Shown piece after piece: positions 1 through 64,000 of a stretch of DNA of 64,000 nt. The first letter of the stretch is position 1. Each line of letters begins with the position of its first letter. The stretch spans positions 62,001 through 126,000 of the forward strand of contig NZ_AAEW02000009.1 in the NCBI RefSeq assembly GCF_000167355.1, written 5' to 3'. The notes below the pieces were generated by a model. That model was given only the letters and a program-made list of their open reading frames with translations, made no database searches and was not told where the DNA came from. The translations under genes and the position numbers were made by a program. The DNA is from Desulfuromonas acetoxidans DSM 684. Its GTDB lineage: Bacteria > Desulfobacterota > Desulfuromonadia > Desulfuromonadales > Desulfuromonadaceae.

Positions 1-23
1 TAGACAATCATTTTATTCACCAC

Positions 24-39
24 TGTTTCACGTGAAACA
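24..39. promoter_or_regulatory. parS: parS centromere site (ParB-binding palindrome)
   Basis: The sequence TGTTTCACGTGAAACA is a perfect 16-bp palindrome identical to the widely conserved chromosomal parS consensus bound by ParB. It sits just past the mnmE stop codon, on the side where rsmG/mnmG/parA/parB commonly lie in origin regions. ParB bound here would nucleate the partition complex that segregates the origin. No second copy was noticed in the window. Confidence 0.93.
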
Positions 40-41
40 TT

Positions 42-1418
42 TTATTTACCGATACAAAACCGGCCAAAAATATCGTTCAAAATATCATCTGGAGTTGTTT
101 CACCAGTTATTTCACCCAACGCTTGTAACGCTTCACGTAAATGCAAAGCCAAAAACTCATCAGAATGGCCAGACTCAAAGGCCTCTATAAAATCTTTCAG
201 AAAAGCATGACAACGAACAAGAATATCTTTATGACGCCGATCTGACAATACAACAGATTCATCGTGGTGACGACTATTGAGATTGAGCTTATCAAGAATA
301 CCGTTTATCAATTGCTCGACACCCGTATTCTCTTTAACAGAGATAGAAAAATTTATAAAATTAGAAATCTGTGATTCTTGGAAATCAAAGTCTGGTTTAT
401 CGCACTTATTAACAACAAAAATGAAACGGTCAGCTGGCAAGAGCTTAATATCTTGCACTATTGAAATATCAAACGGTTGCGAACCATCAACCATATATAA
501 AATAACATCTGCAGACCCTATCTGATTTTTCGCTCTCGATACTCCATCCTGTTCAATTGGGTCATCAGAATCACGAATTCCGGCAGTATCAATAACTGTA
601 ATAGGATAACCATGAAGAGTAATAGTTTCCTGAATAATATCTCTTGTTGTGCCTGGGATATTGGTAACAATAGCTCTATCCTCACCAACAAGTAAATTTA
701 AAAGGGAACTTTTCCCAACATTCGGTTTTCCAAGAATTAACAGAGAAAAACCCTCTCTGAGTATTTTCCCTTCGTCATAACCTGAAAGGGTTTCTTCAAC
801 TTTTGATAAAAGAAGTTCACAATCTCTTTGAATGGATAAAGCGTGATGTTTATCGATATCTTCTTCAGGAAAATCGATATAAGCTTCAATCAAAGCCAAC
901 ATAGACAATATTGTATCTTTAAACTCATAAACACGTCCAGACAGAGCACCCTTCATCTGTCTTAATGCTAACTGGCTGGCCATAGTTGATTTAGCTGCAA
1001 TTAGATCCGCTATAGCTTCAGCATGAGAAAGATCAATACGACCATTTTTAAAAGCCCTATAAGTAAATTCACCCGGCTCAGCTATCCGGACTCCAGATCG
1101 GACAAAAATATCAATAATATTTCGAACAACTGCAACACTGGAATGACAATGAATTTCAACAACATCTTCACGCGTATAAGATTTAGGTGATGCCATGTAA
1201 ACAACCATAACCTCATCGATAGACACACCCTCATCACAAATAAAACCATAATAAAAATAATGTGAAAGTAAGGACCTAAACCTATTAAAAGATTTATTGA
1301 AAAAATGAGTTAAAACAAGGTCTAAAGATTTAGAACCAGAAAGTCGTAAAATAGTAACAGCACCATGACCTGGCGCTGTTAACGGAGCAATAATTGTATC
1401 ATCTTCTGAGAACAACAT
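42..1418 (-). CDS. mnmE: tRNA modification GTPase MnmE (TrmE)
   Basis: MnmE works with MnmG to add the (carboxymethyl)aminomethyl group to wobble U34 of certain tRNAs. The protein has the N-terminal formyl-THF-binding domain (TAPGHGAVTILRLSG near the start), a central G domain with GKPNVGKSSL (G1), DTAGIRD (G3) and NKCD (G4), and the terminal FCIGK motif with the family's catalytic Cys. The longest frame begins at a TTG at 1430. I prefer the ATG at 1418, which has GGAG at 1425-1428 seven bases upstream; the resulting 458 aa is normal for the family. It is the last gene of the leftward rpmH operon and follows a strong hairpin. The gene is AT-rich like its neighbours. Confidence 0.95.
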   Translation of the reverse strand: MLFSEDDTIIAPLTAPGHGAVTILRLSGSKSLDLVLTHFFNKSFNRFRSLLSHYFYYGFICDEGVSIDEVMVVYMASPKSYTREDVVEIHCHSSVAVVRNIIDIFVRSGVRIAEPGEFTYRAFKNGRIDLSHAEAIADLIAAKSTMASQLALRQMKGALSGRVYEFKDTILSMLALIEAYIDFPEEDIDKHHALSIQRDCELLLSKVEETLSGYDEGKILREGFSLLILGKPNVGKSSLLNLLVGEDRAIVTNIPGTTRDIIQETITLHGYPITVIDTAGIRDSDDPIEQDGVSRAKNQIGSADVILYMVDGSQPFDISIVQDIKLLPADRFIFVVNKCDKPDFDFQESQISNFINFSISVKENTGVEQLINGILDKLNLNSRHHDESVVLSDRRHKDILVRCHAFLKDFIEAFESGHSDEFLALHLREALQALGEITGETTPDDILNDIFGRFCIGK

Positions 1419-1430
1419 ACCATTCTCCAA

Positions 1431-1470
1431 CTAAAAGACCGATTTGAAAAAAAACAAATCGGTCTTTTAG
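1431..1470 (-). terminator. hairpin between yidC and mnmE (terminator or attenuator)
   Basis: There is a perfect 16-bp inverted repeat, 1431-1446 against 1455-1470, with an eight-base loop that is all T on the transcript strand. The 3' arm ends in CTTTTAG. The mnmE ribosome-binding site follows at once, so mnmE transcription from the yidC side must pass this structure. It looks like a partial terminator that lowers mnmE expression; that role is inferred. Confidence 0.7.
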
Positions 1471-1491
1471 ATAATATATTGAAAAGAAAAA

Positions 1492-3075
1492 TCAAGCAGG
1501 TTTTTTATAAATTAAATATTGCTGGAAAATAGTCAAAAGGTTATTCACCAACCAATAAACAACAAGCCCTGCAGGAAAGTTTAGAAATAGAAATGTGAAA
1601 ACGACAGGCATCGCCAACATCATTTTTGCCTGCATAGGATCCATTGTATTTGGAGTCAATTTTTGCTGAATAAACATCGTTAGGCCCATTACCAATGGTG
1701 TGATGTAATAAGGGTCTTTTACAGACAAATCAGTGATCCAAAAAATAAATGGTGCATGACGCAACTCTATTGTTCCAAGCAAAACCTTATATAACGCAAA
1801 AAAGACCGGAATCTGCACCAGCATCGGCAGACACCCTCCGAGTGGATTTACACGATGCTCTCGATACAGCTCCATCATCTTACGATTGAGAGACTCACGG
1901 TCATTACCATATTTTTCTCTAAGCTTTTTCATCTCAGGCTGGATTTTCTGCATCGCCTTCATTGAGACATAACTCTTTTGAGTTAATGGCCAAAAGAGCA
2001 TTTTTATGATGACAGTCAGTAAAATAATTGAAAACCCATAATTACCAATGTATCCATAAAAGAAATTGAGAACCGTGTGTAAAGGCTTAGCTAAAATTTT
2101 GAAAAAACCATAATCTACAACACGGACTAAATTGTCATCAACTCCTTTAAGTATTTGAACATCTTTGGGGCCATAAAAAACTTTTGTTTTAAAATCTAAC
2201 TGCTGACCGTTTGAGATAGTAAGATCGGTCGAAATAAGATTTGTTTGAACATAATTATTTTGATGCTTTACTAATAAGTTTGAAAATTTATCATTACCTA
2301 TAAGTGCAGAGAAAAAGTATTTGTTTTCAAAACCAGACCATGCAATATTTGAATAAACATCATTATTAATATCTTCGACATCAATTGTATTCAATTCATC
2401 ATCTGAAAAATAAACAGGCCCAACAAACTCAAGTCTATTACCTTTTATATCTTCTGACCAAAAATTGGATAAAGATAAAACAACATTTCCATTACGTGAA
2501 TCAGAAGAAATATTTTTCAAAGAATAAACGATATCAAAATCATATTTATTTTTATAAAAAATGTATCTTTTATTTATTTCAAAATTATCAACAGTTGAAT
2601 AGAAATCAACCTGCAAACTATCCTGAGAAACGAATACATGATCATCAGTTATTTTAGTATTGAATAAAGCATTAGATAACTGACTAAAATCATTATTTCC
2701 ATAATAAACAAGAGATTTTATATCATCACTTTTATCTAACAATGATACTAAATCGGAATCATTATCGATATCCCTCTTATAGTCTTTGAGCTTCAAATCA
2801 ACTAAAGTAGATGTAGAAACAGAAATAGTCGCTTCAAAAACATCATTTTCAAAAGTTATAAAACGGTCTGAGGTCTTTACATTTGAAATATTATTTTGAA
2901 TATCAACAACAGTCTGAGCATCAACACTTATATCCTGCTTCAAAGATTTATCTTCCGCCTTTGCAGTAACCTCAGAATCAGGAGATTGATTTTCAGAAGG
3001 AGGAAATAAGAACGTAAAACCCGTCCAGACAATGAGCATTAAAATCAAAGCGACCAGTGTGTTTTTGTTTTCCAT
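1492..3075 (-). CDS. yidC: membrane protein insertase YidC
   Basis: YidC inserts and folds inner-membrane proteins, alone or with SecYEG. At 527 aa it has the Gram-negative layout: an N-terminal membrane segment (residues about 6-25), a large periplasmic domain (about 30-330), then the conserved five-helix core beginning near GYIGNYGFSIILLTVIIK, including MKKLREKYGNDRESLNRKMM and the NPLGGCLPMLVQIPVF segment, and ending with a basic tail. It follows yidD by 8 bases. The jag gene that often lies between yidC and mnmE is absent here. The periplasmic domain is very rich in D, N, S and K, in line with the AT-rich origin region. Confidence 0.96.
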   Translation of the reverse strand: MENKNTLVALILMLIVWTGFTFLFPPSENQSPDSEVTAKAEDKSLKQDISVDAQTVVDIQNNISNVKTSDRFITFENDVFEATISVSTSTLVDLKLKDYKRDIDNDSDLVSLLDKSDDIKSLVYYGNNDFSQLSNALFNTKITDDHVFVSQDSLQVDFYSTVDNFEINKRYIFYKNKYDFDIVYSLKNISSDSRNGNVVLSLSNFWSEDIKGNRLEFVGPVYFSDDELNTIDVEDINNDVYSNIAWSGFENKYFFSALIGNDKFSNLLVKHQNNYVQTNLISTDLTISNGQQLDFKTKVFYGPKDVQILKGVDDNLVRVVDYGFFKILAKPLHTVLNFFYGYIGNYGFSIILLTVIIKMLFWPLTQKSYVSMKAMQKIQPEMKKLREKYGNDRESLNRKMMELYREHRVNPLGGCLPMLVQIPVFFALYKVLLGTIELRHAPFIFWITDLSVKDPYYITPLVMGLTMFIQQKLTPNTMDPMQAKMMLAMPVVFTFLFLNFPAGLVVYWLVNNLLTIFQQYLIYKKPA

Positions 3076-3083
3076 AAAAGCCT

Positions 3084-3308
3084 CTATTTAACAGGATCAT
3101 ACCCACCTTTAAAAAGTGGATTACATCTCAAAATTCTTAATACAGATTTAAATACGCCGACAAAAAAACCATATTTTTTTATCGATAAAATTGCGTATTC
3201 AGAACAGGTGGGAATAAAACGACAAGAAGGCGGTGTTAGGGGGGAAATTATGCGCTGATAAATATTGATAAGGAAAAGTGACATATTTACCAAAGGATTG
3301 GTATTCAT
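3084..3308 (-). CDS. yidD: membrane protein insertion efficiency factor YidD
   Basis: This is a small (74 aa) inner-membrane-associated protein of the YidD/UPF0161 family that assists YidC-dependent insertion. It carries the diagnostic [13 protein letters not shown] motif and the C-terminal [16 protein letters not shown] segment. Its ATG overlaps the rnpA stop (ATGA at 3305-3308), pointing to translational coupling. A second in-frame ATG eight codons in ([13 protein letters not shown]) fits the family start well and could also be used. Confidence 0.93.
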
Positions 3309-3616
3309 GGCATTAACTGAGGTAAAAGATCATCAGCGAGTTCAGCATATTTTTTTTTATTAAATAATGCGGCCCGGCGTTTAGCGACTATAACCACATC
3401 ATAAAGAAGATCATCAGAATAATTGTTTCTGACAAACTCTCTCAATAGACGCTTGATGCGATTTCGAACAACAGCCCCGCCTATTTTTTTACTTACTGTA
3501 AAACCAAACCTGGCGGGGCTGTTTGTAGCAATGAAAAACAAGATGAAATACCGGGTATGCTTTTTAATACCCGACTGATAACACTGGGTATAATCCGTCT
3601 TGTTTTTAATAAACAA
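3305..3616 (-). CDS. rnpA: ribonuclease P protein component
   Basis: RnpA is the protein subunit of RNase P and helps the catalytic RNA process tRNA 5' ends. The protein is 103 aa and has the RNR signature ([15 protein letters not shown]) with the preceding [12 protein letters not shown] strand. The frame is closed upstream by the rpmH stop (3626-3628), so the start must lie within the next few codons. TTG at 3616 is the only ordinary candidate and leaves an unusually short N-terminus and no clear Shine-Dalgarno sequence. Expression is probably coupled to rpmH, which ends nine bases away. Confidence 0.93.
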
Positions 3617-3625
3617 AATAAAGAA

Positions 3626-3775
3626 CTACTTAGAAGATATTGTCGCAGCCAATACTTTTCTGCCACGATTTCGGCGACGCTTGATCACATTGCGACCGTT
3701 GCTGGTAGACATCCTCTTACGGAAACCATGAGTACGTTTACGGCTAACACGGCTAGGCTGATAAGTTCTTTTCAT
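3626..3775 (-). CDS. rpmH: 50S ribosomal protein L34
   Basis: The complementary strand encodes a 49-aa protein beginning [18 protein letters not shown] and continuing with the basic [17 protein letters not shown] segment, the unmistakable L34 sequence. The ATG at 3775 is preceded by GGAGG (complement of 3785-3789). It heads the rpmH-rnpA-yidD-yidC-mnmE operon, divergent from dnaA as at most bacterial origins. The C-terminus (LAATISSK) is slightly longer than in enterobacteria. Confidence 0.97.
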
Positions 3776-3816
3776 TATGTAAGTCCTCCAAAAATTATTA
3801 TTGACAAGAACTGGCG

Positions 3817-3846
3817 ATTATATGCCCGAAAAACAACACTTGTCAA
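3817..3846 (-). promoter_or_regulatory. sigma-70 promoter of the rpmH operon
   Basis: On the minus strand there is a consensus -35 TTGACA (3841-3846) and a consensus -10 TATAAT (3817-3822) separated by 18 bases, about 40 bases upstream of the rpmH start. A nine-base inverted repeat (ATTGACAAG at 3800-3808 against CTTGTCAAT at 3839-3847) overlaps the -35 and flanks the promoter. Confidence 0.85.
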
Positions 3847-3972
3847 TATATTTGTTTAAACTCTCTATCTCTAAAAAAAAACTATACAACAGGCAGTTCG
3901 GTAGGATATTTTGAGATATAAAAAAATGCACTATATAAAACATAAGATACTGAAAATACATCATTTATTTAC

Positions 3973-4002
3973 TTTTCAACAATGTTTATAAACTGTTGAA
4001 AA
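3973..4002. promoter_or_regulatory. nested palindromes upstream of dnaA (possible weak DnaA boxes)
   Basis: TTTTCAACA (3973-3981) and TGTTGAAAA (3994-4002) form a convergent inverted pair around the ten-base palindrome GTTTATAAAC (3984-3993), ending 11 bases before the dnaA ATG. Each outer arm differs from the DnaA box TTATCCACA at two positions. The place fits autoregulation of dnaA by DnaA or an AT-rich unwinding element; this is inference. Confidence 0.5.
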
Positions 4003-4013
4003 CGCGAGGACAA

Positions 4014-5348
4014 ATGTCAGAAAATTTTTGGCAAGATCTAAAAAAAATACTACAGAAAAAATTAAACAAACAACATTATTCCACCTGGATTGAACCAATA
4101 AAGTTTGATGAGATAGAAGGCAACACAATAAATATTTCTGTATCAAATAAATTTATAAAAGATTGGATTGAAAAAAACTATAAAGATTTAATTTTAATAG
4201 AAGCTAAGAAAATAAGCAGGGATATTGATGGAATCAATATAAAAACAGATAAAACAATAAAAAAAACATTCAAAAAAGATAAAGAAGAAGTAAAAAAAGA
4301 AGAAAACAATAATTTTAAAAATACAAATTTAAATATAAATCCTGAATACACATTTTCAAAATTTATTTCAGGATCATCTAATCAATTTGCTGCAGCAGCA
4401 GCTATGGCCGTTGCAAACAATCCAGCAACTATATATAACCCATTATTTATATATGGTGGTGTTGGGCTTGGTAAAACTCATCTTATTAATGCAATAGGTA
4501 ATGAGATCATAAAGAATAACAAAAAAATAAAAGTAAGTTATTATTCATCTGAAAAATTCACAAACGAATTAATAAATTCGATCAGATATGGAAAAATGGA
4601 TGAATTTAGAAATAAATTTAGATCAATAGATGTTCTACTTATAGATGATGTACAATTTATTGCAGGAAAAGAGAGGACTCAAGAAGAGTTTTTCCACACA
4701 TTTAATTCTCTTTATGAATCACATAAGCAAATTGTTGTTACTTCAGATAAATTTCCTAAAGAAATACCAGGTTTAGAAGAACGATTAAGATCACGTTTTG
4801 AATGGGGATTAATTGCTGACATACAACCACCAGATATTGAGACAAAACAGGCAATTCTCGAAGCAAAAGCTGAACAAAATAATATTATTTTACCTCAAGA
4901 AGTAGCATTATTTTTATCAAACTCGGTGATAAGTAATATACGAGAATTGGAAGGATATCTTGTAAGAATTGGTGCATATTCAAGTTTAACATCAACGCCA
5001 ATATCTATTGAAATGGCAAAAAATATTTTAAAAGATATAATAATAGAATCAAACAAAGAATTAACAATTGAAGATATACAAAAAAAAGTATCAAATCATT
5101 TCAATATAAAAATTTCAGAAATCAAATCCTCTAAAAGAGTTAAAAACCTAGTTATACCAAGACAAATAGCAATGTATTTATGCCGACAATTAACATCATG
5201 CTCATACCCAGAAATCGGTGATCATTTTGGTGGAAAGGATCACTCAACAGTTATACACGCTATAAAAAAGATAGAAAAAAACATCGAAAATGACAGCTAT
5301 CTGAGATCAACAATCAAAACAATAAAAAATACACTACTGCCTTCATAA
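4014..5348 (+). CDS. dnaA: chromosomal replication initiator DnaA
   Basis: DnaA binds DnaA boxes at oriC, opens the duplex and loads the helicase. The protein has the N-terminal DnaB-interaction domain (FWQDLKKILQKKL...STWIEPI), a short lysine/asparagine-rich linker (residues about 80-110), the AAA+ domain with Walker A GGVGLGKTHL and Walker B LLIDDVQFI, and the C-terminal helix-turn-helix with the signature GDHFGGKDHSTVIHAIKKI. The longest frame starts with a TTG at 3996, but ATG 4014 follows a GAGGA ribosome-binding site and gives MSENFWQDL, a normal start at 444 aa. The gene is extremely AT-rich. Confidence 0.97.
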   Translation: MSENFWQDLKKILQKKLNKQHYSTWIEPIKFDEIEGNTINISVSNKFIKDWIEKNYKDLILIEAKKISRDIDGINIKTDKTIKKTFKKDKEEVKKEENNNFKNTNLNINPEYTFSKFISGSSNQFAAAAAMAVANNPATIYNPLFIYGGVGLGKTHLINAIGNEIIKNNKKIKVSYYSSEKFTNELINSIRYGKMDEFRNKFRSIDVLLIDDVQFIAGKERTQEEFFHTFNSLYESHKQIVVTSDKFPKEIPGLEERLRSRFEWGLIADIQPPDIETKQAILEAKAEQNNIILPQEVALFLSNSVISNIRELEGYLVRIGAYSSLTSTPISIEMAKNILKDIIIESNKELTIEDIQKKVSNHFNIKISEIKSSKRVKNLVIPRQIAMYLCRQLTSCSYPEIGDHFGGKDHSTVIHAIKKIEKNIENDSYLRSTIKTIKNTLLPS

Positions 5349-5556
5349 GTCTGTTTAAAAGTGGATTAAAACTGTGGATAAATAAACACCGTTGAGTTTT
5401 CCACAGAAAAAAATTATCATCAACAGCTCTATGAACAGGTTGATCAACGAAAAAAAAACAGTAAAACAGTGAGATAGCATATTTCAACATATCCACAGCA
5501 CTTACTATCTACGGCTATAAAACCTTTAAAAACTAATAAAAACAAAGGGTGTCGAT
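5349..5556. other. oriC: probable origin of replication (dnaA-dnaN spacer)
   Basis: This 208-bp AT-rich gene-free spacer contains a perfect DnaA box on the minus strand (TGTGGATAA, 5373-5381), single-mismatch boxes TTTTCCACA (5397-5405) and ATATCCACA (5489-5497), and a weaker AGTGGATTA (5360-5368). dnaA-dnaN spacers hold oriC in many bacteria. The rpmH-dnaA spacer (3776-4013) is the alternative or second half of a bipartite origin. Confidence 0.75.
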
Positions 5557-6675
5557 ATGAAAATAACCACCAAAAAAAATGATCTGTTAAAAGGTCTTAC
5601 TTTGGTTCAAGGCGTCGTCGAGAAAAAGAAAACACTTCCTATTCTTTCTAACGTCCTTTTAGAAACGGACAAGGAAACTTCACAACTAATTTTAACTGCA
5701 ACAGATTTAGAAATTGGAATAAAAACACACATAAAGGCAGAAATCATCAGTGATGGCAAAATAACAATATCTGCAAAAAAACTATATGAAATCGTAAAAG
5801 AACTCGCAGACGCGGAAATAACACTTAAAGTAAAAGAAAACAATTGGGTAGAAATAATAAACGGAAAAGCAAAATTCAATATCGTAGGGTTATCATCGGA
5901 AGAATTTCCACTTATTACTGATAAACAAACAGATAATAACTTAAGTATTGATGGAATAACTTTAAAAAATATTATAGATAAAACTTTTTATGCTATATCA
6001 AATGATGAAAGTAAATTCAATTTAAATGGTATATATTTACATAGTGAATCTATTGATAATAAAAACTATATAAAATTCGTTTCTACTGATGGTCATAGAT
6101 TATCTTTAATGCAAATTGAATCAGATACAAAGATACTTGACCAAAAAGGAGTTATTTTTCCTAAAAAAGGTTTAGCAGAATTAAGAAAAATAATTGATCA
6201 AGAAAATCAAGATATCAAGATATCAATTCTAGACAATAATGCAGTAATAAATATTAAAGAAACTACACTCGTAATGAGATTAATTGATGGAGATTTTCCT
6301 GATTACAAACGGGTTATTCCAGAAATGAGTGATAATTATTGTCAAATTAATGGTGAAATTTTATTACATACATTACGTCGAATATCATTATTAGCAAATG
6401 AGAAATCTAAAGGTATAAATATTGAGTTTCTACAAAATGAAATAAATGTTACATCATCCAATCCGGAGTATGGTGATGCTAGCGAAACCATTAAAACAAT
6501 ATATGAAGGCAATAATGTTAAAATTGGATTTAATTCAAAGTACCTGATTGATGTTATATCTAATGTTGTAGATAAAGATATTCGAATCTATATCAAAGAT
6601 AATATGTCTCCATGCCTTATTTTGCCTGAGGATACAAATAACTATTTAGCTGTTATTATGCCTATGCGTATCTGA
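5557..6675 (+). CDS. dnaN: DNA polymerase III beta sliding clamp
   Basis: DnaN forms the dimeric clamp that tethers Pol III and other partners to DNA. At 372 aa it has the three-fold clamp layout, with recognisable VEKKKTLPILSNVLLETD and the GDFPDYKRVIPE segment in the middle domain, and it ends with the hallmark VIMPMRI (family ending MPMRL/V). The ATG at 5557 is preceded by AAAGGG. The stop TGA overlaps the recF ATG by one base (TGATG), so dnaN and recF are translationally coupled. Confidence 0.97.
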   Translation: MKITTKKNDLLKGLTLVQGVVEKKKTLPILSNVLLETDKETSQLILTATDLEIGIKTHIKAEIISDGKITISAKKLYEIVKELADAEITLKVKENNWVEIINGKAKFNIVGLSSEEFPLITDKQTDNNLSIDGITLKNIIDKTFYAISNDESKFNLNGIYLHSESIDNKNYIKFVSTDGHRLSLMQIESDTKILDQKGVIFPKKGLAELRKIIDQENQDIKISILDNNAVINIKETTLVMRLIDGDFPDYKRVIPEMSDNYCQINGEILLHTLRRISLLANEKSKGINIEFLQNEINVTSSNPEYGDASETIKTIYEGNNVKIGFNSKYLIDVISNVVDKDIRIYIKDNMSPCLILPEDTNNYLAVIMPMRI

Positions 6676-7670
6676 TGATAGAAAAAATAAAACTTCAAAA
6701 TTTCAGATGTTTTAAAGAATTAGAAATAAATTTAAATAAAAAAAACATCATATATGGTCTTAACGGAAGTGGTAAAACTAGTCTGGTAGAATCATTATAT
6801 TTATGTAGTAATTACAGAACATTATCTCCGAAAACAAAAAATAATGATCTGATTAAATTTAACTCTGAAAATGCAGAAATATTTATAAATACGAAAAATA
6901 AATTAAGATTATCAATTTCAAAGAATAAAAAAATATACCTTGATGGGTTCGAATCAGATGTTTTATCTTTCGTAAAATCAATAAAATGTGTTTTTTTTCT
7001 ATCAGATGAAATTTTTATATTTTTTAGTAAGCCCTCTTCAAGAAGAAAATACTTTGATCAATTAATATTTAATTTGGATTCAGATTATTTATTATTGGTC
7101 CAAAAATATATTAAAATTTTGAGAAATAGAAATATACAATGTAAGAAAAATAAAGTTCTAGAATTAGATATATGGACTGAATATCTCAAAGATATAAATA
7201 ATAGAATTTCAGAAAAAAAAAAAATATATGTTGAGAATCTTACAAAGGAATTTAAAAAAGTATCAAACGATTTATTAGGTAAAAAAGTTGAATTTTCAAT
7301 AGAAATAGATAAAAAAGAATATTTTCCTGGGATAGAAAATAAAGAAATAGAAAATGGAAGAACATTATTTGGACATCATTTAGAGGATTATAGTCTATAT
7401 ATTGATGGTGTTAATTTGAATAGTTATTCTTCTAATGGACAAAAAAAACTATTTCTTTTCTTAATAAAATTATCACATTTAAGTTTGTCGGAATTTTATT
7501 CTTACAACCAGGCATTAATCATCGATGATTTGGAGAGTGAATTAGATAATATCACTATCAACAGTATTTTAGATTATCTTTCTAAAATAAATAAGCAAGT
7601 GATTATAACTAATATTGATAAATTAAACATAAGTGGTTTCAATATTATTAATCTTAATAACTATAATTAA
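6675..7670 (+). CDS. recF: DNA replication and repair protein RecF
   Basis: RecF is an SMC-like ATPase that helps load RecA at gaps. The protein has Walker A GLNGSGKTSLVES (residues about 29-41), a short coiled-coil-compatible middle, the ABC-type signature SSNGQKKLFLFLIK and Walker B LIIDDLESELD. It is 331 aa, a little shorter than the typical 350-370, and strongly enriched in K, N and I. Gene order dnaA-dnaN-recF-gyrB is the ancestral origin layout, and gyrB follows after 12 bases. Confidence 0.95.
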   Translation: MIEKIKLQNFRCFKELEINLNKKNIIYGLNGSGKTSLVESLYLCSNYRTLSPKTKNNDLIKFNSENAEIFINTKNKLRLSISKNKKIYLDGFESDVLSFVKSIKCVFFLSDEIFIFFSKPSSRRKYFDQLIFNLDSDYLLLVQKYIKILRNRNIQCKKNKVLELDIWTEYLKDINNRISEKKKIYVENLTKEFKKVSNDLLGKKVEFSIEIDKKEYFPGIENKEIENGRTLFGHHLEDYSLYIDGVNLNSYSSNGQKKLFLFLIKLSHLSLSEFYSYNQALIIDDLESELDNITINSILDYLSKINKQVIITNIDKLNISGFNIINLNNYN

Positions 7671-7679
7671 ACTAGGTGA

Positions 7680-10058
<2,379 letters not shown>

Positions 10059-10081
10059 CCAATATTGCAGAGGATATTTAC

Positions 10082-12583
10082 ATGCTCTCTCAGCAAAATA
10101 AAGTCAGCGTCAATATAGAAAATGAAATGCGTAAGTCCTATATGGACTACGCAATGAGTGTCATTATCGGTCGAGCATTACCCGATATTCGCGATGGTCT
10201 TAAGCCTGTTCACCGTCGCGTCTTGTTCGCGATGCATGAACTCGGCAATGAGTATAATAAACCGTATAAAAAATCAGCACGTGTTGTTGGTGATGTTATT
10301 GGTAAATACCATCCCCATGGTGACAGTGCTGTCTATGACACTATCGTCCGTATGGCGCAAAGTTTTTCCATGAGGAATCCTCTGGTTGATGGTCAGGGAA
10401 ACTTTGGTTCTATTGATGGTGATTCAGCGGCTGCTATGCGTTATACGGAAGTTCGGATGGCAAAACTGTCACACGAACTTTTAGCTGACATTGAAAAGGA
10501 AACGGTTGATTTCGGTCCTAACTACGATGATTCTCTTTCCGAACCTATTGTTTTACCCTGTAAATTTCCAAATCTTTTGGTTAATGGTTCTGAAGGTATT
10601 GCCGTCGGCATGGCAACAAAGATTCCTCCCCATAACCTTGGTGAGGTGATCAATGGCCTGGTTTCTATTATCGATGATCCAACTCTTACTTTTGAGGATC
10701 TAATTCAGATTATTCCTGGACCGGATTTTCCTACTGCCGGATTTATTCTAGGGCACGAAGATGTTCAGGAAGCCTATCGAACGGGGCGTGGCATCATTCA
10801 GATGCGGGCTAAGGCGATGGTTGAAATCGATCGCCGTACCAGTCGGGAAAGCATTGTCATCAATGAAATTCCTTACCAGGTCAATAAAGCTAAATTGATC
10901 GAAAAGATCGCTAACCTGATTAAAGAGAAAAAAATAGAAGGTATCTCTGACCTGCGCGACGAGTCAGATCGTGATGGCATGCGGATTGTTATCGATCTGA
11001 AAAGGGAAGCAGTGGCCGGCGTTGTTCTCAATCAGCTCTATAAAATGACGGCGATGCAGAGTTCTTTCGGTATCATTATGTTGGCGATTGTCGGAGGACA
11101 ACCGAAGATTCTGACGCTTCGAGAGGTTCTCGATCAATTTATCGACCATCGTAAGGAGATTGTCACCCGCCGTTGTGTTTTTGAACTGAAAAAGGCCGAA
11201 GCGCGTGCGCATATTCTTGAAGGTCTTAAAATTGCGCTGGAAAATCTGGACGAATTGATCCAGATCATCAAAACATCGGCCAATTCTCAAGAAGCCAAAG
11301 CGCGATTAATTGAACGATTTACTTTCAGTGATATTCAGGCTCAGGCGATCCTGGATATGCGGTTGCATCGTTTGACCGGTCTGGAGCGGGATAAAATCAT
11401 CAACGAGTACAATGAGGTGCTCGCTCAAATTGCCCGTCTTAAAGAGATTCTCGGCAGTGAAGTAGAGATTTTGAAAATTATCCGTGCCGAATTGATCGAA
11501 GTTAAGGAAAATTATGACGATCCTCGCCGTACAGAAATTATCGCTAAAACCAAAGATCTGTCCATTGAAGATCTGATTGTTGAAGAGGATATGGTGGTCA
11601 CGGTTTCCCACTCCGGTTATATCAAACGGAATGCCGTGTCACTCTACCGCTCGCAACGACGTGGCGGAAAAGGGAAAACCGGGATGCGACCCAAAGAGGA
11701 GGATTTTGTTGAGAAACTCTTCATCGCCTCGACCCATTCCTATATTCTCGTTTTCACTGATCAAGGAAAAGTCTACTGGTTAAAAGTCCATGAGATTCCG
11801 CAAGGCGGTCGCGCTGCACGAGGTAAAGCGATTGTCAACCTGCTGCAACTGGCTCCGGAAGAGCGGGTCATGACCATTTTGCCGGTGAAGGAATTTGTCG
11901 AAGATAAATATATTATCGCTGCAACGAAAAACGGTGTGGTCAAGAAAACAGAGCTAATGGCCTATGCTAATCCCCGCCAAGGCGGCATCATCTCCATGAC
12001 GATTGACGAAGGTGATTCACTGGTTGCCACCCGGATTACCGACGGAAGCATGGATGTTCTTCTTGCCAGCCACCATGGTAAATCGATCCGCTTTGCCGAA
12101 ACGGATGTACGTCCTATGGGACGTACGGCACGAGGTGTTCGTGGTATGCAGTTGGAAGGTGATGACACGATTATCGGTATGGAGGTGGTCAATGACAATA
12201 CCTCTGCATCACTGGTCAGTGTGACTGAAAACGGTTATGGTAAACGCACTAACCTCAGTGAATACCGCGTACAAAGCCGTAGTGGTAAAGGTATCATCAC
12301 CATTAAAACATCCGATCGAAATGGTTACGTTGTCGATATTAAACTGGTAACCGATGAAGAAGATCTGATGTTCATTACCGACCGGGGCAAGATTCTGCGC
12401 ACCCGTGTTGGCTCACTGTCGATTATCGGGCGCAATACTCAGGGGGTCCGATTGATGGTTTTGGAAGATGATGAACGGATCGTAGCTGTTGCAAAATTAG
12501 CGGAAAAAGAGGAAGAGTTACCTCAAGAATTGATTGAGAACGACTCTGAGGAAGAACCCGCTGCTGATCAAGAGGACGAATAA
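10082..12583 (+). CDS. gyrA: DNA gyrase subunit A
   Basis: GyrA carries the breakage-reunion activity of gyrase. The protein begins with a normal N-terminus followed by [20 protein letters not shown]. The winged-helix domain contains the quinolone-determining region [13 protein letters not shown] and the catalytic Tyr in [10 protein letters not shown]. The C-terminal beta-pinwheel contains the GyrA-box QRRGGKGK (11.66 kb) and repeats such as RGVRGMQLE and TQGVRLMVL. The tail is acidic ([16 protein letters not shown]-like). It lies 23 bases after gyrB. Codon use here is far less AT-biased than in dnaA-recF. Confidence 0.97.
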
Positions 12584-12585
12584 CA

Positions 12586-13590
12586 GTGGTTAAGCAGATT
12601 AGTGTCATCGGTGCTGGAAGTTGGGGGACCAGCTTAGCTAACCTGTTGGCAAAAAAGGGTCATCAGGTCACTTTGTGGGCCTATGAAGCAGACCTTGTCG
12701 CCCGGATGCAGCAGACGCATATTAATGATCTGTATCTTCCGGAGATAAAACTGTCGAATAATCTCTCTTTCACCAATGAGATTGGCTTGGCTGCAGAAAA
12801 AGAGGTTGTCCTGTTTGTGCCGCCATCACAGGCCATGCGGGTCGTTTTATCCTCATGTGTGGATCATTTGTCGTCTGAGGCACTGATCATTTCAGCATCC
12901 AAAGGGATTGAAAACAAGACACTGTGTCCCATGTCCGACATTTTTGATGAATTGCTGCCAGACGGTTTGAAAAATCGCACGGCCTACCTGTCTGGACCCA
13001 CTTTTGCTAAAGAGGTGGCTCTTGAGCAACCCTCTGCCGTTGTCGCTGCGGCACATGACCAGTCGATTGCTCAGCTGGCGCAGATCGTGTTTAACACGGA
13101 TTATTTTCGGGTCTATACCAACGATGATGTCATTGGTGTTGAACTCGGCGGGGCGATTAAAAATGTGATCGCTTTGGCCGCAGGTGTTTGTGACGGACTT
13201 AACTACGGTTATAATACCCGCGCTGCACTGATTACCAGAGGCTTGGCTGAAATGAAACGGCTTGGTCTGGCCATGGGGGCCAAAGCCGAAACCTTTGCCG
13301 GTCTGGCAGGTATGGGTGATCTGGTGTTGACCTGTACCGGAGATCTCTCCCGAAACCGCACGGTTGGTGTGGAATTGGGTAAAGGGCGTAAACTCAACGA
13401 AATTCTGTCTGAAATGACGATGATTGCTGAGGGGGTTAAAACAACTCTGTCGACCTTTGAACTGGCGAAAAAAATCAAAGTGGAAGTTCCCATTGTCGAA
13501 CAGATGTATGCCATTCTCTATGAAGAAAAAGATCCGCGCCAGGCTGTGGTTGAACTGATGCAGCGTGAACTTAAATCGGAGTATGTGTGA
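12586..13590 (+). CDS. gpsA: glycerol-3-phosphate dehydrogenase [NAD(P)+]
   Basis: GpsA reduces dihydroxyacetone phosphate to sn-glycerol-3-phosphate for phospholipid synthesis. The Rossmann motif [13 protein letters not shown] is at the N-terminus, [10 protein letters not shown] in the middle, and the signature [20 protein letters not shown] with catalytic Lys follows. Length (334 aa) is normal. The start is a GTG two bases after the gyrA stop, with GAGGACGAA upstream inside gyrA, implying cotranscription with gyrA. Confidence 0.95.
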
Positions 13591-14165
13591 TGATGTTATC
13601 TATCCAAAAAATTGTTTTCATAGCGCTGGCAGTATTGATTCCGACAGTGTGTATGGCCGGACCTCAGGTAAAGATGACAACCAATTACGGACCGATTGTC
13701 ATCGAACTGGATGACACGCATGCGCCAGTATCTACCAACAATTTCCTGCGTTATACTGACGGCGGCTTTTATAACGGGACGATTTTTCATCGTGTTATTC
13801 CCGGCTTTATGATTCAAGGTGGAGGCTTTACCCAAAAAATGGATCGTAAGGTCACCCGCCAACCCATTACCAATGAAGCGACCAATGGCTTGAAAAATAT
13901 GCGTGGAACCATTGCCATGGCGCGAACAGGTCGTGTTGATAGCGCGACAAGCCAGTTTTTTATCAATCTGGTCGACAATGCTTTTCTCGATCATAAAACA
14001 AAAACAGCCCGTGGTTACGGCTATGCTGTTTTCGGAAAAGTGATCGAAGGAATGGATGTTGTTGATAAAATTGCTAAGGTGAAAACAGGCCGAAAAAAAG
14101 GGATGGCGGATGTTCCATCTCAAAGTGTGATTATCGAATCAGTTGAGCGGATAGCAGCACCATAA
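13590..14165 (+). CDS. secreted cyclophilin-type peptidyl-prolyl isomerase
   Basis: A signal peptide (hydrophobic [16 protein letters not shown], cleavage probably after CMA) precedes a compact cyclophilin domain with [26 protein letters not shown] and [10 protein letters not shown]. It should catalyse prolyl isomerisation in the periplasm, like PpiA. The frame extends to a GTG at 13587; the ATG at 13590 overlapping the gpsA stop (TGATG) is more likely, and another ATG follows immediately. Arginine and phenylalanine positions of the active site (FHR, QFF) are intact. Confidence 0.88.
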
Positions 14166-14193
14166 ACAGCTCAACGCGGAATAAGGGGCCATT

Positions 14194-14913
14194 ATGACCA
14201 CTATCCGCATCATCTCTTACAACCTGCAGGGCTGCCACGACAGTGGAGCTGTTTTCCAATTGATAGATCATTATCATGCGGATTATGTCGCCCTGCAGAA
14301 TATTCAGGATCTCCCTCACGGTCAGACTCTTGAGGCGTTGGCAGCGTTTTGCGGTATGGATATTGCCAGCCAGGGGGAAACTCGAAACCTGGCATTGCTC
14401 AGTCGCCGACCGGTTAAAATGATCCAGACTTACGATCTCGGCTATGGCGCGGGATGTATGCGTGCTGAATTAATTGCCGATGATAAACGCTGCCTGCTGT
14501 ATAACGTGTGTTTACATGGTGGAGTATATAAGCGCTGGGTGCAGATACGCCGTCTCCACGGCCCCGATCTTCTTAACCACCACCAATTGAGTTTACCAAC
14601 CATCGTCCTCGGTGATTTCCTTGATGTGATCTGGATGGTAGGTTCACTTCGGTTTCACAAACAGATGACCCCACTTTCTCCCCCATTCTATCAGGGAACC
14701 TACCCTGCCTTCTTCCCTCTATTTGCTCGTGACAAAGCCTATGGAAAAAATGGAATCGTTGTTGAGAACAGTTTTGTTGATCGCAGTGAAAGAGCGCGTA
14801 GTGGCAGTCGACATCTGCCGCTGATTATGGACGTGATGATCGTGGATAACCGCATTGCCTTAAAGAATAAAAAAATGTCCAAAGCCGCACCTGCTGGGGT
14901 TTTCAGTGGTTAA
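14194..14913 (+). CDS. endonuclease/exonuclease/phosphatase-fold protein, active site degenerate
   Basis: The 239-aa protein has the outline of the EEP superfamily (exonuclease III, sphingomyelinase, nocturnin): SYNLQG at the N-terminus, ALQNIQDL, NLALLSRRP, LGDFLDV and GSRHLPLIMDV near the end. Several catalytic positions differ from the family. The metal-binding Glu of the LQE motif is Asn, the Asn of GDFN is Leu, and the Asp of the terminal SDH is Arg, while the terminal His remains. I infer a structural or binding role, or altered chemistry. There is no signal peptide. It may be cotranscribed with the cyclophilin gene, 28 bases upstream. Confidence 0.65.
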   Translation: MTTIRIISYNLQGCHDSGAVFQLIDHYHADYVALQNIQDLPHGQTLEALAAFCGMDIASQGETRNLALLSRRPVKMIQTYDLGYGAGCMRAELIADDKRCLLYNVCLHGGVYKRWVQIRRLHGPDLLNHHQLSLPTIVLGDFLDVIWMVGSLRFHKQMTPLSPPFYQGTYPAFFPLFARDKAYGKNGIVVENSFVDRSERARSGSRHLPLIMDVMIVDNRIALKNKKMSKAAPAGVFSG

Positions 14914-14919
14914 AATGTT

Positions 14920-14949
14920 TGTGGATAACATTGTTGATAATGTGGAAAA
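14920..14949 (-). promoter_or_regulatory. tandem DnaA-box cluster
   Basis: Within the 57-base gap before nth lie three same-orientation DnaA-box nonamers. TGTGGATAA (14920-14928) is perfect (reverse complement of TTATCCACA). TGTTGATAA (14932-14940) and TGTGGAAAA (14941-14949) each have one mismatch. The cluster is about 9.4 kb from the dnaA-dnaN spacer. Possible roles are DnaA titration or DnaA control of nth. Confidence 0.65.
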
Positions 14950-14970
14950 GAGAGAGACAGGGGCAGATTT

Positions 14971-15606
14971 GTGACAAAAAAAGAGAAGAAAAAATGGTTT
15001 GAAACCATCATTACTATTCTGGATCAACACTATCCCGAAGCCCAGTGTTCACTGAATTTCTCCAATCCCCTTGAACTGGTAATTGCCACGCTACTTTCCG
15101 CTCAGACAACCGATATACGTGTCAATTTAGTTACCCGAAAACTGTTTGAACGTTATCGTGATGTTCACGCGTATGCTCAAGCCGACATTCACGAAGTGGA
15201 AGAGATTATCCGCAGCATTGGGTGTTATCGGGTTAAAGCAAAACATATCGTGGCCGCTGCTCAATTACTATGTCAGAAATTTTCCGGTCAGGTCCCGGAT
15301 CAATTGGACGATCTGATTCAGTTACCCGGGGTTGGCCGCAAGACCGCCAATGTTGTGCTGAGTAATGCTTTTGATAAGCCGGGATTTCCCGTAGATACGC
15401 ATGTTAAACGGGTTGCGCGTCGGTTAGGATGGACCCGACAGAGCGACCCGGTTAAAATTGAGAGCGAACTGTGTCGCTATGTGGAACCCCCATTATGGGG
15501 ACATACGTCCCATCTGTTGATCTATCACGGCCGTGAGATCTGCAAAGCGCGGTCACCACAGTGTGAACGATGTCCGGTTGAAAACCAGTGTAAAAAGGTT
15601 TTTTAA
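14971..15606 (+). CDS. nth: endonuclease III
   Basis: Nth is a bifunctional DNA glycosylase/AP lyase that removes oxidised pyrimidines. The protein has the helix-hairpin-helix LPGVGRKTANVVLSNAF with catalytic Lys, VDTHVKRVARRLGW with catalytic Asp, and the four-cysteine [4Fe-4S] loop (C-x6-C-x2-C-x5-C) at its C-terminus. The start is a GTG at 14971 after AGGGGC. Length (211 aa) is standard. Three DnaA-box-like nonamers lie just upstream. Confidence 0.96.
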   Translation: MTKKEKKKWFETIITILDQHYPEAQCSLNFSNPLELVIATLLSAQTTDIRVNLVTRKLFERYRDVHAYAQADIHEVEEIIRSIGCYRVKAKHIVAAAQLLCQKFSGQVPDQLDDLIQLPGVGRKTANVVLSNAFDKPGFPVDTHVKRVARRLGWTRQSDPVKIESELCRYVEPPLWGHTSHLLIYHGREICKARSPQCERCPVENQCKKVF

Positions 15607-15630
15607 AGCCTGAAAATACCCTTTAAAACA

Positions 15631-15667
15631 AAAAGCGATGTGCAGAATGATATGCACATCGCTTTTT
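15631..15667. terminator. bidirectional terminator between nth and mrcA
   Basis: There is a perfect 14-bp stem (15631-15644 against 15653-15666) with an eight-base loop. It is flanked by A on the left and T on the right, so it can terminate nth from the left and mrcA from the right. Confidence 0.85.
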
Positions 15668-15701
15668 GTTTTTGAGTTGCTTAGAATTGAAATTTGGAGG
15701 T

Positions 15702-18110
15702 TTAATCCAAGCGAAAGAAATCACGGGCCTGCGGTTTCTTTTCATCCAGCGCGTAGCGGGTCGGCGCGGTACCGGGGGCAAACATCTCAATGACAGATGT
15801 CGGACTGTCTTCCGGTTCCAACAAACCGGTTTTCGGGTCCACCGGATGGAATTCCATGGTATCAGGGACCGTAAAGTTTTTTGCCGGCATCCCGGCCAGA
15901 GTCTGCTTCATAAAATCAACCCAGGCTGGTGCGGCTGCTTTAGAACCGGTTTCATTTTTACCGAGCGGTTTTTCCTGATCATATCCCACCCATGAAATGG
16001 TCACCAGTTGTGGAACATAGCCGACAAACCAGGCATCCTTCAGGTTATTGGTCGTGCCGGTTTTGCCGGCAACCGGGCGATTGAGAGCTTTGGCCCGCCA
16101 CCCCGTACCCCGTTGAACGACGCTCTCAAGCATATTGGTGATCAGACAAGCTGTCTCTTGAGAAATCACCCGTTGACGCTCGAGACGAATCAGTTTCTGA
16201 TCCGCGTCAAGGCCGTTGGGAAAATCGGCGGGATCAATGGATTCGAGTATGCGACCGTTGCGATCAGTAATTTTGGTGATATAGGTCGGTGCGGTTTTGA
16301 TTCCGCCGCTAGCGAAGACCGAATAGGCACTGGCTAACTCGAGAGGTGTCAAAGCGCTGGAACCAAGCGACATGGTCAAGTCACGATTCAGTGGCGAGGT
16401 GATCCCCAACTTATGCAGATAACGCGCGGTGTAATTGATGCCGATATTATTGAGCAATTTGATGGTGATAATGTTGTACGAATGGGTTAGAGCTGTTCGC
16501 AACGAGGTTGGGCCATAAAATTTATTGCCGTAATTTTTCGGTTTCCACTCCTTCTCTTCGCCCTTATTATCGGTTTCTTTGTAAATCAACGGCGTATCGA
16601 GAATAACCGATGCCGGGGTATAGCCTTTATCAAACGCAGCAGCATAAATAAGCGGTTTAATCGCAGAACCCGGCAGTCGTGACGACTGCAGCACCCGATT
16701 AAACTGACTCTTGGCAAAGTCATAGCCACCCACCATGGCTTTGACCGCACCATCCTGAGGATCAAGGGCCAACAGGGCGCCTTGGGCTAGTGGGTACTGA
16801 AACAGGTCAATATCCGTTGGGTGACTCTGTTTAACGCTACGAATTTTCACCTGGATGACTGAACCTATTGGTAACAATGTCTTCTCGTTATTGTTCTTTT
16901 GATCCTGATCCAGAGCGGCAAAAACCTCATACGGGATAACGTCGAACGGTTCAGCCCATTTAAGTTTCTGGCGGGGTAAAACGGCTTCATAAGCACCGAT
17001 GCGGACCACCAGTTGCTGATCGCTTGAATCGACCAGTAAGGCTTCAATCACCTGGCCAGGTTCTAACGGGTTTTCGTTAAGCTCAGCAGTTTGCTGATCA
17101 ACAAATGCCAGTGCATCCTGCTGGTTGAGAACCCGCACCGGACCGCGATAACCCTGACGTCGATCATGACGCTGAAGATTGTCACGCACCGCTTTCTGAG
17201 CCACCTGCTGCATGGACAGGTTCATGGTGGTATAAACCTGTAGCCCGCCGCTATAGAGCAGGTCTCGGCCATAATTTTTTTCAATATAACGGCGCACCTG
17301 CTCACTGAAATAGCCGGTTCCGGCCGCAGAGTTATCACCGCGTGGATGGACCACAAGAGGATCGGTATATGCCTTGTGCGCCTGGTCTGAGGTGATGTAG
17401 CCGTTGGCAATCATCCGTTCGAGAACATAAAGCTGACGATCCTTGGCGCGATTATAGTGGCGATACGGGGAATAACGGCTGGGTGCCTGCGGCAAACCGG
17501 CAAGAACCGTGCACTCGGCCAGATTGAGGTCTTCAACGTTCTTGTCAAAGTAATTTTCCGCAGCGGCCTGAACTCCATACGCACCGTGGCCAAGGTAGAT
17601 CTGGTTAAGGTAGAGATAAAGAATTTCACGTTTGGAAAAGCGCTGTTCCATACGCCAGGCAAGGATCGCTTCTTTAAATTTACGGGAAAACTTCCTTTCC
17701 GGCGTTAATAGAAGACTTTTAGCCACCTGCTGGGTAATGGTACTGCCGCCCTGAACAATGCCGCCGGCTTTGATGTTTTTTAACGCCGCGCGGAAAATGG
17801 AAACCAGATCAATGCCCTGATGATCGAAAAAATTGGCATCCTCAGCAGCGACAAAGGCTTGGATTAACGGTTTGGGCATACGGGTCACGGGTACCACGAT
17901 GCGTCTTTCGCGGTAAAATTCGGCAATGGTTTGCCCATCTTCACTGTACGCACGGGTGATCGCCGGCGGCTGATAATCTTCGAGGGTATCGAATTCAGGC
18001 AGGGAGCTGTTAACGTAAAAATAGGCACCGGCGAGGCCGAAAAAAGCCACAATCCCCAGTGACAAACCCAACAAAAAAACAATTTTAAATATTTTTTTAA
18101 ATAGAGGCAT
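15702..18110 (-). CDS. mrcA: penicillin-binding protein 1A (bifunctional peptidoglycan synthase)
   Basis: The protein is a class A PBP that polymerises and crosslinks peptidoglycan in the periplasm. It has an N-terminal membrane anchor (residues about 8-30); a GT51 transglycosylase with AAEDANFFDHQGID and GGSTITQQVAK; an OB-like insert; and a transpeptidase with SAIK (serine nucleophile, around SRLPGSAIKPL), SYN (THSYNIITIK) and KTGTT. At 802 aa it is of normal size. It lies downstream of glmS, which makes the amino-sugar precursor, but a terminator ends only a few bases before its ATG and the ribosome-binding site is weak. Confidence 0.95.
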   Translation of the reverse strand: MPLFKKIFKIVFLLGLSLGIVAFFGLAGAYFYVNSSLPEFDTLEDYQPPAITRAYSEDGQTIAEFYRERRIVVPVTRMPKPLIQAFVAAEDANFFDHQGIDLVSIFRAALKNIKAGGIVQGGSTITQQVAKSLLLTPERKFSRKFKEAILAWRMEQRFSKREILYLYLNQIYLGHGAYGVQAAAENYFDKNVEDLNLAECTVLAGLPQAPSRYSPYRHYNRAKDRQLYVLERMIANGYITSDQAHKAYTDPLVVHPRGDNSAAGTGYFSEQVRRYIEKNYGRDLLYSGGLQVYTTMNLSMQQVAQKAVRDNLQRHDRRQGYRGPVRVLNQQDALAFVDQQTAELNENPLEPGQVIEALLVDSSDQQLVVRIGAYEAVLPRQKLKWAEPFDVIPYEVFAALDQDQKNNNEKTLLPIGSVIQVKIRSVKQSHPTDIDLFQYPLAQGALLALDPQDGAVKAMVGGYDFAKSQFNRVLQSSRLPGSAIKPLIYAAAFDKGYTPASVILDTPLIYKETDNKGEEKEWKPKNYGNKFYGPTSLRTALTHSYNIITIKLLNNIGINYTARYLHKLGITSPLNRDLTMSLGSSALTPLELASAYSVFASGGIKTAPTYITKITDRNGRILESIDPADFPNGLDADQKLIRLERQRVISQETACLITNMLESVVQRGTGWRAKALNRPVAGKTGTTNNLKDAWFVGYVPQLVTISWVGYDQEKPLGKNETGSKAAAPAWVDFMKQTLAGMPAKNFTVPDTMEFHPVDPKTGLLEPEDSPTSVIEMFAPGTAPTRYALDEKKPQARDFFRLD

Positions 18111-18115
18111 CTTAA

Positions 18116-18141
18116 TAAAAAAGCCGGATGAATCATCCGGC
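18116..18141 (-). terminator. Rho-independent terminator of glmS, directly upstream of mrcA
   Basis: On the minus strand a GC-rich inverted repeat (GCCGGATGA / TCATCCGGC, 18123-18141) is followed by TTTTTT. The mrcA start codon at 18110 lies within about ten bases of the T-tract, leaving no room for a separate promoter between them. Confidence 0.85.
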
Positions 18142-18148
18142 CCCTTGG

Positions 18149-19978
18149 TTATTCCACGGTGACACTTTTCGCCAGATTTCGTGGTTGATCCACATCTGTG
18201 CCTTTAAACACGGCGATGTGATACGAGAGCAGTTGTAAGGGAACCGAGGTGATCACCGGCATCAGATCATCACTGATCGTTGGAACGGCAAAAACAGCGT
18301 CTGAAGCACTGTGCAAATCCGAAGAATCACAGTCACTGATTGAGATTATCTGCCCTCCCCGTGCCCGAACCTCTTCCATATTGGACACCACTTTTTCATA
18401 GGTGTCATTTTTAGGCACCACGACCACCACCGGCAGGTTCTCATCGATCAGGGCAATGGGCCCGTGTTTCATCTCACCGGCAGGATAGCCTTCGGCGTGA
18501 ATATAGGAGATCTCCTTGAGTTTCAGAGCCCCCTCCAGAGCAATAGGATACTGATTGCCACGACCGAGATACAGAAAATCGGATGCGTGCATAAACTGGC
18601 GAGCGACAGATTCGATCTGCTCATCAAGTTCCAGCGCCTGTTCCAGTTTGCGGGGCAATGTCAACAGGGCCTGAATCTGTTCACGGAGTTGTTCACTCGA
18701 CAACATTGTGCGGACACGGCCCAGGTGCAAGGCAAACAGAAATAACGCCACCAGTTGCGTGGTAAACGCTTTGGTTGAAGCGACACCGATCTCCGGTCCG
18801 GCATGGGTATAGATGACACCATCACTTTCCCGGGCAATCGACGATTCAACCACATTACAAATGGCAACGACTTTACCGCCGCGTTCATGGGACTCACGCA
18901 ATGCGGCCAGGGTGTCAGCCGTCTCACCACTCTGGCTGATCACCAGGGTCAAGGTACGCTCATTGACCAATGGCTGGCGGTAACGGAACTCACTGGCAAT
19001 ATCCACCTCAACACTTAACCGGGCCAGTTTTTCGATGAGAAATTTACCCACCAGACCGGCATGCCACGAGGTGCCGCAGGCAACAATATACAGCCGGTCA
19101 AACTGGGCGAGTTGGTCATCGGACAGGTTGAGATCATGCAGCAGAACCCTGTCCTTATCTTCGTTAATGCGCCCGGCAATGGTATCGGCGATGGCGCGCG
19201 GTTGTTCATGAATCTCTTTGAGCATAAAATGGCGATAACCGCCCTTTTCCGCCATCATCGGATTCCAGGTGATGGTTTTCGATTGTTTATCGACCGGCTG
19301 GCCATCGAGGGTGGTGATGGTCATGGCCTCGCGACTGAACACAACCATCTCACCGTCGTTGAGAAAAATCATCTCGCGAGTATGAGACAACATGGCCGGA
19401 ATATCGGAAGCAACGAAGTATTCCCCGACACCCTGGCCGATCACCAGCGGGGAACCGGCCTTGGCGGCAATAAGTTGATCCGGATGAGACTGGCAAATGA
19501 CCGCAATGGCAAAAGCACCACGCAGTTCATGCAGCGCCTGACGAACGGCGGCTTCGAAGTTTTGACTGGCACGATAATGGTGCTCAATCAGGTGGGCGAT
19601 AATCTCGCTGTCGGTTTGTGAATTGAAAACATGGCCCTGGTCGGCAAGGCGTTGCTTAAGGACCAAATAGTTTTCAATGATACCGTTGTGGACAACGACA
19701 AAATCTCCGGAGCGATGGGGGTGAGCATTTTCCTCCGACGGTTTGCCGTGGGTGGCCCAGCGGGTATGGCCGATGCCGAGAGAACCCGTCAAAGGGGTGG
19801 ACTTGAGTTTTTGTTCCAGGTTGGTCAGTTTGCCTTCAGCACGCGAGGTATTCAGTTGACCGTGATCCAGAGTGGCGATGCCTGCAGAGTCATAACCGCG
19901 ATATTCAAGACGACGCAGACCTTCCAGAACAATCTCCACGGCGGGGTTCTGACCGATATAACCGACGATTCCGCACAT
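18149..19978 (-). CDS. glmS: glutamine-fructose-6-phosphate aminotransferase (isomerizing)
   Basis: GlmS makes glucosamine-6-phosphate, the first committed step of UDP-GlcNAc synthesis. The N-terminal Ntn glutaminase has Cys2 (MCGIVGYIG) as nucleophile and [10 protein letters not shown]. Two SIS domains follow, with CGTSWHAG and [13 protein letters not shown] in the first, and it ends with LAKSVTVE. At 609 aa it is full length. The start is preceded by AAGGAG. It follows glmU on the same strand, so two steps of the pathway are neighbours. No glmS ribozyme-like leader was evident in the 135-base spacer. Confidence 0.97.
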
Positions 19979-20053
19979 AAACAGGAATTCTCCTTAACAA
20001 AATAGTGTCACATCCCACTGACGGGATGAATCCATAACGCTGGCTGAAAACAA

Positions 20054-20088
20054 GATGTGCGTCTTATTGATACAATAAAACGCACATC
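20054..20088 (-). terminator. hairpin after glmU
   Basis: The arms GATGTGCGT (20054-20062) and ACGCACATC (20080-20088) extend through a mostly paired TTATT/AATAA segment. On the minus strand the stem is followed by TTGTTTT. It is a likely terminator between glmU and glmS. Confidence 0.7.
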
Positions 20089-20113
20089 AATCTCGTAAAA
20101 ATCGTTCCTAGTC

Positions 20114-21487
20114 TTATTTTTTTCGTTTGCGCCAGCCTTTGATCACTTTTTGTTCGCTGCGCGACAGAGCCAAAGAATCCTCCGGCACATCTTTGGTAAT
20201 TGTTGAGCCGGCGCCGATCAGGCAGTTGCGACCCAAGGTGACGGGTGCGATCAGCTGGCAGTCGCTGCCGACAAACACACCATCCTCAATCACGGTTTTA
20301 TGTTTGTTGACGCCATCGTAATTGCAGGTGATGGTACCACAGCCGAGGTTGATATCGCTGCCCAGTTCCGCATCACCGATATAGGTCAAATGACTGGCTT
20401 GCGAGCGTGGACCCAGAACCGCTTTTTTGGTTTCGACAAAATTACCCAGTTTATTGTGGCCGTGAAGAACAGTGCCGGGGCGCAGATGGGCCATAGGACC
20501 AATGGCACACTGCTCGCCAATCTGCGACTGCTCAACAACAGATCCCGCTTTGATGCGGGTTGACGAACCGATCTGGCAATCGTCGATAACGCTGCCGGTT
20601 TCCACATGGCAAAAAGCCCCGATATGGCTGGCACCACGCACATGGCAGTTGGCTTCAATCACCGTATCGGCCTCAATTGTAACGGTATTGTCGATATAGG
20701 TTGTTGCAGGGTTTTGCAGGGTAACGCCGTTAACCATATGCTGGTGGTTGATGCGCTGTCGCAAAATTTCTCCGGCTTCGGCCAACTGCACCCGGTCATT
20801 GATGCCCATGCACTCGCGTGGATCTTGGAGCACGCAGGCTGCAGCTTTTAAACCCGAGCTCTGGGCCAGAGAGATAATATCGGTAAGATAGTATTCCCCC
20901 TGGGCATTGTCGTTGCCGATACGATGCAGCAATTCGTAGACCAGTGGTGCTTCAAAAGCATAGATTCCGGTGTTGATCTCGGTGATGTTTTTCTGTTCGC
21001 TGGTCGCATCTTTTTCTTCGACAATTTTTTCAATTTGACCTGAGTTGCGAATGATTCTACCGTAGCCGTAGGGATTCTCCATATGGGTCGTCAATACGGT
21101 AACAGCAGCCTCGGAGGTCCGGTGTGCGTCAATGAGTTGTTTTAATGTCTCTTCACGCAGCAGCGGAACATCGCCACACAGCAAAAGTAATGTGCCATTG
21201 AACGATTGTAGGGCAGATTCGGTGACCATCAGAGCATGCCCGGTGCCCAGTTGTTGCTCCTGAACGACAAAGTTTACCGGGTACGGTGCAAAGGTTTCTT
21301 TGACACGATCAGCCTGATGGCCGACAACCATGACGGTTTTGCAACATCCCAGAGACTGGCACCACTGGACGGGAAACAAGGCAAGGGGCTGACCGGCAAT
21401 CTGGTGAAGGACTTTAGGCTGTTGGGATTTCATTCGTGTGCCCTTGCCGGCGGCAAGGATGACGGCTGCGAGATTCTGTGTAGGCAT
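20114..21487 (-). CDS. glmU: bifunctional GlcNAc-1-P uridyltransferase / glucosamine-1-P acetyltransferase
   Basis: GlmU performs the last two steps to UDP-GlcNAc. The N-terminal pyrophosphorylase has LAAGKGTRMKSQQPKVLH and GDVPLL. The C-terminal half is a left-handed beta-helix acetyltransferase with hexapeptide repeats, including the GNFVETKKA and YIGDAELG segments and NYDGVNKHKT. The frame is open to 21547, but ATG 21487 follows AGAGGATATT and gives MPTQNLAAVILAAGKG at 457 aa, the family norm. Confidence 0.96.
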   Translation of the reverse strand: MPTQNLAAVILAAGKGTRMKSQQPKVLHQIAGQPLALFPVQWCQSLGCCKTVMVVGHQADRVKETFAPYPVNFVVQEQQLGTGHALMVTESALQSFNGTLLLLCGDVPLLREETLKQLIDAHRTSEAAVTVLTTHMENPYGYGRIIRNSGQIEKIVEEKDATSEQKNITEINTGIYAFEAPLVYELLHRIGNDNAQGEYYLTDIISLAQSSGLKAAACVLQDPRECMGINDRVQLAEAGEILRQRINHQHMVNGVTLQNPATTYIDNTVTIEADTVIEANCHVRGASHIGAFCHVETGSVIDDCQIGSSTRIKAGSVVEQSQIGEQCAIGPMAHLRPGTVLHGHNKLGNFVETKKAVLGPRSQASHLTYIGDAELGSDINLGCGTITCNYDGVNKHKTVIEDGVFVGSDCQLIAPVTLGRNCLIGAGSTITKDVPEDSLALSRSEQKVIKGWRKRKK

Positions 21488-21590
21488 ATAGAATATCCTC
21501 TTAGAATATGTTAAAACTCTTCTAGCCGAATTGACCGGCAGAGTCAAGTGTGATCCCCACAGTCAGTTGGGAAAAATAAGGAGGCTGACG

Positions 21591-22121
21591 TTGGCCAAAG
21601 TTCTTGATGATCGGAAACAAATCAATCAACATCTGTCAGATATTGAGCTGAAGCTGAAAGATCTGCGCATCCGCTATGAGCAATATTTTGCCGGTGTTGA
21701 AAAACGTGCCCCGGTCCGTGAACGTGAAGCCCTTGAACGCGTCATCCGCCGCCTCAATCAACGCCGCATTATGCAAACCGACCTACGATATCGTTTTCAG
21801 AACCTCAGTGGAAGTTTTTATTCCTATCAGAATATGTGGGACCGGATTCAGCGGGAAATGGATGAAGGTCGCTACCATCGTCATAAAACCAGCAGTATAG
21901 ACAGTTCCGCGCCGCAGCAAAGAGAGATCGATCGCGTTTATCACGATTACCAGGCAATCTGTCGTGAATGTCAGCGCAATGTGCCTCCCAAAGAACAACT
22001 CGAATCGTTTATTGAAAAGCAAAAAGAGAGTATCCGGCAGAAATACGGTAATGTCGAATGCAATTTTCGCGTTGTCAACGATCAGGGTAAACCGAAAATT
22101 ACCGTCAATCTCAAGCGTTGA
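21591..22121 (+). CDS. charged coiled-coil protein, possible MXAN_5187 C-terminal-type domain
   Basis: This is a soluble, highly charged protein of 176 aa. Residues 1-110 are helical and coiled-coil-like with many R, E and Q. A C-terminal segment (VYHDYQAICRECQ ... IEKQKESIRQKYG ... FRVVNDQGKPKITVNL) resembles, as far as I recall, the deltaproteobacterial MXAN_5187 C-terminal domain. The start is a TTG at 21591 placed six bases after AGGAGG; the frame is open further upstream without a ribosome-binding site. It overlaps or abuts the radical SAM gene, so the two probably share a transcript. Function is unknown. Confidence 0.65.
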   Translation: MAKVLDDRKQINQHLSDIELKLKDLRIRYEQYFAGVEKRAPVREREALERVIRRLNQRRIMQTDLRYRFQNLSGSFYSYQNMWDRIQREMDEGRYHRHKTSSIDSSAPQQREIDRVYHDYQAICRECQRNVPPKEQLESFIEKQKESIRQKYGNVECNFRVVNDQGKPKITVNLKR

Positions 22122-22126
22122 AATCG

Positions 22127-23971
22127 ATGCCCGAATCCATAGCTTTTGTTACGCTCCATGTGCGGCCTTGCGCCCAGGCGGTACCTCTCGGATCGGCCTC
22201 GGTGGCCGCTTCTTTGCCAGATGATATAAAAAACCGCACCGTCCAGGTAGAATTATTTCTCGATCAGGATCTTGGCCAGATGGTTGCTGCGGTCATGCGT
22301 ACCGGGGCCTCGCTTGTGGCGTTGAGTATCTATGTGTGGAGCCATCGACCGATGGTCGCTTTGGCTGCTGAATTGAGGAAGCGCTGCCCGGAGTTGATTG
22401 TCGTGGCCGGTGGTCCGGAAGTGACAGCGGCCCCGCAGACGTTCAGAGACACCGGCCTGTTCGATACACTGGTGTGTGGTGAAGGGGAAGAGGTGATCCT
22501 CCAGATCGTCGATGCCGCCGATCGGCACAATGCGCTGGAGCCGCTGTACCGCAATAGCGGACCAATCGATCTGTTGCACCAGGTTTCGCCATGGTTGGAT
22601 GGTTCTCTGGTGCCGGGTGAAGGTGTGCTTTGGGAAGTGTCGCGGGGCTGTCCGTTTCGCTGCTCGTTTTGCTTTGATGCGCGCGGAGACCATGGCGTAC
22701 GTACCATGGCGTTTTCCCGTCTCGAGCAGGAGTTAGCCCTGTTTGTCAAGCATCGGGTCTCCCAGGTGTGGGTGCTCGATTCCACGTTTAATTATCCCGC
22801 TGAGCGAGGCAAGAAATTGCTGCGTCTGATCAAACGGGTTGCTCCACATCTCCATTTTCACCTTGAAGCAAAAATCGAGTTTATTGACGAGGAACTGGCT
22901 CAACTGCTGTCGGAAATCCACTGTTCGGTACAGATTGGTCTGCAATCGGCTAACCCCGATGTTGTTCGCCATGTCCATCGCCATTTTGATGCCGAACTGT
23001 TTCAGGAAAAGATTGCTCTGCTGCATTTTGCCGAGGTGACCTACGGCATTGATCTGATGTATGGACTTCCCGGCGACGATGAGGCGGGAATGCGCCACAG
23101 CCTGGAATTTGTCCTGCAACTGCAGCCCAATCATATCGATCTGTTTCCGTTGGCCGTCTTGCCCGGCACAGAGCTCTATCATCAACACAGTCAATACGGA
23201 CTCCATGCCGAGTCTGAACCGCCCTATCGACTGCTGTGCAGTGACAGTATGACTGAAGACGCCATGAAGCATTGTCGTGACCTGGCCGTGTGGACCGATG
23301 TTTTTTATAACACCGGTCGTGCCATGGGCTATTTTCTCGACGTGTGTCAGGCCGTCAACCAGAGTGGTGTGGCCATGATTGAGGCGTTTGGCCACTGGTT
23401 GCTGGCAACGCGAGGTATGACAACGGAGGTTTTGGCGGATGATACTTTGGCCAGCGATCAGGTGGTTGCGTGGCAAAAGGCATTTTTCCACACCTGGCTG
23501 GCGGAAAATGGTCATGAAAATTTGGCAGGAGCCATTGACGATCTGATCAGTTTTCACGCCTGTTGGGCTCAGGCTCAGCTTGAGGAAGATGTGCCGCAGC
23601 CAGATTGTACTGATCTCAGTGAAAAAGTTTTAGTGGAACAGCAATCCTGGCGGTGGGTGGACCAGGTAAGGATTCAGCGGTTTCATTACAACATCAATGA
23701 TTGGCTTCTGATTGACGGGGATCTGGTTGAACAGGCTGAGTACGGCGAACAGAGCGGCAGTATGGCGGTGTTTTTCCGCAGCGACAATCAGGCTCAATGC
23801 GTCACAATCGATGGTATTGATGCCAGTCGTTTTCCCACAGGTGCCGACGTGCCGTCCTATGATGCGTTGCTGCTGCTTGGCGCTGTGGTGGATGGGGATG
23901 ACTACCTTCACTGGCTTGACCAGGCGGTAGACTATGGCCTGCTCAGCGCCGCCGTGCCGGAGGCGCGCTGA
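22127..23971 (+). CDS. B12-binding-domain radical SAM protein
   Basis: The protein (614 aa) has an N-terminal cobalamin-binding Rossmann fold (about residues 45-135, GPEVTAAPQTF, CGEGEE) followed by a radical SAM barrel with the cluster motif CPFRCSFC (C-x3-C-x2-C) and a long C-terminal region typical of DUF4080-like members. Such enzymes use SAM, and often cobalamin, for methylations or rearrangements. The substrate cannot be told. The usual DxHxxH cobalamin motif is not obvious. ATG 22127 is five bases past the upstream gene's stop; a TTG at 22118 overlapping that stop is the alternative. The 3' end overlaps the convergent MshEN-receiver gene by 29 bases. Confidence 0.85.
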   Translation: MPESIAFVTLHVRPCAQAVPLGSASVAASLPDDIKNRTVQVELFLDQDLGQMVAAVMRTGASLVALSIYVWSHRPMVALAAELRKRCPELIVVAGGPEVTAAPQTFRDTGLFDTLVCGEGEEVILQIVDAADRHNALEPLYRNSGPIDLLHQVSPWLDGSLVPGEGVLWEVSRGCPFRCSFCFDARGDHGVRTMAFSRLEQELALFVKHRVSQVWVLDSTFNYPAERGKKLLRLIKRVAPHLHFHLEAKIEFIDEELAQLLSEIHCSVQIGLQSANPDVVRHVHRHFDAELFQEKIALLHFAEVTYGIDLMYGLPGDDEAGMRHSLEFVLQLQPNHIDLFPLAVLPGTELYHQHSQYGLHAESEPPYRLLCSDSMTEDAMKHCRDLAVWTDVFYNTGRAMGYFLDVCQAVNQSGVAMIEAFGHWLLATRGMTTEVLADDTLASDQVVAWQKAFFHTWLAENGHENLAGAIDDLISFHACWAQAQLEEDVPQPDCTDLSEKVLVEQQSWRWVDQVRIQRFHYNINDWLLIDGDLVEQAEYGEQSGSMAVFFRSDNQAQCVTIDGIDASRFPTGADVPSYDALLLLGAVVDGDDYLHWLDQAVDYGLLSAAVPEAR

Positions 23972-24806
23972 GGTCTTCATAGAGTAATTTGAGGACCCGT
24001 TTGATCCTGGCGGACAAGCGGATCGCATTGACCGGCTTGGCGATAAAATCGATAAAGCCCATATCGAGCAGTTGAGCTTCCTCTTTGGCGGTTGCCCGCC
24101 CTGATAAAGCGATGACCGGAATCGATGCGGTCTGGGGATTTTTTTTCAGTGAATTAAACAGATCCATGCCACTTATTTTTGGCATATTGGCTTCGGTGAT
24201 GATCAGATGTGGGTGGGTTTTAACCGCCACAGGCACAGCTTCAATAGCATTACCGCACTGAATAATATCAAACCCCTCCTGGCTGAGCGCCGAGATCGAG
24301 GCTGCCAATGCCGGTAGTTGTGTGTCCACCAGCATAATGCGCCACCACTTCCCTTCCGCAGGAACCTGAATCGACTTCATGTAGTGCCTGTTGATGGCGG
24401 CATGGATTTCCTGGGTGGTGGTTAGATAGGGAACAATACGCAGACCGGTGCCGAATGACAGGGTGTCGAGGGTTTCCATATCCAACGGATTGACCATCGC
24501 CAGGTACAGGGTCTTCTCTTCCACTTTCAGGGGGAAAATCAGTTTCTGCAGAGCTTTTTCACTGTCAACGAGGTCGAGAATTTTATCAGGGAAGTTGTGA
24601 TCGGCAATGTTTTTGACGGTTTTCAATCCGAACTGACGGGCCAGAACCAGCGCAATGTCGCGTTCAGAAATGACCTGTTGTTCTTCGAGAATCTGTCCTA
24701 AGCGTTTGCCGGTGCCTGCTTGTTGAGACAACGCACGCTGCAGGATATTCTCATCGATAACACCTTCATCAACAAGGACTTCACCAAATTTTTTCCGTTT
24801 TGCCAT
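23943..24806 (-). CDS. MshEN-domain protein fused to a degenerate response-regulator receiver
   Basis: The N-terminal half has the MshEN (GspE/PilB N-terminal) c-di-GMP-binding repeats: KFGEVLVDEGVIDENILQRAL and RLGQILEEQQVISERDIALVL, about residues 6-55. The C-terminal half (about 145-265) is a receiver fold, with the conserved Lys in FIAKPVN. The phosphoacceptor Asp is replaced: LIITEANMP has Glu where LD normally stands, and the N-terminal acidic pair is VDT rather than DD. It may therefore be a phosphorylation-independent adaptor that senses c-di-GMP. ATG 24806 has AGGTGG upstream; a GTG at 24815 is the longer option. No output domain or secretion ATPase domain is present. Confidence 0.75.
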   Translation of the reverse strand: MAKRKKFGEVLVDEGVIDENILQRALSQQAGTGKRLGQILEEQQVISERDIALVLARQFGLKTVKNIADHNFPDKILDLVDSEKALQKLIFPLKVEEKTLYLAMVNPLDMETLDTLSFGTGLRIVPYLTTTQEIHAAINRHYMKSIQVPAEGKWWRIMLVDTQLPALAASISALSQEGFDIIQCGNAIEAVPVAVKTHPHLIITEANMPKISGMDLFNSLKKNPQTASIPVIALSGRATAKEEAQLLDMGFIDFIAKPVNAIRLSARIKRVLKLLYEDLSAPPARRR

Positions 24807-24877
24807 GATATCCACCTGTGCCTATACGAAATTGCATTGTATAAAAGAGTCGATGTCTAACTTTAATGTCCTGCTAA

Positions 24878-24895
24878 CCTATCAGTTCTGATAGG
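24878..24895. promoter_or_regulatory. palindrome upstream of the MshEN-receiver gene
   Basis: CCTATCAG-TT-CTGATAGG is a perfect 8-bp inverted repeat with a two-base centre, between hslO and the MshEN-receiver gene. The arms have no following T-tract on the minus strand, so an operator is more likely than a terminator. Confidence 0.5.
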
Positions 24896-24940
24896 AAAAT
24901 CAAGTGTAAGCTATAAGTGGTCCTAATGTTTGGTTGGTTT

Positions 24941-25825
24941 CTATGGCGCAGAGTTTCGTGCTTGAGTGATATGGCTGAGTTCAGCGGGCGTAAACTGATA
25001 GCTGGTCTTACAATATTCACAGGTGATCTCGGTGTCTTCCGCCCGTTGGCTCAAGGCTTCCAGCTCCTCGCCCGGTAAACCGGCCAGCATGGCCAGAACA
25101 TGGCGACGGCTGCAATTGCATTTAAACTCAAGATCAATGCTGTCCTGCAGTTTGAAATGACTGTCGTTAAGCACCTGCTGGGCTAACTCAATGGGGGCTA
25201 ACCCCTCGCGGATCAGCGAGGAGATGGGGGGCAGATTAGCCAGATGGTTGTCCAAGGACTCGAGAACTTTTTCATCACAATCGGGCATGGCCTGGATAAA
25301 GTAGCCACCACTGGCACAAACTTGTGCCGAACGGTCGAGAAGAACCCCTAGAGCGATGGACGTCGGGGTTTGCTCCGACGTGGAAAAATAGTGGGCGATA
25401 TCCTCGGCAATTTCACTGGTGATCAATTGCACCATGCCTTGATAGGGTTCTTTCATACCGAGATCTTTGGTGACGTGAAGAAAACCGGCTTTGCCGATAG
25501 CTCCAGACACATCAAAGTGGCCATCAACGGGGGGCAAATGGCATTGAGGAACCTTGATGGTCGCCCGGACAACGCCGTGGGCATCCGTTTCCGCCTGCAG
25601 TTTTTTTAACGGCCCGTTGCCCTCAATAGTCAGGCCGAGCCGCTGGTCGCCTTTGAGTAGTGAGCCCATCAAAGCCGCCGCTGTGGTCAGGCGACCCAGG
25701 GCCACACTGGCAGTAGGGTCGGTCTGCTGGAGCAGGCAGATCTCTTTGGTTAATTCCGTGGTAACGGCAAACGAAGCACGAATTTGTTTGTCGTGACTTA
25801 ACACCCGAATCAGTTGATCAGACAT
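24941..25825 (-). CDS. hslO: redox-regulated chaperone Hsp33
   Basis: Hsp33 is a cytosolic holdase activated by disulfide formation. The 294-aa protein has the N-terminal Hsp33 fold (GNGPLKKLQAETDAHG, VTKDLGMKEPYQG) and the C-terminal zinc centre with CNC and CEYC (C-x-C ... C-x2-C), the family's redox switch. It follows cpoB by 12 bases on the same strand and may be in the pal-cpoB-hslO transcript. Confidence 0.95.
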   Translation of the reverse strand: MSDQLIRVLSHDKQIRASFAVTTELTKEICLLQQTDPTASVALGRLTTAAALMGSLLKGDQRLGLTIEGNGPLKKLQAETDAHGVVRATIKVPQCHLPPVDGHFDVSGAIGKAGFLHVTKDLGMKEPYQGMVQLITSEIAEDIAHYFSTSEQTPTSIALGVLLDRSAQVCASGGYFIQAMPDCDEKVLESLDNHLANLPPISSLIREGLAPIELAQQVLNDSHFKLQDSIDLEFKCNCSRRHVLAMLAGLPGEELEALSQRAEDTEITCEYCKTSYQFTPAELSHITQARNSAP

Positions 25826-25837
25826 GCCCTCTCCTCG

Positions 25838-26716
25838 TTATTGCCAACTTTTCAGACGCTCCTGAGCCTTGTCAGCTTCCGGAGTCTGAGGATAGTTATC
25901 CACCACCTTTTGAAGAATAATCTTTGCATTACGCACATCGCCCAAGGCGTAAAAAGCCAGCCCCTGTTTCATCAGGGCGGCAGGCATTTTGGGGTGGTTG
26001 GGGTACTTTTGAATCACATCCTGAAATTGCAGAATCGCACTTTCATACTGTTTGTCGCCGTAGAGGGTCTCGCCAATCCAGTACATGGCATTCACCGCCA
26101 GATCGTGTTGCGGGTAGCTCTGGATAAACTGCCGGAACAGATCACGTGACTTGGTGAAGTCCGATCCCTGTTGAACCAGTTGCAAGGCTTGATGGTACAG
26201 TGCGTCAGGCTGATCTTGTGTCGCTGACGCAGCCGTCGGCTTTTCATCGCGCTGATTTAGTTGTACCGCAGGTGCAACCGGTTGCGCGTCAGGCTGCTCA
26301 ATTACGCCAGGTTGCTCGCCGGTCACGGGCTGCCGGGGTGTTGCCGTTGCAGGAGTCTGGCTTTTGGCTTCTTCGAGGGCGGCAACCCGCAGGCTCAGAT
26401 CATTTTGCGACAGAGTCAGTTCTTCGCGCAATTGCATGATGCTGTGCTGTTGGTCTTCCAGGCGTCCGGTTAGACTTTGCAGGTCGACGCGTAATGTATC
26501 GAGTTCTGCTTTCAGGTTGGCCTGTTGGCGGGCAATATTGCGCAATTGAGCCGCGTCTGTTGATGGGGGTTGGCTGATGCTGCGCTGTTCCAGTGCGGTC
26601 AGACGCTGTTTCAGGGCATTGATCTGGGCACCCTGGTTGGATGTCGTCTGCTGCAGAGGAACACAGCCGGAAAGCAGCACAAGGCCGATGACAGTGAGAT
26701 AAGAACAGGGGCGCAT
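25838..26716 (-). CDS. cpoB: Tol-Pal-associated periplasmic protein CpoB (YbgF)
   Basis: The protein begins with a lipoprotein-type signal (IGLVLLSGC lipobox). It continues with a coiled coil (about residues 25-105), a Pro/Gln/Ala-rich linker, and C-terminal TPR repeats (ALYHQALQLVQQGSDFTKS, GETLYGDKQYESAILQF, GLAFYALGDVRNA), the CpoB/YbgF arrangement. CpoB coordinates PBP1B with Tol-Pal during division in E. coli. A lipobox is unusual for enterobacterial CpoB but is common in delta-group homologues as I recall. It lies 79 bases after pal, with a hairpin in between. Confidence 0.88.
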   Translation of the reverse strand: MRPCSYLTVIGLVLLSGCVPLQQTTSNQGAQINALKQRLTALEQRSISQPPSTDAAQLRNIARQQANLKAELDTLRVDLQSLTGRLEDQQHSIMQLREELTLSQNDLSLRVAALEEAKSQTPATATPRQPVTGEQPGVIEQPDAQPVAPAVQLNQRDEKPTAASATQDQPDALYHQALQLVQQGSDFTKSRDLFRQFIQSYPQHDLAVNAMYWIGETLYGDKQYESAILQFQDVIQKYPNHPKMPAALMKQGLAFYALGDVRNAKIILQKVVDNYPQTPEADKAQERLKSWQ

Positions 26717-26737
26717 AACGTCTCCTCAGACAAAAAG

Positions 26738-26768
26738 GGGACTGTACCCTTTTTAGGCACAGTCCCCC
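26738..26768 (-). terminator. hairpin with T-tract between pal and cpoB
   Basis: GGGGACTGT (26738-26746) pairs with ACAGTCCCC (26760-26768), and on the minus strand the stem is followed by TTTTT. It would end most pal transcripts and let some continue into cpoB, consistent with more Pal than CpoB. Confidence 0.75.
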
Positions 26769-26795
26769 CTGGTTGTTGCAGTCAAACGGGAAGAA

Positions 26796-27326
26796 TTAAG
26801 GTTTGGGTACAAACTCGGCGCGACGGTTTTTGGCCCACGCCTCTTCCGTGCTGGCCATATCAACGGGTTTTTCCTCACCGTAGGAGATGGTGGAAAGACG
26901 GTCCGTTGCAACGCCCATGGAGGTCAGGTACTGCTGGGCAGCCACGGCACGACGCTCACCAAGAGCCAGATTGTATTCATCCGAGCCACGCTCGTCACAA
27001 TGGCCTTCAATCACCAGAGTTGTTCCGGGGTTGGCCTGCAGGTAGCGCATATTTTCTGCCAGAGTGTCGCGTGCTTCAGCGGACAGAGTGTATTGGTCAA
27101 ACTCAAAATAAACCGTACCGAGAACCGGAGCGGCAACAGGCTCAACAGCAGGAGTGGTTTCGGTTACAGCTGAATCCGTGTAACTGGGAACGGGTTCGGT
27201 TGTGGGAGCCACTTCGGTTACTTCACAGGCTTCTTCTGTGCCCGTGTCTTCAGTGACCGGTTTGGCACAGCCAGCTGCGAGAATCAGGATCAACGCAAAA
27301 AGGCACAGTAACTTAAACGTTTTCAT
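26796..27326 (-). CDS. pal: peptidoglycan-associated lipoprotein Pal
   Basis: Pal is the outer-membrane lipoprotein of the Tol-Pal system. It has a signal peptide ending in the lipobox ILAAGC, a Thr/Glu/Pro/Val-rich tether (residues about 22-70), and an OmpA-type peptidoglycan-binding domain with VYFEFDQYTLS, IEGHCDERGSDEYNLALGERRA and a terminal AKNRRAEF. The 176-aa length is normal. AAGGAG precedes the ATG. tolQ, tolR, tolA and tolB are not adjacent; a 458-bp gene-free spacer and divergent nadA lie upstream. Confidence 0.94.
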   Translation of the reverse strand: MKTFKLLCLFALILILAAGCAKPVTEDTGTEEACEVTEVAPTTEPVPSYTDSAVTETTPAVEPVAAPVLGTVYFEFDQYTLSAEARDTLAENMRYLQANPGTTLVIEGHCDERGSDEYNLALGERRAVAAQQYLTSMGVATDRLSTISYGEEKPVDMASTEEAWAKNRRAEFVPKP

Positions 27327-27784
27327 TTTAATTCATCTCCTTGATATGAACTCAATTGCGATAACGAGCTCTTTCCAGATTCTTAAAAAACAGTTGTCAG
27401 TATACAGAGAGTCACAGAAAAAACAAGAATTTGTCTCGCAACACTACCACAGTTGCTGCGGAAGCGTGAGTCTTAAATAATTTTTTAAAAACGTTAGAAT
27501 TTAATGTGTTGCAGAGGCCTATTCATGGATTAAGGGCTGTTCCTTATGGGCGTTGCGGACGAGATTGAGGCTCTTTTTCTATGTCAGCGGGCAGAGCGGT
27601 TGATTTCGTTCAAACAATTTTTCGCCTGCCGTGTTGAGCCGACTCGAAAAAATATAAAACTCATCTCAGTACGAATGTTCCCTAAATCCTTAAAAAATGC
27701 GAGGAATTAACGGCTTGGAATCGTTTGACAGGGGGGATTGTTTTCCTTTACTATGCGCAAAAATGAAAGGAACTGCGACTGCAT
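27327..27784. other. gene-free spacer between divergent pal and nadA
   Basis: No convincing coding frame was found. It holds divergent promoters. On the minus strand for pal there is TTGTTT (27421-27426) and TATACT (27399-27404) with a 16-base spacer; the nadA promoter is near the right end. The middle (27480-27700) shows nothing I recognise. Confidence 0.6.
27725..27754 (+). promoter_or_regulatory. sigma-70 promoter of nadA
   Basis: A consensus -35 TTGACA (27725-27730) and TACTAT -10 (27749-27754) are 18 bases apart, about 30 bases before the nadA ATG. AAAGGA lies in the short leader. No NAD-responsive operator was identified. Confidence 0.8.
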
Positions 27785-28699
27785 ATGACTGAACAACAGA
27801 TCAAACAAGAGATTCTCAAGCTGGCCAAGGAGCACGATGCACTCATTCTTGCCCATAATTACCAGCGTGATGAAATCCAGGATATTGCCGATGTCACTGG
27901 TGATTCTCTGGCACTCTCTATTGCGGCATCAAAAACGGATAAAAAGGTGATCGTTTTTTGCGGCGTCCATTTTATGGCGGAAAGCGCAGCCGTTTTAGCT
28001 CCGGATAAAATTGTTCTTTTGCCGGATCAGGGTGCCGGTTGCCCGATGGCCGATATGGTCACTCCGGAAGCACTTCAGGCCATGCGCGAGGAATACCCTG
28101 ATGCGCCGGTGGTTGCCTACGTCAACACAAGTGCAGAGACCAAAGCGCTGAGTGACATCTGCTGCACCAGCGCCAACGCCGTCAAAGTGGTCAACTCTTT
28201 GCCGGATAAGGAAGTGATTCTGATTCCCGACCGCAACCTGGGCAACTATATCGCCTCCCATGTTGATAAAACCTGTCACCTGTGGCCCGGATTCTGTCCG
28301 GTTCACGATCAGTTGCATCTTAAACAGATTCAGGCGTGTCGCGAAGAACACCCCGACGCCGTTTGCCTGGCACATCCGGAATGTCCGCCTGAAGTTCTCG
28401 AGGTTGTCGATCATATTTTATCGACCGGGGGCATGTTGGAGTATGTGCGTAACAGCTCGGAAAAGAAATTTATTATTGCCACGGAACGGGGCATTCTCTG
28501 TCAATTACGCAAGGACAACCCGGATAAGGAGTTTTTCTTTCCTGAATACGAGTTTATCTGCGAAGATATGAAAAAAATTACCCTTGAGCAGTTGCTAACC
28601 TGTCTGCAGACCATGCAGCCTCAAATCACCGTTCCCGAAGAGATCAGCACGGCCGCCCGTCGCTCCCTTGAGCGGATGCTGGCCATTCCTCGCGACTGA
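27785..28699 (+). CDS. nadA: quinolinate synthase A
   Basis: NadA condenses iminoaspartate with dihydroxyacetone phosphate to quinolinate in NAD synthesis. The 304-aa protein shows [20 protein letters not shown], the first cluster Cys in [36 protein letters not shown] and a final cluster Cys in [13 protein letters not shown]. Neither nadB nor nadC is adjacent. It is monocistronic, with its own promoter and terminator. Confidence 0.95.
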
Positions 28700-28724
28700 T
28701 GTAATTTTATACACAGCTTACCTG

Positions 28725-28754
28725 GGGCGTGTTTCGACACGCCCTTTGTTTTTT
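28725..28754 (+). terminator. Rho-independent terminator of nadA
   Basis: GGGCGTG (28725-28731) pairs with CACGCCC (28738-28744) across a six-base loop, followed by TTTGTTTTTT, directly before the mfd ribosome-binding site. Confidence 0.88.
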
Positions 28755-28765
28755 GGGGAGAGACC

Positions 28766-31700
28766 ATGGCCAATGAAGAACAGGCCCATACCACCCGACA
28801 TGCTTTTGTTCAGACGGTGAACGGATTGGCGGGGCGTGCCGAAGTTCTTGGATTACACGGTTGCGCTGCTGCACGATTTCTTGCCGGGCTGCTGACTCCG
28901 ACCGGACCGGCGCTCCTGGTGGTGGTTGCCGATCTTGACCAAGCCAGGCAGTTGACGGCAGAGCTTGCTTTTTTCAGTGCTCGCCCCGAGAAAATCCGTC
29001 TGTTTCCCCACTGGGAAATGGCCCCGTTTGAACCGCTGGTTCCCCACAGTGAAATCGAAGCCACGCGTTTGGCCACCTTGTACGGAGTGTTGCAGGGCGA
29101 GGTTGAAGCCGTCGTGACGACCCCGGCGGCTCTGCAGCAACGGGTGATTCCCCGTCAGGCCCTGCACACCCTGTGTGAAGAACTGATCCTCGAAGAAGAA
29201 TATGATCGCCATCAATTGCAGCAGCGGCTGCACGATCTAGGTTATCGCTCTGTTCCTCTGGTAGAGGATCGCGGGACCTACTCCTTTCGCGGTGATATTC
29301 TCGACCTGTTTCCGCCAACGCTCGAACAGCCGGTGCGCATCGATTTTTTTGGCGATTACATTGAGCGGATGCGCGTTTATGATGCCCTGACCCAACGTAG
29401 TGGTGACCAACAGCTCGATCGGCTGACTCTGCTACCGTCGCGGGAGATGGTGCTGACCGGTAGTTATCTCGACCAGTTCAGTCAGCAGCTCAAGCAACGC
29501 TGTGATGCCTTGGAGTTGCCCCGCACCAAACGTGAAGCCATTCTCGAAGAGGTCCGCGAAGGCTTGCTCTCTCCCGGACGATCCTTTTTACTGCCGCTCA
29601 ATTACGGTCAACTGGACAGCCTGTTCGATTATCTCGCCACGGACACTGTGGTCACGGTGGATGCTCCGGCCGTTGAACAAACCCTTGATCAATTCAGTCG
29701 CAGCATTGAACAGGGTGTGGCCCACATGGTCGCCGGTGAAGAGCCCTATGTGGAACCCCACCAGCTTTATCTCGCACCCCAGGAACTTGAGCAGCAACTC
29801 AGGGTGAAACGGCAGATTCATCTGGCGGATCTGCATATTTACGATCTTGATCATGACAAAAGCGTGCTGCGGGTCGAAAGTTGCGGGAATGGTGAATTTC
29901 TTCAACAGGCAGAGCCGCAACGCATCCGCCATCTGGCAGAGCGTTTAACCGCATGGGCAGATCAGCAGTGGTCTATTCTGCTGGTCTGTCGGCGTTCCGG
30001 GCAGGCGCAGCGTCTCAACGATCTGCTCAAGCCTTACGAACTTGATCCCCAGCCCTTGACCACCCTGCCGTGGAATGAACAGCGCGGAACGTTGCACTGG
30101 GTGTGCGCTGATATCAGTCGCGGTTTTCAACTGCCGGATGAAAAGCTGGTGGTGGTTACCGAAGAAGAGGTGTTCGGACAGCGGGTCAAACGGCGTCGCC
30201 GCAATGAACTCCGTGCTAAAGCCGCACTGTCCTCCCTGGCGGAACTTAAAGAGCGCGATTATGTGGTCCATGCTGATCACGGCATCGGTCTTTATTTAGG
30301 ACTTGAACAGCTTTCCAGCAGCGGCATGAGCGGTGATTTTCTCAAACTGGAATATGCCGGTGGCGATATGCTTTATCTGCCGGTGGAGCGAATTGAGAAA
30401 GTTCAGAAATACGCGGCCGGTGATCTGCAGTCGGTGCGTCTCGATAAAATGGGAGGTACCGCCTGGGCCAAAACCTGTCAAAAAGCCCGCGCAGCAGTGG
30501 AGGAGATGGCGCGGGAACTGCTGACCATTTATGCCCGCCGCGAAATGGCCGAAGCGTTCACCTTCTCACCGCCTGACGATGTGTTTCGCTCCTTTGAAGC
30601 GGCCTTTCCGTATGAGGAAACAGCAGATCAGATGGCGGCTATCCAGGATGTGCTGGAGGATATGCAGTCCGGACGCCCCATGGATCGGTTGATCTGTGGT
30701 GATGTCGGTTATGGTAAAACCGAAGTGGCCATTCGCGCCGCATTTAAGGCTGCTCTGGACAGCAAGCAGGTCGCCGTAGTGGTCCCGACCACGATTCTCG
30801 CCCGTCAGCACTATGCGACCTTTCTCGAGCGGTTTCACGGTTATCCTGTCCATGTCGAAATGATTTCCCGTTTTCGCAGTGCCGCTGATCAGAAACGGGT
30901 ACTCAAAGAGCTGGCCGAAGGCCAGGTCGATGTGGTGATCGGTACTCACCGTCTGTTACAGCGCGATGTTCATTTTAAAGATCTGGGTATGGTAGTGATC
31001 GACGAAGAGCAGCGTTTCGGTGTCTCGCACAAGGAACGCCTGAAGAAGATGCGCGCCCAGGTCGCCATGCTGACGTTGAGTGCCACACCCATTCCTCGCA
31101 CATTAAATATGGGCATGATCGGTATGCGAGATCTGTCGATTATCGATACACCTCCTGTTGACAGGTTGGCGATCCGCACCTATGTCACCCGCTTTGATGA
31201 CGATCTGATCCGTAATGCCATTCTGCGTGAACTGCAGCGTGGCGGCCAGGTCTATTTTGTTCATAACCGGGTCCAGTCCATTGGCGCCATGGCTGAATTT
31301 CTCGCGACCCTGGTTCCCGAAGCTAAAATTGCCGTTGGTCACGGTCAGATGGCTGAAAAAGAGTTGGAAAAGGTGATGCTGGGTTTCATTGAGGGCGAGA
31401 CAAATGTGCTGGTGGCCAGCACCATCATTGAAAACGGCCTCGATATCCCGCGCGCCAACACCATTATTGTCAACCGGGCTGACTGTTTTGGCCTGTCGCA
31501 ACTCTACCAGTTGCGTGGCCGGGTGGGTCGCAGCAAAAATCGAGGTTACGCCTATTTACTGATCCCCGGCGAAGCAACCCTGACCAAAGATGCCCGTGCC
31601 CGTTTGCAAGTCCTTCAGGATCTGACCGAACTGGGCGCCGGTTTCCGTGTGGCCAGCCATGACCTTGAACTGCGTGGCGCCGGTGATCTGCTCGGTGGCC

Positions 31701-32242
31701 GTCAGGCTGGTCAAATTGCCGCCATCGGCTTCGAGATGTATACCGAGCTGCTCGAAGAGACCATTCAAGAGCTCAAAGGGATGGAGAGCGAAGGGCGTAT
31801 TGATCCGGAGATCCGTCTTGGGCTACATGCCTTTCTGCCCGACAATTATGTGGTTGATCCCAACCAGCGCCTGGTGTTCTACAAAAAGATGGCTGCGGCT
31901 GAAGACGATGCCACGCTTTACGATATTGTCGATGAACTGCAGGATCGCTATGGTGAAATCCCGCAACCGGGCCTGGTTCTGCTTGAGATGATGAAGTTGC
32001 GTGTTGAGTTGAAACGACTCCGCATTGATCTGGCCGAATTCGACGGCCGTCGTCTGGTGTTTGGCTTTCACCCGACCACCACCGTGTCTCCAGATGCCTT
32101 GCTGGCGTTGATTCAGGAAGATCCGCAACGCTACAGCCTGTCACCAGATTTCCGCATTGCCGTGCGTCTCAACGAGCGCGGCAGCGATATTGAGCTGATT
32201 GAGGAAGCCAAAAAGCAATTGCAGGCATTTTGCGGACCGTGA
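28766..32242 (+). CDS. mfd: transcription-repair coupling factor Mfd
   Basis: Mfd removes RNA polymerase stalled at lesions and recruits UvrA. The 1158-aa protein has UvrB-like N-terminal domains (FPHWEMAPFEPLVPH, GTYSFRGDILDLFP), the RNA-polymerase-interacting CarD-like domain (DYVVHADHGIGLYLGLE), the helicase core with Walker A DVGYGKTEVA (about residue 645), DEEQ box VIDEEQRFGVSHKE, LSATPIPRTLNM, and the C-terminal TRCF domain. ATG 28766 follows GGGGAGAG. It is probably the first gene of a transcript with the SurA-like gene, 55 bases downstream. Confidence 0.97.
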   Translation: MANEEQAHTTRHAFVQTVNGLAGRAEVLGLHGCAAARFLAGLLTPTGPALLVVVADLDQARQLTAELAFFSARPEKIRLFPHWEMAPFEPLVPHSEIEATRLATLYGVLQGEVEAVVTTPAALQQRVIPRQALHTLCEELILEEEYDRHQLQQRLHDLGYRSVPLVEDRGTYSFRGDILDLFPPTLEQPVRIDFFGDYIERMRVYDALTQRSGDQQLDRLTLLPSREMVLTGSYLDQFSQQLKQRCDALELPRTKREAILEEVREGLLSPGRSFLLPLNYGQLDSLFDYLATDTVVTVDAPAVEQTLDQFSRSIEQGVAHMVAGEEPYVEPHQLYLAPQELEQQLRVKRQIHLADLHIYDLDHDKSVLRVESCGNGEFLQQAEPQRIRHLAERLTAWADQQWSILLVCRRSGQAQRLNDLLKPYELDPQPLTTLPWNEQRGTLHWVCADISRGFQLPDEKLVVVTEEEVFGQRVKRRRRNELRAKAALSSLAELKERDYVVHADHGIGLYLGLEQLSSSGMSGDFLKLEYAGGDMLYLPVERIEKVQKYAAGDLQSVRLDKMGGTAWAKTCQKARAAVEEMARELLTIYARREMAEAFTFSPPDDVFRSFEAAFPYEETADQMAAIQDVLEDMQSGRPMDRLICGDVGYGKTEVAIRAAFKAALDSKQVAVVVPTTILARQHYATFLERFHGYPVHVEMISRFRSAADQKRVLKELAEGQVDVVIGTHRLLQRDVHFKDLGMVVIDEEQRFGVSHKERLKKMRAQVAMLTLSATPIPRTLNMGMIGMRDLSIIDTPPVDRLAIRTYVTRFDDDLIRNAILRELQRGGQVYFVHNRVQSIGAMAEFLATLVPEAKIAVGHGQMAEKELEKVMLGFIEGETNVLVASTIIENGLDIPRANTIIVNRADCFGLSQLYQLRGRVGRSKNRGYAYLLIPGEATLTKDARARLQVLQDLTELGAGFRVASHDLELRGAGDLLGGRQAGQIAAIGFEMYTELLEETIQELKGMESEGRIDPEIRLGLHAFLPDNYVVDPNQRLVFYKKMAAAEDDATLYDIVDELQDRYGEIPQPGLVLLEMMKLRVELKRLRIDLAEFDGRRLVFGFHPTTTVSPDALLALIQEDPQRYSLSPDFRIAVRLNERGSDIELIEEAKKQLQAFCGP

Positions 32243-32297
32243 TAACGTGCAGCAATTCACCATTCTGTTAACTTTCCACTTTGAGGTTTAACGCCCT

Positions 32298-33209
32298 ATG
32301 TTGAAAAAAATTGTCTTTACCGCACTGTTGTTCAGCCTGATTATCCCATCGGTGTGGGCCGAGCAACTCAGTAAAATTGCCGCGGTTGTCAATGATGAGA
32401 TCATTACCACCCGTCAACTGGAGCAGCGCCTGGTCAGTCGCGGCGAACGCTCGGCGACGGACGCCCAAAAGCGTCAGGAACTGGACAACATGATTAACGA
32501 ACGGCTCATGGAACAACGCAGTCGTGAGATTGGTCTCGAGGTGTCGGACGACGATATCGAGACGGCGATCAACGATGTTCAGCAGCAGAACAACATCAGT
32601 CGCGAGCAGCTCGAACAGGCGTTGATCGCCCAGGGGCTGTCCATGTCCGGCTACCGTGAGCAGTTGCGCGGACAGATTTTGCGCTACAAATTGATGGGCT
32701 ATGAAGTTAAAAGTAAAGTGGATATCACCCGCCAGGAGGTGCGTAACTACTATCAGGAGCACCTCGATCAGTATCGTCAGTCGCCGCGTGTCCGACTCAG
32801 CCGCCTGACTTTCCCTCTGGGCGATGATCCGACTGCGGCGCGGGAAAATGCTACAATCGCTTTGCGTAAACTCGACGATGGCGAAAGTGTTGATGAGGTT
32901 CTGGTCAATATGTCGCCACGCACCCGCATTGAAGGCGGTGAGATGGGCAGTTTTGTTGCCGGTGAGCTGTCCGAAACGTTTGAGCAGGCCATTGCCGATC
33001 TTGACAGTGGTGACCATACCCCGCTTATTCCCTTGGGAGATGCCTTGCATATCCTGAAAGTGGAGGAACGGATCCCAGGGAGTGTGGCTGATATTTCGAC
33101 GGTTGAAGAGCAGATCCGCGGCGAATTAAGCCAGCAGAAAATGGATCAGAAGCTACAGGAATGGCGTGAAAATCTGCGTTCCGAATCCTACGTGGATGTT
33201 CGCCTGTAA
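32298..33209 (+). CDS. periplasmic SurA/PpiC-type chaperone-isomerase
   Basis: A signal peptide (IVFTALLFSLIIPSVWA) precedes a SurA-like N-terminal domain (AAVVNDEIITTRQLEQRL ... LDNMINERLMEQRS) and one parvulin-type PPIase domain (RLTFPLGDD ... GEMGSFVAGELSETFEQAI ... ALHILKVEER). At 303 aa it has a single parvulin domain, in contrast to two in E. coli SurA. It should help outer-membrane protein folding. It follows mfd and ends in a strong terminator. Confidence 0.9.
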   Translation: MLKKIVFTALLFSLIIPSVWAEQLSKIAAVVNDEIITTRQLEQRLVSRGERSATDAQKRQELDNMINERLMEQRSREIGLEVSDDDIETAINDVQQQNNISREQLEQALIAQGLSMSGYREQLRGQILRYKLMGYEVKSKVDITRQEVRNYYQEHLDQYRQSPRVRLSRLTFPLGDDPTAARENATIALRKLDDGESVDEVLVNMSPRTRIEGGEMGSFVAGELSETFEQAIADLDSGDHTPLIPLGDALHILKVEERIPGSVADISTVEEQIRGELSQQKMDQKLQEWRENLRSESYVDVRL

Positions 33210-33246
33210 TTCATCCGTTCTCGACGTTTTTTGACCTCTGGTACAC

Positions 33247-33286
33247 CACCCCGCCGCGATTTTTTTTGCGACGGGGTGTTTTTTTT
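33247..33286 (+). terminator. Rho-independent terminator after the SurA-like gene
   Basis: CACCCCGCCGCG (33247-33258) pairs, with one or two mismatches, to GCGACGGGGTG (33268-33278), followed by eight T residues. Its T-tract runs directly into the first TCGACA element of the next promoter region. Confidence 0.88.
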
Positions 33287-33325
33287 CGACAAAAAAGTCG
33301 ACAAAACCCGGCAAAAATGTCGACA
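33286..33325. promoter_or_regulatory. probable activator-binding sites (TCGACA repeats) upstream of the barrel operon
   Basis: Three TCGACA units (33286-33291, 33298-33303, 33320-33325) include the 14-bp inverted repeat CGACAAAAAAGTCG (33287-33300) and the palindrome TGTCGACA (33318-33325). A near-identical 14-mer occurs at 40707-40720 upstream of the convergent operon. They look like enhancer sites for the NtrC-type activator at 36308-37651; the assignment is inferred. Confidence 0.6.
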
Positions 33326-33365
33326 ATAGAGAGGTTTATCTCCTAAAACAACCTATTTGGGTGGC

Positions 33366-33382
33366 TTGGAATGGCTCTTGCT
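33366..33382 (+). promoter_or_regulatory. sigma-54-type -24/-12 promoter
   Basis: TTGGAATGGCTCTTGCT matches the sigma-54 consensus YTGGCAYGRNNNTTGCW at all fixed positions except the C after GG, with the required ten bases between GG and GC. It overlaps the first codons of the longest barrel frame. Transcription would start near 33393. Confidence 0.65.
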
Positions 33383-34387
33383 GTTTATACCTGTATCATC
33401 CGTATCTTTAAAACATGGTGGCGATCTACCCCGATTCTGGCAGCAATGCTGCTGGTTTTGAGCAGTCTGCTCCCGCAACATTGCCTGGCATTGGGCGGTC
33501 GCGTCGATCTGTCGTGCGGTTATGACGACAATGTGGCAGCCAGTACCGACAAACAGGGGTCGCCTTTCATGCGCTACCAGGTGCAGTTGTATCAACCGCT
33601 TGTCGATCGACCGGCTCTGTATGTTGAAGGCTATGGTTGGGCGTCATACGATGCGTTTACCCGGCTGGAGGACCGCCGGGAATTCTTACTTGGAGCCTCC
33701 TGCCTTAGACGGTGGCAAGACGGCCTCTGGCACAGCCTGTTTTATGTTGAAGGGCGCTCTTACCGCGACGATCTGGTTGGCGAAGACGAGTTCGATGCCC
33801 TTGAGGTGGGGTGTCAGGTTGAACGGTTTATTAATGAACAGATCAGCCTGGGGGTGAGCGGCTACTGTCGTTATGCTGACTACCGTCAGGGGTATAACTG
33901 GGTGTCGACGGTTTACGAAGAGACTGAAACTTCAGGCGGCCAGGGCAATGGCAATGGTAGCAATGGACAAACGACAACGCAGGAAACTCTGGTTGAGATC
34001 AACGAATCGCGTCATGACCGTGAATTCGGGATCATCGGTCAGGGGGAATACCGTTTTACGGCGGATCTGTTTTGTGATGTGAAAGTGTTTTATCAGGATA
34101 ACGACTCCACCCTGTCCTGGGAATCGTACCAGGGTTATGGTGTTGAACATGGCTGGCAGATGTTCTTCACCTCCAGCGTGAGCGGCGAATTGTGGGGCAG
34201 TTGGCTGGCACGTGATTATGACAAGAGCGACGACCGTCAATGGACGGCGGCGGTTCGGCTCGACTGGCAATGGCAAAAAAATCTGAGCGCTTATGTGCAG
34301 ATGCAACAGGTCTGGCAAAACTCTGATTTCTCAGATGGTGATTATACGAAAAAGGTGGCGATATGCGGATTATATTGGTTGTTCTGA
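33371..34387 (+). CDS. predicted outer-membrane beta-barrel protein
   Basis: The 338-aa frame starts with a hydrophobic export segment (ILAAMLLVLSSLLPQHCLA) followed by alternating aromatic/polar strands and ends in a terminal Phe (CGLYWLF), as outer-membrane barrels do. A Gly/Asn/Thr-rich loop lies near residues 193-215. I do not recognise the family. The ATG at 33371 lies inside the sigma-54-like promoter. If that promoter is real, the in-frame ATG at 33446 (MLLVLSSLLPQHCLA) is the start, though it lacks a clear ribosome-binding site. It overlaps the next gene by 25 bases and heads the operon with the kinase and activator. Confidence 0.65.
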   Translation: MALAVYTCIIRIFKTWWRSTPILAAMLLVLSSLLPQHCLALGGRVDLSCGYDDNVAASTDKQGSPFMRYQVQLYQPLVDRPALYVEGYGWASYDAFTRLEDRREFLLGASCLRRWQDGLWHSLFYVEGRSYRDDLVGEDEFDALEVGCQVERFINEQISLGVSGYCRYADYRQGYNWVSTVYEETETSGGQGNGNGSNGQTTTQETLVEINESRHDREFGIIGQGEYRFTADLFCDVKVFYQDNDSTLSWESYQGYGVEHGWQMFFTSSVSGELWGSWLARDYDKSDDRQWTAAVRLDWQWQKNLSAYVQMQQVWQNSDFSDGDYTKKVAICGLYWLF

Positions 34388-34776
34388 TCCTGATGGGCGG
34401 GGTGATCTCGGCACAGGCCGGGGAGATCCACGGGCGTGTGATGGATGTGGATCGCCAGAAGGGATCTGTGACGCTTGAAGTGGTGGATGAAAATGAAACC
34501 ACCCGCGAAGTGACCGTCAAGGCCAAAAGCATCCCTGCCGATATCCGCCTGGGCGAAACGCTTCAGGTGAAAACCGACTCCGGCAACCTCAGATCAGCGG
34601 TCGTTTCCGGCAGCGTTAAAAAGAATCTCGGACGCGGTGCCGCCGACAACGATAAGACCGGTGTCCGTTCCCGGCTGCGTAAAGCCCAGAACGGCAAGAG
34701 CCATCGCGGTGGTCTGGGCGCAGGTCGAGGCCAAGGGCATGGTCAAGGACAGGGTCAAGGCCGGGGGCACCATTGA
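34363..34776 (+). CDS. small secreted protein with Gly/Gln/His-rich tail
   Basis: This 137-aa product has a signal peptide (IILVVLILMGGVISAQA), a small beta-rich domain (residues about 20-85, IHGRVMDVDRQKGSVTLEV ... LGETLQVKT) suggestive of an OB/SH3-like fold, and a basic, low-complexity tail rich in GQ, GR and HH. The tail could bind metal or nucleic acid or polysaccharide; nothing settles this. ATG 34363 follows AAGGTGG and overlaps the barrel gene, and its stop overlaps the kinase start (TTGA). No family recognised. Confidence 0.7.
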   Translation: MRIILVVLILMGGVISAQAGEIHGRVMDVDRQKGSVTLEVVDENETTREVTVKAKSIPADIRLGETLQVKTDSGNLRSAVVSGSVKKNLGRGAADNDKTGVRSRLRKAQNGKSHRGGLGAGRGQGHGQGQGQGRGHH

Positions 34777-36311
34777 GCCCCAGAGATATCAAAGAGCAGG
34801 GCCGCTTTGTCTTGTGGCAGGCCAATCTGATCGTTTTTGCTGTGCTGGTTGCCATGGTTCTCGGCTATTTCTCCTGGCAGATGGCACAGACACGCCATGC
34901 GTTTGAAGAACATGTCAATGAACATGCGCAACTGGTGGCTGAAATCGTTGCCACCAATGTCAAAGCGGCCAGTCGCTCCCAGGAAGTTGTTGAACAGATC
35001 GTCAGTGACTTTCTCGTCAATATCGCCCGGTTTATCGCCTACCTTGATGAGGTGGAGCCGTTCAATGCCCGTGAGCTTGCAGCCTATGCCCAAGAGAACG
35101 GGCTCGAGGGGATCTGGATCAAGCGAACCGGTGAAGAAGCGGTGATGTCGCCGCCTGTCTGGTTTGAACAGCCGCTGTTCGATGTCAGCCACCAGAAGCA
35201 CCTGCTGATTCACCGTGAGCAACGCCACGAATATATCCTGTTGTGGAAGGTTCCCGATAGTGCTCGACTGATTGCCGTCGGGCTACCGGCCCGTTCTCTG
35301 GAGCAACTTCAGGAGCAGATGGGGGTCAAGCAACTTTTGGCCGCCTTAAGTCGTCTTGCCGGTATTGACAGTCTGCGTCTTGAGCCGACGGCAAAAATCA
35401 CCCGCCAGAATGAGTTGTACAGTCTGAGATCTTCAGCGACACAACGTCAGATTATCCTGGGCCAGCAAACCCTGCTGCTGGAGGTGGAATCGACCAGCCT
35501 CAATGAGCGTATCTCTGTGCTGTGGCGGGAATTCTTTATTTTCAGCGGCTTTCTATTTGCCGCAGGTCTGCTGTTGTCCTGGCAACTGTACCGTTATCAG
35601 AACCGCCATGTTGAAGATCTGTGGCAACTGCACCAGCAGTTGGCTGTCCAGCGTGAAGACGCCTCTCTGGGGCGGGCAGCGGCCACTATTAGCCATGAAA
35701 TTCGCAATCCGCTCAATGCCATCAGCATGGGCTTGCAACGTCTGCAGATGGAATCCAGTGGTCTCGAAGGGGAGCACGAAGAGCTGCTGGTGGCGATGAG
35801 TGATGCTGTGAAGCGGACCAACGAGATTGTCCATGGGCTGCAGCGCTACGCTTTACCGCTGAAGCCGGAGATGAAAAGCGTCGCGTTTCATGAGTTGATT
35901 GAGCGTATTGTCAATCTCTATCGGCCCCAATTTGATGCCCATCACATCCGTGTCAACAGCCAGCTGCAACCCATCGAATTTGAGGCCGATGGCGATTTGC
36001 TTGGCCAGCTTGTCGAAAATTTGCTGAAGAATGCTCTGGAGGCGCAACCGCGTGGTGGCTTTGTCAGTGTCAGTCTGCTGATCGAACAGGGGCAGGCCAA
36101 ACTGAGCATTGAGAACCGCACCCATGACGTCAGTGATGACATCAACAATCTGCTTGAACCCTATTTTACAACCAAGGACCGGCAAACCGGACTCGGTTTG
36201 ACCCTGGTGCGCAAGATTGCCGTAGCGCACGGTGGTCAGATTACGTTGTCGATTGTCGAAAATGACTGTTTCCGGGCGCTGGTCCAACTCCCCCTGAAGA
36301 GAAATGTATGA
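34773..36311 (+). CDS. membrane sensor histidine kinase (module A)
   Basis: The 512-aa kinase has two membrane segments (about residues 14-34 and 250-270) that enclose a periplasmic sensory domain of about 215 residues, then a coil and an HisKA domain with ISHEIRNPLNAIS (His about 307). The HATPase domain has LLKNALEA (N box) and TGLGLTLV (G box). The start is a TTG at 34773 overlapping the upstream stop, behind GGGGG. The stop overlaps the activator ATG by four bases (ATGA), so it is paired with that activator. The ligand is unknown. Confidence 0.9.
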   Translation: MSPRDIKEQGRFVLWQANLIVFAVLVAMVLGYFSWQMAQTRHAFEEHVNEHAQLVAEIVATNVKAASRSQEVVEQIVSDFLVNIARFIAYLDEVEPFNARELAAYAQENGLEGIWIKRTGEEAVMSPPVWFEQPLFDVSHQKHLLIHREQRHEYILLWKVPDSARLIAVGLPARSLEQLQEQMGVKQLLAALSRLAGIDSLRLEPTAKITRQNELYSLRSSATQRQIILGQQTLLLEVESTSLNERISVLWREFFIFSGFLFAAGLLLSWQLYRYQNRHVEDLWQLHQQLAVQREDASLGRAAATISHEIRNPLNAISMGLQRLQMESSGLEGEHEELLVAMSDAVKRTNEIVHGLQRYALPLKPEMKSVAFHELIERIVNLYRPQFDAHHIRVNSQLQPIEFEADGDLLGQLVENLLKNALEAQPRGGFVSVSLLIEQGQAKLSIENRTHDVSDDINNLLEPYFTTKDRQTGLGLTLVRKIAVAHGGQITLSIVENDCFRALVQLPLKRNV

Positions 36312-37651
36312 CCATCCTTGTCGTTGATGATGAACAAGTGCAACGGGAGATGTTGCAGGGCTTTTTAAATAAGCGCGGCTATAAAGTCCTCACCGCCTCC
36401 AACGGCGAAGAGGCTCTGGAACTGTGTGCCCGCTACCCCATCAGTCTGGTGTTGATGGACCTGTGTATGCCCGGTCTGAACGGGGATGAAGTGCTGGAAA
36501 AGTTGCGCGAATCAAATCCGTTGTTGCGGGTGATTCTCATCACTGCCTTTGGTTCCGTGGAAACCGCAGTCAAGGTGATGAAGCTGGGGGCCAGTGACTT
36601 TCTCGAAAAGCCCGTGGATCTTACCGAGTTGGCCCAACGCATTGAACGTTGTGAACAGCAACAGCTTATCGAACAGGATCTGAGCGAAATGGAGCAGGAT
36701 CTTGAAGATGATGAGCTGCCGTTACCGGTAGCGGCGAGCAGTGAAGCTATGCAGCACCTGTTGTCATTGGTGCGCCGGGTGGCTCGCAGTCCTTGGACCG
36801 TGCTGATCCATGGCGAAACCGGCACTGGTAAAGAGCGTATTGCCCGCCTGTTGCACCAGCTCAGTGAACGCAGCAACGGACCGTTTGTCGAAGTCAACTG
36901 TGCCGCCCTGCCCGATAATCTATTTGAGTCTGAGCTGTTCGGTCATGAAAAAGGCGCCTTCACCGGCGCGACGTCGCGTCGCAGCGGACGTTTTGAAGCG
37001 GCTCAGGGGGGCACGTTGTTTCTCGATGAGATCGGCGAGCTGCCTCTGGGATTGCAGGCCAAGTTGTTACGTGCCCTGCAGGAAAAACGCATTTGCCCGG
37101 TTGGCGCTGAACTGGAACGGGAGGTCGATGCCCGGGTGCTGGTCGCGACCAACTGCGATCTGCCGAAAATGGTCCAGGAGGGTCGTTTTCGCGAAGACCT
37201 CTATTACCGATTGAATGTGTTTGAAATGCAGATCCCGCCGTTGCGTCAGCGGCGGGAAGATATTCCCATGCTGGTGGAGAACTTTCTTGAGCAATATGCG
37301 CTGCGACCTATTCAGATCGAACCCGCTGCCATGGATGCTCTGATCAAATACGACTATCCCGGCAATGTTCGTGAACTGGAACATCTGATTCAGCGTCTGG
37401 CCACCCTGGTGCGCGGCCCGGTGATTCGCCGGGTTGATCTGCCTGCTCCCCTGTTGCAGCCGCCGCAACCGGAAAACAACTCCGGGCTGTTGACCGAGCG
37501 GGTGGAGGCTGTGGAACGGCAGATGTTGCTCGATACGCTGCGCCAATATCACGGGGTACAGACACGTGCTGCCGAAGCCCTTGGTATCAGCGAGCGGGTA
37601 CTGCGTTATAAAATGTCCAAATACAATTTGAATAAAGAGGATCTGAAATAA
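36308..37651 (+). CDS. NtrC-family sigma-54 response regulator (module A)
   Basis: The receiver (residues 1-118) has VVDDEQ, phosphoacceptor Asp in LVLMDLCMPG (about 50) and Lys in EKPVD. The AAA+ domain has Walker A HGETGTGKER, the intact sigma-54-contacting GAFTGA loop and FLDEIGELPL. The C-terminal Fis-type helix-turn-helix reads TRAAEALGISERVLRYKMSKY. At 447 aa all parts are present, so it should activate sigma-54 promoters when phosphorylated by the adjacent kinase. Likely targets are the promoters at 33366 and 40610. Confidence 0.93.
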   Translation: MTILVVDDEQVQREMLQGFLNKRGYKVLTASNGEEALELCARYPISLVLMDLCMPGLNGDEVLEKLRESNPLLRVILITAFGSVETAVKVMKLGASDFLEKPVDLTELAQRIERCEQQQLIEQDLSEMEQDLEDDELPLPVAASSEAMQHLLSLVRRVARSPWTVLIHGETGTGKERIARLLHQLSERSNGPFVEVNCAALPDNLFESELFGHEKGAFTGATSRRSGRFEAAQGGTLFLDEIGELPLGLQAKLLRALQEKRICPVGAELEREVDARVLVATNCDLPKMVQEGRFREDLYYRLNVFEMQIPPLRQRREDIPMLVENFLEQYALRPIQIEPAAMDALIKYDYPGNVRELEHLIQRLATLVRGPVIRRVDLPAPLLQPPQPENNSGLLTERVEAVERQMLLDTLRQYHGVQTRAAEALGISERVLRYKMSKYNLNKEDLK

Positions 37652-37712
37652 CTGTGGCAGGCAATGGCCTGTTGACGGATGTCACGTCCTAAAATACGTT
37701 GACAGTTTATTC

Positions 37713-38543
37713 CTAAGCCACCTCCCCCATGGAGGTGGCTTTTTTGTGTACTTCTTCCGGTGTTTTCATATTCAAGCTAAGGTGCGGCCGTAGGCGGTTG
37801 TAAATAGCGACCGATTCGCGAACCAAGTCCTTCAGTTCCTGCAAATCACGACACTTAAACAACAAAAACTCTTGCTTCAGAATTCCGTTCACCCTCTCAG
37901 CCAAAGCATTTTGATAACAATCGTAACCATCTGTCATGGATGGCGTTATGTCATGACGCTTCAGCTCTTCCTGATAGATTGATGAGCAATACTGTAATCC
38001 TCTATCGGAATGGTGTAACAACGGTTTACCTGTCTGGCGTTGTCTGGCTGCTTGACGTAATGCCTTGACAACACTTTCTGCGCGTAGATTGTCACTGACC
38101 TCATACCCCATGATTTTACGGCTATAAGCATCAGTAACCAGCGATAGATAATGAACCCCTTCATCTGTTTCAACGTACGTGATGTCACTGACAAAGACCT
38201 GTTCAGCCCGATTGATATCCTGACTCGCGATAAGATTCGGATATTTTTTCATCCAGTGCCTGCTCTGCGTTGTCTTGATGAATCGTTTGACCGGTGGAAC
38301 TAACAGCCGATGCTCTCGTAAATAATCAAAAAATCCATCCCGACCTAATTTGATGCCCTGAGCATCAAATTTCGGTTTCAGCAGTGAGTACAGCTTGCGA
38401 CCGCCCAACCTCGGCATGAATCGTCGCAACTCCATCACCATCCCTTCGACGGGAGCCAGCTCTATGTTGCGTTGCTGGGTGCGCCTTTCTCTTTGATAAA
38501 CGGCCTGCCGACTGATGCCAAGAAGCTTGCAAGCGCGGCTCAA
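37713..38543 (-). CDS. IS3-family transposase OrfB (DDE catalytic domain)
   Basis: OrfB has an integrase core with the three catalytic acids in FVSDITYVETDEG (D), LLHHSDRGLQY (D) and NALAERVNGILKQEF (E). The N-terminal part (SRACKLLGISRQAVYQRER) is helix-turn-helix-like, and an HTH_21-type segment follows. The frame is -1 relative to OrfA and open back to the A6G heptamer, so it is probably made as an OrfAB fusion by frameshifting rather than from the TTG at 38543. No stop or gap interrupts it, so it may be active. Confidence 0.92.
   Translation of the reverse strand: MSRACKLLGISRQAVYQRERRTQQRNIELAPVEGMVMELRRFMPRLGGRKLYSLLKPKFDAQGIKLGRDGFFDYLREHRLLVPPVKRFIKTTQSRHWMKKYPNLIASQDINRAEQVFVSDITYVETDEGVHYLSLVTDAYSRKIMGYEVSDNLRAESVVKALRQAARQRQTGKPLLHHSDRGLQYCSSIYQEELKRHDITPSMTDGYDCYQNALAERVNGILKQEFLLFKCRDLQELKDLVRESVAIYNRLRPHLSLNMKTPEEVHKKATSMGEVA
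37716..37746 (+). terminator. hairpin at the 3' end of OrfB inside the IS
   Basis: AGCCACCTCC (37716-37725) pairs with GGAGGTGGCT (37731-37740), followed by T6 on the plus strand. It can stop transcription entering the IS from the activator gene side. Confidence 0.8.
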
Positions 38544-38545
38544 AC

Positions 38546-38947
38546 TTAGCCCTTTGTGTTTTTGAATGCGTCTCGCTCCTTGGCAATATACTTTTTTCTC
38601 AAGCTCATTCCGTGCTCAGAATCCAGGATATCAACAACTTCATTCAAGAGCAGATTACGAAGACGTTCATCTTCAAGTTCGCGCTCAAGTCGCTTTATCT
38701 TTTGTGCAGGGGTTTCTTTGGCTTTGGGAGTTTTGGGCATAGCGAGCCTCACTGGCTGGGTCCAATCCAACTTTCCGTGCTTTCTTAACCATGTTAGCAC
38801 GGTTGAGCGACCCTGGATGCCATAGATCTTCTGGGCCTGCTTGTAGGTCATATCGCCTTTTTCTACGGCATCAACAACCTGCAATTTAAAGCCCATTGTG
38901 TAATCTCGTTGAGTCCGCCGACTCCGCTTGCTTTCTACTCTGTCCAT
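38546..38947 (-). CDS. IS3-family transposase OrfA
   Basis: OrfA (133 aa) has an N-terminal helix-turn-helix (FKLQVVDAVEKGDMTYKQAQ) and a C-terminal leucine-zipper-like helix (KIKRLERELEDERLRNLLL). The frame extends upstream to a TTG at 38989, but ATG 38947 follows GGAG and starts MDRVESKRSRR. It has no disabling mutation. Confidence 0.9.
   Translation of the reverse strand: MDRVESKRSRRTQRDYTMGFKLQVVDAVEKGDMTYKQAQKIYGIQGRSTVLTWLRKHGKLDWTQPVRLAMPKTPKAKETPAQKIKRLERELEDERLRNLLLNEVVDILDSEHGMSLRKKYIAKERDAFKNTKG
38591..38597 (-). other. programmed -1 frameshift heptamer of the IS
   Basis: On the minus strand the heptamer A AAA AAG is in the correct phase within orfA (codons AGA AAA AAG). Slipping back one base continues in an open frame (VYCQGARRIQKHKG...) that runs into OrfB, the standard IS3 way to make the OrfAB transposase. 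Confidence 0.82.
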
Positions 38948-38997
38948 AAATAAGTCTCCAAGGTGTAAACTTATTTCAGGACGGGACAAGATGATAA

Positions 38998-39031
38998 AAA
39001 AGGGCCGATGACGTATGTCACCGGCCCTTTC
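38998..39031 (-). terminator. terminator of the Ca-loop/barrel operon
   Basis: GGGCCG(A)TGAC pairs with GTCA(C)CGGCCC around GTAT (39002-39027), and on the minus strand the stem is followed by TTTTTT. It lies 50 bases past the barrel stop and ten bases outside the IS. Confidence 0.85.
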
Positions 39032-39080
39032 CGGTTCTCAGGAGGATCTCCTTACGGTGGCTGTTGTTGCCAATCATAAT

Positions 39081-40121
39081 TTACGAATCAAATCGGTACT
39101 CCAGACTGCCCGCCGCAAACAGGGTGGTATCCTTGTCATCCCCTGATTCACGGCTGTACTCTCCCAGTATTACCAGACTCCAGTGCTGGGCAAAGCTGTA
39201 GCGGATCACCGCCTGCCCCTGATTGAGCAGCGATTGCTCGTCATCGGAGTATTCGAGCTGATATTCAAGTTGCAGATCGAGGCTCTGGGCGATTCTCTGA
39301 CGGTAGTTGAGGGTCAGGTTGACCAGGGTGTCCTGTTCTTCGGTGTAATAACCGACCCCCAGAGAGGCGCGTAGTGGCGTGAACCAGGCAGGTTGATGGG
39401 TCACCTGGCCGGTGTAGTTGAACTGGTCCGGACGATCAGAGCCATAACTTTCATAGTAGATACCTGCCGAGGTTTCCCATTGTGGTGTCCACACCCAACC
39501 AAAAGTGGTGCCGGTCAGGGCCTGAGCAGTAATATCGAGTTCAACGCGGTCACTGGCGGCATCGTAGATCGGTTCCGGATCGCGCTCGCGGGCATAGCTG
39601 ACATTCACCCACCACTGTTGATTGAGATAACTGACCACGGCATAGCCGGTCCACAACTCCTCGTCATCGCCCACTTGGTAAAAACCGGAATTGCCGTCGT
39701 CGCTGAATTGCTCGTAGCGTAGTCGGGTGCGGGTAAGCAGATGGGGCGACCACTGATAGTCAAAGCTTGCAAAGGGAGCTTTGCGGGTCAGGGCAAAATC
39801 GGTGTCGTTAAACAGCTCATTTTCCTGCTTGATGGTGCCGTCGATATAGCCGAGTCCGAACCGGGATTTGCCGAGAGCTTTGTCCACCTGAACCATCAGG
39901 TTACGCTCTTTCCAGCGATAGATATCATCGTCAATTTCTTCGAGATATTCGGTCTCATCCAGCCACATATAGGTGATGCGTGCCGAGACACCATGGACCC
40001 AACTGGTCTCCGGTGATTGTTGCACGGCTTCGGGCCAGTTAGTTTCTGTGGAGTCTGCCAGGCACAGTGTCGGTAACAGGACGACACATAGTACGAGACA
40101 AATACGTGTGGTCAGCTTCAT
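39081..40121 (-). CDS. predicted outer-membrane beta-barrel protein (module A, convergent operon)
   Basis: A signal peptide (ICLVLCVVLLPTLCLA) precedes about 325 residues of alternating aromatic/polar strands (ASFDYQWSPHLLTRTRLRYEQF, WVNVSYARERDPEP, VNLTLNYRQRIAQSLDLQLEYQL), ending in SLEYRFDS. That ending resembles an outer-membrane barrel, with the last Phe two residues from the end. I do not recognise the family. It lies 69 bases after the Ca-loop gene and is probably transcribed with it from the sigma-54-like promoter at 40594-40610. Confidence 0.7.
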   Translation of the reverse strand: MKLTTRICLVLCVVLLPTLCLADSTETNWPEAVQQSPETSWVHGVSARITYMWLDETEYLEEIDDDIYRWKERNLMVQVDKALGKSRFGLGYIDGTIKQENELFNDTDFALTRKAPFASFDYQWSPHLLTRTRLRYEQFSDDGNSGFYQVGDDEELWTGYAVVSYLNQQWWVNVSYARERDPEPIYDAASDRVELDITAQALTGTTFGWVWTPQWETSAGIYYESYGSDRPDQFNYTGQVTHQPAWFTPLRASLGVGYYTEEQDTLVNLTLNYRQRIAQSLDLQLEYQLEYSDDEQSLLNQGQAVIRYSFAQHWSLVILGEYSRESGDDKDTTLFAAGSLEYRFDS

Positions 40122-40190
40122 AGGGGGCTCTTTCGATTTGGGGGTGAAAAGAAGCCGTTCCTCTCCCGTCGGAGAGGAACGGCTGTGCGA

Positions 40191-40538
40191 TTAACGGCCG
40201 GATTGGGTCCGCAGACGGATCCGCTCCTGGGTTTGAAGCTGCAGAGCATCTTCAGGAACACCCGAGCCGTCGAGCAGTTGCTGACCACCTGCTGCATAGG
40301 TGTCGCACACACCATCACCATCAGCATCGACAAAATTGGTTGCGTTGGCACCCATGCCGGTACCGGGCTCGGGACGGGTATCGCCGATACCGTCACCATC
40401 GGTATCCACCAAGTAGAGGCCGGTTCCGGCACTTTCGCCGCGGAAGCGGGAGCTGGCATCAGCGGTATAGGGCAGAGAGGTGATTGCCATCATCAGTACG
40501 ACAGCAGAAACGATTTTTACAGAATTCATCACAGTCAT
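40191..40538 (-). CDS. small secreted protein with calcium-binding-type loops
   Basis: The 115-aa product has a signal peptide (VSAVVLMMAITSLPYTADA) and two acidic loops, DTDGDGIGDT and DADGDGVCDT, of the thrombospondin type 3/dockerin-like DxDGDG kind that bind calcium. A Gln/Arg-rich C-terminus follows. ATG 40538 has AAAGGA upstream; a second ATG is three codons in. It is the first gene behind a sigma-54-like promoter and precedes the barrel gene. Role unknown; surface assembly or adhesion would fit. Confidence 0.7.
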   Translation of the reverse strand: MTVMNSVKIVSAVVLMMAITSLPYTADASSRFRGESAGTGLYLVDTDGDGIGDTRPEPGTGMGANATNFVDADGDGVCDTYAAGGQQLLDGSGVPEDALQLQTQERIRLRTQSGR

Positions 40539-40593
40539 TGCTATGTCCTTTCACGTTAGAGGTTGGGGTTTCAGCGCTGTACCCTCAGACATG

Positions 40594-40610
40594 AGCAACC
40601 GGTGTGCCAA
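40594..40610 (-). promoter_or_regulatory. sigma-54 promoter of the Ca-loop/barrel operon
   Basis: On the minus strand TTGGCACACCGGTTGCT has a perfect -24 (TTGGCAC) and perfect -12 (TTGCT) with ten bases between GG and GC. It lies 56 bases before the Ca-loop gene ATG. Confidence 0.82.
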
Positions 40611-40686
40611 CTTGAAAAAAAAGATAAAAATACTGTTTTTTCAGATGGTTATAAATATCAATGACGTGTCGGTTTAGCGGGGTTCT

Positions 40687-40720
40687 TCGACGAAACTTGT
40701 TGGTTTCGACAAAGATGTCG
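40687..40720. promoter_or_regulatory. probable activator-binding sites upstream of the Ca-loop/barrel operon
   Basis: Two inverted repeats lie about 80-110 bases upstream of the sigma-54-like promoter: CGAAAC-N6-GTTTCG (40691-40708) and CGACAAAGATGTCG (40707-40720). The second matches CGACAAAAAAGTCG at 33287-33300 in 12 of 14 positions. Spacing is right for an NtrC-type enhancer. Confidence 0.6.
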
Positions 40721-40737
40721 TTATCTGCATGGGGAAT

Positions 40738-40771
40738 GGTGATGGTCTGAAATGAGGTTCAGACCATCACC
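40738..40771. terminator. perfect hairpin downstream of the LtaS-like gene
   Basis: GGTGATGGTCTGAA (40738-40751) and TTCAGACCATCACC (40758-40771) form a perfect 14-bp stem with loop ATGAGG, 35 bases past the LtaS-like stop. There is no T-tract, so it may act as a 3'-end stabiliser or as a boundary before the activator sites at 40687-40720. Confidence 0.6.
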
Positions 40772-40805
40772 CGTGGAACGGAAGGTGAAGAGCGGATAGC
40801 AGCAC

Positions 40806-42923
40806 TTATTGGCGAGCGACTTGCCGCGCTGGCAACTCTGCGGGGCGGGTTGCGATTGCGGTTGGTGACGGTTGGCGCTGTGGAACGCCGACGATCCGTT
40901 GGCGCAGCGACAGGATCGCTGTTTCAACATACGCCTCAACCTGATGGCTCATTCTGGTGACCCGAGACGCTTGCTCTGCAGCAAGATCTTTGCTTGATGA
41001 TGGCTGGCTGCCAAGCTGATAACGATAAAGGCGCGGCTTCTCTTTCGGTGCGATCTGCAGCAGATAATTATCCTCGATCAGGGCAACCCGCTCCTCGCCA
41101 CCCGACGGTTTGATCATGGCAAAACCACCATCACCTGCGGGCAGAGCGAAGAGGTTGCGACCCCAGCTCTGATGCCGCGTGTTTTTAGAGAGCAGGCCAA
41201 GGATGCTGGGAACGATATCAACCTGACTGGCGACCGTGGTTCGTGTTTGCGGAGCCAACATGGATGGCGCGTAAAACAACAGTGGCACATGAAAACGCGA
41301 CAGATTCATGCTGGTGACCATCGGTGAGCTGGCAAAGCCGTGGTCGCCGGTGATGACAAACAGAGTGTTGTCGAAATACGCCTCCTGACGGGCCAGGCGA
41401 AAAAATTCTCCCAGGCTCCAGTCGGCAAAACGCATGGCGTTATAGCGCCCTTCCTGGCCTGCCGGGGCGTCAACCGCTGTGAAAGGCAGAGGATCAGGCA
41501 GGTTGAACGGAGAATGATTCGACAGGGTCAGAATGGTGGCGCAGAACGGCCCCTTCTTGGCCCGCTCACGGAACTCCGCGTTGGCGCGACGAAACACATC
41601 AATATCGGAAACACCCCACACCGGGTCGACAAAATAGGGATTGACATAATCATCCCGGCCGATGAACTCCTCCATACCGTGCTGGCGGAAAAATCCTTCC
41701 TTATTGTCCCAGGAAAATTCACCATTATAGAGAAACAAAGTCTGGTAGCCCCGTCGCTTGAGCAGTTCCGGAAGACAGGACATGGCCTGGTTGGCTTCCA
41801 TCATCTTCATCAGGTACTCATAACCGGGCAGGTTAGGCCATGATGCCATGCTGGCGTAAACCCCCTGATGGGTGTGGGTTCCGTTGGAAAACGCGCGGGT
41901 GAATAGCACACCCTGTTTGGCCAACTGGTCAAAGTCCGGCGTGATCGGCGCGGCTTGGCCGAGAGCCCCGACCATCCGCCCGGCAAAACTTTCCATCAGG
42001 ATAACCACAACATTGGGGGGGCGATCAGAGATCGGCTGTAATGGCGCAGGGTTTTGCGACTGACGCAGCAGGGGAAAAATATCGGGCTGCTGCAGGGTGT
42101 CGCGCTGGGTCAGGACCAGTTGACGGGTGGCCTTGAGAGCCTCTTCATCCTTCATGGCCGCAGTCCAGGATTCCTGAGTGCTGTAGATCTGGTCCCAGGC
42201 CGTGCGCCCCAGAGTGAACATGCCATTGAGAGCCAGATGATTGGCAAAAGGTTGTTCGGAAAAGAACGCGTCTCCCCAACGCAGCGGCTCATGCTGGAAT
42301 CCGCCGCGCATGGCAAACACCATCAAGACGATGAACAGAGTGTTGCCCATGGTGCGCCCGAGGCGATCACGAATCGCCAGCGGCGGTGCAGGTGTTTGAC
42401 GCAGTGAGCGCAGAATGCGGCGATGAATAGGCCATAAGGTGCCAAAAACCAAGGCTGCAACCAGCAGATGGCGTACGACCGGATAGCCGTCCCATACCAT
42501 GCCGCCGACGGTAAAAGGATGGCTGAGGTATTCGAACACCAGGCTGTTGTAACGACTTTCAAATTCACGATAAAAGTTTAACTCGGCAATCCCGCCGATA
42601 ATGAGGATTGCCAGCAACAACGGCATCAGCCAGCTGAGCATGCGTCGGCTGCGATGGCTGAACACCAGTAACAGAAATAACGGTGCCAGCAGATAGGTCG
42701 CTGTCGCCAGATCAAATCGCAACCCAACCACAAAACTGTTGAGCAATGTTGTGGTATCGACACCTTTTGTCAGCGAATGGTTGTAGGCCAATAGAGCTGC
42801 TCGCTGCAAGCCAAACACGCCTAACAGCACCAGATACCACTTGAGGATAAAGCGGCTCTCGTGGGAAATAAACTGACGGGTCAGGCGCTTGCCGCGCACT
42901 TTGAGTTTAAGGCAACGGTTCAT
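40806..42923 (-). CDS. LtaS-like sulfatase-fold membrane phosphotransferase
   Basis: The protein (705 aa) has five predicted N-terminal membrane segments (within residues about 25-215) and a large extracytoplasmic alkaline-phosphatase-superfamily domain. That domain has VVVILMESFAG (metal-binding Glu), SNGTHTHQGVYASM (nucleophile Thr), WDNKEGFF and VITGDHGFA (metal-binding D/H). This is the LTA synthase/phosphoglycerol or phosphoethanolamine transferase family. In a Gram-negative cell it would decorate periplasmic glucans or lipid A rather than make lipoteichoic acid. A Gln/Arg/Pro-rich tail follows the domain. It is the last gene of the operon with PAP2 and methyltransferase genes. Confidence 0.85.
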   Translation of the reverse strand: MNRCLKLKVRGKRLTRQFISHESRFILKWYLVLLGVFGLQRAALLAYNHSLTKGVDTTTLLNSFVVGLRFDLATATYLLAPLFLLLVFSHRSRRMLSWLMPLLLAILIIGGIAELNFYREFESRYNSLVFEYLSHPFTVGGMVWDGYPVVRHLLVAALVFGTLWPIHRRILRSLRQTPAPPLAIRDRLGRTMGNTLFIVLMVFAMRGGFQHEPLRWGDAFFSEQPFANHLALNGMFTLGRTAWDQIYSTQESWTAAMKDEEALKATRQLVLTQRDTLQQPDIFPLLRQSQNPAPLQPISDRPPNVVVILMESFAGRMVGALGQAAPITPDFDQLAKQGVLFTRAFSNGTHTHQGVYASMASWPNLPGYEYLMKMMEANQAMSCLPELLKRRGYQTLFLYNGEFSWDNKEGFFRQHGMEEFIGRDDYVNPYFVDPVWGVSDIDVFRRANAEFRERAKKGPFCATILTLSNHSPFNLPDPLPFTAVDAPAGQEGRYNAMRFADWSLGEFFRLARQEAYFDNTLFVITGDHGFASSPMVTSMNLSRFHVPLLFYAPSMLAPQTRTTVASQVDIVPSILGLLSKNTRHQSWGRNLFALPAGDGGFAMIKPSGGEERVALIEDNYLLQIAPKEKPRLYRYQLGSQPSSSKDLAAEQASRVTRMSHQVEAYVETAILSLRQRIVGVPQRQPSPTAIATRPAELPARQVARQ

Positions 42924-42931
42924 CGTTTTTC

Positions 42932-43651
42932 CTAATGTTTCGTGGGCAGAGGATGTTCAGCGGGGTTTATCACCAGCGGGGCGAACAGAACGGCAATCGT
43001 CCAGCACAGGATCAGTGTGGCAATGCTGTGTGAAATAAAATGAGCGCCACGGACCAGCTGGCCGAATGTGAACAGAAGTCCAAGAATCATGCTGAAGGAC
43101 AGTCCGGCCATGGCGAACGACCGCGAATGGCGCTGGCCGATAAAATACAGGCCGATGAGGGAAAAAGCGCCGGAGGCGTGTCCGGCTGGAAAACAACGTC
43201 CGGGACCGCCTTTGGTTGTCGCCTGCCGTTTGTTGTTCAGTGCCAGAATGGGCTGGTACGGAATTGTGCCGCCATAGCGCTGGTAGTGCTTGGGGCAGTG
43301 GCGGTGGGTGATTTTTTTACCGATAGCGGTCAAACCCGTTCCCAGCGCGATACACAACAACAGGTAGCCACTGACGCGGCGCGCCTGACGCCAATGCGAA
43401 TGGTGGGAAAACGACAACGCAAAAAGAAGCAGGTCGGTTGCGGCAATGACCACGATCAGATGACGGCCACCGTCGTGAAGTAATTCATTGGCCCACCAAC
43501 TGTGTTTATACGGCCAAAGACCTTGAGCGCTATCAAAGAAGAGATCACTGCACAGCAGGTCCCAACCCCGTCCATCAAACAGGTAAAACAGACCGAAAAG
43601 CAGGGGCAGAGGGATCGCGAGATGGCGAAAATAAAAACGAAGCATCGCCAT
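42932..43651 (-). CDS. PAP2-family membrane phosphatase
   Basis: The 239-aa integral membrane protein has about six hydrophobic segments and the PAP2 motifs: KKITHRHCPKHY (motif 1, with Arg-His-Cys-Pro), CFPAGHASGAF (motif 2, PAGH for PSGH) and RGAHFISHSIA (motif 3, catalytic His). Such enzymes dephosphorylate lipid phosphates, including undecaprenyl diphosphate or lipid A. Its ATG overlaps the methyltransferase stop (TAATG), and the LtaS-like gene begins nine bases later, so a linked phospholipid or lipid A modification is likely (inferred). Confidence 0.87.
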   Translation of the reverse strand: MAMLRFYFRHLAIPLPLLFGLFYLFDGRGWDLLCSDLFFDSAQGLWPYKHSWWANELLHDGGRHLIVVIAATDLLLFALSFSHHSHWRQARRVSGYLLLCIALGTGLTAIGKKITHRHCPKHYQRYGGTIPYQPILALNNKRQATTKGGPGRCFPAGHASGAFSLIGLYFIGQRHSRSFAMAGLSFSMILGLLFTFGQLVRGAHFISHSIATLILCWTIAVLFAPLVINPAEHPLPTKH

Positions 43652-44337
43652 TACGGACTGTGACGTTTAAACACCGCCAGATGCAGGGAGTGCACCAGCG
43701 GCAGTTGCGCCAGGTCGTTGATCAGGGTGAAGCCGTTGGCGGAAAAGTGTTTTTTCAGCTCCGACAAGGGGGTGATGTTCTGTACCGATTTGCGACCTGT
43801 CAGCCGACAACGCAAAGCCCGTTTGACGCTGGTTGGCGACCAGGGACTCAGATAGGAGATCAGCACAGTATCTTTGGTGACCCGGCACAGCTCGTCGATA
43901 ATCTCGCGGCGGTGCTGCGGTGTGGGCAGATGGTGGATGAGACGAAAGCACAGCAGCCCGTCAAACTGATGGTCAGAGTAAGGCAGGTCAAGCAGATCCG
44001 CTTTCTCTATCCGCGCATTCAGGTCCTGACGCTCCACGGCCTGTTGTGCTACATGCAGCGCGCCTTCGCCCAGATCGACGCCGGTGACGTCGAGTCCACG
44101 ATGTGCCAGCAAAATGGTGGCCCGGCCAACACCGCACGGGGCATCGAGCCAGGTGCGCGGCAGCGGGGAAAGGTGGTCGACGGCTCGCGAGATCAGGGCC
44201 ATTTCAGCCGCGTGTTTGTGCAGCTTCCGGGAAGAGTATTTTTCAGCTTTGTCGAGACTGTGTTTGATGCGTTGGCGATGATTCTGCTCAGTTTTGACCT
44301 TTGCAACATGGGGGGCGGTCGAAGCCAATTCATGCAT
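43651..44337 (-). CDS. SAM-dependent class I methyltransferase
   Basis: The Rossmann methyltransferase fold is clear: motif I LDAPCGVGRATILLA (residues about 60-75), VTGVDLGEGAL, DLLDLPYSDHQFDGLLC and LIHHLPTPQ. The frame is open upstream to 44517, but ATG 44337 follows AAAGGAATTCC and gives 228 aa; the extra upstream part crosses the sigma-54-like promoter. An N-terminal basic helix (KHSLDKAEKYSSRKLHKH) precedes the catalytic domain. The substrate is unknown. The operon context suggests lipid, glycolipid or quinone-like molecules at the membrane. Confidence 0.83.
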   Translation of the reverse strand: MHELASTAPHVAKVKTEQNHRQRIKHSLDKAEKYSSRKLHKHAAEMALISRAVDHLSPLPRTWLDAPCGVGRATILLAHRGLDVTGVDLGEGALHVAQQAVERQDLNARIEKADLLDLPYSDHQFDGLLCFRLIHHLPTPQHRREIIDELCRVTKDTVLISYLSPWSPTSVKRALRCRLTGRKSVQNITPLSELKKHFSANGFTLINDLAQLPLVHSLHLAVFKRHSP

Positions 44338-44402
44338 GTGGAATTCCTTTGCAAAAATAAGGTGAATCATGAGACGTACCCGATGACTACATCGCTCTAT
44401 TT

Positions 44403-44419
44403 TGCAAAGAGTTTGCCGT
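44403..44419 (-). promoter_or_regulatory. sigma-54-type promoter of the methyltransferase-PAP2-LtaS operon
   Basis: On the minus strand ACGGCAAACTCTTTGCA has GGCA at -24 and TTTGCA at -12 with the exact ten-base GG-GC spacing. It lies 66 bases before the methyltransferase ATG. Confidence 0.65.
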
Positions 44420-44460
44420 TTTGTAAGTGGCTGTAAAATAAGGGAAAGATGTTCTTTTGG

Positions 44461-44496
44461 CGGGCATCTTGTACAAAGATTTGTACAAGATGCCCG
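44461..44496. promoter_or_regulatory. 36-bp palindrome with paired TTGTACAA cores (activator site or terminator)
   Basis: A perfect 16-bp inverted repeat (44461-44476 against 44481-44496) with a four-base centre AGAT contains two TTGTACAA palindromes. It lies 42-77 bases upstream of the sigma-54-like promoter and 45 bases after the activator stop. No T-tract follows on the minus strand, which argues for a protein-binding enhancer, though a terminator of the activator gene is possible. Confidence 0.6.
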
Positions 44497-44541
44497 TTCT
44501 GGTTCTTCAATAGACAAAAATTTTTACAGCGTCCGGTGCGG

Positions 44542-45909
44542 TCAGACGAGATGGTATTTTTTCAGCTTGTACTGCAGGTTACTGCGACTGATCCCGAGCA
44601 GTTCCGCCGCTTTGGCCTGGACGCCGCGCGCATCAATGAGGGCGGCCTGGATCAGTTTCTGTTCAATGGTTTCCAGATGCTCGGGAAGTGGTTGCTGCAG
44701 CGGCATTGCTGCTGTTTCTGAGCAACCGTTGTGGTGTGGTGCTTGGCTGTGGAATTGTTGCGGCAGGTGGTTTTGTTCAAGAGTGGGGCCGTCACAGAAC
44801 AGCAGACCGCGTTCGAGAATGTTCTGCAGTTCGCGGACATTGCCGGGCCACTCGTAGTGATACAGGTCGTGCTGCGCCTGCGACGACAGTTGTGGCAGCG
44901 GGCAGCCCATGTCGCGGGAAAGACGTTCGAGAAACAACTGGGAAAGTAACGGGATATCCTCGCGGCGATGACGCAGTGGCGGCAGATGCAGTGACACCAC
45001 ATTGAGGCGGTAGTACAAGTCTTCGCGAAATGTCCCCTCTGTGATCATCTGTTCCAGGTTGCGATGCGTGGCGGCGATGATGCGGATATCGCTGCTGATC
45101 TCGGCTGTGCCACCGACCCGACGGAAGGTTTTCTCCTGCAGAACACGGAGTAATTTCGGTTGCAGATTAAGGGGGAATTCGCCGATCTCATCCAGAAACA
45201 GTGTGCCGCCGTCTGAGACTTCCATCAACCCTTTCTTCCGTTCCAGAGCCCCGGTAAAGGCGCCGCGTTCGTGGCCGAACAGTTCGCTCTCCAACAGGTT
45301 TTCTGCAAAGGCAGCGCAGTTGATGGAGACCAGCGCCTTGTTGCTGCGCGGGCTGAGTCGGTGCAATGCCTGGGCGACCAGCTCCTTGCCTGTGCCGCTC
45401 TCTCCGGTGATAAGAATCGACGTTTTGGCCGGCGCCACCTGGGCGATCTGGTTGCGTAGCGATTCCATGGCCGGACTGTTGCCGACCAGGGTGCGATCGC
45501 GGTTTTGCTCCAGTTCACGGCGCAGCAGCCAGTTTTCATTCTGCAGTTTTGAATAATCCAGCGCCTTGTCCACCGTCAACAGCATCTCTTCGTTATCAAA
45601 GGGCTTGAGCAGATAGTCAAACGCACCGATCTTCATGGCTTGCAGGGCGGTCTGAACCGTGGCATAGGCAGTCAGCATGATAAAGGGCACCGGTCCGATC
45701 TCGTCGTTGACATGACGCAGAAAGTCGATGCCGCTCATGCGCGGCATCTTCAGATCGGAAATGATCAGATCAATCTGTTCGCCCGACAGGATGTCGAGCG
45801 CCGCATAAGGGTTGTCGGCGCGGGTCACATGATGGCCGACACTTTCCAATAACTGGCCGAGAACGATGCGGTAGTTTTTTTCGTCATCGACGATCAGGAT
45901 GTGGGCCAT
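44542..45909 (-). CDS. NtrC-family sigma-54 response regulator (module B)
   Basis: The receiver has IVDDEKNYR, phosphoacceptor Asp in LIISDLKMPRMSG (about 54) and Lys in LKPFDNEE. The AAA+ domain has TGESGTGKELVAQALH, the GAFTGA loop and GGTLFLDEIGEFPL. The C-terminal Fis-type HTH reads QAKAAELLGISRSNLQYKLKKY. The protein is complete at 455 aa. Its ATG overlaps the kinase stop (TGATG), so kinase and regulator are a cognate pair. Likely targets are the sigma-54-like promoters at 44403-44419 and 49261-49277, and perhaps the cit operon. Confidence 0.94.
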   Translation of the reverse strand: MAHILIVDDEKNYRIVLGQLLESVGHHVTRADNPYAALDILSGEQIDLIISDLKMPRMSGIDFLRHVNDEIGPVPFIMLTAYATVQTALQAMKIGAFDYLLKPFDNEEMLLTVDKALDYSKLQNENWLLRRELEQNRDRTLVGNSPAMESLRNQIAQVAPAKTSILITGESGTGKELVAQALHRLSPRSNKALVSINCAAFAENLLESELFGHERGAFTGALERKKGLMEVSDGGTLFLDEIGEFPLNLQPKLLRVLQEKTFRRVGGTAEISSDIRIIAATHRNLEQMITEGTFREDLYYRLNVVSLHLPPLRHRREDIPLLSQLFLERLSRDMGCPLPQLSSQAQHDLYHYEWPGNVRELQNILERGLLFCDGPTLEQNHLPQQFHSQAPHHNGCSETAAMPLQQPLPEHLETIEQKLIQAALIDARGVQAKAAELLGISRSNLQYKLKKYHLV

Positions 45910-47171
45910 CAGTGGGTCTCCAGAGGCAAGGTGACAACGAAACGACTGCCGTGGCCGGGCTGGCTGGTGACATGAATATCACCGCCGTGACTCTGGGCAA
46001 TGTTATGGGCCGTGGCCAGGCCGAGGCCGGTGCCGCCGTCTTTGGTGGTGAAAAAAGGGTTGAAAATTGTCGGCAGGACCTCTTTGGCAATCCCTTCGCC
46101 ATTGTCCGTGACAATGATGTGCGCCTGGTTGTCCTTTTTGAGCGCATGAATTACCACATTGCCCTGTTCTGAACAGGCCTCAATGGCGTTGAGCAACAGG
46201 TTGAGCAGCAGTTGTTGAATCATATCGGCATCGACATAGACCGTGGTTGTCGGATGGGCGGGTGAAAACGTCAGTGCCACCTGATGCTGTTCGGCAACGG
46301 GGCGCAGTTGTTCCACGGTTTTGTCAATCAGGTTTTCCAGTTGGTACGACTTGAGCTGTGGCTCGCCCGGTCTGCCGAAACGGAGAAATGTTGTCACCAG
46401 ATCATTGAGGCGGGTGCTCTCCTCACGAATGACATCAAGCAGATCCAGCTGGCCGGAGTCGGTTGGGTTGATGTGGTTTTGCAGCAGTTGCGCTGACGAG
46501 GCGATGATGCCCAACGGATTACGGATTTCGTGCGCCAGACCGGCGGACATTTCGCCCAGCGCTGCCAGACGGTCGGTGCGGCGCAGGTTCTCTTCGGCCT
46601 CTTCCAGTTTGCGTAGCGAATTTTGTAACGCATTGCGGTTGTCGAGCAGCAGATCATTGAGGTGCTTTTGTTGTTTCAGTTGGCGACGGTGCTGTTCGGA
46701 AAACCCATGCATGAGGATCCCGACGATGAAAAAAGTGGTACAGGAGATGAGAAATTCCGGCAGATCTTCAGCGCGATTAACCGGATCACTCCAGATGGCA
46801 TTGGGGATCAGCGCCAGGTAAAACAGCGAGGAGAACAGGCAGGTGGCCAAGGTGTGTAACAGCGTCAGATTGGTGCCGGCGACGACGATGGGTAGAAAAT
46901 AGATGATCCAGTAGTGGCTCTCTTCGTGACCGGTTGTCGCCCAGATCAGCAGAGTGCACAGCAGCAGATAGATGGCCAGATGCAGCGTCATCAGCCCGGA
47001 ATCCGACAGTTGTTCAGCGCTGAAACGTTGGTCCGTCGCCAGATGGTAGGTGGCGATCAGAATAAACGACAGACTGCCGTAGAGCAGGCTGGGCCCTTTG
47101 AAGTAGGCCAGCAACAAGGCAAACAGGCACAACAGCAGGCCGTTTTTGATGATTTGCAGCGAGGTATTCAT
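45909..47171 (-). CDS. membrane histidine kinase (module B)
   Basis: Residues 1-155 contain about five hydrophobic segments ([72 protein letters not shown]), so sensing is in or near the membrane. Then come a coiled coil, HisKA with [17 protein letters not shown], and HATPase with [15 protein letters not shown] and TGLGLATAH. The frame runs to a TTG at 47204; ATG 47171 (MNTSLQII) is more plausible, though its ribosome-binding site is weak. It lies 72 bases after the PAS/GAF sensor gene on the same strand. Confidence 0.9.
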
Positions 47172-47243
47172 AACCGCTTCAGTATGAAACCTGTTGAACA
47201 GCAAGGCAAGAGAAACCTCTCAGCACGCCGTGGGCAGGGCACC

Positions 47244-49163
47244 TCAGGCGGTTTGCGCCGGCGTTGGTTTCTGGGCCAGATAAACGGCGAACAGTTCAGC
47301 CAGCTGCTCAATGGCTTGCAGGTCACGTACCGAGTACCCCTCGTCATTGTTGGCTAACGCGACCTGTCCGACGATGCGCTCGCCATCGTCTACCGGCACC
47401 GCCATAAAATGGCGCAGCGGTTTTTGAATCCCCCCAGCCAAATGCGCAACATTGAGACGTTCCAGTCCGTTGAAGTAGACACCGGTTTTACGATTATATA
47501 CCGCGTGCAACAGGGAGCCGCGTCCCGCTGCTGCTGCCGGAATGGTGGCGCTGCCGTTGCCGCAAAATTCCTCAAACAGTGAGGTGTAGTCCCACAATAA
47601 TTGGCTGCCGCCGGGATTGATTGCGGCGATAAAACCATGGCGGCTGTCGGTGAGATTGCGGGCATGACTGAGCAGTTGTCGGGCGATTTCATGCTGGTCG
47701 GCATGTTGTTGAACAATGGCGTGCGACAGACTGGCCAGACGACTGTTGAGGGAGACTTCCCACTGCAACGCCTGTTCATCACGCTTATGGTGGGTAATGT
47801 CGACAAAGCATTCAATGCCGCCGATCACCTCGCCCTGGTTGTCACGCAGCAGATTGGCATTTTTGCTGATGGTGAGCAGGGTGCCGTTTTTATGACGAAT
47901 GGTACATTCACGCCCCATCACCGGCTTATCGATCTGTTGATTAAACAGTCCGCACTGACGAAGACAGGGAGACAGAGCAAAGCGGTAACAGGAGTTGCCG
48001 ATCATTTCATCAGCACGGTAGCCGGTGAGTTGTTCCGCCCGATCGTTCCAGCTGGTGATGACACGACGGTGGTCGACGGTGAAGATTGCACACGGAACCA
48101 CTTGTTTAAGCAAGTCGGATCTGACTTGGGTATGGATCTGACTTTGGCGGCATTCGTCGAGGTCATCAAACAGTCCGTTGATCTCCCGGGTCAGCTCTGC
48201 GGTAACCAGATGTTCGGACAGCGGCTTCGGCTGATGGTGTTGACGGCGTTGGCGGACCTGATCGGCCAGATCTGAGAGTGGTTGTTGTGCCCGGCGCGAA
48301 AACACCCACGCCGTTACAAGGGTGATGGCGCTCAGCAGAAGGCTGATCATGAATAGCGCTGCCAGAGACGTGGCGTGAGACGCCATATAGGCCTGACGAG
48401 GGACGTTGACCCGGATCAGTGCAATTGGGGTTTTGCCGATGTCAAAAAGCAGCGTTTTTGCTTCGATAACCGTGTTATTGATGGTCAACTGCGGGGCCTG
48501 AGCCTGCTTGATGAGCGTGACGAATTGTTGCGGGTCGTCGTGGGTTATCTGTGCCAGATCGGTCAGATCAATGTCGAGGTGCAGCCGACGTGACCAGTCA
48601 GCGATCACCTCCGGGGTGAGGCGACGGCACAGGATCACAGTGTCATCACCATGGTCGGGGTGGTCCGTGCTCATGGTGTGGGTTGCCACCAGACTGATGC
48701 CCTGTTCGCTGTGCAACAGGCCGCTGATGGCGGAGCGGGCGCTGAGCTGGGTGAGATTGAATGCCGCGCGGTACAGTTCGGTGTCATGGTCGCGCTGCTG
48801 GGCATTGCTTCGGCTAAACAGCAACGTGCCCCGCTTGTCAAGGACGACCACTTCATCAAGACCGTGGTGATGCAGCATCTCCTGGGTCAGACGATGGGAC
48901 CACGACAACTCGGCAGGAGGTGTTTCAGCCTGGGTGGCGTCGACACTGGTGTAATCCTTGGCCAGGGCACTCAGTGCATCCAGCTCGACACCGACAAGGG
49001 TTTGAACCTGTTCGCAATGATGAAAGGCCACTTCTTGTTCCAGATGGCTAAGTTGCGGAAGGATACCGAATCCGTAGGTGATATACACCAGCGTGGCCAT
49101 GCAGGCCAACGTTGCAATGCCAATTAGAACCGGGCGAAATTTTTTTGGGGTGGCGGCAAACAT
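47244..49163 (-). CDS. membrane PAS-GAF sensor protein without an output domain
   Basis: The 639-aa protein has TM1 (residues about 9-32), a periplasmic region resembling CHASE4 (CEQVQTLVGVELDALSALAKDY ... HGLDEVVVLDKRGTLLFSR), TM2 (about 252-275), a HAMP-like linker (SRRAQQPLSDLADQV), a PAS domain (IFTVDHRRVITSWNDRAEQLTGY, ending in the PAC motif CFVDITHHKRDE) and a GAF domain ending at the C-terminus. No kinase, GGDEF, EAL or methyl-accepting segment follows. ATG 49163 has AAGGA upstream. It heads the operon with the module B kinase and regulator and may feed signals to that kinase. Confidence 0.85.
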   Translation of the reverse strand: MFAATPKKFRPVLIGIATLACMATLVYITYGFGILPQLSHLEQEVAFHHCEQVQTLVGVELDALSALAKDYTSVDATQAETPPAELSWSHRLTQEMLHHHGLDEVVVLDKRGTLLFSRSNAQQRDHDTELYRAAFNLTQLSARSAISGLLHSEQGISLVATHTMSTDHPDHGDDTVILCRRLTPEVIADWSRRLHLDIDLTDLAQITHDDPQQFVTLIKQAQAPQLTINNTVIEAKTLLFDIGKTPIALIRVNVPRQAYMASHATSLAALFMISLLLSAITLVTAWVFSRRAQQPLSDLADQVRQRRQHHQPKPLSEHLVTAELTREINGLFDDLDECRQSQIHTQVRSDLLKQVVPCAIFTVDHRRVITSWNDRAEQLTGYRADEMIGNSCYRFALSPCLRQCGLFNQQIDKPVMGRECTIRHKNGTLLTISKNANLLRDNQGEVIGGIECFVDITHHKRDEQALQWEVSLNSRLASLSHAIVQQHADQHEIARQLLSHARNLTDSRHGFIAAINPGGSQLLWDYTSLFEEFCGNGSATIPAAAAGRGSLLHAVYNRKTGVYFNGLERLNVAHLAGGIQKPLRHFMAVPVDDGERIVGQVALANNDEGYSVRDLQAIEQLAELFAVYLAQKPTPAQTA

Positions 49164-49260
49164 GATCAGTCCTTTCAGTAGGTTATAAGGCATAAGGCGC
49201 TTTTCACCGTTACTGGCATGCTCAATTGTCAGCCGATAAAAGAGGGATAATCAGTTAAAC

Positions 49261-49277
49261 AGCAAAAAAGGTACCAA
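49261..49277 (-). promoter_or_regulatory. sigma-54-type promoter of the sensor-kinase-regulator operon
   Basis: On the minus strand TTGGTACCTTTTTTGCT has TTGG at -24 and TTGCT at -12 with ten bases between GG and GC. It lies 98 bases upstream of the sensor ATG. It would allow the operon's own sigma-54 activator to autoregulate. Confidence 0.65.
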
Positions 49278-49496
49278 TTGCTTTTGACGGGTGAAATCCC
49301 CCCCGGTGGGCTGCTGAAGTTACCCGTGTTCCCCTTTGAACTGCCATATCTTGAGACGCTGGTGTGCGAAATTGGGACGCTCTGTCACGGCGTGAATATT
49401 TCCCTTGGAGACCTTCTACAGGACGATTTTTGCGGGGCGGGTTCTAACATATTGAAAATATATGAACAATTCTTGTTTTGTTCCGGTTGGAGAAAT

Positions 49497-49513
49497 CAGG
49501 CGTCTTTATTGCA
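49497..49513 (+). promoter_or_regulatory. sigma-54-type promoter of the cit operon
   Basis: CAGGCGTCTTTATTGCA has GGC at -24 and TTGCA at -12 with the required ten-base GG-GC spacing. The -24 box is weaker than the others (CAGGCG for YTGGCA). Predicted transcription starts near 49524, giving a leader of about 65 bases. Confidence 0.5.
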
Positions 49514-49590
49514 ATTCCTTTGTTTAGGCACACCTCCTGTGCTGTTGGTAGCACAGTGAGGGGCACAATCCATTCAAGGGAGAATGACCT

Positions 49591-50595
49591 ATGGTTCAAC
49601 AGGTGACTACGGACGAACAGCGAGGTGCGGTGGAGCAGTTCCTGGCACGGTTCGATCTGGACTATGAGCCGGAACATGATGATTTGCTGGGCGTCTGGGA
49701 TGCCGGTGGGCAGCTTGTGGCGTGTGGTGCCCGTCAGCAGGCATTGCTGAAGATGATCGCCATTGATCCTGCCGAGCAGGACAGTCCGATGTTCGGCCAG
49801 CTTGTTGGCACTCTGGTGAAAAAAGGCTTTGAGGCCGGTGTGGAAACCTTCTTTGTCGTCACCCGACCACAACACACCCTGAGTTTTGAAGCGGTCAATT
49901 TTCGTTTGCTGTGTCTGACCGACCAGGTGGCGCTTTTGGAATACGGCCCGGGACTGAGCGCCTATATTGAGCGTCATCACAACGTACGCCATCATGGCAA
50001 CAACGGTGCCGTGGTGGTTAACGCCAATCCGTTTACCCTTGGTCATCGCTATCTGATTGAGACGGCCGCGCAGCAAGTGGATCGGCTTTATGTGTTTGTG
50101 GTCGAAGAGGAGAGCTCCAGCTTCCCCTTTGCCGTGCGTTATGACCTGGTCTGCCAAGGGGTTGCCGATCTCGACAATGTCGAGGTTTTGCCCAGCGGTC
50201 CTTACGCGGTCAGCGCCATTACTTTTCCCGGTTATTTCCTGCGTGACAGTGCTTTGGTCGAAGCGCAGCAACATCAGCTTGATGCGGTGTTGTTTGCTCG
50301 TCAGTTGGCACCTCGATTTACCATTTGCCGTCGTTTTATCGGTAGTGAGCCCTATTGTGCCGTGACCCGACGTTACAACGAGGCATTGAAGAAAATTCTG
50401 CCCACATTGGGGATTGATGTTGTCGAGGTGCCGCGTGCGACCACCAACGGTGGAGCGATCAGTGCTTCAACCGTGCGCGAACTGCTGCAACAGCGTGCGA
50501 TCAACACACTGGAGAAGCTGGTGCCGTCGACCACGTTGAATTACCTCGAGTCTGCCGCATTTAACGGGCTTAGCCCGGTGGCCGGGAGGCACTGA
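49591..50595 (+). CDS. citC: [citrate (pro-3S)-lyase] ligase
   Basis: CitC acetylates the thiol of the CitD prosthetic group and so activates citrate lyase, using acetate and ATP. The N-terminal part is GNAT-like (residues about 1-110). The nucleotidyltransferase part has NANPFTLGHRYLI (HxGH-type motif as TLGH), FVVEEESSSFPFAVRYDLV and TNGGAISASTVREL. At 334 aa it is normal. The ATG follows GGGAGA, and the stop overlaps citD (TGATG). It is the first gene of the cit operon. Confidence 0.93.
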   Translation: MVQQVTTDEQRGAVEQFLARFDLDYEPEHDDLLGVWDAGGQLVACGARQQALLKMIAIDPAEQDSPMFGQLVGTLVKKGFEAGVETFFVVTRPQHTLSFEAVNFRLLCLTDQVALLEYGPGLSAYIERHHNVRHHGNNGAVVVNANPFTLGHRYLIETAAQQVDRLYVFVVEEESSSFPFAVRYDLVCQGVADLDNVEVLPSGPYAVSAITFPGYFLRDSALVEAQQHQLDAVLFARQLAPRFTICRRFIGSEPYCAVTRRYNEALKKILPTLGIDVVEVPRATTNGGAISASTVRELLQQRAINTLEKLVPSTTLNYLESAAFNGLSPVAGRH

Positions 50596-50861
50596 TGAAC
50601 GTGTGTTGTAAAGCCCAGGCTGGCACCATGCAGTCGAGTGACCTGATGGTGTTTGTTGAACCGGCGGACACTTTGATCATTGAGATCGAATCGACGGTTC
50701 TCAAGCAATTTGAACACCTGATCCGGCAACGGATTGAGGATAAATTAGAGGAACTTGGTGTGATGCAGGTCAAGGTGCGGGTCAGTGATCGCGGCGCACT
50801 GGATTACGCTATTGATGCTCGTATCGAAGCAGCGATCCGCCGGGCGCAGGGAGAAAAGTAA
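50595..50861 (+). CDS. citD: citrate lyase acyl carrier protein (gamma subunit)
   Basis: CitD carries the phosphoribosyl-dephospho-CoA cofactor on a serine. The 88-aa product has the N-terminal AGTMQSSDLMVFVEP segment, in which the serine after AGTMQ is the expected attachment site, and VSDRGALDYAIDARIEAAIRRA at the end. Start and stop overlap the neighbours (TGATG and TAATG), showing tight coupling. Confidence 0.92.
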   Translation: MNVCCKAQAGTMQSSDLMVFVEPADTLIIEIESTVLKQFEHLIRQRIEDKLEELGVMQVKVRVSDRGALDYAIDARIEAAIRRAQGEK

Positions 50862-51328
50862 TGGAAAATGTGTGGTTTAAGGAGTGTTCCGGTGGGCGTC
50901 GCTTTCTGGTCAAGATCTCTCAAGGCGAATGGCTGGTGGAATCTCTGTGCCGTTTTGCTGCCGAAGCGGGTGTACGCAGTGCGGTGATCCTTTCTGCGGT
51001 CGGCTCGGTCACCCGGGTGACTTTTCGTGGCATCAAAGCCGGAGCCAAGTTGCCGATCACTGAAGCGCGGATGACGGTCCATGATGTTGAAGGTCCGCTG
51101 GAGTTGCTGGGCTTGGAAGGCAATATGGTGCCCAATGATCAGGGGCAGTGTGATTGTCACCTGCATATTCTCATGTCGCGCTCATCCGGTGAAGTGATCG
51201 GTGGTCACCTGTTTGATGCGCGGGTGTTTGCCAGTTGCGAAATCATCCTCAGTGAATTTCACGGGGCTGGTGTGGAACGCCATATGTCGCAAAGTGGCGG
51301 GATTTCGACCATCTATCTGGAGGATTAA
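50861..51328 (+). CDS. PPC/DUF296-domain protein inside the cit operon
   Basis: The 155-aa protein has the PPC (DUF296) fold: GEWLVESLCRFAAEAGVRSAVIL, GSVTRVTFRGI, LELLGLEGNM, CDCHLHILMSRSSGEVIGGHL with the conserved His-x-His and GGH, and CEIILSEF. This family includes plant AT-hook proteins and bacterial stand-alone proteins of unclear, possibly ligand- or metal-binding, function. No AT-hook is present. It overlaps citD by one base and citE starts four bases after it, so it is made with the lyase. A regulatory or accessory role is inferred. Confidence 0.82.
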   Translation: MENVWFKECSGGRRFLVKISQGEWLVESLCRFAAEAGVRSAVILSAVGSVTRVTFRGIKAGAKLPITEARMTVHDVEGPLELLGLEGNMVPNDQGQCDCHLHILMSRSSGEVIGGHLFDARVFASCEIILSEFHGAGVERHMSQSGGISTIYLED

Positions 51329-51331
51329 GCC

Positions 51332-52255
51332 ATGAAGGATGAGCTTTCCCTGCGGCGCTCTTTGCTCTATGTGCCGGGCAATATGCCGTCGATGTTGCAG
51401 AACGTGCCGTTGTTCCTCTGTGATGCGGTGTTTGTCGATCTTGAAGACGCGGTGCCACTCAACGAAAAAGACGCCGCGCGTATTCTTGTCAGCCGTTTTG
51501 TTGCCTCCTATGTCGATCGCAATAAAGAGGTGTTTGTGCGTATCAATGCGCTGGATACTCCGTGGGGGCATGACGACTTGCGTCAGGTGCTGCCTTCACG
51601 GCCAGACGGGATTCGCCTGCCCAAGGCCGACACGCCTGAGATTGTCGAGCGGCTTGATACCCTGCTCACCGAGATGGAAGAGGAGCTCGGGGTTGCCATC
51701 GGCACGTTTAAGGTCATTCCCTCGATTGAAAGCGCCCTGGGCGTCATCAATGCCATCAAAATCGCCCGCTGTTCGTCGCGGGTGATTGCCCTGGCGTTTG
51801 GCGCCGAGGATTACACCGCCAGTATGGAGATCGAGCGCACCAAAGGGGGCGAAGAGTTGTTCCATGCCCGGGCCCGGGTGTTGTGGGCCGCCAAAGCCGC
51901 CGGCATTCAGGCTATCGATACTATTTTTGCCGATGTTGGCGATATGGACAGCTTTCGCCATGAAGTGCAATTGATCAAGAATCTCGGTTTTACCGGCAAA
52001 TCTTTGGTCAATCCCCGCCAGATTGCGGTGGTGCATGAGGTGTTTGCACCGAAGCAGGGGGAGATTGATTACGCCCTGCAGGTGATTGAAGCGATTATCC
52101 GGGCGCGGGAAATGGGCACAGGAGTGATCTCCCTTGATGGAAAAATGGTCGATGCCCCGGTGGTCAAGCGGGCGGCGCGGATGATCAAGACCGCCGTTTC
52201 ACAGGGGTTATTGGAGTATGAACTCGATGATGAGGTGATTTATGGCGCGCACTAG
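51332..52255 (+). CDS. citE: citrate lyase beta subunit (citryl-CoA lyase)
   Basis: CitE splits the citryl thioester into oxaloacetate and acetyl-CitD. The TIM-barrel shows RRSLLYVPGNMPSMLQN, VFVDLEDAVPLNEKD with metal-binding Glu/Asp, VRINALDTPWG, VIPSIESALGVINA, ALAFGAEDYTASM and GKSLVNPRQI. Length (307 aa) is typical. The ATG follows GGAGG. The last 14 bases overlap citF. Confidence 0.95.
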   Translation: MKDELSLRRSLLYVPGNMPSMLQNVPLFLCDAVFVDLEDAVPLNEKDAARILVSRFVASYVDRNKEVFVRINALDTPWGHDDLRQVLPSRPDGIRLPKADTPEIVERLDTLLTEMEEELGVAIGTFKVIPSIESALGVINAIKIARCSSRVIALAFGAEDYTASMEIERTKGGEELFHARARVLWAAKAAGIQAIDTIFADVGDMDSFRHEVQLIKNLGFTGKSLVNPRQIAVVHEVFAPKQGEIDYALQVIEAIIRAREMGTGVISLDGKMVDAPVVKRAARMIKTAVSQGLLEYELDDEVIYGAH

Positions 52256-53780
52256 TCTGGGACGCTGGATTCCGGAGTCGTTTCACGGCCGGATTTGTCA
52301 GCCCTATCAGGACCCGTTTTCACGGCAACCCGACCAGCAACGGGCCAGTCGTCCGTTGCGACGAATCAATCCTGGCCACAACAAGGTCATCGCGTCACTG
52401 ACCGAGGCTATTGAAGCTGCCGGACTCCAGAACGGCATGTGTATTGCCACCCACCACCATTTGCGTAACGGCGATGCTCTGCTCGGTATGGTGGTGCGTG
52501 CCATTCACGCTTTGGGCTTGCGGGATATTGTCATCGCTTCCAGCTCAATCCATCCGGTGCATGCCGAATTGCTGCCCTACCTTCACGACGGCACCATTGC
52601 TGCGTTTGAATGTGGCGTTAATGGTTTAATCGGTGAGCTGGCCAGCAAAGGGGAGATTACCTGCCCCATCACGGTACGTACCCATGGTGGCCGGGCACGT
52701 GCCCTGATGAGTGGCGAAGTGCAGGTGGATGTGGCGTTTATTGCCGCACCCTGTTGCGACTGTTACGGCAATATCAATGGTTTTTCCGGGCCGTCGGCTT
52801 GTGGTTCTCTCGGCTATGCCAAGGTGGATGCTGACTATGCTCAAACCGTGATTGCCGTGACCGACAATCTGCAGCCCTACCCGGTCGCGCCGATCTCCAT
52901 TGCCCAGACCCAGGTGGACTATGTAGTTGAGGTGGAACGCCTTGGTGATCCACAGAAAATCGTCTCCACGACGACCCGCACCACCACCGATCCCATCGGG
53001 CTGATGATTGCCGGTTATGCGGCCGAGGTGATTGAAGCGTCGGGCCTACTCAAAGATGGTTTTTCCTTTCAGACCGGCAGTGGTGGCACCAGCCTCGCGG
53101 TGGCCGAGCGGGTGCGCGACAAGATGCTGGCCGGGAAGATCAAAGGCAGCTTTGGCAGTGGTGGCATTACCGGCTATTTTGTCGACATGCTCGAACACGA
53201 ATTGTTCCGCAGTTTGTTTGATGTGCAGTGCTTTGATTTGCAGGCCGTGCAGTCCATTGGCCGTCATCCCGGTCATGTCGAGATCGATGCTGACATGTAC
53301 GCCAACCCGTTCAATCGGGGGGCGGTGGTTAACCAGCTCGATGTGGTGATGCTTGGTGCCACTGAAGTGGACGTGGATTTTAATGTTAATGTCAATACCG
53401 AATCCAACGGCTACCTGTTGCACAACACCGGTGGCCACAGTGATACCGCCGCTGGTGCCAAACTGTCGGTGATCACGGTGCCGTCCATTCGTGGCCGGCT
53501 GCCGATTGTACGTGATGCGGTGACGACAATCACCACGCCGGGAGAGACCATCGATGTCATTGTCACCGAGCGCGGTATTGCCGTCAATGAACGCCACGAT
53601 GATCTGCGCCGCGAACTGGAGAAACGCCATCTTCCAGTCAAGGATATTCGCCAGTTGCAAAAAGAGATTATCGCCCTGACCGGTCAACCCAAGCCTGTGG
53701 AGTTCGAAGATGATGTTATTGCAGTCATTGAATATCGAGACGGAACCATCATCGATTGTGTGCGACGGATTAAGGCGTGA
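52242..53780 (+). CDS. citF: citrate lyase alpha subunit (citrate:acetyl-ACP transferase)
   Basis: CitF exchanges citrate for the acetyl group on CitD. The 512-aa protein has THHHLRNGDALLGMVV, GGRARALMSGEVQVDVAFIAAPCCDCYGN, FQTGSGGTSLAVAERV, KGSFGSGGITGYFVDML and GGHSDTAAGAKLSVI, all typical of the family. Its ATG lies within the end of citE, preceded by GATGAGG. Its 3' end overlaps citX. Confidence 0.95.
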   Translation: MARTSLGRWIPESFHGRICQPYQDPFSRQPDQQRASRPLRRINPGHNKVIASLTEAIEAAGLQNGMCIATHHHLRNGDALLGMVVRAIHALGLRDIVIASSSIHPVHAELLPYLHDGTIAAFECGVNGLIGELASKGEITCPITVRTHGGRARALMSGEVQVDVAFIAAPCCDCYGNINGFSGPSACGSLGYAKVDADYAQTVIAVTDNLQPYPVAPISIAQTQVDYVVEVERLGDPQKIVSTTTRTTTDPIGLMIAGYAAEVIEASGLLKDGFSFQTGSGGTSLAVAERVRDKMLAGKIKGSFGSGGITGYFVDMLEHELFRSLFDVQCFDLQAVQSIGRHPGHVEIDADMYANPFNRGAVVNQLDVVMLGATEVDVDFNVNVNTESNGYLLHNTGGHSDTAAGAKLSVITVPSIRGRLPIVRDAVTTITTPGETIDVIVTERGIAVNERHDDLRRELEKRHLPVKDIRQLQKEIIALTGQPKPVEFEDDVIAVIEYRDGTIIDCVRRIKA

Positions 53781-54255
53781 CCTGCTCGACGCCCGTGAAC
53801 AGCGTCAATGGGAGATCGACCAGTTTATCCAATCCGGCCATGCCGCAGTGATTCAGATCGCCACCAATTTCCCCGGTGCCGACAAGGCTCCCGAAGGGTG
53901 TGAGGCCCTGGTGGCCTGGGCACAGACGCAACTTGAGGAACAGTTGCAGGCGGTGACGGTATTGCACAGCCGCGATCGGGCCGGAGTGTACAGTTTGCTG
54001 ATCAGCTCACAGGATGCAATCCGCTGCAAACAGATGGCGATTGATGTCGAACTGTCCCGTCCGTTTGCCCGTTTGCTTGATATTGATGTTTACGGTGCGC
54101 TCAGTGGTCAGATTCACCGTCAGGCGTTGGGCTATCCGGCCCGCCCCTGTCTGTTGTGCGAAGCGAATGCCATGGACTGTATAAGGAGTGAACGTCATGA
54201 TCAGGATGCCGTTATACGCGCCGCTTACCACCATTTGCAGAACTTTACCCGATGA
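53710..54255 (+). CDS. citX: citrate lyase holo-ACP synthase (apo-CitD transferase)
   Basis: CitX transfers 2'-(5''-triphosphoribosyl)-3'-dephospho-CoA to CitD. The C-terminal signature FARLLDIDVYGALSGQIHRQALGYPARPCLLCEANAMDCIRS-type segment is clear: LLDIDVY, YPARPCLLC and a following Cys-Ile-Arg. The typical N-terminus LLDAREQRQWEIDQFI is near residue 25. The ATG at 53710 has GGAG seven bases upstream but overlaps citF by 71 bases; a GTG at 53758 is the shorter option. Either way the protein is complete. Confidence 0.85.
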   Translation: MMLLQSLNIETEPSSIVCDGLRRDLLDAREQRQWEIDQFIQSGHAAVIQIATNFPGADKAPEGCEALVAWAQTQLEEQLQAVTVLHSRDRAGVYSLLISSQDAIRCKQMAIDVELSRPFARLLDIDVYGALSGQIHRQALGYPARPCLLCEANAMDCIRSERHDQDAVIRAAYHHLQNFTR

Positions 54256-55039
54256 TCGGCTCAGTGAGGCGTTCTGCCGTGGTGCGCGACGTGAGCTGCT
54301 GCTGACGCCCAAGCCGGGGCTGGTCGATGTGTTTGACAACGGCTCCCATGACGATCTCAACCTGATCGTGATGCAGCAGTCCATTGACCTGCTGCCGCTG
54401 TATTATCATGACCTCATGGCCATCACGCTCTCCCCCTTTGACCCTGAGGTGGTTCGCACTGTCGGCCTGGCCGCCGAAGAACGGATGATGATCCACTGCG
54501 GCACCAATACCCATAAAGGCTACGTGTTTCTTAGTGGCCTGGTTTTACTCGCCCTGCGTTATGGTCGCGACCTGCGCCATAATCTCCGCCAATTGAGTCG
54601 ACAACTGTTTGCCGGTGGTCGTCAGAGCGGCAGTCACGGTGTCGCCTGTCAGCATCTCTACGGCTGCACGGGAATTGTCGGAGAGTGTCTTGACGGTTTG
54701 CCGTCGCTGTTTGAACACGGGTTGCCCTGTTATCGGAGCTATCGCAATCAGGGGATGGATGAAACCCGCGCCGGACTGGCTTTGATGGGACGACTGATGC
54801 AGGTGGTTGAGGACACCACCAGTTATCACCGGGCTGGAATGCACGGTGCCACGGTGATCCGGCATGATGGTGTTGTTCTGGAAAAACGCCTGGCTGCCGG
54901 TGGGCAAGTGGAGGACTGGCTGGTGCAGCGTAACCATTATTATCGTCAGTTGAATCTGACCATGGGCGGTGTTGCCGATATGATGGCGTTGACCTTTGCC
55001 CTGGATCAGCTGCTTGATGAAGAAGGAGCTGCGTCATGA
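54197..55039 (+). CDS. citG: triphosphoribosyl-dephospho-CoA synthase
   Basis: CitG makes the citrate lyase prosthetic group from ATP and dephospho-CoA. The 280-aa protein has RRELLLTPKPGLVDVFDNGSH, HCGTNTHKGYVFLSG (nucleotide-binding GTNTHKG) and the C-terminal VADMMALTFALD. ATG 54197 follows AAGGAG eight bases upstream; a GTG at 54188 is possible. It overlaps citX by 59 bases. It completes citCDEFXG; no citrate transporter or oxaloacetate decarboxylase gene is in the operon. Confidence 0.92.
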   Translation: MIRMPLYAPLTTICRTLPDDRLSEAFCRGARRELLLTPKPGLVDVFDNGSHDDLNLIVMQQSIDLLPLYYHDLMAITLSPFDPEVVRTVGLAAEERMMIHCGTNTHKGYVFLSGLVLLALRYGRDLRHNLRQLSRQLFAGGRQSGSHGVACQHLYGCTGIVGECLDGLPSLFEHGLPCYRSYRNQGMDETRAGLALMGRLMQVVEDTTSYHRAGMHGATVIRHDGVVLEKRLAAGGQVEDWLVQRNHYYRQLNLTMGGVADMMALTFALDQLLDEEGAAS

Positions 55040-55152
55040 TAAGATTCTATGATATAAACAGGAGATAGGATTAATCTTATATCATGCTTTCCGGCTTAAT
55101 TTTTTCCGTCGGAAGCCGACTTTCTCATGCCGCCTCTTCCTGTGGGGACACC

Positions 55153-58100
55153 ATGGTTGTCAATACGTTTAAAGTTTCACTGCTGTGGCGCTTTCTTCTG
55201 GTGTCCTGTCTGCCGATGTTTATTGTGGGCATGTTCAGTCTGTCCTTTATTATTGACAGCACCCGTGATCAGCTTGACCGTCAGCTTGTCCAGCAGGCTG
55301 AAAATATCCGTACCGCCATCCAGTTTATCATCGACAAGCCCGAATCCACCCTACGTCACATGACCACCGGCTTATCCTCCTACGATTTTCGTGGTGATAG
55401 TGGATTGAACAATCGTTTGCAAAGTGTCGTCAACCGCTCGGAGATCATCGAGGCGATCTTTATCCTCAATCATCAGGATGTTGTTCTTCACGCCGGCTTG
55501 CCCAACGCTCTGGAAACGCAACGGCAAACCTTTATCGGTTACGATCTGTCTGAAAATGACGAAGTAAAACGCAGTAAGGCGCAACGCAGCATTTACTGGT
55601 CGAGTGTGGTGTCGTCGATTGTTACCGGGGAACCAGCGGTGGTCCTGTGTCAGCCGTTCCATCAGTATCTGCTGTTTGCCTATCTCAACCTCAACCGTCT
55701 TACAGCGCTCACCAGCCACCTGCCCACGGATTCCACCGCCGGGATTGCTGTGATCGGCCGTAATGGGCGGGTGTTGTTCAGCAGTGGAGAACCACAAGCC
55801 TCCCAGCACGGTGATCTGAGCACCCTGGTGCCGGTACAGAGGGGGTTACAGGGGATCGAAGGACACTACAACTATTTGTGGAACGGTGATGTTCATATCG
55901 GCAATGTGCTGATTATTCCCGAAACCGGCTGGCTGGTGTTGGTGTCGCAGCCGAAATACCTTGCCTATGCCGAAATCAACTACCTGCAGAACCTGTTTTT
56001 GTTCGGTGGTGTGAGTTGTGTGGTGCTGTCATTGCTGGTGGCGTTTGCCGTGGCCCGTCGATTGTCCCAACCGATGACGCAACTGGAAACCTGTGTCAAG
56101 GAGATGGCTCGTGGTGAGTGGGATGCATCGGTCGAAGTCAGCGGCTTTGCCGAGGCCAAAGCCCTGGCGCAACATGTTCGAGCCATGGGCCGGGCCATTC
56201 AAGAGCGTGAAACAGAGTTGTCCCGCGAACGTGACCGTTTTCAGGCGCTGTTCGATAACGTCAACGATGCGGTGTTCATGTGCTCTGTTGATGAGGAGCA
56301 GAGGGTCGGCAACTTTGTCGAGGTTAATGGTGTCGCCAGCGATCTGCTCGGCTATTCACGCGCTGAATTTTTGCAGATGACGCCGATGGATATTGACACC
56401 ACCATCGACAGCCTTTCGTTACGGGACCATATTGGCTCCATCTCGATGGAGTCCGATCAGCCGATTCCCGGTCTGATCGAGACAACCATGGTGACCAAGC
56501 AGGGGCGCAAAATGCCTTTTGAGATCAATCTGCAGCCATTGCGTCTGGATGATCAACAGATGCTGGTGTGTGTGGCGCGGAATATCACCGACCGCAAACA
56601 GGCTCAGCGTGCCCTCAATGCTCTGGTGACCAGTACCGTCGGGTCGACGGGAAAATCGTGCTTTGAGAAGATTCTGCGGGAGCTGTGCCTCTATTTTGAG
56701 ATGGATGGCGCCCTGATTGGTATCCCCAACGACGGCGACCATGTCGAATGTCTGTCGATGTTGTTTCTCGGTCATTACCGCGATGGCTACTCCTATCCGC
56801 TGGTGGGATCTCCCTGTGAGAAGGTGTTGCGCAACGAGGTGTGTTTTTATCCGTCCGGGGTGCGTGAGCTGTTTCCGCAAGATGTTGATTTCAAACAGAT
56901 GGGCATTGAGAGTTATTTCGGCATTCCGCTGGTCAATTCCGAGCAAAAAGTGGTTGGTGTGCTCAATGGCTTCTCCCGGCAGCGCATGCACCTGCCGCCG
57001 GATGCTCGCGAGATTCTGTCCATTGTTGCTGCCCGTGCCGCCACCGAGCTGGAACGTCTCAAGGCGGACGAGGCTCTGGCGGAACACCGTAAGCAACTCA
57101 GTTATCTGGCTTTTCACGACCCCCTGACCCAATTGCCCAACCGGTTACGTTTTACCGAAGTGCTGGAAGCGGCGGTCGGCGATGCTGAAGGTCATGGCCG
57201 CTATCTGAGCCTGCTGTTTATCGACCTTGACCGCTTTAAGAATATCAACGATTCCCTTGGCCACAGTATTGGCGACAAGTTGCTGCAGGCCGTGGCACGA
57301 CGCACCGGTAGCCTGATCGACTCCGCTGATGTTCTGGCCCGTTTAGGCGGCGATGAATTCGCCATCCTGTTGTTCAATTGTGTGACGCCGGTCGTCGGCG
57401 CTGATACGGCCCAGCGGGTGATTGATGCTCTGTCGCAACCCTTCCAAATCGATGATTATTCTCTGCACGTGTCGGCCAGCATCGGCATTACCGTAGCGCC
57501 GGTGGACGCACGCGAACCGGATGAGCTGATCAAATGCGCGGACATTGCCATGTTCAAAGCCAAGGATGCCGGTCGCAATACGTATAAATTTTATGAGCGC
57601 AGCATGAACCTGAAAACGCATGAATTATTGCTGTTGGAAAATGATCTGCGCCATGCCTTGAGCCGAGATCAGCTTGAGTTGTATTACCAGCCGCAACTGG
57701 ATCTGCAGAGCAACTGCATTGTCGGGTTTGAGGCCTTGTTGCGTTGGAACCATCCGGAACGTGGTCTGGTTTCGCCGCTGGAGTTTATTCCTCTGGCCGA
57801 GGAGACCGGATTGATTGTGTCGATGGGGGAATGGATTCTGCGTAGTGCCTGTCGGCAGATCCGGACGTGGAATGAGGAGCATGGTCGCCAGCTACGGGTG
57901 GCAGTGAATATCTCGGCGCGGCAGTTCCACCATTACGATCTGGTCCACTGTGTTGAAAAGGTTCTCGAACAGACCGGCGTACCGACCGAGTGGTTGGAGC
58001 TGGAGATTACCGAGAGCCTGCTGATGTACGACATTCAGTCGTCGATTGAAACCATGATGCGTCTTAAAAAACTCGGGGTGCGGCTGGCGATCGATGATTT

Positions 58101-58431
58101 CGGCACCGGCTATTCATCGTTGAGTTATCTCAAGAAATTCCCCATTTGCAGTCTCAAGATCGATAAATCGTTTGTCGACGATCTGCTCACCGATGCCAGT
58201 GATGCGGCCATTGCCGAGTCAACGTTGGCTCTGGCCAGCAAAATGGACCTGATGGTTGTGGCTGAAGGTATTGAACAGCAGGAGCAGCTCGATTATTTGC
58301 AGCAGCGTGGCTGTCAGTTCGGTCAGGGCTACCTCATCAGCCGCCCATTGCCGGTGGCGCAGTGCACGCAGTTCTGCCGTGAGCGCTTCACCGAGGATTG
58401 TGCGCGCCAATCTTCGCAATCTGACAGCTGA
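55153..58431 (+). CDS. membrane GGDEF-EAL protein with PAS and GAF domains
   Basis: The 1092-aa protein makes or breaks c-di-GMP. It has TM1 (about 12-34), a periplasmic sensory domain (about 40-270), TM2 (about 277-300), HAMP (about 300-350), PAS/PAC (about 355-485), GAF (about 500-640), GGDEF (about 655-815) with intact RLGGDEF, and EAL (about 825-1085) with FEALLRW, NISARQF, ITES, DDFGTGYSSL and AEGIE. The inhibitory RxxD site before GGDEF is DSAD, so product inhibition is probably lacking. Catalytic EAL residues look intact, so phosphodiesterase activity is likely. ATG 55153 follows GGGG; the longer frame from 55084 adds an unlikely leader. Confidence 0.9.
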   Translation: MVVNTFKVSLLWRFLLVSCLPMFIVGMFSLSFIIDSTRDQLDRQLVQQAENIRTAIQFIIDKPESTLRHMTTGLSSYDFRGDSGLNNRLQSVVNRSEIIEAIFILNHQDVVLHAGLPNALETQRQTFIGYDLSENDEVKRSKAQRSIYWSSVVSSIVTGEPAVVLCQPFHQYLLFAYLNLNRLTALTSHLPTDSTAGIAVIGRNGRVLFSSGEPQASQHGDLSTLVPVQRGLQGIEGHYNYLWNGDVHIGNVLIIPETGWLVLVSQPKYLAYAEINYLQNLFLFGGVSCVVLSLLVAFAVARRLSQPMTQLETCVKEMARGEWDASVEVSGFAEAKALAQHVRAMGRAIQERETELSRERDRFQALFDNVNDAVFMCSVDEEQRVGNFVEVNGVASDLLGYSRAEFLQMTPMDIDTTIDSLSLRDHIGSISMESDQPIPGLIETTMVTKQGRKMPFEINLQPLRLDDQQMLVCVARNITDRKQAQRALNALVTSTVGSTGKSCFEKILRELCLYFEMDGALIGIPNDGDHVECLSMLFLGHYRDGYSYPLVGSPCEKVLRNEVCFYPSGVRELFPQDVDFKQMGIESYFGIPLVNSEQKVVGVLNGFSRQRMHLPPDAREILSIVAARAATELERLKADEALAEHRKQLSYLAFHDPLTQLPNRLRFTEVLEAAVGDAEGHGRYLSLLFIDLDRFKNINDSLGHSIGDKLLQAVARRTGSLIDSADVLARLGGDEFAILLFNCVTPVVGADTAQRVIDALSQPFQIDDYSLHVSASIGITVAPVDAREPDELIKCADIAMFKAKDAGRNTYKFYERSMNLKTHELLLLENDLRHALSRDQLELYYQPQLDLQSNCIVGFEALLRWNHPERGLVSPLEFIPLAEETGLIVSMGEWILRSACRQIRTWNEEHGRQLRVAVNISARQFHHYDLVHCVEKVLEQTGVPTEWLELEITESLLMYDIQSSIETMMRLKKLGVRLAIDDFGTGYSSLSYLKKFPICSLKIDKSFVDDLLTDASDAAIAESTLALASKMDLMVVAEGIEQQEQLDYLQQRGCQFGQGYLISRPLPVAQCTQFCRERFTEDCARQSSQSDS

Positions 58432-59016
58432 TCAGGCCCGCTTTTTCTCATGTCGGTGGAGCTCAATCCAGGCAGCCAGCAGCGCGCCGAGATGGGCGAG
58501 AACCATGTCCTTCTGCGCATCCCATTGATCCCCTTGTGTACCGAGAAACGCAATCCCCAATTCCGGATGGGTCCATTCTGTGGCCAGCCATTCGACAATC
58601 TCATAGATCCCAGAAGCGCTGAACAGAATCAACAGTGTGACCACCAGCCGCAGTGTTGACCGATGGAATGTTGTAGCCAGTTGTTCCTGTAGGGGGCGAA
58701 ACAGCAGTAGACCAAATAAAAAATGAACCAGCCGATCATAATGGTTGCGTTGCCAACTGAGAGAATCGGCCAGCGTGTTGAGCCAGGGCATCTGCGCGTA
58801 GGTGTAGTGGGCACCGATAGCATGGAGGACAAAAAAGACCCAGAGCAGTCCGGCTGCACTATTAGAAAATGGTCGGCGGCGATGGAGCCAGAACAGAACC
58901 GGCAGGGCCGCAAAAACCAGGAGGTTTTCCAGCAACCAGTCGTCGCGATAGCGCGGATGGATGGCCAGAAGCAGCCAGATGATCGCATAACTGATCAACA
59001 GAAGTCGTTGTAACAT
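58432..59016 (-). CDS. DUF2238-family integral membrane protein
   Basis: The 194-aa protein has about five to six hydrophobic segments (LLLISYAIIWLLLAI, LLVFAALPVLFWL, GLLWVFFVLHAIGAHYTY, LVHFLFGLLLF, LVVTLLILFSASGIYEIVEW) and conserved HAIGAHYTYAQMP, NHYDRLVHFLFG and TQGDQWDAQKDM, typical of the YjdF/DUF2238 family of unknown function. ATG 59016 follows AAGGAG. Its stop codon abuts that of the convergent GGDEF-EAL gene (TGATCA at 58429-58434). Confidence 0.82.
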   Translation of the reverse strand: MLQRLLLISYAIIWLLLAIHPRYRDDWLLENLLVFAALPVLFWLHRRRPFSNSAAGLLWVFFVLHAIGAHYTYAQMPWLNTLADSLSWQRNHYDRLVHFLFGLLLFRPLQEQLATTFHRSTLRLVVTLLILFSASGIYEIVEWLATEWTHPELGIAFLGTQGDQWDAQKDMVLAHLGALLAAWIELHRHEKKRA

Positions 59017-59128
59017 CGTCAATCTCCTTGGCGGAAAAGCGAAATAGTTACAGGCGGCTACAAGGTTTTCAGCATCCACCTACGCCAGGTGGCCAAAACG
59101 TTTTATGGCATTATTTAACCTTACCCTC

Positions 59129-59185
59129 TTGACAGACTATCGGCAACGGCGTAAAACAGTTTGTGCGACTGAGACTCGTTCTCAA
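59129..59185 (+). promoter_or_regulatory. promoter and Fur-box-like operator of the Fur-family gene
   Basis: A consensus -35 TTGACA (59129-59134) with a weak -10 TAAAAC 17 bases later is followed by TGAGACTCGTTCTCA (59171-59185), a 7-1-7 inverted repeat with five of seven arm positions matching, just past the likely start of transcription. This suggests autoregulation. Confidence 0.55.
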
Positions 59186-59196
59186 TTGGAGGAACT

Positions 59197-59649
59197 ATGG
59201 AAGCACTGGATCAATTCAAACAATTTTTGCAACAGCGCGGACTGAAATTTACCCGTGAACGCGACAGGATTTTTCAGGCGATTGTCGATTTTGAGAAACC
59301 TTTCGATGTCGACGGATTGCTGTTTCATCTCAAGCAGCACGAGGTGAAGACGTCCAAAGCCACTATTTACCGGACGTTGCAGTTACTCCTTGAATCGGGA
59401 TTGCTGCGGACCATCAGCCTCTCGCCTTCGGATCATCGAAGCAATTTATACAGTTTATGCGGAAAATTTCGTGCCTACGATCATTTGGTCTGCACTGGTT
59501 GCGGTAAAGTGACCGATGTTGAAAAAAAGCAGATTTGCGACAGTTGCCGCCTCATTACTGAAGAGCGTGGTTATCAGTTAGAATCGCATAGTTTACGCAT
59601 CTTTGCCTTGTGTCCGGACTGTCAGAAAAAAGGACTGAGAGTCTGTTAG
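59197..59649 (+). CDS. Fur-family transcriptional regulator
   Basis: The 150-aa protein has the winged-helix DNA-binding domain (LKFTRERDRIFQAIVDFEKPFDVDGLL ... KATIYRTLQLLLESGLL) and a C-terminal dimer domain with two CxxC pairs (CTGCGKV and CPDCQKK). It lacks the usual His cluster before the DH of the second domain (KFRAYDHLVC, not HHHDH). It may thus be a Fur, PerR or Zur-like paralogue with altered metal sites; I cannot tell which metal. AATTGGAGG precedes the ATG. The flavoprotein gene follows after 32 bases. Confidence 0.9.
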   Translation: MEALDQFKQFLQQRGLKFTRERDRIFQAIVDFEKPFDVDGLLFHLKQHEVKTSKATIYRTLQLLLESGLLRTISLSPSDHRSNLYSLCGKFRAYDHLVCTGCGKVTDVEKKQICDSCRLITEERGYQLESHSLRIFALCPDCQKKGLRVC

Positions 59650-59681
59650 CAGGCATTGAAATCAACCATGGAGGGAACACA

Positions 59682-61031
59682 ATGAATACAACTGATGTGG
59701 CGATTATCGGCGGTTCTGCCGCCGGCCTGGCCGCTGCAACCACCCTGATGAGACGTTATCCTGAAAAACGGATCAGCTTGATCCGCAACGTAACTCAAAC
59801 CGTTGTACCGTGCGGAATTCCGTATGTGTATGGCACATTGGGCGCGGTGAATAAAAACATCATCCCTGACAACCAGTTTCGCGATGCCGGTGTGAATATC
59901 ATCACCAAACACGTTAACGTGATCGATCGTGATAACAAGGTTGTGGAATTTGATGACGGTGAGACACTTGGCTACGATAAGCTCATTCTTAGTACCGGTT
60001 CCAAACCGTTTTTGCCGCCGATTGACGGCGTTGATTTGACCAATGTGTTCTGCATCCACAAAGACCCTGCCCACTTGCAGACGATCCTCGATGCCCTCAA
60101 CCCGGCGCAGAATGTCGTGGTGATTGGTGGCGGATTTATCGGGGTGGAGATGGCCGAGCAAATTGCCCGCATGGAATCGCGCCCTGCCCATATCCGTCTG
60201 GTGGAGATGCTTCCTCACTGCCTGATGACGGCATGCGAGGAGGAATATTGTGTGGTGGCCGAAAAAGAGCTGGAACGTGAAGGGGTCGAAGTGATGACCA
60301 ATTGCCAGGTCAAGGCAATTCACGGTGATTCAGGCGTGCAGACCGTTGAGCTGGCCGACGGCAGGCAGCTGGATGCCGATGTGGTCGTGATCGGTATCGG
60401 TGCGGCACCGAATATTGAGTTGGCCGAGCGATCGGGTATTGCCTGTGATGCACGGGGTGGTGTCAAAGTGTCACGCACGTTGCAAACCAGTGATCCGGCG
60501 ATCTATGCCGCCGGCGACTGCGCGGAAAAATTCTCGTTTTTCAATGGAGAACCCAGTGCCATTCGCCTGGCGTCTATTGCCGCATCCGAAGGGACCATTG
60601 CCGCTTCAAACCTTTATGCCGACACACAGCGTGAAACTCTTGGCGCGCTCGGGGCTTTTGCAACGAAAGTGGGTACACGCAGCATTGCTGCAGCCGGGAT
60701 CACTACCCAAGCTGCCAAGCAGCAGAACCTTGATGTTGTTATCGGTGAAGCCGTTGCCTCCAACATGCATCCCGGTTCACTGCCCAATGCCATCGCCGAT
60801 ATGCGCGTGAAACTGATTTTTGAGCGTCAGACCGGTCGCCTGCTTGGTGGTCATGTCTGCGGTGGTGACAGTTCAGCGGAGTTGGCTAATGCCATTGCCG
60901 TGGCGGTCCAGGCCCAACTGACCGCGAATGACCTGTCCCTCATGCAGTACGCGACCCACCCGTTGCTGACCGCATCACCGGTGATGTATCAACTGATGGT
61001 TGCGGCGGAAAATGCCCTGATTCAGCTGTAG
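59682..61031 (+). CDS. FAD-dependent CoA-disulfide reductase / NADH oxidase-like protein
   Basis: The 449-aa pyridine nucleotide-disulfide oxidoreductase has an FAD motif IIGGSAAGLAAATTLMRR, the single redox Cys in VPCGIPYVYGTLG, STGSKPFLPPIDG, an NAD(P)H motif VIGGGFIGVEMAEQIA, and a second FAD motif YAAGDCAEK. Members include CoA-disulfide reductase, NADH oxidase and NAD(P)H polysulfide reductase. With the upstream Fur-family regulator it may serve redox or sulfur stress. ATG 59682 follows GGAGGG. Confidence 0.87.
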   Translation: MNTTDVAIIGGSAAGLAAATTLMRRYPEKRISLIRNVTQTVVPCGIPYVYGTLGAVNKNIIPDNQFRDAGVNIITKHVNVIDRDNKVVEFDDGETLGYDKLILSTGSKPFLPPIDGVDLTNVFCIHKDPAHLQTILDALNPAQNVVVIGGGFIGVEMAEQIARMESRPAHIRLVEMLPHCLMTACEEEYCVVAEKELEREGVEVMTNCQVKAIHGDSGVQTVELADGRQLDADVVVIGIGAAPNIELAERSGIACDARGGVKVSRTLQTSDPAIYAAGDCAEKFSFFNGEPSAIRLASIAASEGTIAASNLYADTQRETLGALGAFATKVGTRSIAAAGITTQAAKQQNLDVVIGEAVASNMHPGSLPNAIADMRVKLIFERQTGRLLGGHVCGGDSSAELANAIAVAVQAQLTANDLSLMQYATHPLLTASPVMYQLMVAAENALIQL

Positions 61032-61081
61032 CGCCTAGCAAACACCCGGTCACGGGCGTCTGCTGCATTTTGAATGACATG

Positions 61082-61112
61082 CGCCCCGTTTGACATGATG
61101 TTGAACGGGGCG
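61082..61112 (+). terminator. hairpin after the flavoprotein gene
   Basis: CGCCCCGTT (61082-61090) pairs with AACGGGGCG (61104-61112), and a T/C-rich run follows (TTCCTCTCTC). A terminator is likely, with a weak tail. Confidence 0.65.
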
Positions 61113-61293
61113 TTCCTCTCTCAGATTTGATAAAAATTATAAAACAAAGTTTGTTTGTTTGATTTCAATGGTCTGTATGGAAACCGAGGCGCCATTGCTG
61201 AAAAACAATCAACAAGATTTGCCTGTCGGGATGAATCTCGCTATAGTTATCACGAAAACGTGGCGGCAACACGCTGGTATTCCGGGAGGCTTC

Positions 61294-61659
61294 ATGTACA
61301 CAAAACTCAGTAAACTCATGACGCTGTTTGGCCTTTGTGCCATGGGGTTCTATGCGATCATGCTGTCTTCCGGGCAGTTTTCAGTCGAAGTCCTACCGCA
61401 GTTCGCCCTGTCAGCGGTTTTTTTTCTCAGCTCGGGTCGGATGATGAAAAAGGTTGCCAGGAGGATTCGTGCTGGCCAATCCGAACAGGATGAAGATCAA
61501 GCCAATCGCATTGACCTGCAGTTGCTCAGTTGGGTAGTGGGCATCGCGCTCTTGATGGTCCTCAGTCTGCTTCTCCTCGTTCCATTTGGTGTAACCATTG
61601 AACATACTTATCTTTTTAAAGTTGCTCATCAACTTTTTGACAGCGCCTTAATCCCCTGA
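61294..61659 (+). CDS. small membrane protein of unknown function
   Basis: This is a 121-aa protein with three hydrophobic segments (LMTLFGLCAMGFYAIMLSS, FALSAVFFLSSG, LSWVVGIALLMVLSLLLLVPF) and a basic/acidic cytosolic loop (KKVARRIRAGQSEQDEDQAN) between the second and third. ATG 61294 is preceded by GGGAGG; the open frame extends to 61159 without a better start. I do not recognise the family. Confidence 0.6.
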   Translation: MYTKLSKLMTLFGLCAMGFYAIMLSSGQFSVEVLPQFALSAVFFLSSGRMMKKVARRIRAGQSEQDEDQANRIDLQLLSWVVGIALLMVLSLLLLVPFGVTIEHTYLFKVAHQLFDSALIP

Positions 61660-61807
61660 TAAACACTTTTTGCATTCCTGCAAAAAATCCTATTTGTGCC
61701 GACATAATTGCAAAACAAAGTTTTATTATATTGTGAATAACCATTCCGTTTCCCTGTCATTTGGGGAGTTTAAGCTGATGGCCTGTCGCAACGGATGGAG
61801 GCTTTCC

Positions 61808-61825
61808 TTGTTGCAACAATTGTTA
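61808..61825. promoter_or_regulatory. overlapping palindromes, possible activator site for the MFS promoter
   Basis: TTGTTGCAACAA is a perfect 12-bp palindrome whose right arm is the left arm of the 10-bp palindrome AACAATTGTT. It lies within enhancer range of the sigma-54-like promoter downstream. Binding protein unknown. Confidence 0.45.
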
Positions 61826-61962
61826 CGCCCTGTCCATTGATTTGCAAATCTGCGAAGTTGTTGAGATAAACGGGAATATCTGCGTTTTGTGTATACGTGG
61901 TGTTTTTCGGTAACTCTTTGTATTTACGCGGTTTTGCATAAAGTGTGTCATGTGCCCTGCTA

Positions 61963-61979
61963 TTGGTATACAGGTTGCT
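61963..61979 (+). promoter_or_regulatory. sigma-54-type promoter of the MFS gene
   Basis: TTGGTATACAGGTTGCT has TTGG at -24 and TTGCT at -12 with ten bases between GG and GC. Transcription would begin near 61990, 45 bases before the ATG at 62035. Confidence 0.65.
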
Positions 61980-62034
61980 AATTCTTCTGTGCAACGGCGG
62001 AAACGCTACAGCGACCGATGACGGTGGAGTAGTT

Positions 62035-63687
62035 ATGAACAACAAAGATGTGTGTCCCTATTTTCGCAAAGATGACGAAGCCTGTGATGTCGGCTCGGAG
62101 CATATTTCCAGCCATGACGTCATGATGATCATCAATTATTGCAATGGACGCTATCGGGAGTGTTCCAACTACCAGCTTCTCGCAGACGGTCTGGATCCCT
62201 GCCCGTCCAAGCCGTCGCTGATCACACCACCCGCCATACCAAAGGAAGCGCCGAGAGCTCATCATAAGGCAATGCGAAGGGTTCCCCCCTTCAGCGTCAA
62301 GTGGCCGAGTACCGTTCAGCTTCGTGCGATGACAGCTCAATACAATGAGAGTTTTAATTACACACAGGAGAACACGACCATGACTGACCAGATCAAGAAC
62401 AAAGGACTCACCGTGGTGCTTGCCGCGACCGGCATCAACCTCGCCCTGGGAATCCTTTATACGTGGAGTATTTTTAAAGGGGCCATCGCCGACTCCATTG
62501 CAGCGGGCGGACCCGGCGCTTTTACCTGGGATAAAGCTTCAATCAATGATCCCTATGCCGTTGCCTGTCTGGCGTTTGCCGTATCGATGATCATTGCCGG
62601 TAAATTGCAGCAGAAGTTCGGTCCCCGTCTCACCTGCATTCTCGGTGGTCTTCTTGTTGGTGCAGGCTTTGTGTGGATTTCCCAGACAACCAACTACTGG
62701 GCCTGGATCCTCGGTTTCGGCGTCATGGCCGGGATGGGCATTGGATTTGGCTACTCTGCGACAACGCCACCGGCCTTAAAGTGGTTTTCCCCGGCCAAAA
62801 CCGGACTGATCGCGGGTACGGTTGTGTCCGGCTTCGGGCTGGCGTCTATCTATATCGCGCCGCTGGCCAAACATCTGCTGGCCACCCAGGGGTTGCAGCA
62901 ATCTATGCTGATCTTTGGCATCGCCTTTGCGATTGTTGTCAGTCTGCTTGGCTTGTTGATCAGCAATCCGCCGGAAGGTTTTGTTCCCCAAGGTGCCGAG
63001 GTTGCAGCGAGTGCGGCTAAAAGCAGCAGTGTGGATATGACGGCGTCACAAATGCTCAAAACTCCCAAGTTTTATATCCTGTGGACCTGCTTCTTTATCG
63101 GCGCGGGTGCTGGGTTGATGGTGATCGGCAGTGCCAAAGGTCTGGCCAAGGCGTCCATGGGCGAAATGGCCTTTCTTGTCGTTGCCATTATGTCGGTGGG
63201 CAATGCCGCCGGTCGTTTAATTGCCGGGGTGGTTTCCGACAAGGTTGGACGCGCCAACACCCTGACCTTTATGTTGATGTTCCAGGCGGCATTGATGTTT
63301 GCTGCCGTGCCGGTTCTGGGCGGCAGTGACAGCAGCCCGATTCTGGTTGTACTGCTGGTCAGTTTTATGGTGTTTAACTATGGCACCAACCTGTCGTTAT
63401 TCCCGTCATTTGCCAAAGATCTATGGGGCGCGAAAAATCTCGGCATGAACTACGGTTTGCTGTTCAGTGCTTGGGGCGTCGGCGCCTTTGTCCTGGTGCG
63501 GTTGTCTCAGATGATGGTGGTGAAAACCGGCAGTTTTGATCTGTCATTTGAAGCGGCAGGAATCATGCTGTTGGTGGGTGCCGGTTTATCGCTGACCTTA
63601 CGTGCCAAGCAGGCCGTGGCAGAGGCGCCCCAGACCGAAGCTGTGCTTGACGAAGAGTACGACGAAGAAGATCTGCTGGTCGATTAA
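62035..63687 (+). CDS. OFA-family MFS carrier in frame with an N-terminal Cys-rich domain
   Basis: The frame from ATG 62035 (after GGTGGAG) encodes a Cys-rich segment of about 55 residues (CPYFRKDDEAC ... YCNGRYRECSNYQLL), a Pro/Ala-rich linker, then from residue 116 a 12-helix MFS protein of the oxalate/formate antiporter type (NLALGILYTWSIFKGAI, GMGIGFGYSATTPPALKWF, NAAGRLIAGVVSDKVGR). It ends in an acidic tail (DEEYDEEDLLVD). A second ATG at 62380 (MTDQIKNKGLT) has its own CAGGAG and gives an ordinary 435-aa carrier. The locus may make one fusion of 550 aa, a separate carrier, or both. The cargo, a carboxylate by family, is not determinable. Confidence 0.8.
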   Translation: MNNKDVCPYFRKDDEACDVGSEHISSHDVMMIINYCNGRYRECSNYQLLADGLDPCPSKPSLITPPAIPKEAPRAHHKAMRRVPPFSVKWPSTVQLRAMTAQYNESFNYTQENTTMTDQIKNKGLTVVLAATGINLALGILYTWSIFKGAIADSIAAGGPGAFTWDKASINDPYAVACLAFAVSMIIAGKLQQKFGPRLTCILGGLLVGAGFVWISQTTNYWAWILGFGVMAGMGIGFGYSATTPPALKWFSPAKTGLIAGTVVSGFGLASIYIAPLAKHLLATQGLQQSMLIFGIAFAIVVSLLGLLISNPPEGFVPQGAEVAASAAKSSSVDMTASQMLKTPKFYILWTCFFIGAGAGLMVIGSAKGLAKASMGEMAFLVVAIMSVGNAAGRLIAGVVSDKVGRANTLTFMLMFQAALMFAAVPVLGGSDSSPILVVLLVSFMVFNYGTNLSLFPSFAKDLWGAKNLGMNYGLLFSAWGVGAFVLVRLSQMMVVKTGSFDLSFEAAGIMLLVGAGLSLTLRAKQAVAEAPQTEAVLDEEYDEEDLLVD

Positions 63688-64000
63688 TCGATCACGCAGT
63701 ACACGGATAAAGCAGGGGCTGTACGGCATGACACGACGACGAATTTGCCGCCCGGCCCCTGTTCAGTGTGTTTAGCCAATTTGTTCCATCGCCTGAGACA
63801 CTCTGTGGCAGAACGTAACTCAGGGCAAGGCATGGGCTGGCACGAAACCATCGAATACCCTTGGTAGAAATATACTGTAAACACATTGAAATATTAGCGT
63901 TCAGAGATTTTATGACAAAGTGGCACTGTCGTTGCTATTACAAGTCACTACAGATTGTCTGTTGCAGTGTCGGAATTTTCGGAAGTAACTGATACCGTTT
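63688..64000. other. gene-free tail after the MFS gene
   Basis: No coding frame is convincing. A GC-rich hairpin (CAGGGGC ... GCCCCTG, about 63712-63762) follows the MFS stop without a T-tract and may be its terminator. Beyond it lie the ends of a possible small repeat element. From 63889 to the end of the window I see nothing. Confidence 0.5.
63764..63888. repeat. 125-bp stretch with short terminal inverted repeats (MITE-like, tentative)
   Basis: CAGTGTGTTTA at 63764-63774 and TAAACACATTG at 63878-63888 are inverted copies with ten of eleven bases matching. An internal CCTGAG/CTCAGG pair suggests folding. No second copy was noticed in the window, so repetition is unproven. Confidence 0.3.

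Follow-up and report, generated by a model that had tools for sequence, protein, structure and literature searches.

A putative dual-start gene for an L-lactate-type carrier with and without a four-cysteine N-terminal head in Desulfuromonas acetoxidans

In the 64,000-nucleotide stretch of Desulfuromonas acetoxidans DSM 684 DNA analyzed here (the window), we uncovered a gene that probably employs two in-frame starts. One would yield a plain membrane carrier, and the other a longer version of it that additionally bears a cysteine-containing head, which is putatively regulatory and metal-binding. Its elements, all on the forward strand, are arranged as follows: The frame opening at the ATG at 62035 extends without a stop for 550 codons up to the TAA at 63685–63687, as read from the open frames of the window, and encodes the predicted long product of 550 aa (62035–63687), in which the Cys module, a linker and the carrier are joined. 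Its start lies 5 nt downstream of the Shine-Dalgarno (SD)-like GGTGGAG at 62023–62029, which is the weaker and more folded of the two sites (anti-SD duplex of −5.9 kcal/mol; fold of −13.5 kcal/mol around the start). There follow the four-Cys module with C7, C17, C36 and C43 (62035–62190; residues 1–52), the variable linker (62191–62280; residues 53–82) and, at 62281–62334, the segment PFSVKWPSTVQLRAM, for which conservation in 44 fusions gives the consensus F-x-x-K-W-P-L-x-x-R-L-R-Y (hereafter the KWP segment). The internal SD, AGGAG at 62366–62370, is embedded in frame within a Q-E pair (cag gag) and lies 9 nt upstream of the second ATG at 62380, from which the predicted short product, a plain L-lactate-type MFS carrier of the SfMCT family with 435 aa, would be made (62380–63687); residues 1–115 of the long product lie ahead of this ATG. 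The preliminary description of this DNA had noted that no stop separates the Cys-rich segment from the carrier, that an SD and ATG stand where a normal carrier would begin, and that the cysteines are spaced as C-x9-C and then YC-x6-C, all of which is borne out. Its further suggestion of a possible dual-start gene giving a fusion and a plain carrier gains support from related loci, where both the open frame and the second start are seen in 51 of 51 fusions.

These fusions were collected by searching 58 relatives with residues 1–115, whereby the module was found in 46, mostly within long open frames, and by adding further loci. The resulting set comprises 51 distinct Cys-carrier fusions, which the genome tables assign to 14 families of the order. 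No stop interrupts frame 0 of the linker in any of them, and the other two forward frames are open in just 8/51 and 11/51. Within the genus, dN is at least equal to dS in most pairs for linker residues 53–82, and dN/dS is about 0.01–0.05 for the carrier. That a nearly neutral stretch should nevertheless be devoid of any stop or frameshift is a mark of its being translated through into something useful. Moreover, relatives with a stop between the module and the carrier, or fusions lacking the second start, either of which the preliminary description had held to speak against two products, do not appear: none of the former was detected in the order, and the latter number 0/51. Taken at the level of sequence, these comparisons confirm that the fusion is real, more than a chance event and not confined to one genome.

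The second start is conserved in its own right. The carrier begins with an ATG and an SD-like motif in 49 of the fusions and with a GTG and GAGGAG in the remaining two, both of one genus; thus, a start codon with an SD is kept at this point in 51/51. The spacing of AGGAG from the start is 6, 9 or 12 nt, shifting by whole codons because the frame must be kept. When the codons ahead of the internal start are redrawn by each gene’s own codon usage (synonymous recoding), the five-base SD core is expected at the right distance in 18.5 of the 51 fusions, and is observed in 49, a comparison uncorrected for shared ancestry. Further, a scan of synonymous conservation in six genus members, using 516 windows of 12 codons along the gene, places its peak directly 5′ of the ATG at 62380 (0.87 versus a mean of 0.53; top of all windows). 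Across the fusions, the median anti-SD duplex energy is −9.1 kcal/mol for the internal start and −6.5 kcal/mol for the first start, with a mean of −2.2 kcal/mol for other in-frame ATGs; the internal start is the stronger one in 41/51, and also the less folded one (median RNA fold of −3.3 versus −6.9 kcal/mol). Hence, two in-frame start codons are present, each with a ribosome-binding site, and the conservation of both, together with that of the common frame, indicates that they are kept by selection. We infer that both proteins are made and that the long form is the minor one, outnumbered by the plain carrier, since the internal start is stronger and less folded. Many carriers from other parts of the phylum are devoid of any extension, their open frames mostly measuring 418–480 aa, which suggests that the short product should work alone. 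An internal promoter as the origin of this product is weakly disfavoured, as a scan of 61640–62450 for one detected no sigma-70-like site and no terminator, which is weak evidence.

Upstream of the internal SD, W90 of the KWP segment is invariant and F86 and P91 are nearly so in the 44 aligned fusions; a helix is predicted at residues 93–102 of this region with low confidence. Some carriers of the order, in which the Cys module has been lost or was never present, still show the internal SD together with the KWP segment, as seen in short in-frame extensions at the loci L148, L149, L150, L153, L154 and L158.

The position of the KWP segment just 5′ of the internal SD, along with its retention in carriers lacking the Cys module and the weaker, more folded nature of the first start, would be in keeping with a reading in which the internal start alone gives the carrier. 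Here, the upstream stretch would be a translated cis-acting leader, with ribosome traffic or a pause at the KWP segment gating the internal SD, and the long protein would be minor. However, the Cys module is a selected domain that is encoded by a separate gene elsewhere, and a leader should terminate at a stop in at least some lineages, which is the case in none; we hence consider this reading unlikely. Likewise improbable is the use of the upstream start alone, whereby the gene would specify a plain fusion and the internal SD and ATG would be a relic of a once separate carrier gene. Such a fusion would sit well with the always-open frame, with the selection on the module and with the absence of the internal start from some of the SatP fusions described below, but a relic should decay, and instead the strong SD stands in 49/51 fusions against the 18.5 expected, the one genus that swapped ATG for GTG kept a start codon, and synonymous conservation peaks at the internal start. 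A local artefact or a recent stop loss in the host genome has a negligible chance of being correct, given the identical open frame in dozens of independent assemblies from 14 families. The same observation rules out a sequencing error or a lone stop loss, and means that the reading frame needs no resequencing.

Under the favored dual-start reading, initiation at 62380, with its strong SD and little RNA structure, would furnish the usual carrier, with L-lactate or a similar monocarboxylate as its substrate, and initiation at 62035, with its weaker SD and more structured surroundings, would furnish the same carrier plus an N-terminal extension made up of the four-Cys module, a flexible linker and the conserved KWP segment. 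As the N-termini of MFS proteins are cytosolic, the extension can be expected to be cytosolic too. The module, which probably binds a metal ion or an Fe-S cluster, would be the head through which organic-acid uptake is regulated or sensed, in connection with a histidine kinase/NtrC-type regulator pair, and might either tune uptake or report transport to the kinase. The dosage of this Cys head is apparently set by the conserved inner start.

As regards its identity, the carrier starting at 62380 passes the NCBIfam model NF049980 (SfMCT, L-lactate MFS transporter) with 396.9 bits against a cut-off of 320 and fails the oxalate/formate models TIGR00890 (206.7 versus 374.85) and TIGR04259 (169.6 versus 335), and its earlier labelling as an OFA carrier is accordingly withdrawn. 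SfMCT binds its substrate through Y119, N276 and R280, and has H250 as its proton site (PMC6573034). On comparison with this Syntrophobacter fumaroxidans L-lactate transporter (PDB 6g9x/6hcl, with 6g9x being the nearest solved structure), Y119, N276 and R280 align with Y, N and R in the window carrier and H250 with a Ser, these matches to 6g9x having been read by eye off the printed alignment. The Ser in place of the proton-site His implies that substrate and coupling may differ. Thus, as far as the present evidence goes, the protein can be safely called only an L-lactate-type monocarboxylate carrier. To our knowledge, SfMCT has neither a Cys extension nor a second start upstream.

The module itself conforms to the pattern C-x9-C-x18-C-x6-C, with all four cysteines invariant in an alignment of 44 full-length fusions. 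Within the genus, its dN/dS is about 0.1–0.25 in most pairs with estimable dS, which indicates a protein domain under purifying selection. Searches of Pfam, NCBIfam and PDB by sequence matched it to no family or structure, and it was accordingly not assigned to any of the metal-binding or Fe-S small domains described there. AlphaFold models were of low confidence with both 44 and 99 alignment rows (pLDDT of 59.6 with the latter), and a Foldseek search with the weak model found nothing. In light of these results, it is the cysteine pattern that makes a metal or redox role plausible, with metal or Fe-S binding as the candidate function, and at such a pLDDT a single four-Cys site is likewise a candidate. 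The module may also regulate transport or signalling. At one locus (L151 in genome G043), the extension retains the four cysteines and lacks the CDVG core, and is possibly a decaying or diverging version of the module.

In Geobacterales, as well as in a small number of further families, the Cys module is encoded on its own by a gene of about 64 codons. In 47 such loci from named genomes, it is followed by a gene for a small membrane protein, TM83 (45/47), by one for an undescribed 350-aa membrane protein, M350 (42/47), and by a distinct, co-oriented gene for an SfMCT-type carrier (22/47), thereby realizing the arrangement of a stand-alone Cys segment before carriers that the preliminary description had envisaged. 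The split order in Geobacterales is, hence, the Cys gene, two membrane genes and the carrier, with the Cys gene often being the first in an operon that the carrier gene closes. Several loci additionally feature a dCache histidine kinase and a sigma-54 NtrC-type regulator 5′ of the stand-alone gene. These neighborhoods, along with those described below, indicate that the module is associated with both organic-acid carriers and a kinase/NtrC pair. Being a separate gene in Geobacterales, the module also has a role that is directly testable there by a simple knockout. Downstream of the stand-alone Cys gene of Geobacterales, the 350-aa and 83-aa membrane proteins recur as a conserved pair (L172–L239, and also L066:5276–6325 and L066:6347–6598, both on the minus strand), for which no Pfam or NCBIfam match was found; M350 was not found in the window’s order.

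A second copy of the module is encoded in the same genome (contig C4, L292:905–1725, minus strand), where it is fused to a SatP acetate carrier (NF038013, 279 bits against a cut-off of 50) and lies directly behind an orthologous pair of a histidine kinase and an NtrC-type response regulator (HK-RR pair). SatP/AceTr_1 acetate uptake transporters (GPR1/FUN34/YaaH) are a carrier family unrelated to the window’s MFS carrier with which this copy shares the Cys module; thus, the module has been joined to two carrier families. The SatP fusion of this genome also displays an internal AGGAG and ATG. SatP fusions of the families f13, f15 and f18 mostly lack an internal start, which implies that an inner start is no automatic feature of such fusions and that a dual start is not required for every module-bearing carrier. 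A further connection is seen in seven SfMCT carriers from three families outside the class, in which the Cys module resides in an in-frame extension and an internal SD and start are again present. In six of the seven, a helix pair with an H-box is discernible by eye between the Cys module and the carrier, and all four of the extensions that were scanned pass the Pfam HisKA cut-off of 26.9 (34.6–52.6 bits), without a HATPase. One of the seven (L261) has an HK-RR pair directly upstream. Quite apart from the gene order in Geobacterales, the HisKA domain within the extension connects the module with two-component signalling. The HisKA-bearing carriers are L251–L256 of the families f69, f109 and f118 of the phylum, with the internal SD and start at the carrier. 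No HK-RR pair adjoining the carrier gene was identified within the window, and neither HisKA nor HATPase_c was found in the extension or carrier of the window gene.

Extending these observations, we tentatively propose that an undescribed, phylum-wide four-Cys signalling module works with a dedicated kinase/NtrC pair to set the activity of organic-acid carriers or to read them, and that its dose might be set by the conserved second start such that only a fraction of the carriers act as sensors. Such a system could amount to a transceptor created by a choice in translation rather than by a separate gene. The joining of a carrier to a signalling part, as in L251–L256, has parallels in the transceptors CbrA and CrbS (SLC5-STAC-HK; PMC7096432, PMC9100948) and in the anammox Amt-HK sensor (PMC5764959). 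Unlike in these, the signalling part is N-terminal here, the carrier is of the MFS or SatP type, there is no HATPase in frame, and the window copy is without HisKA. The CbrA-type fusions of a transporter with a histidine kinase were, hence, rejected as the class of the window gene, whose chain lacks HisKA and HATPase_c, with its relatives featuring HisKA only.

Precedents exist both for dual-start genes and for fusions of transporters with kinases. In bacterial dual-start genes such as ClpB and HrcQ (PMC6168691, PMC8553256), one frame with two starts likewise gives a full-length and an N-terminally shortened product; relative to these, the present case differs in involving a membrane transporter, an undescribed four-Cys extension, and split and fused states in related orders. 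The present system stands apart in that its Cys head is placed N-terminally on two unrelated carriers and that sister lineages have a split form. In open-access PMC text, we found no paper on this system, including among work on Cys-rich N-termini of Geobacter acetate transporters and on transporters with dual starts. Since annotation pipelines settle on one start per gene, they do not readily reveal conserved dual-start genes; in the present case, both products are indicated by three separate signals, namely the open frame over a neutral linker, the synonymous conservation around the internal SD and the split form in sister orders. Bacteria that respire metals and electrodes receive electron donors through these carriers, and the module offers a testable candidate for what couples donor uptake to redox or metal state.

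The nearest named relatives with a Cys-carrier fusion are Desulfuromonas assemblies, the host genome itself being 3.8 Mb in size. In the window, the gene is preceded on the same strand by one for a 121-aa, weakly TctB-like membrane protein (61294–61659), a counterpart of which precedes the fusion in the genome G008 (L267), and further upstream by one for a protein of the FAD/NAD disulphide oxidoreductase type (59610–61031), which in G008 is likewise found beside the fusion locus. Elsewhere in the host genome (contig C29, L003:1477–2613, plus strand), a protein that appears GAF/PAS-like by eye bears a related N-terminus of the form C-x9-C...FC-x6-C, suggesting a wider family of Cys heads on sensors.
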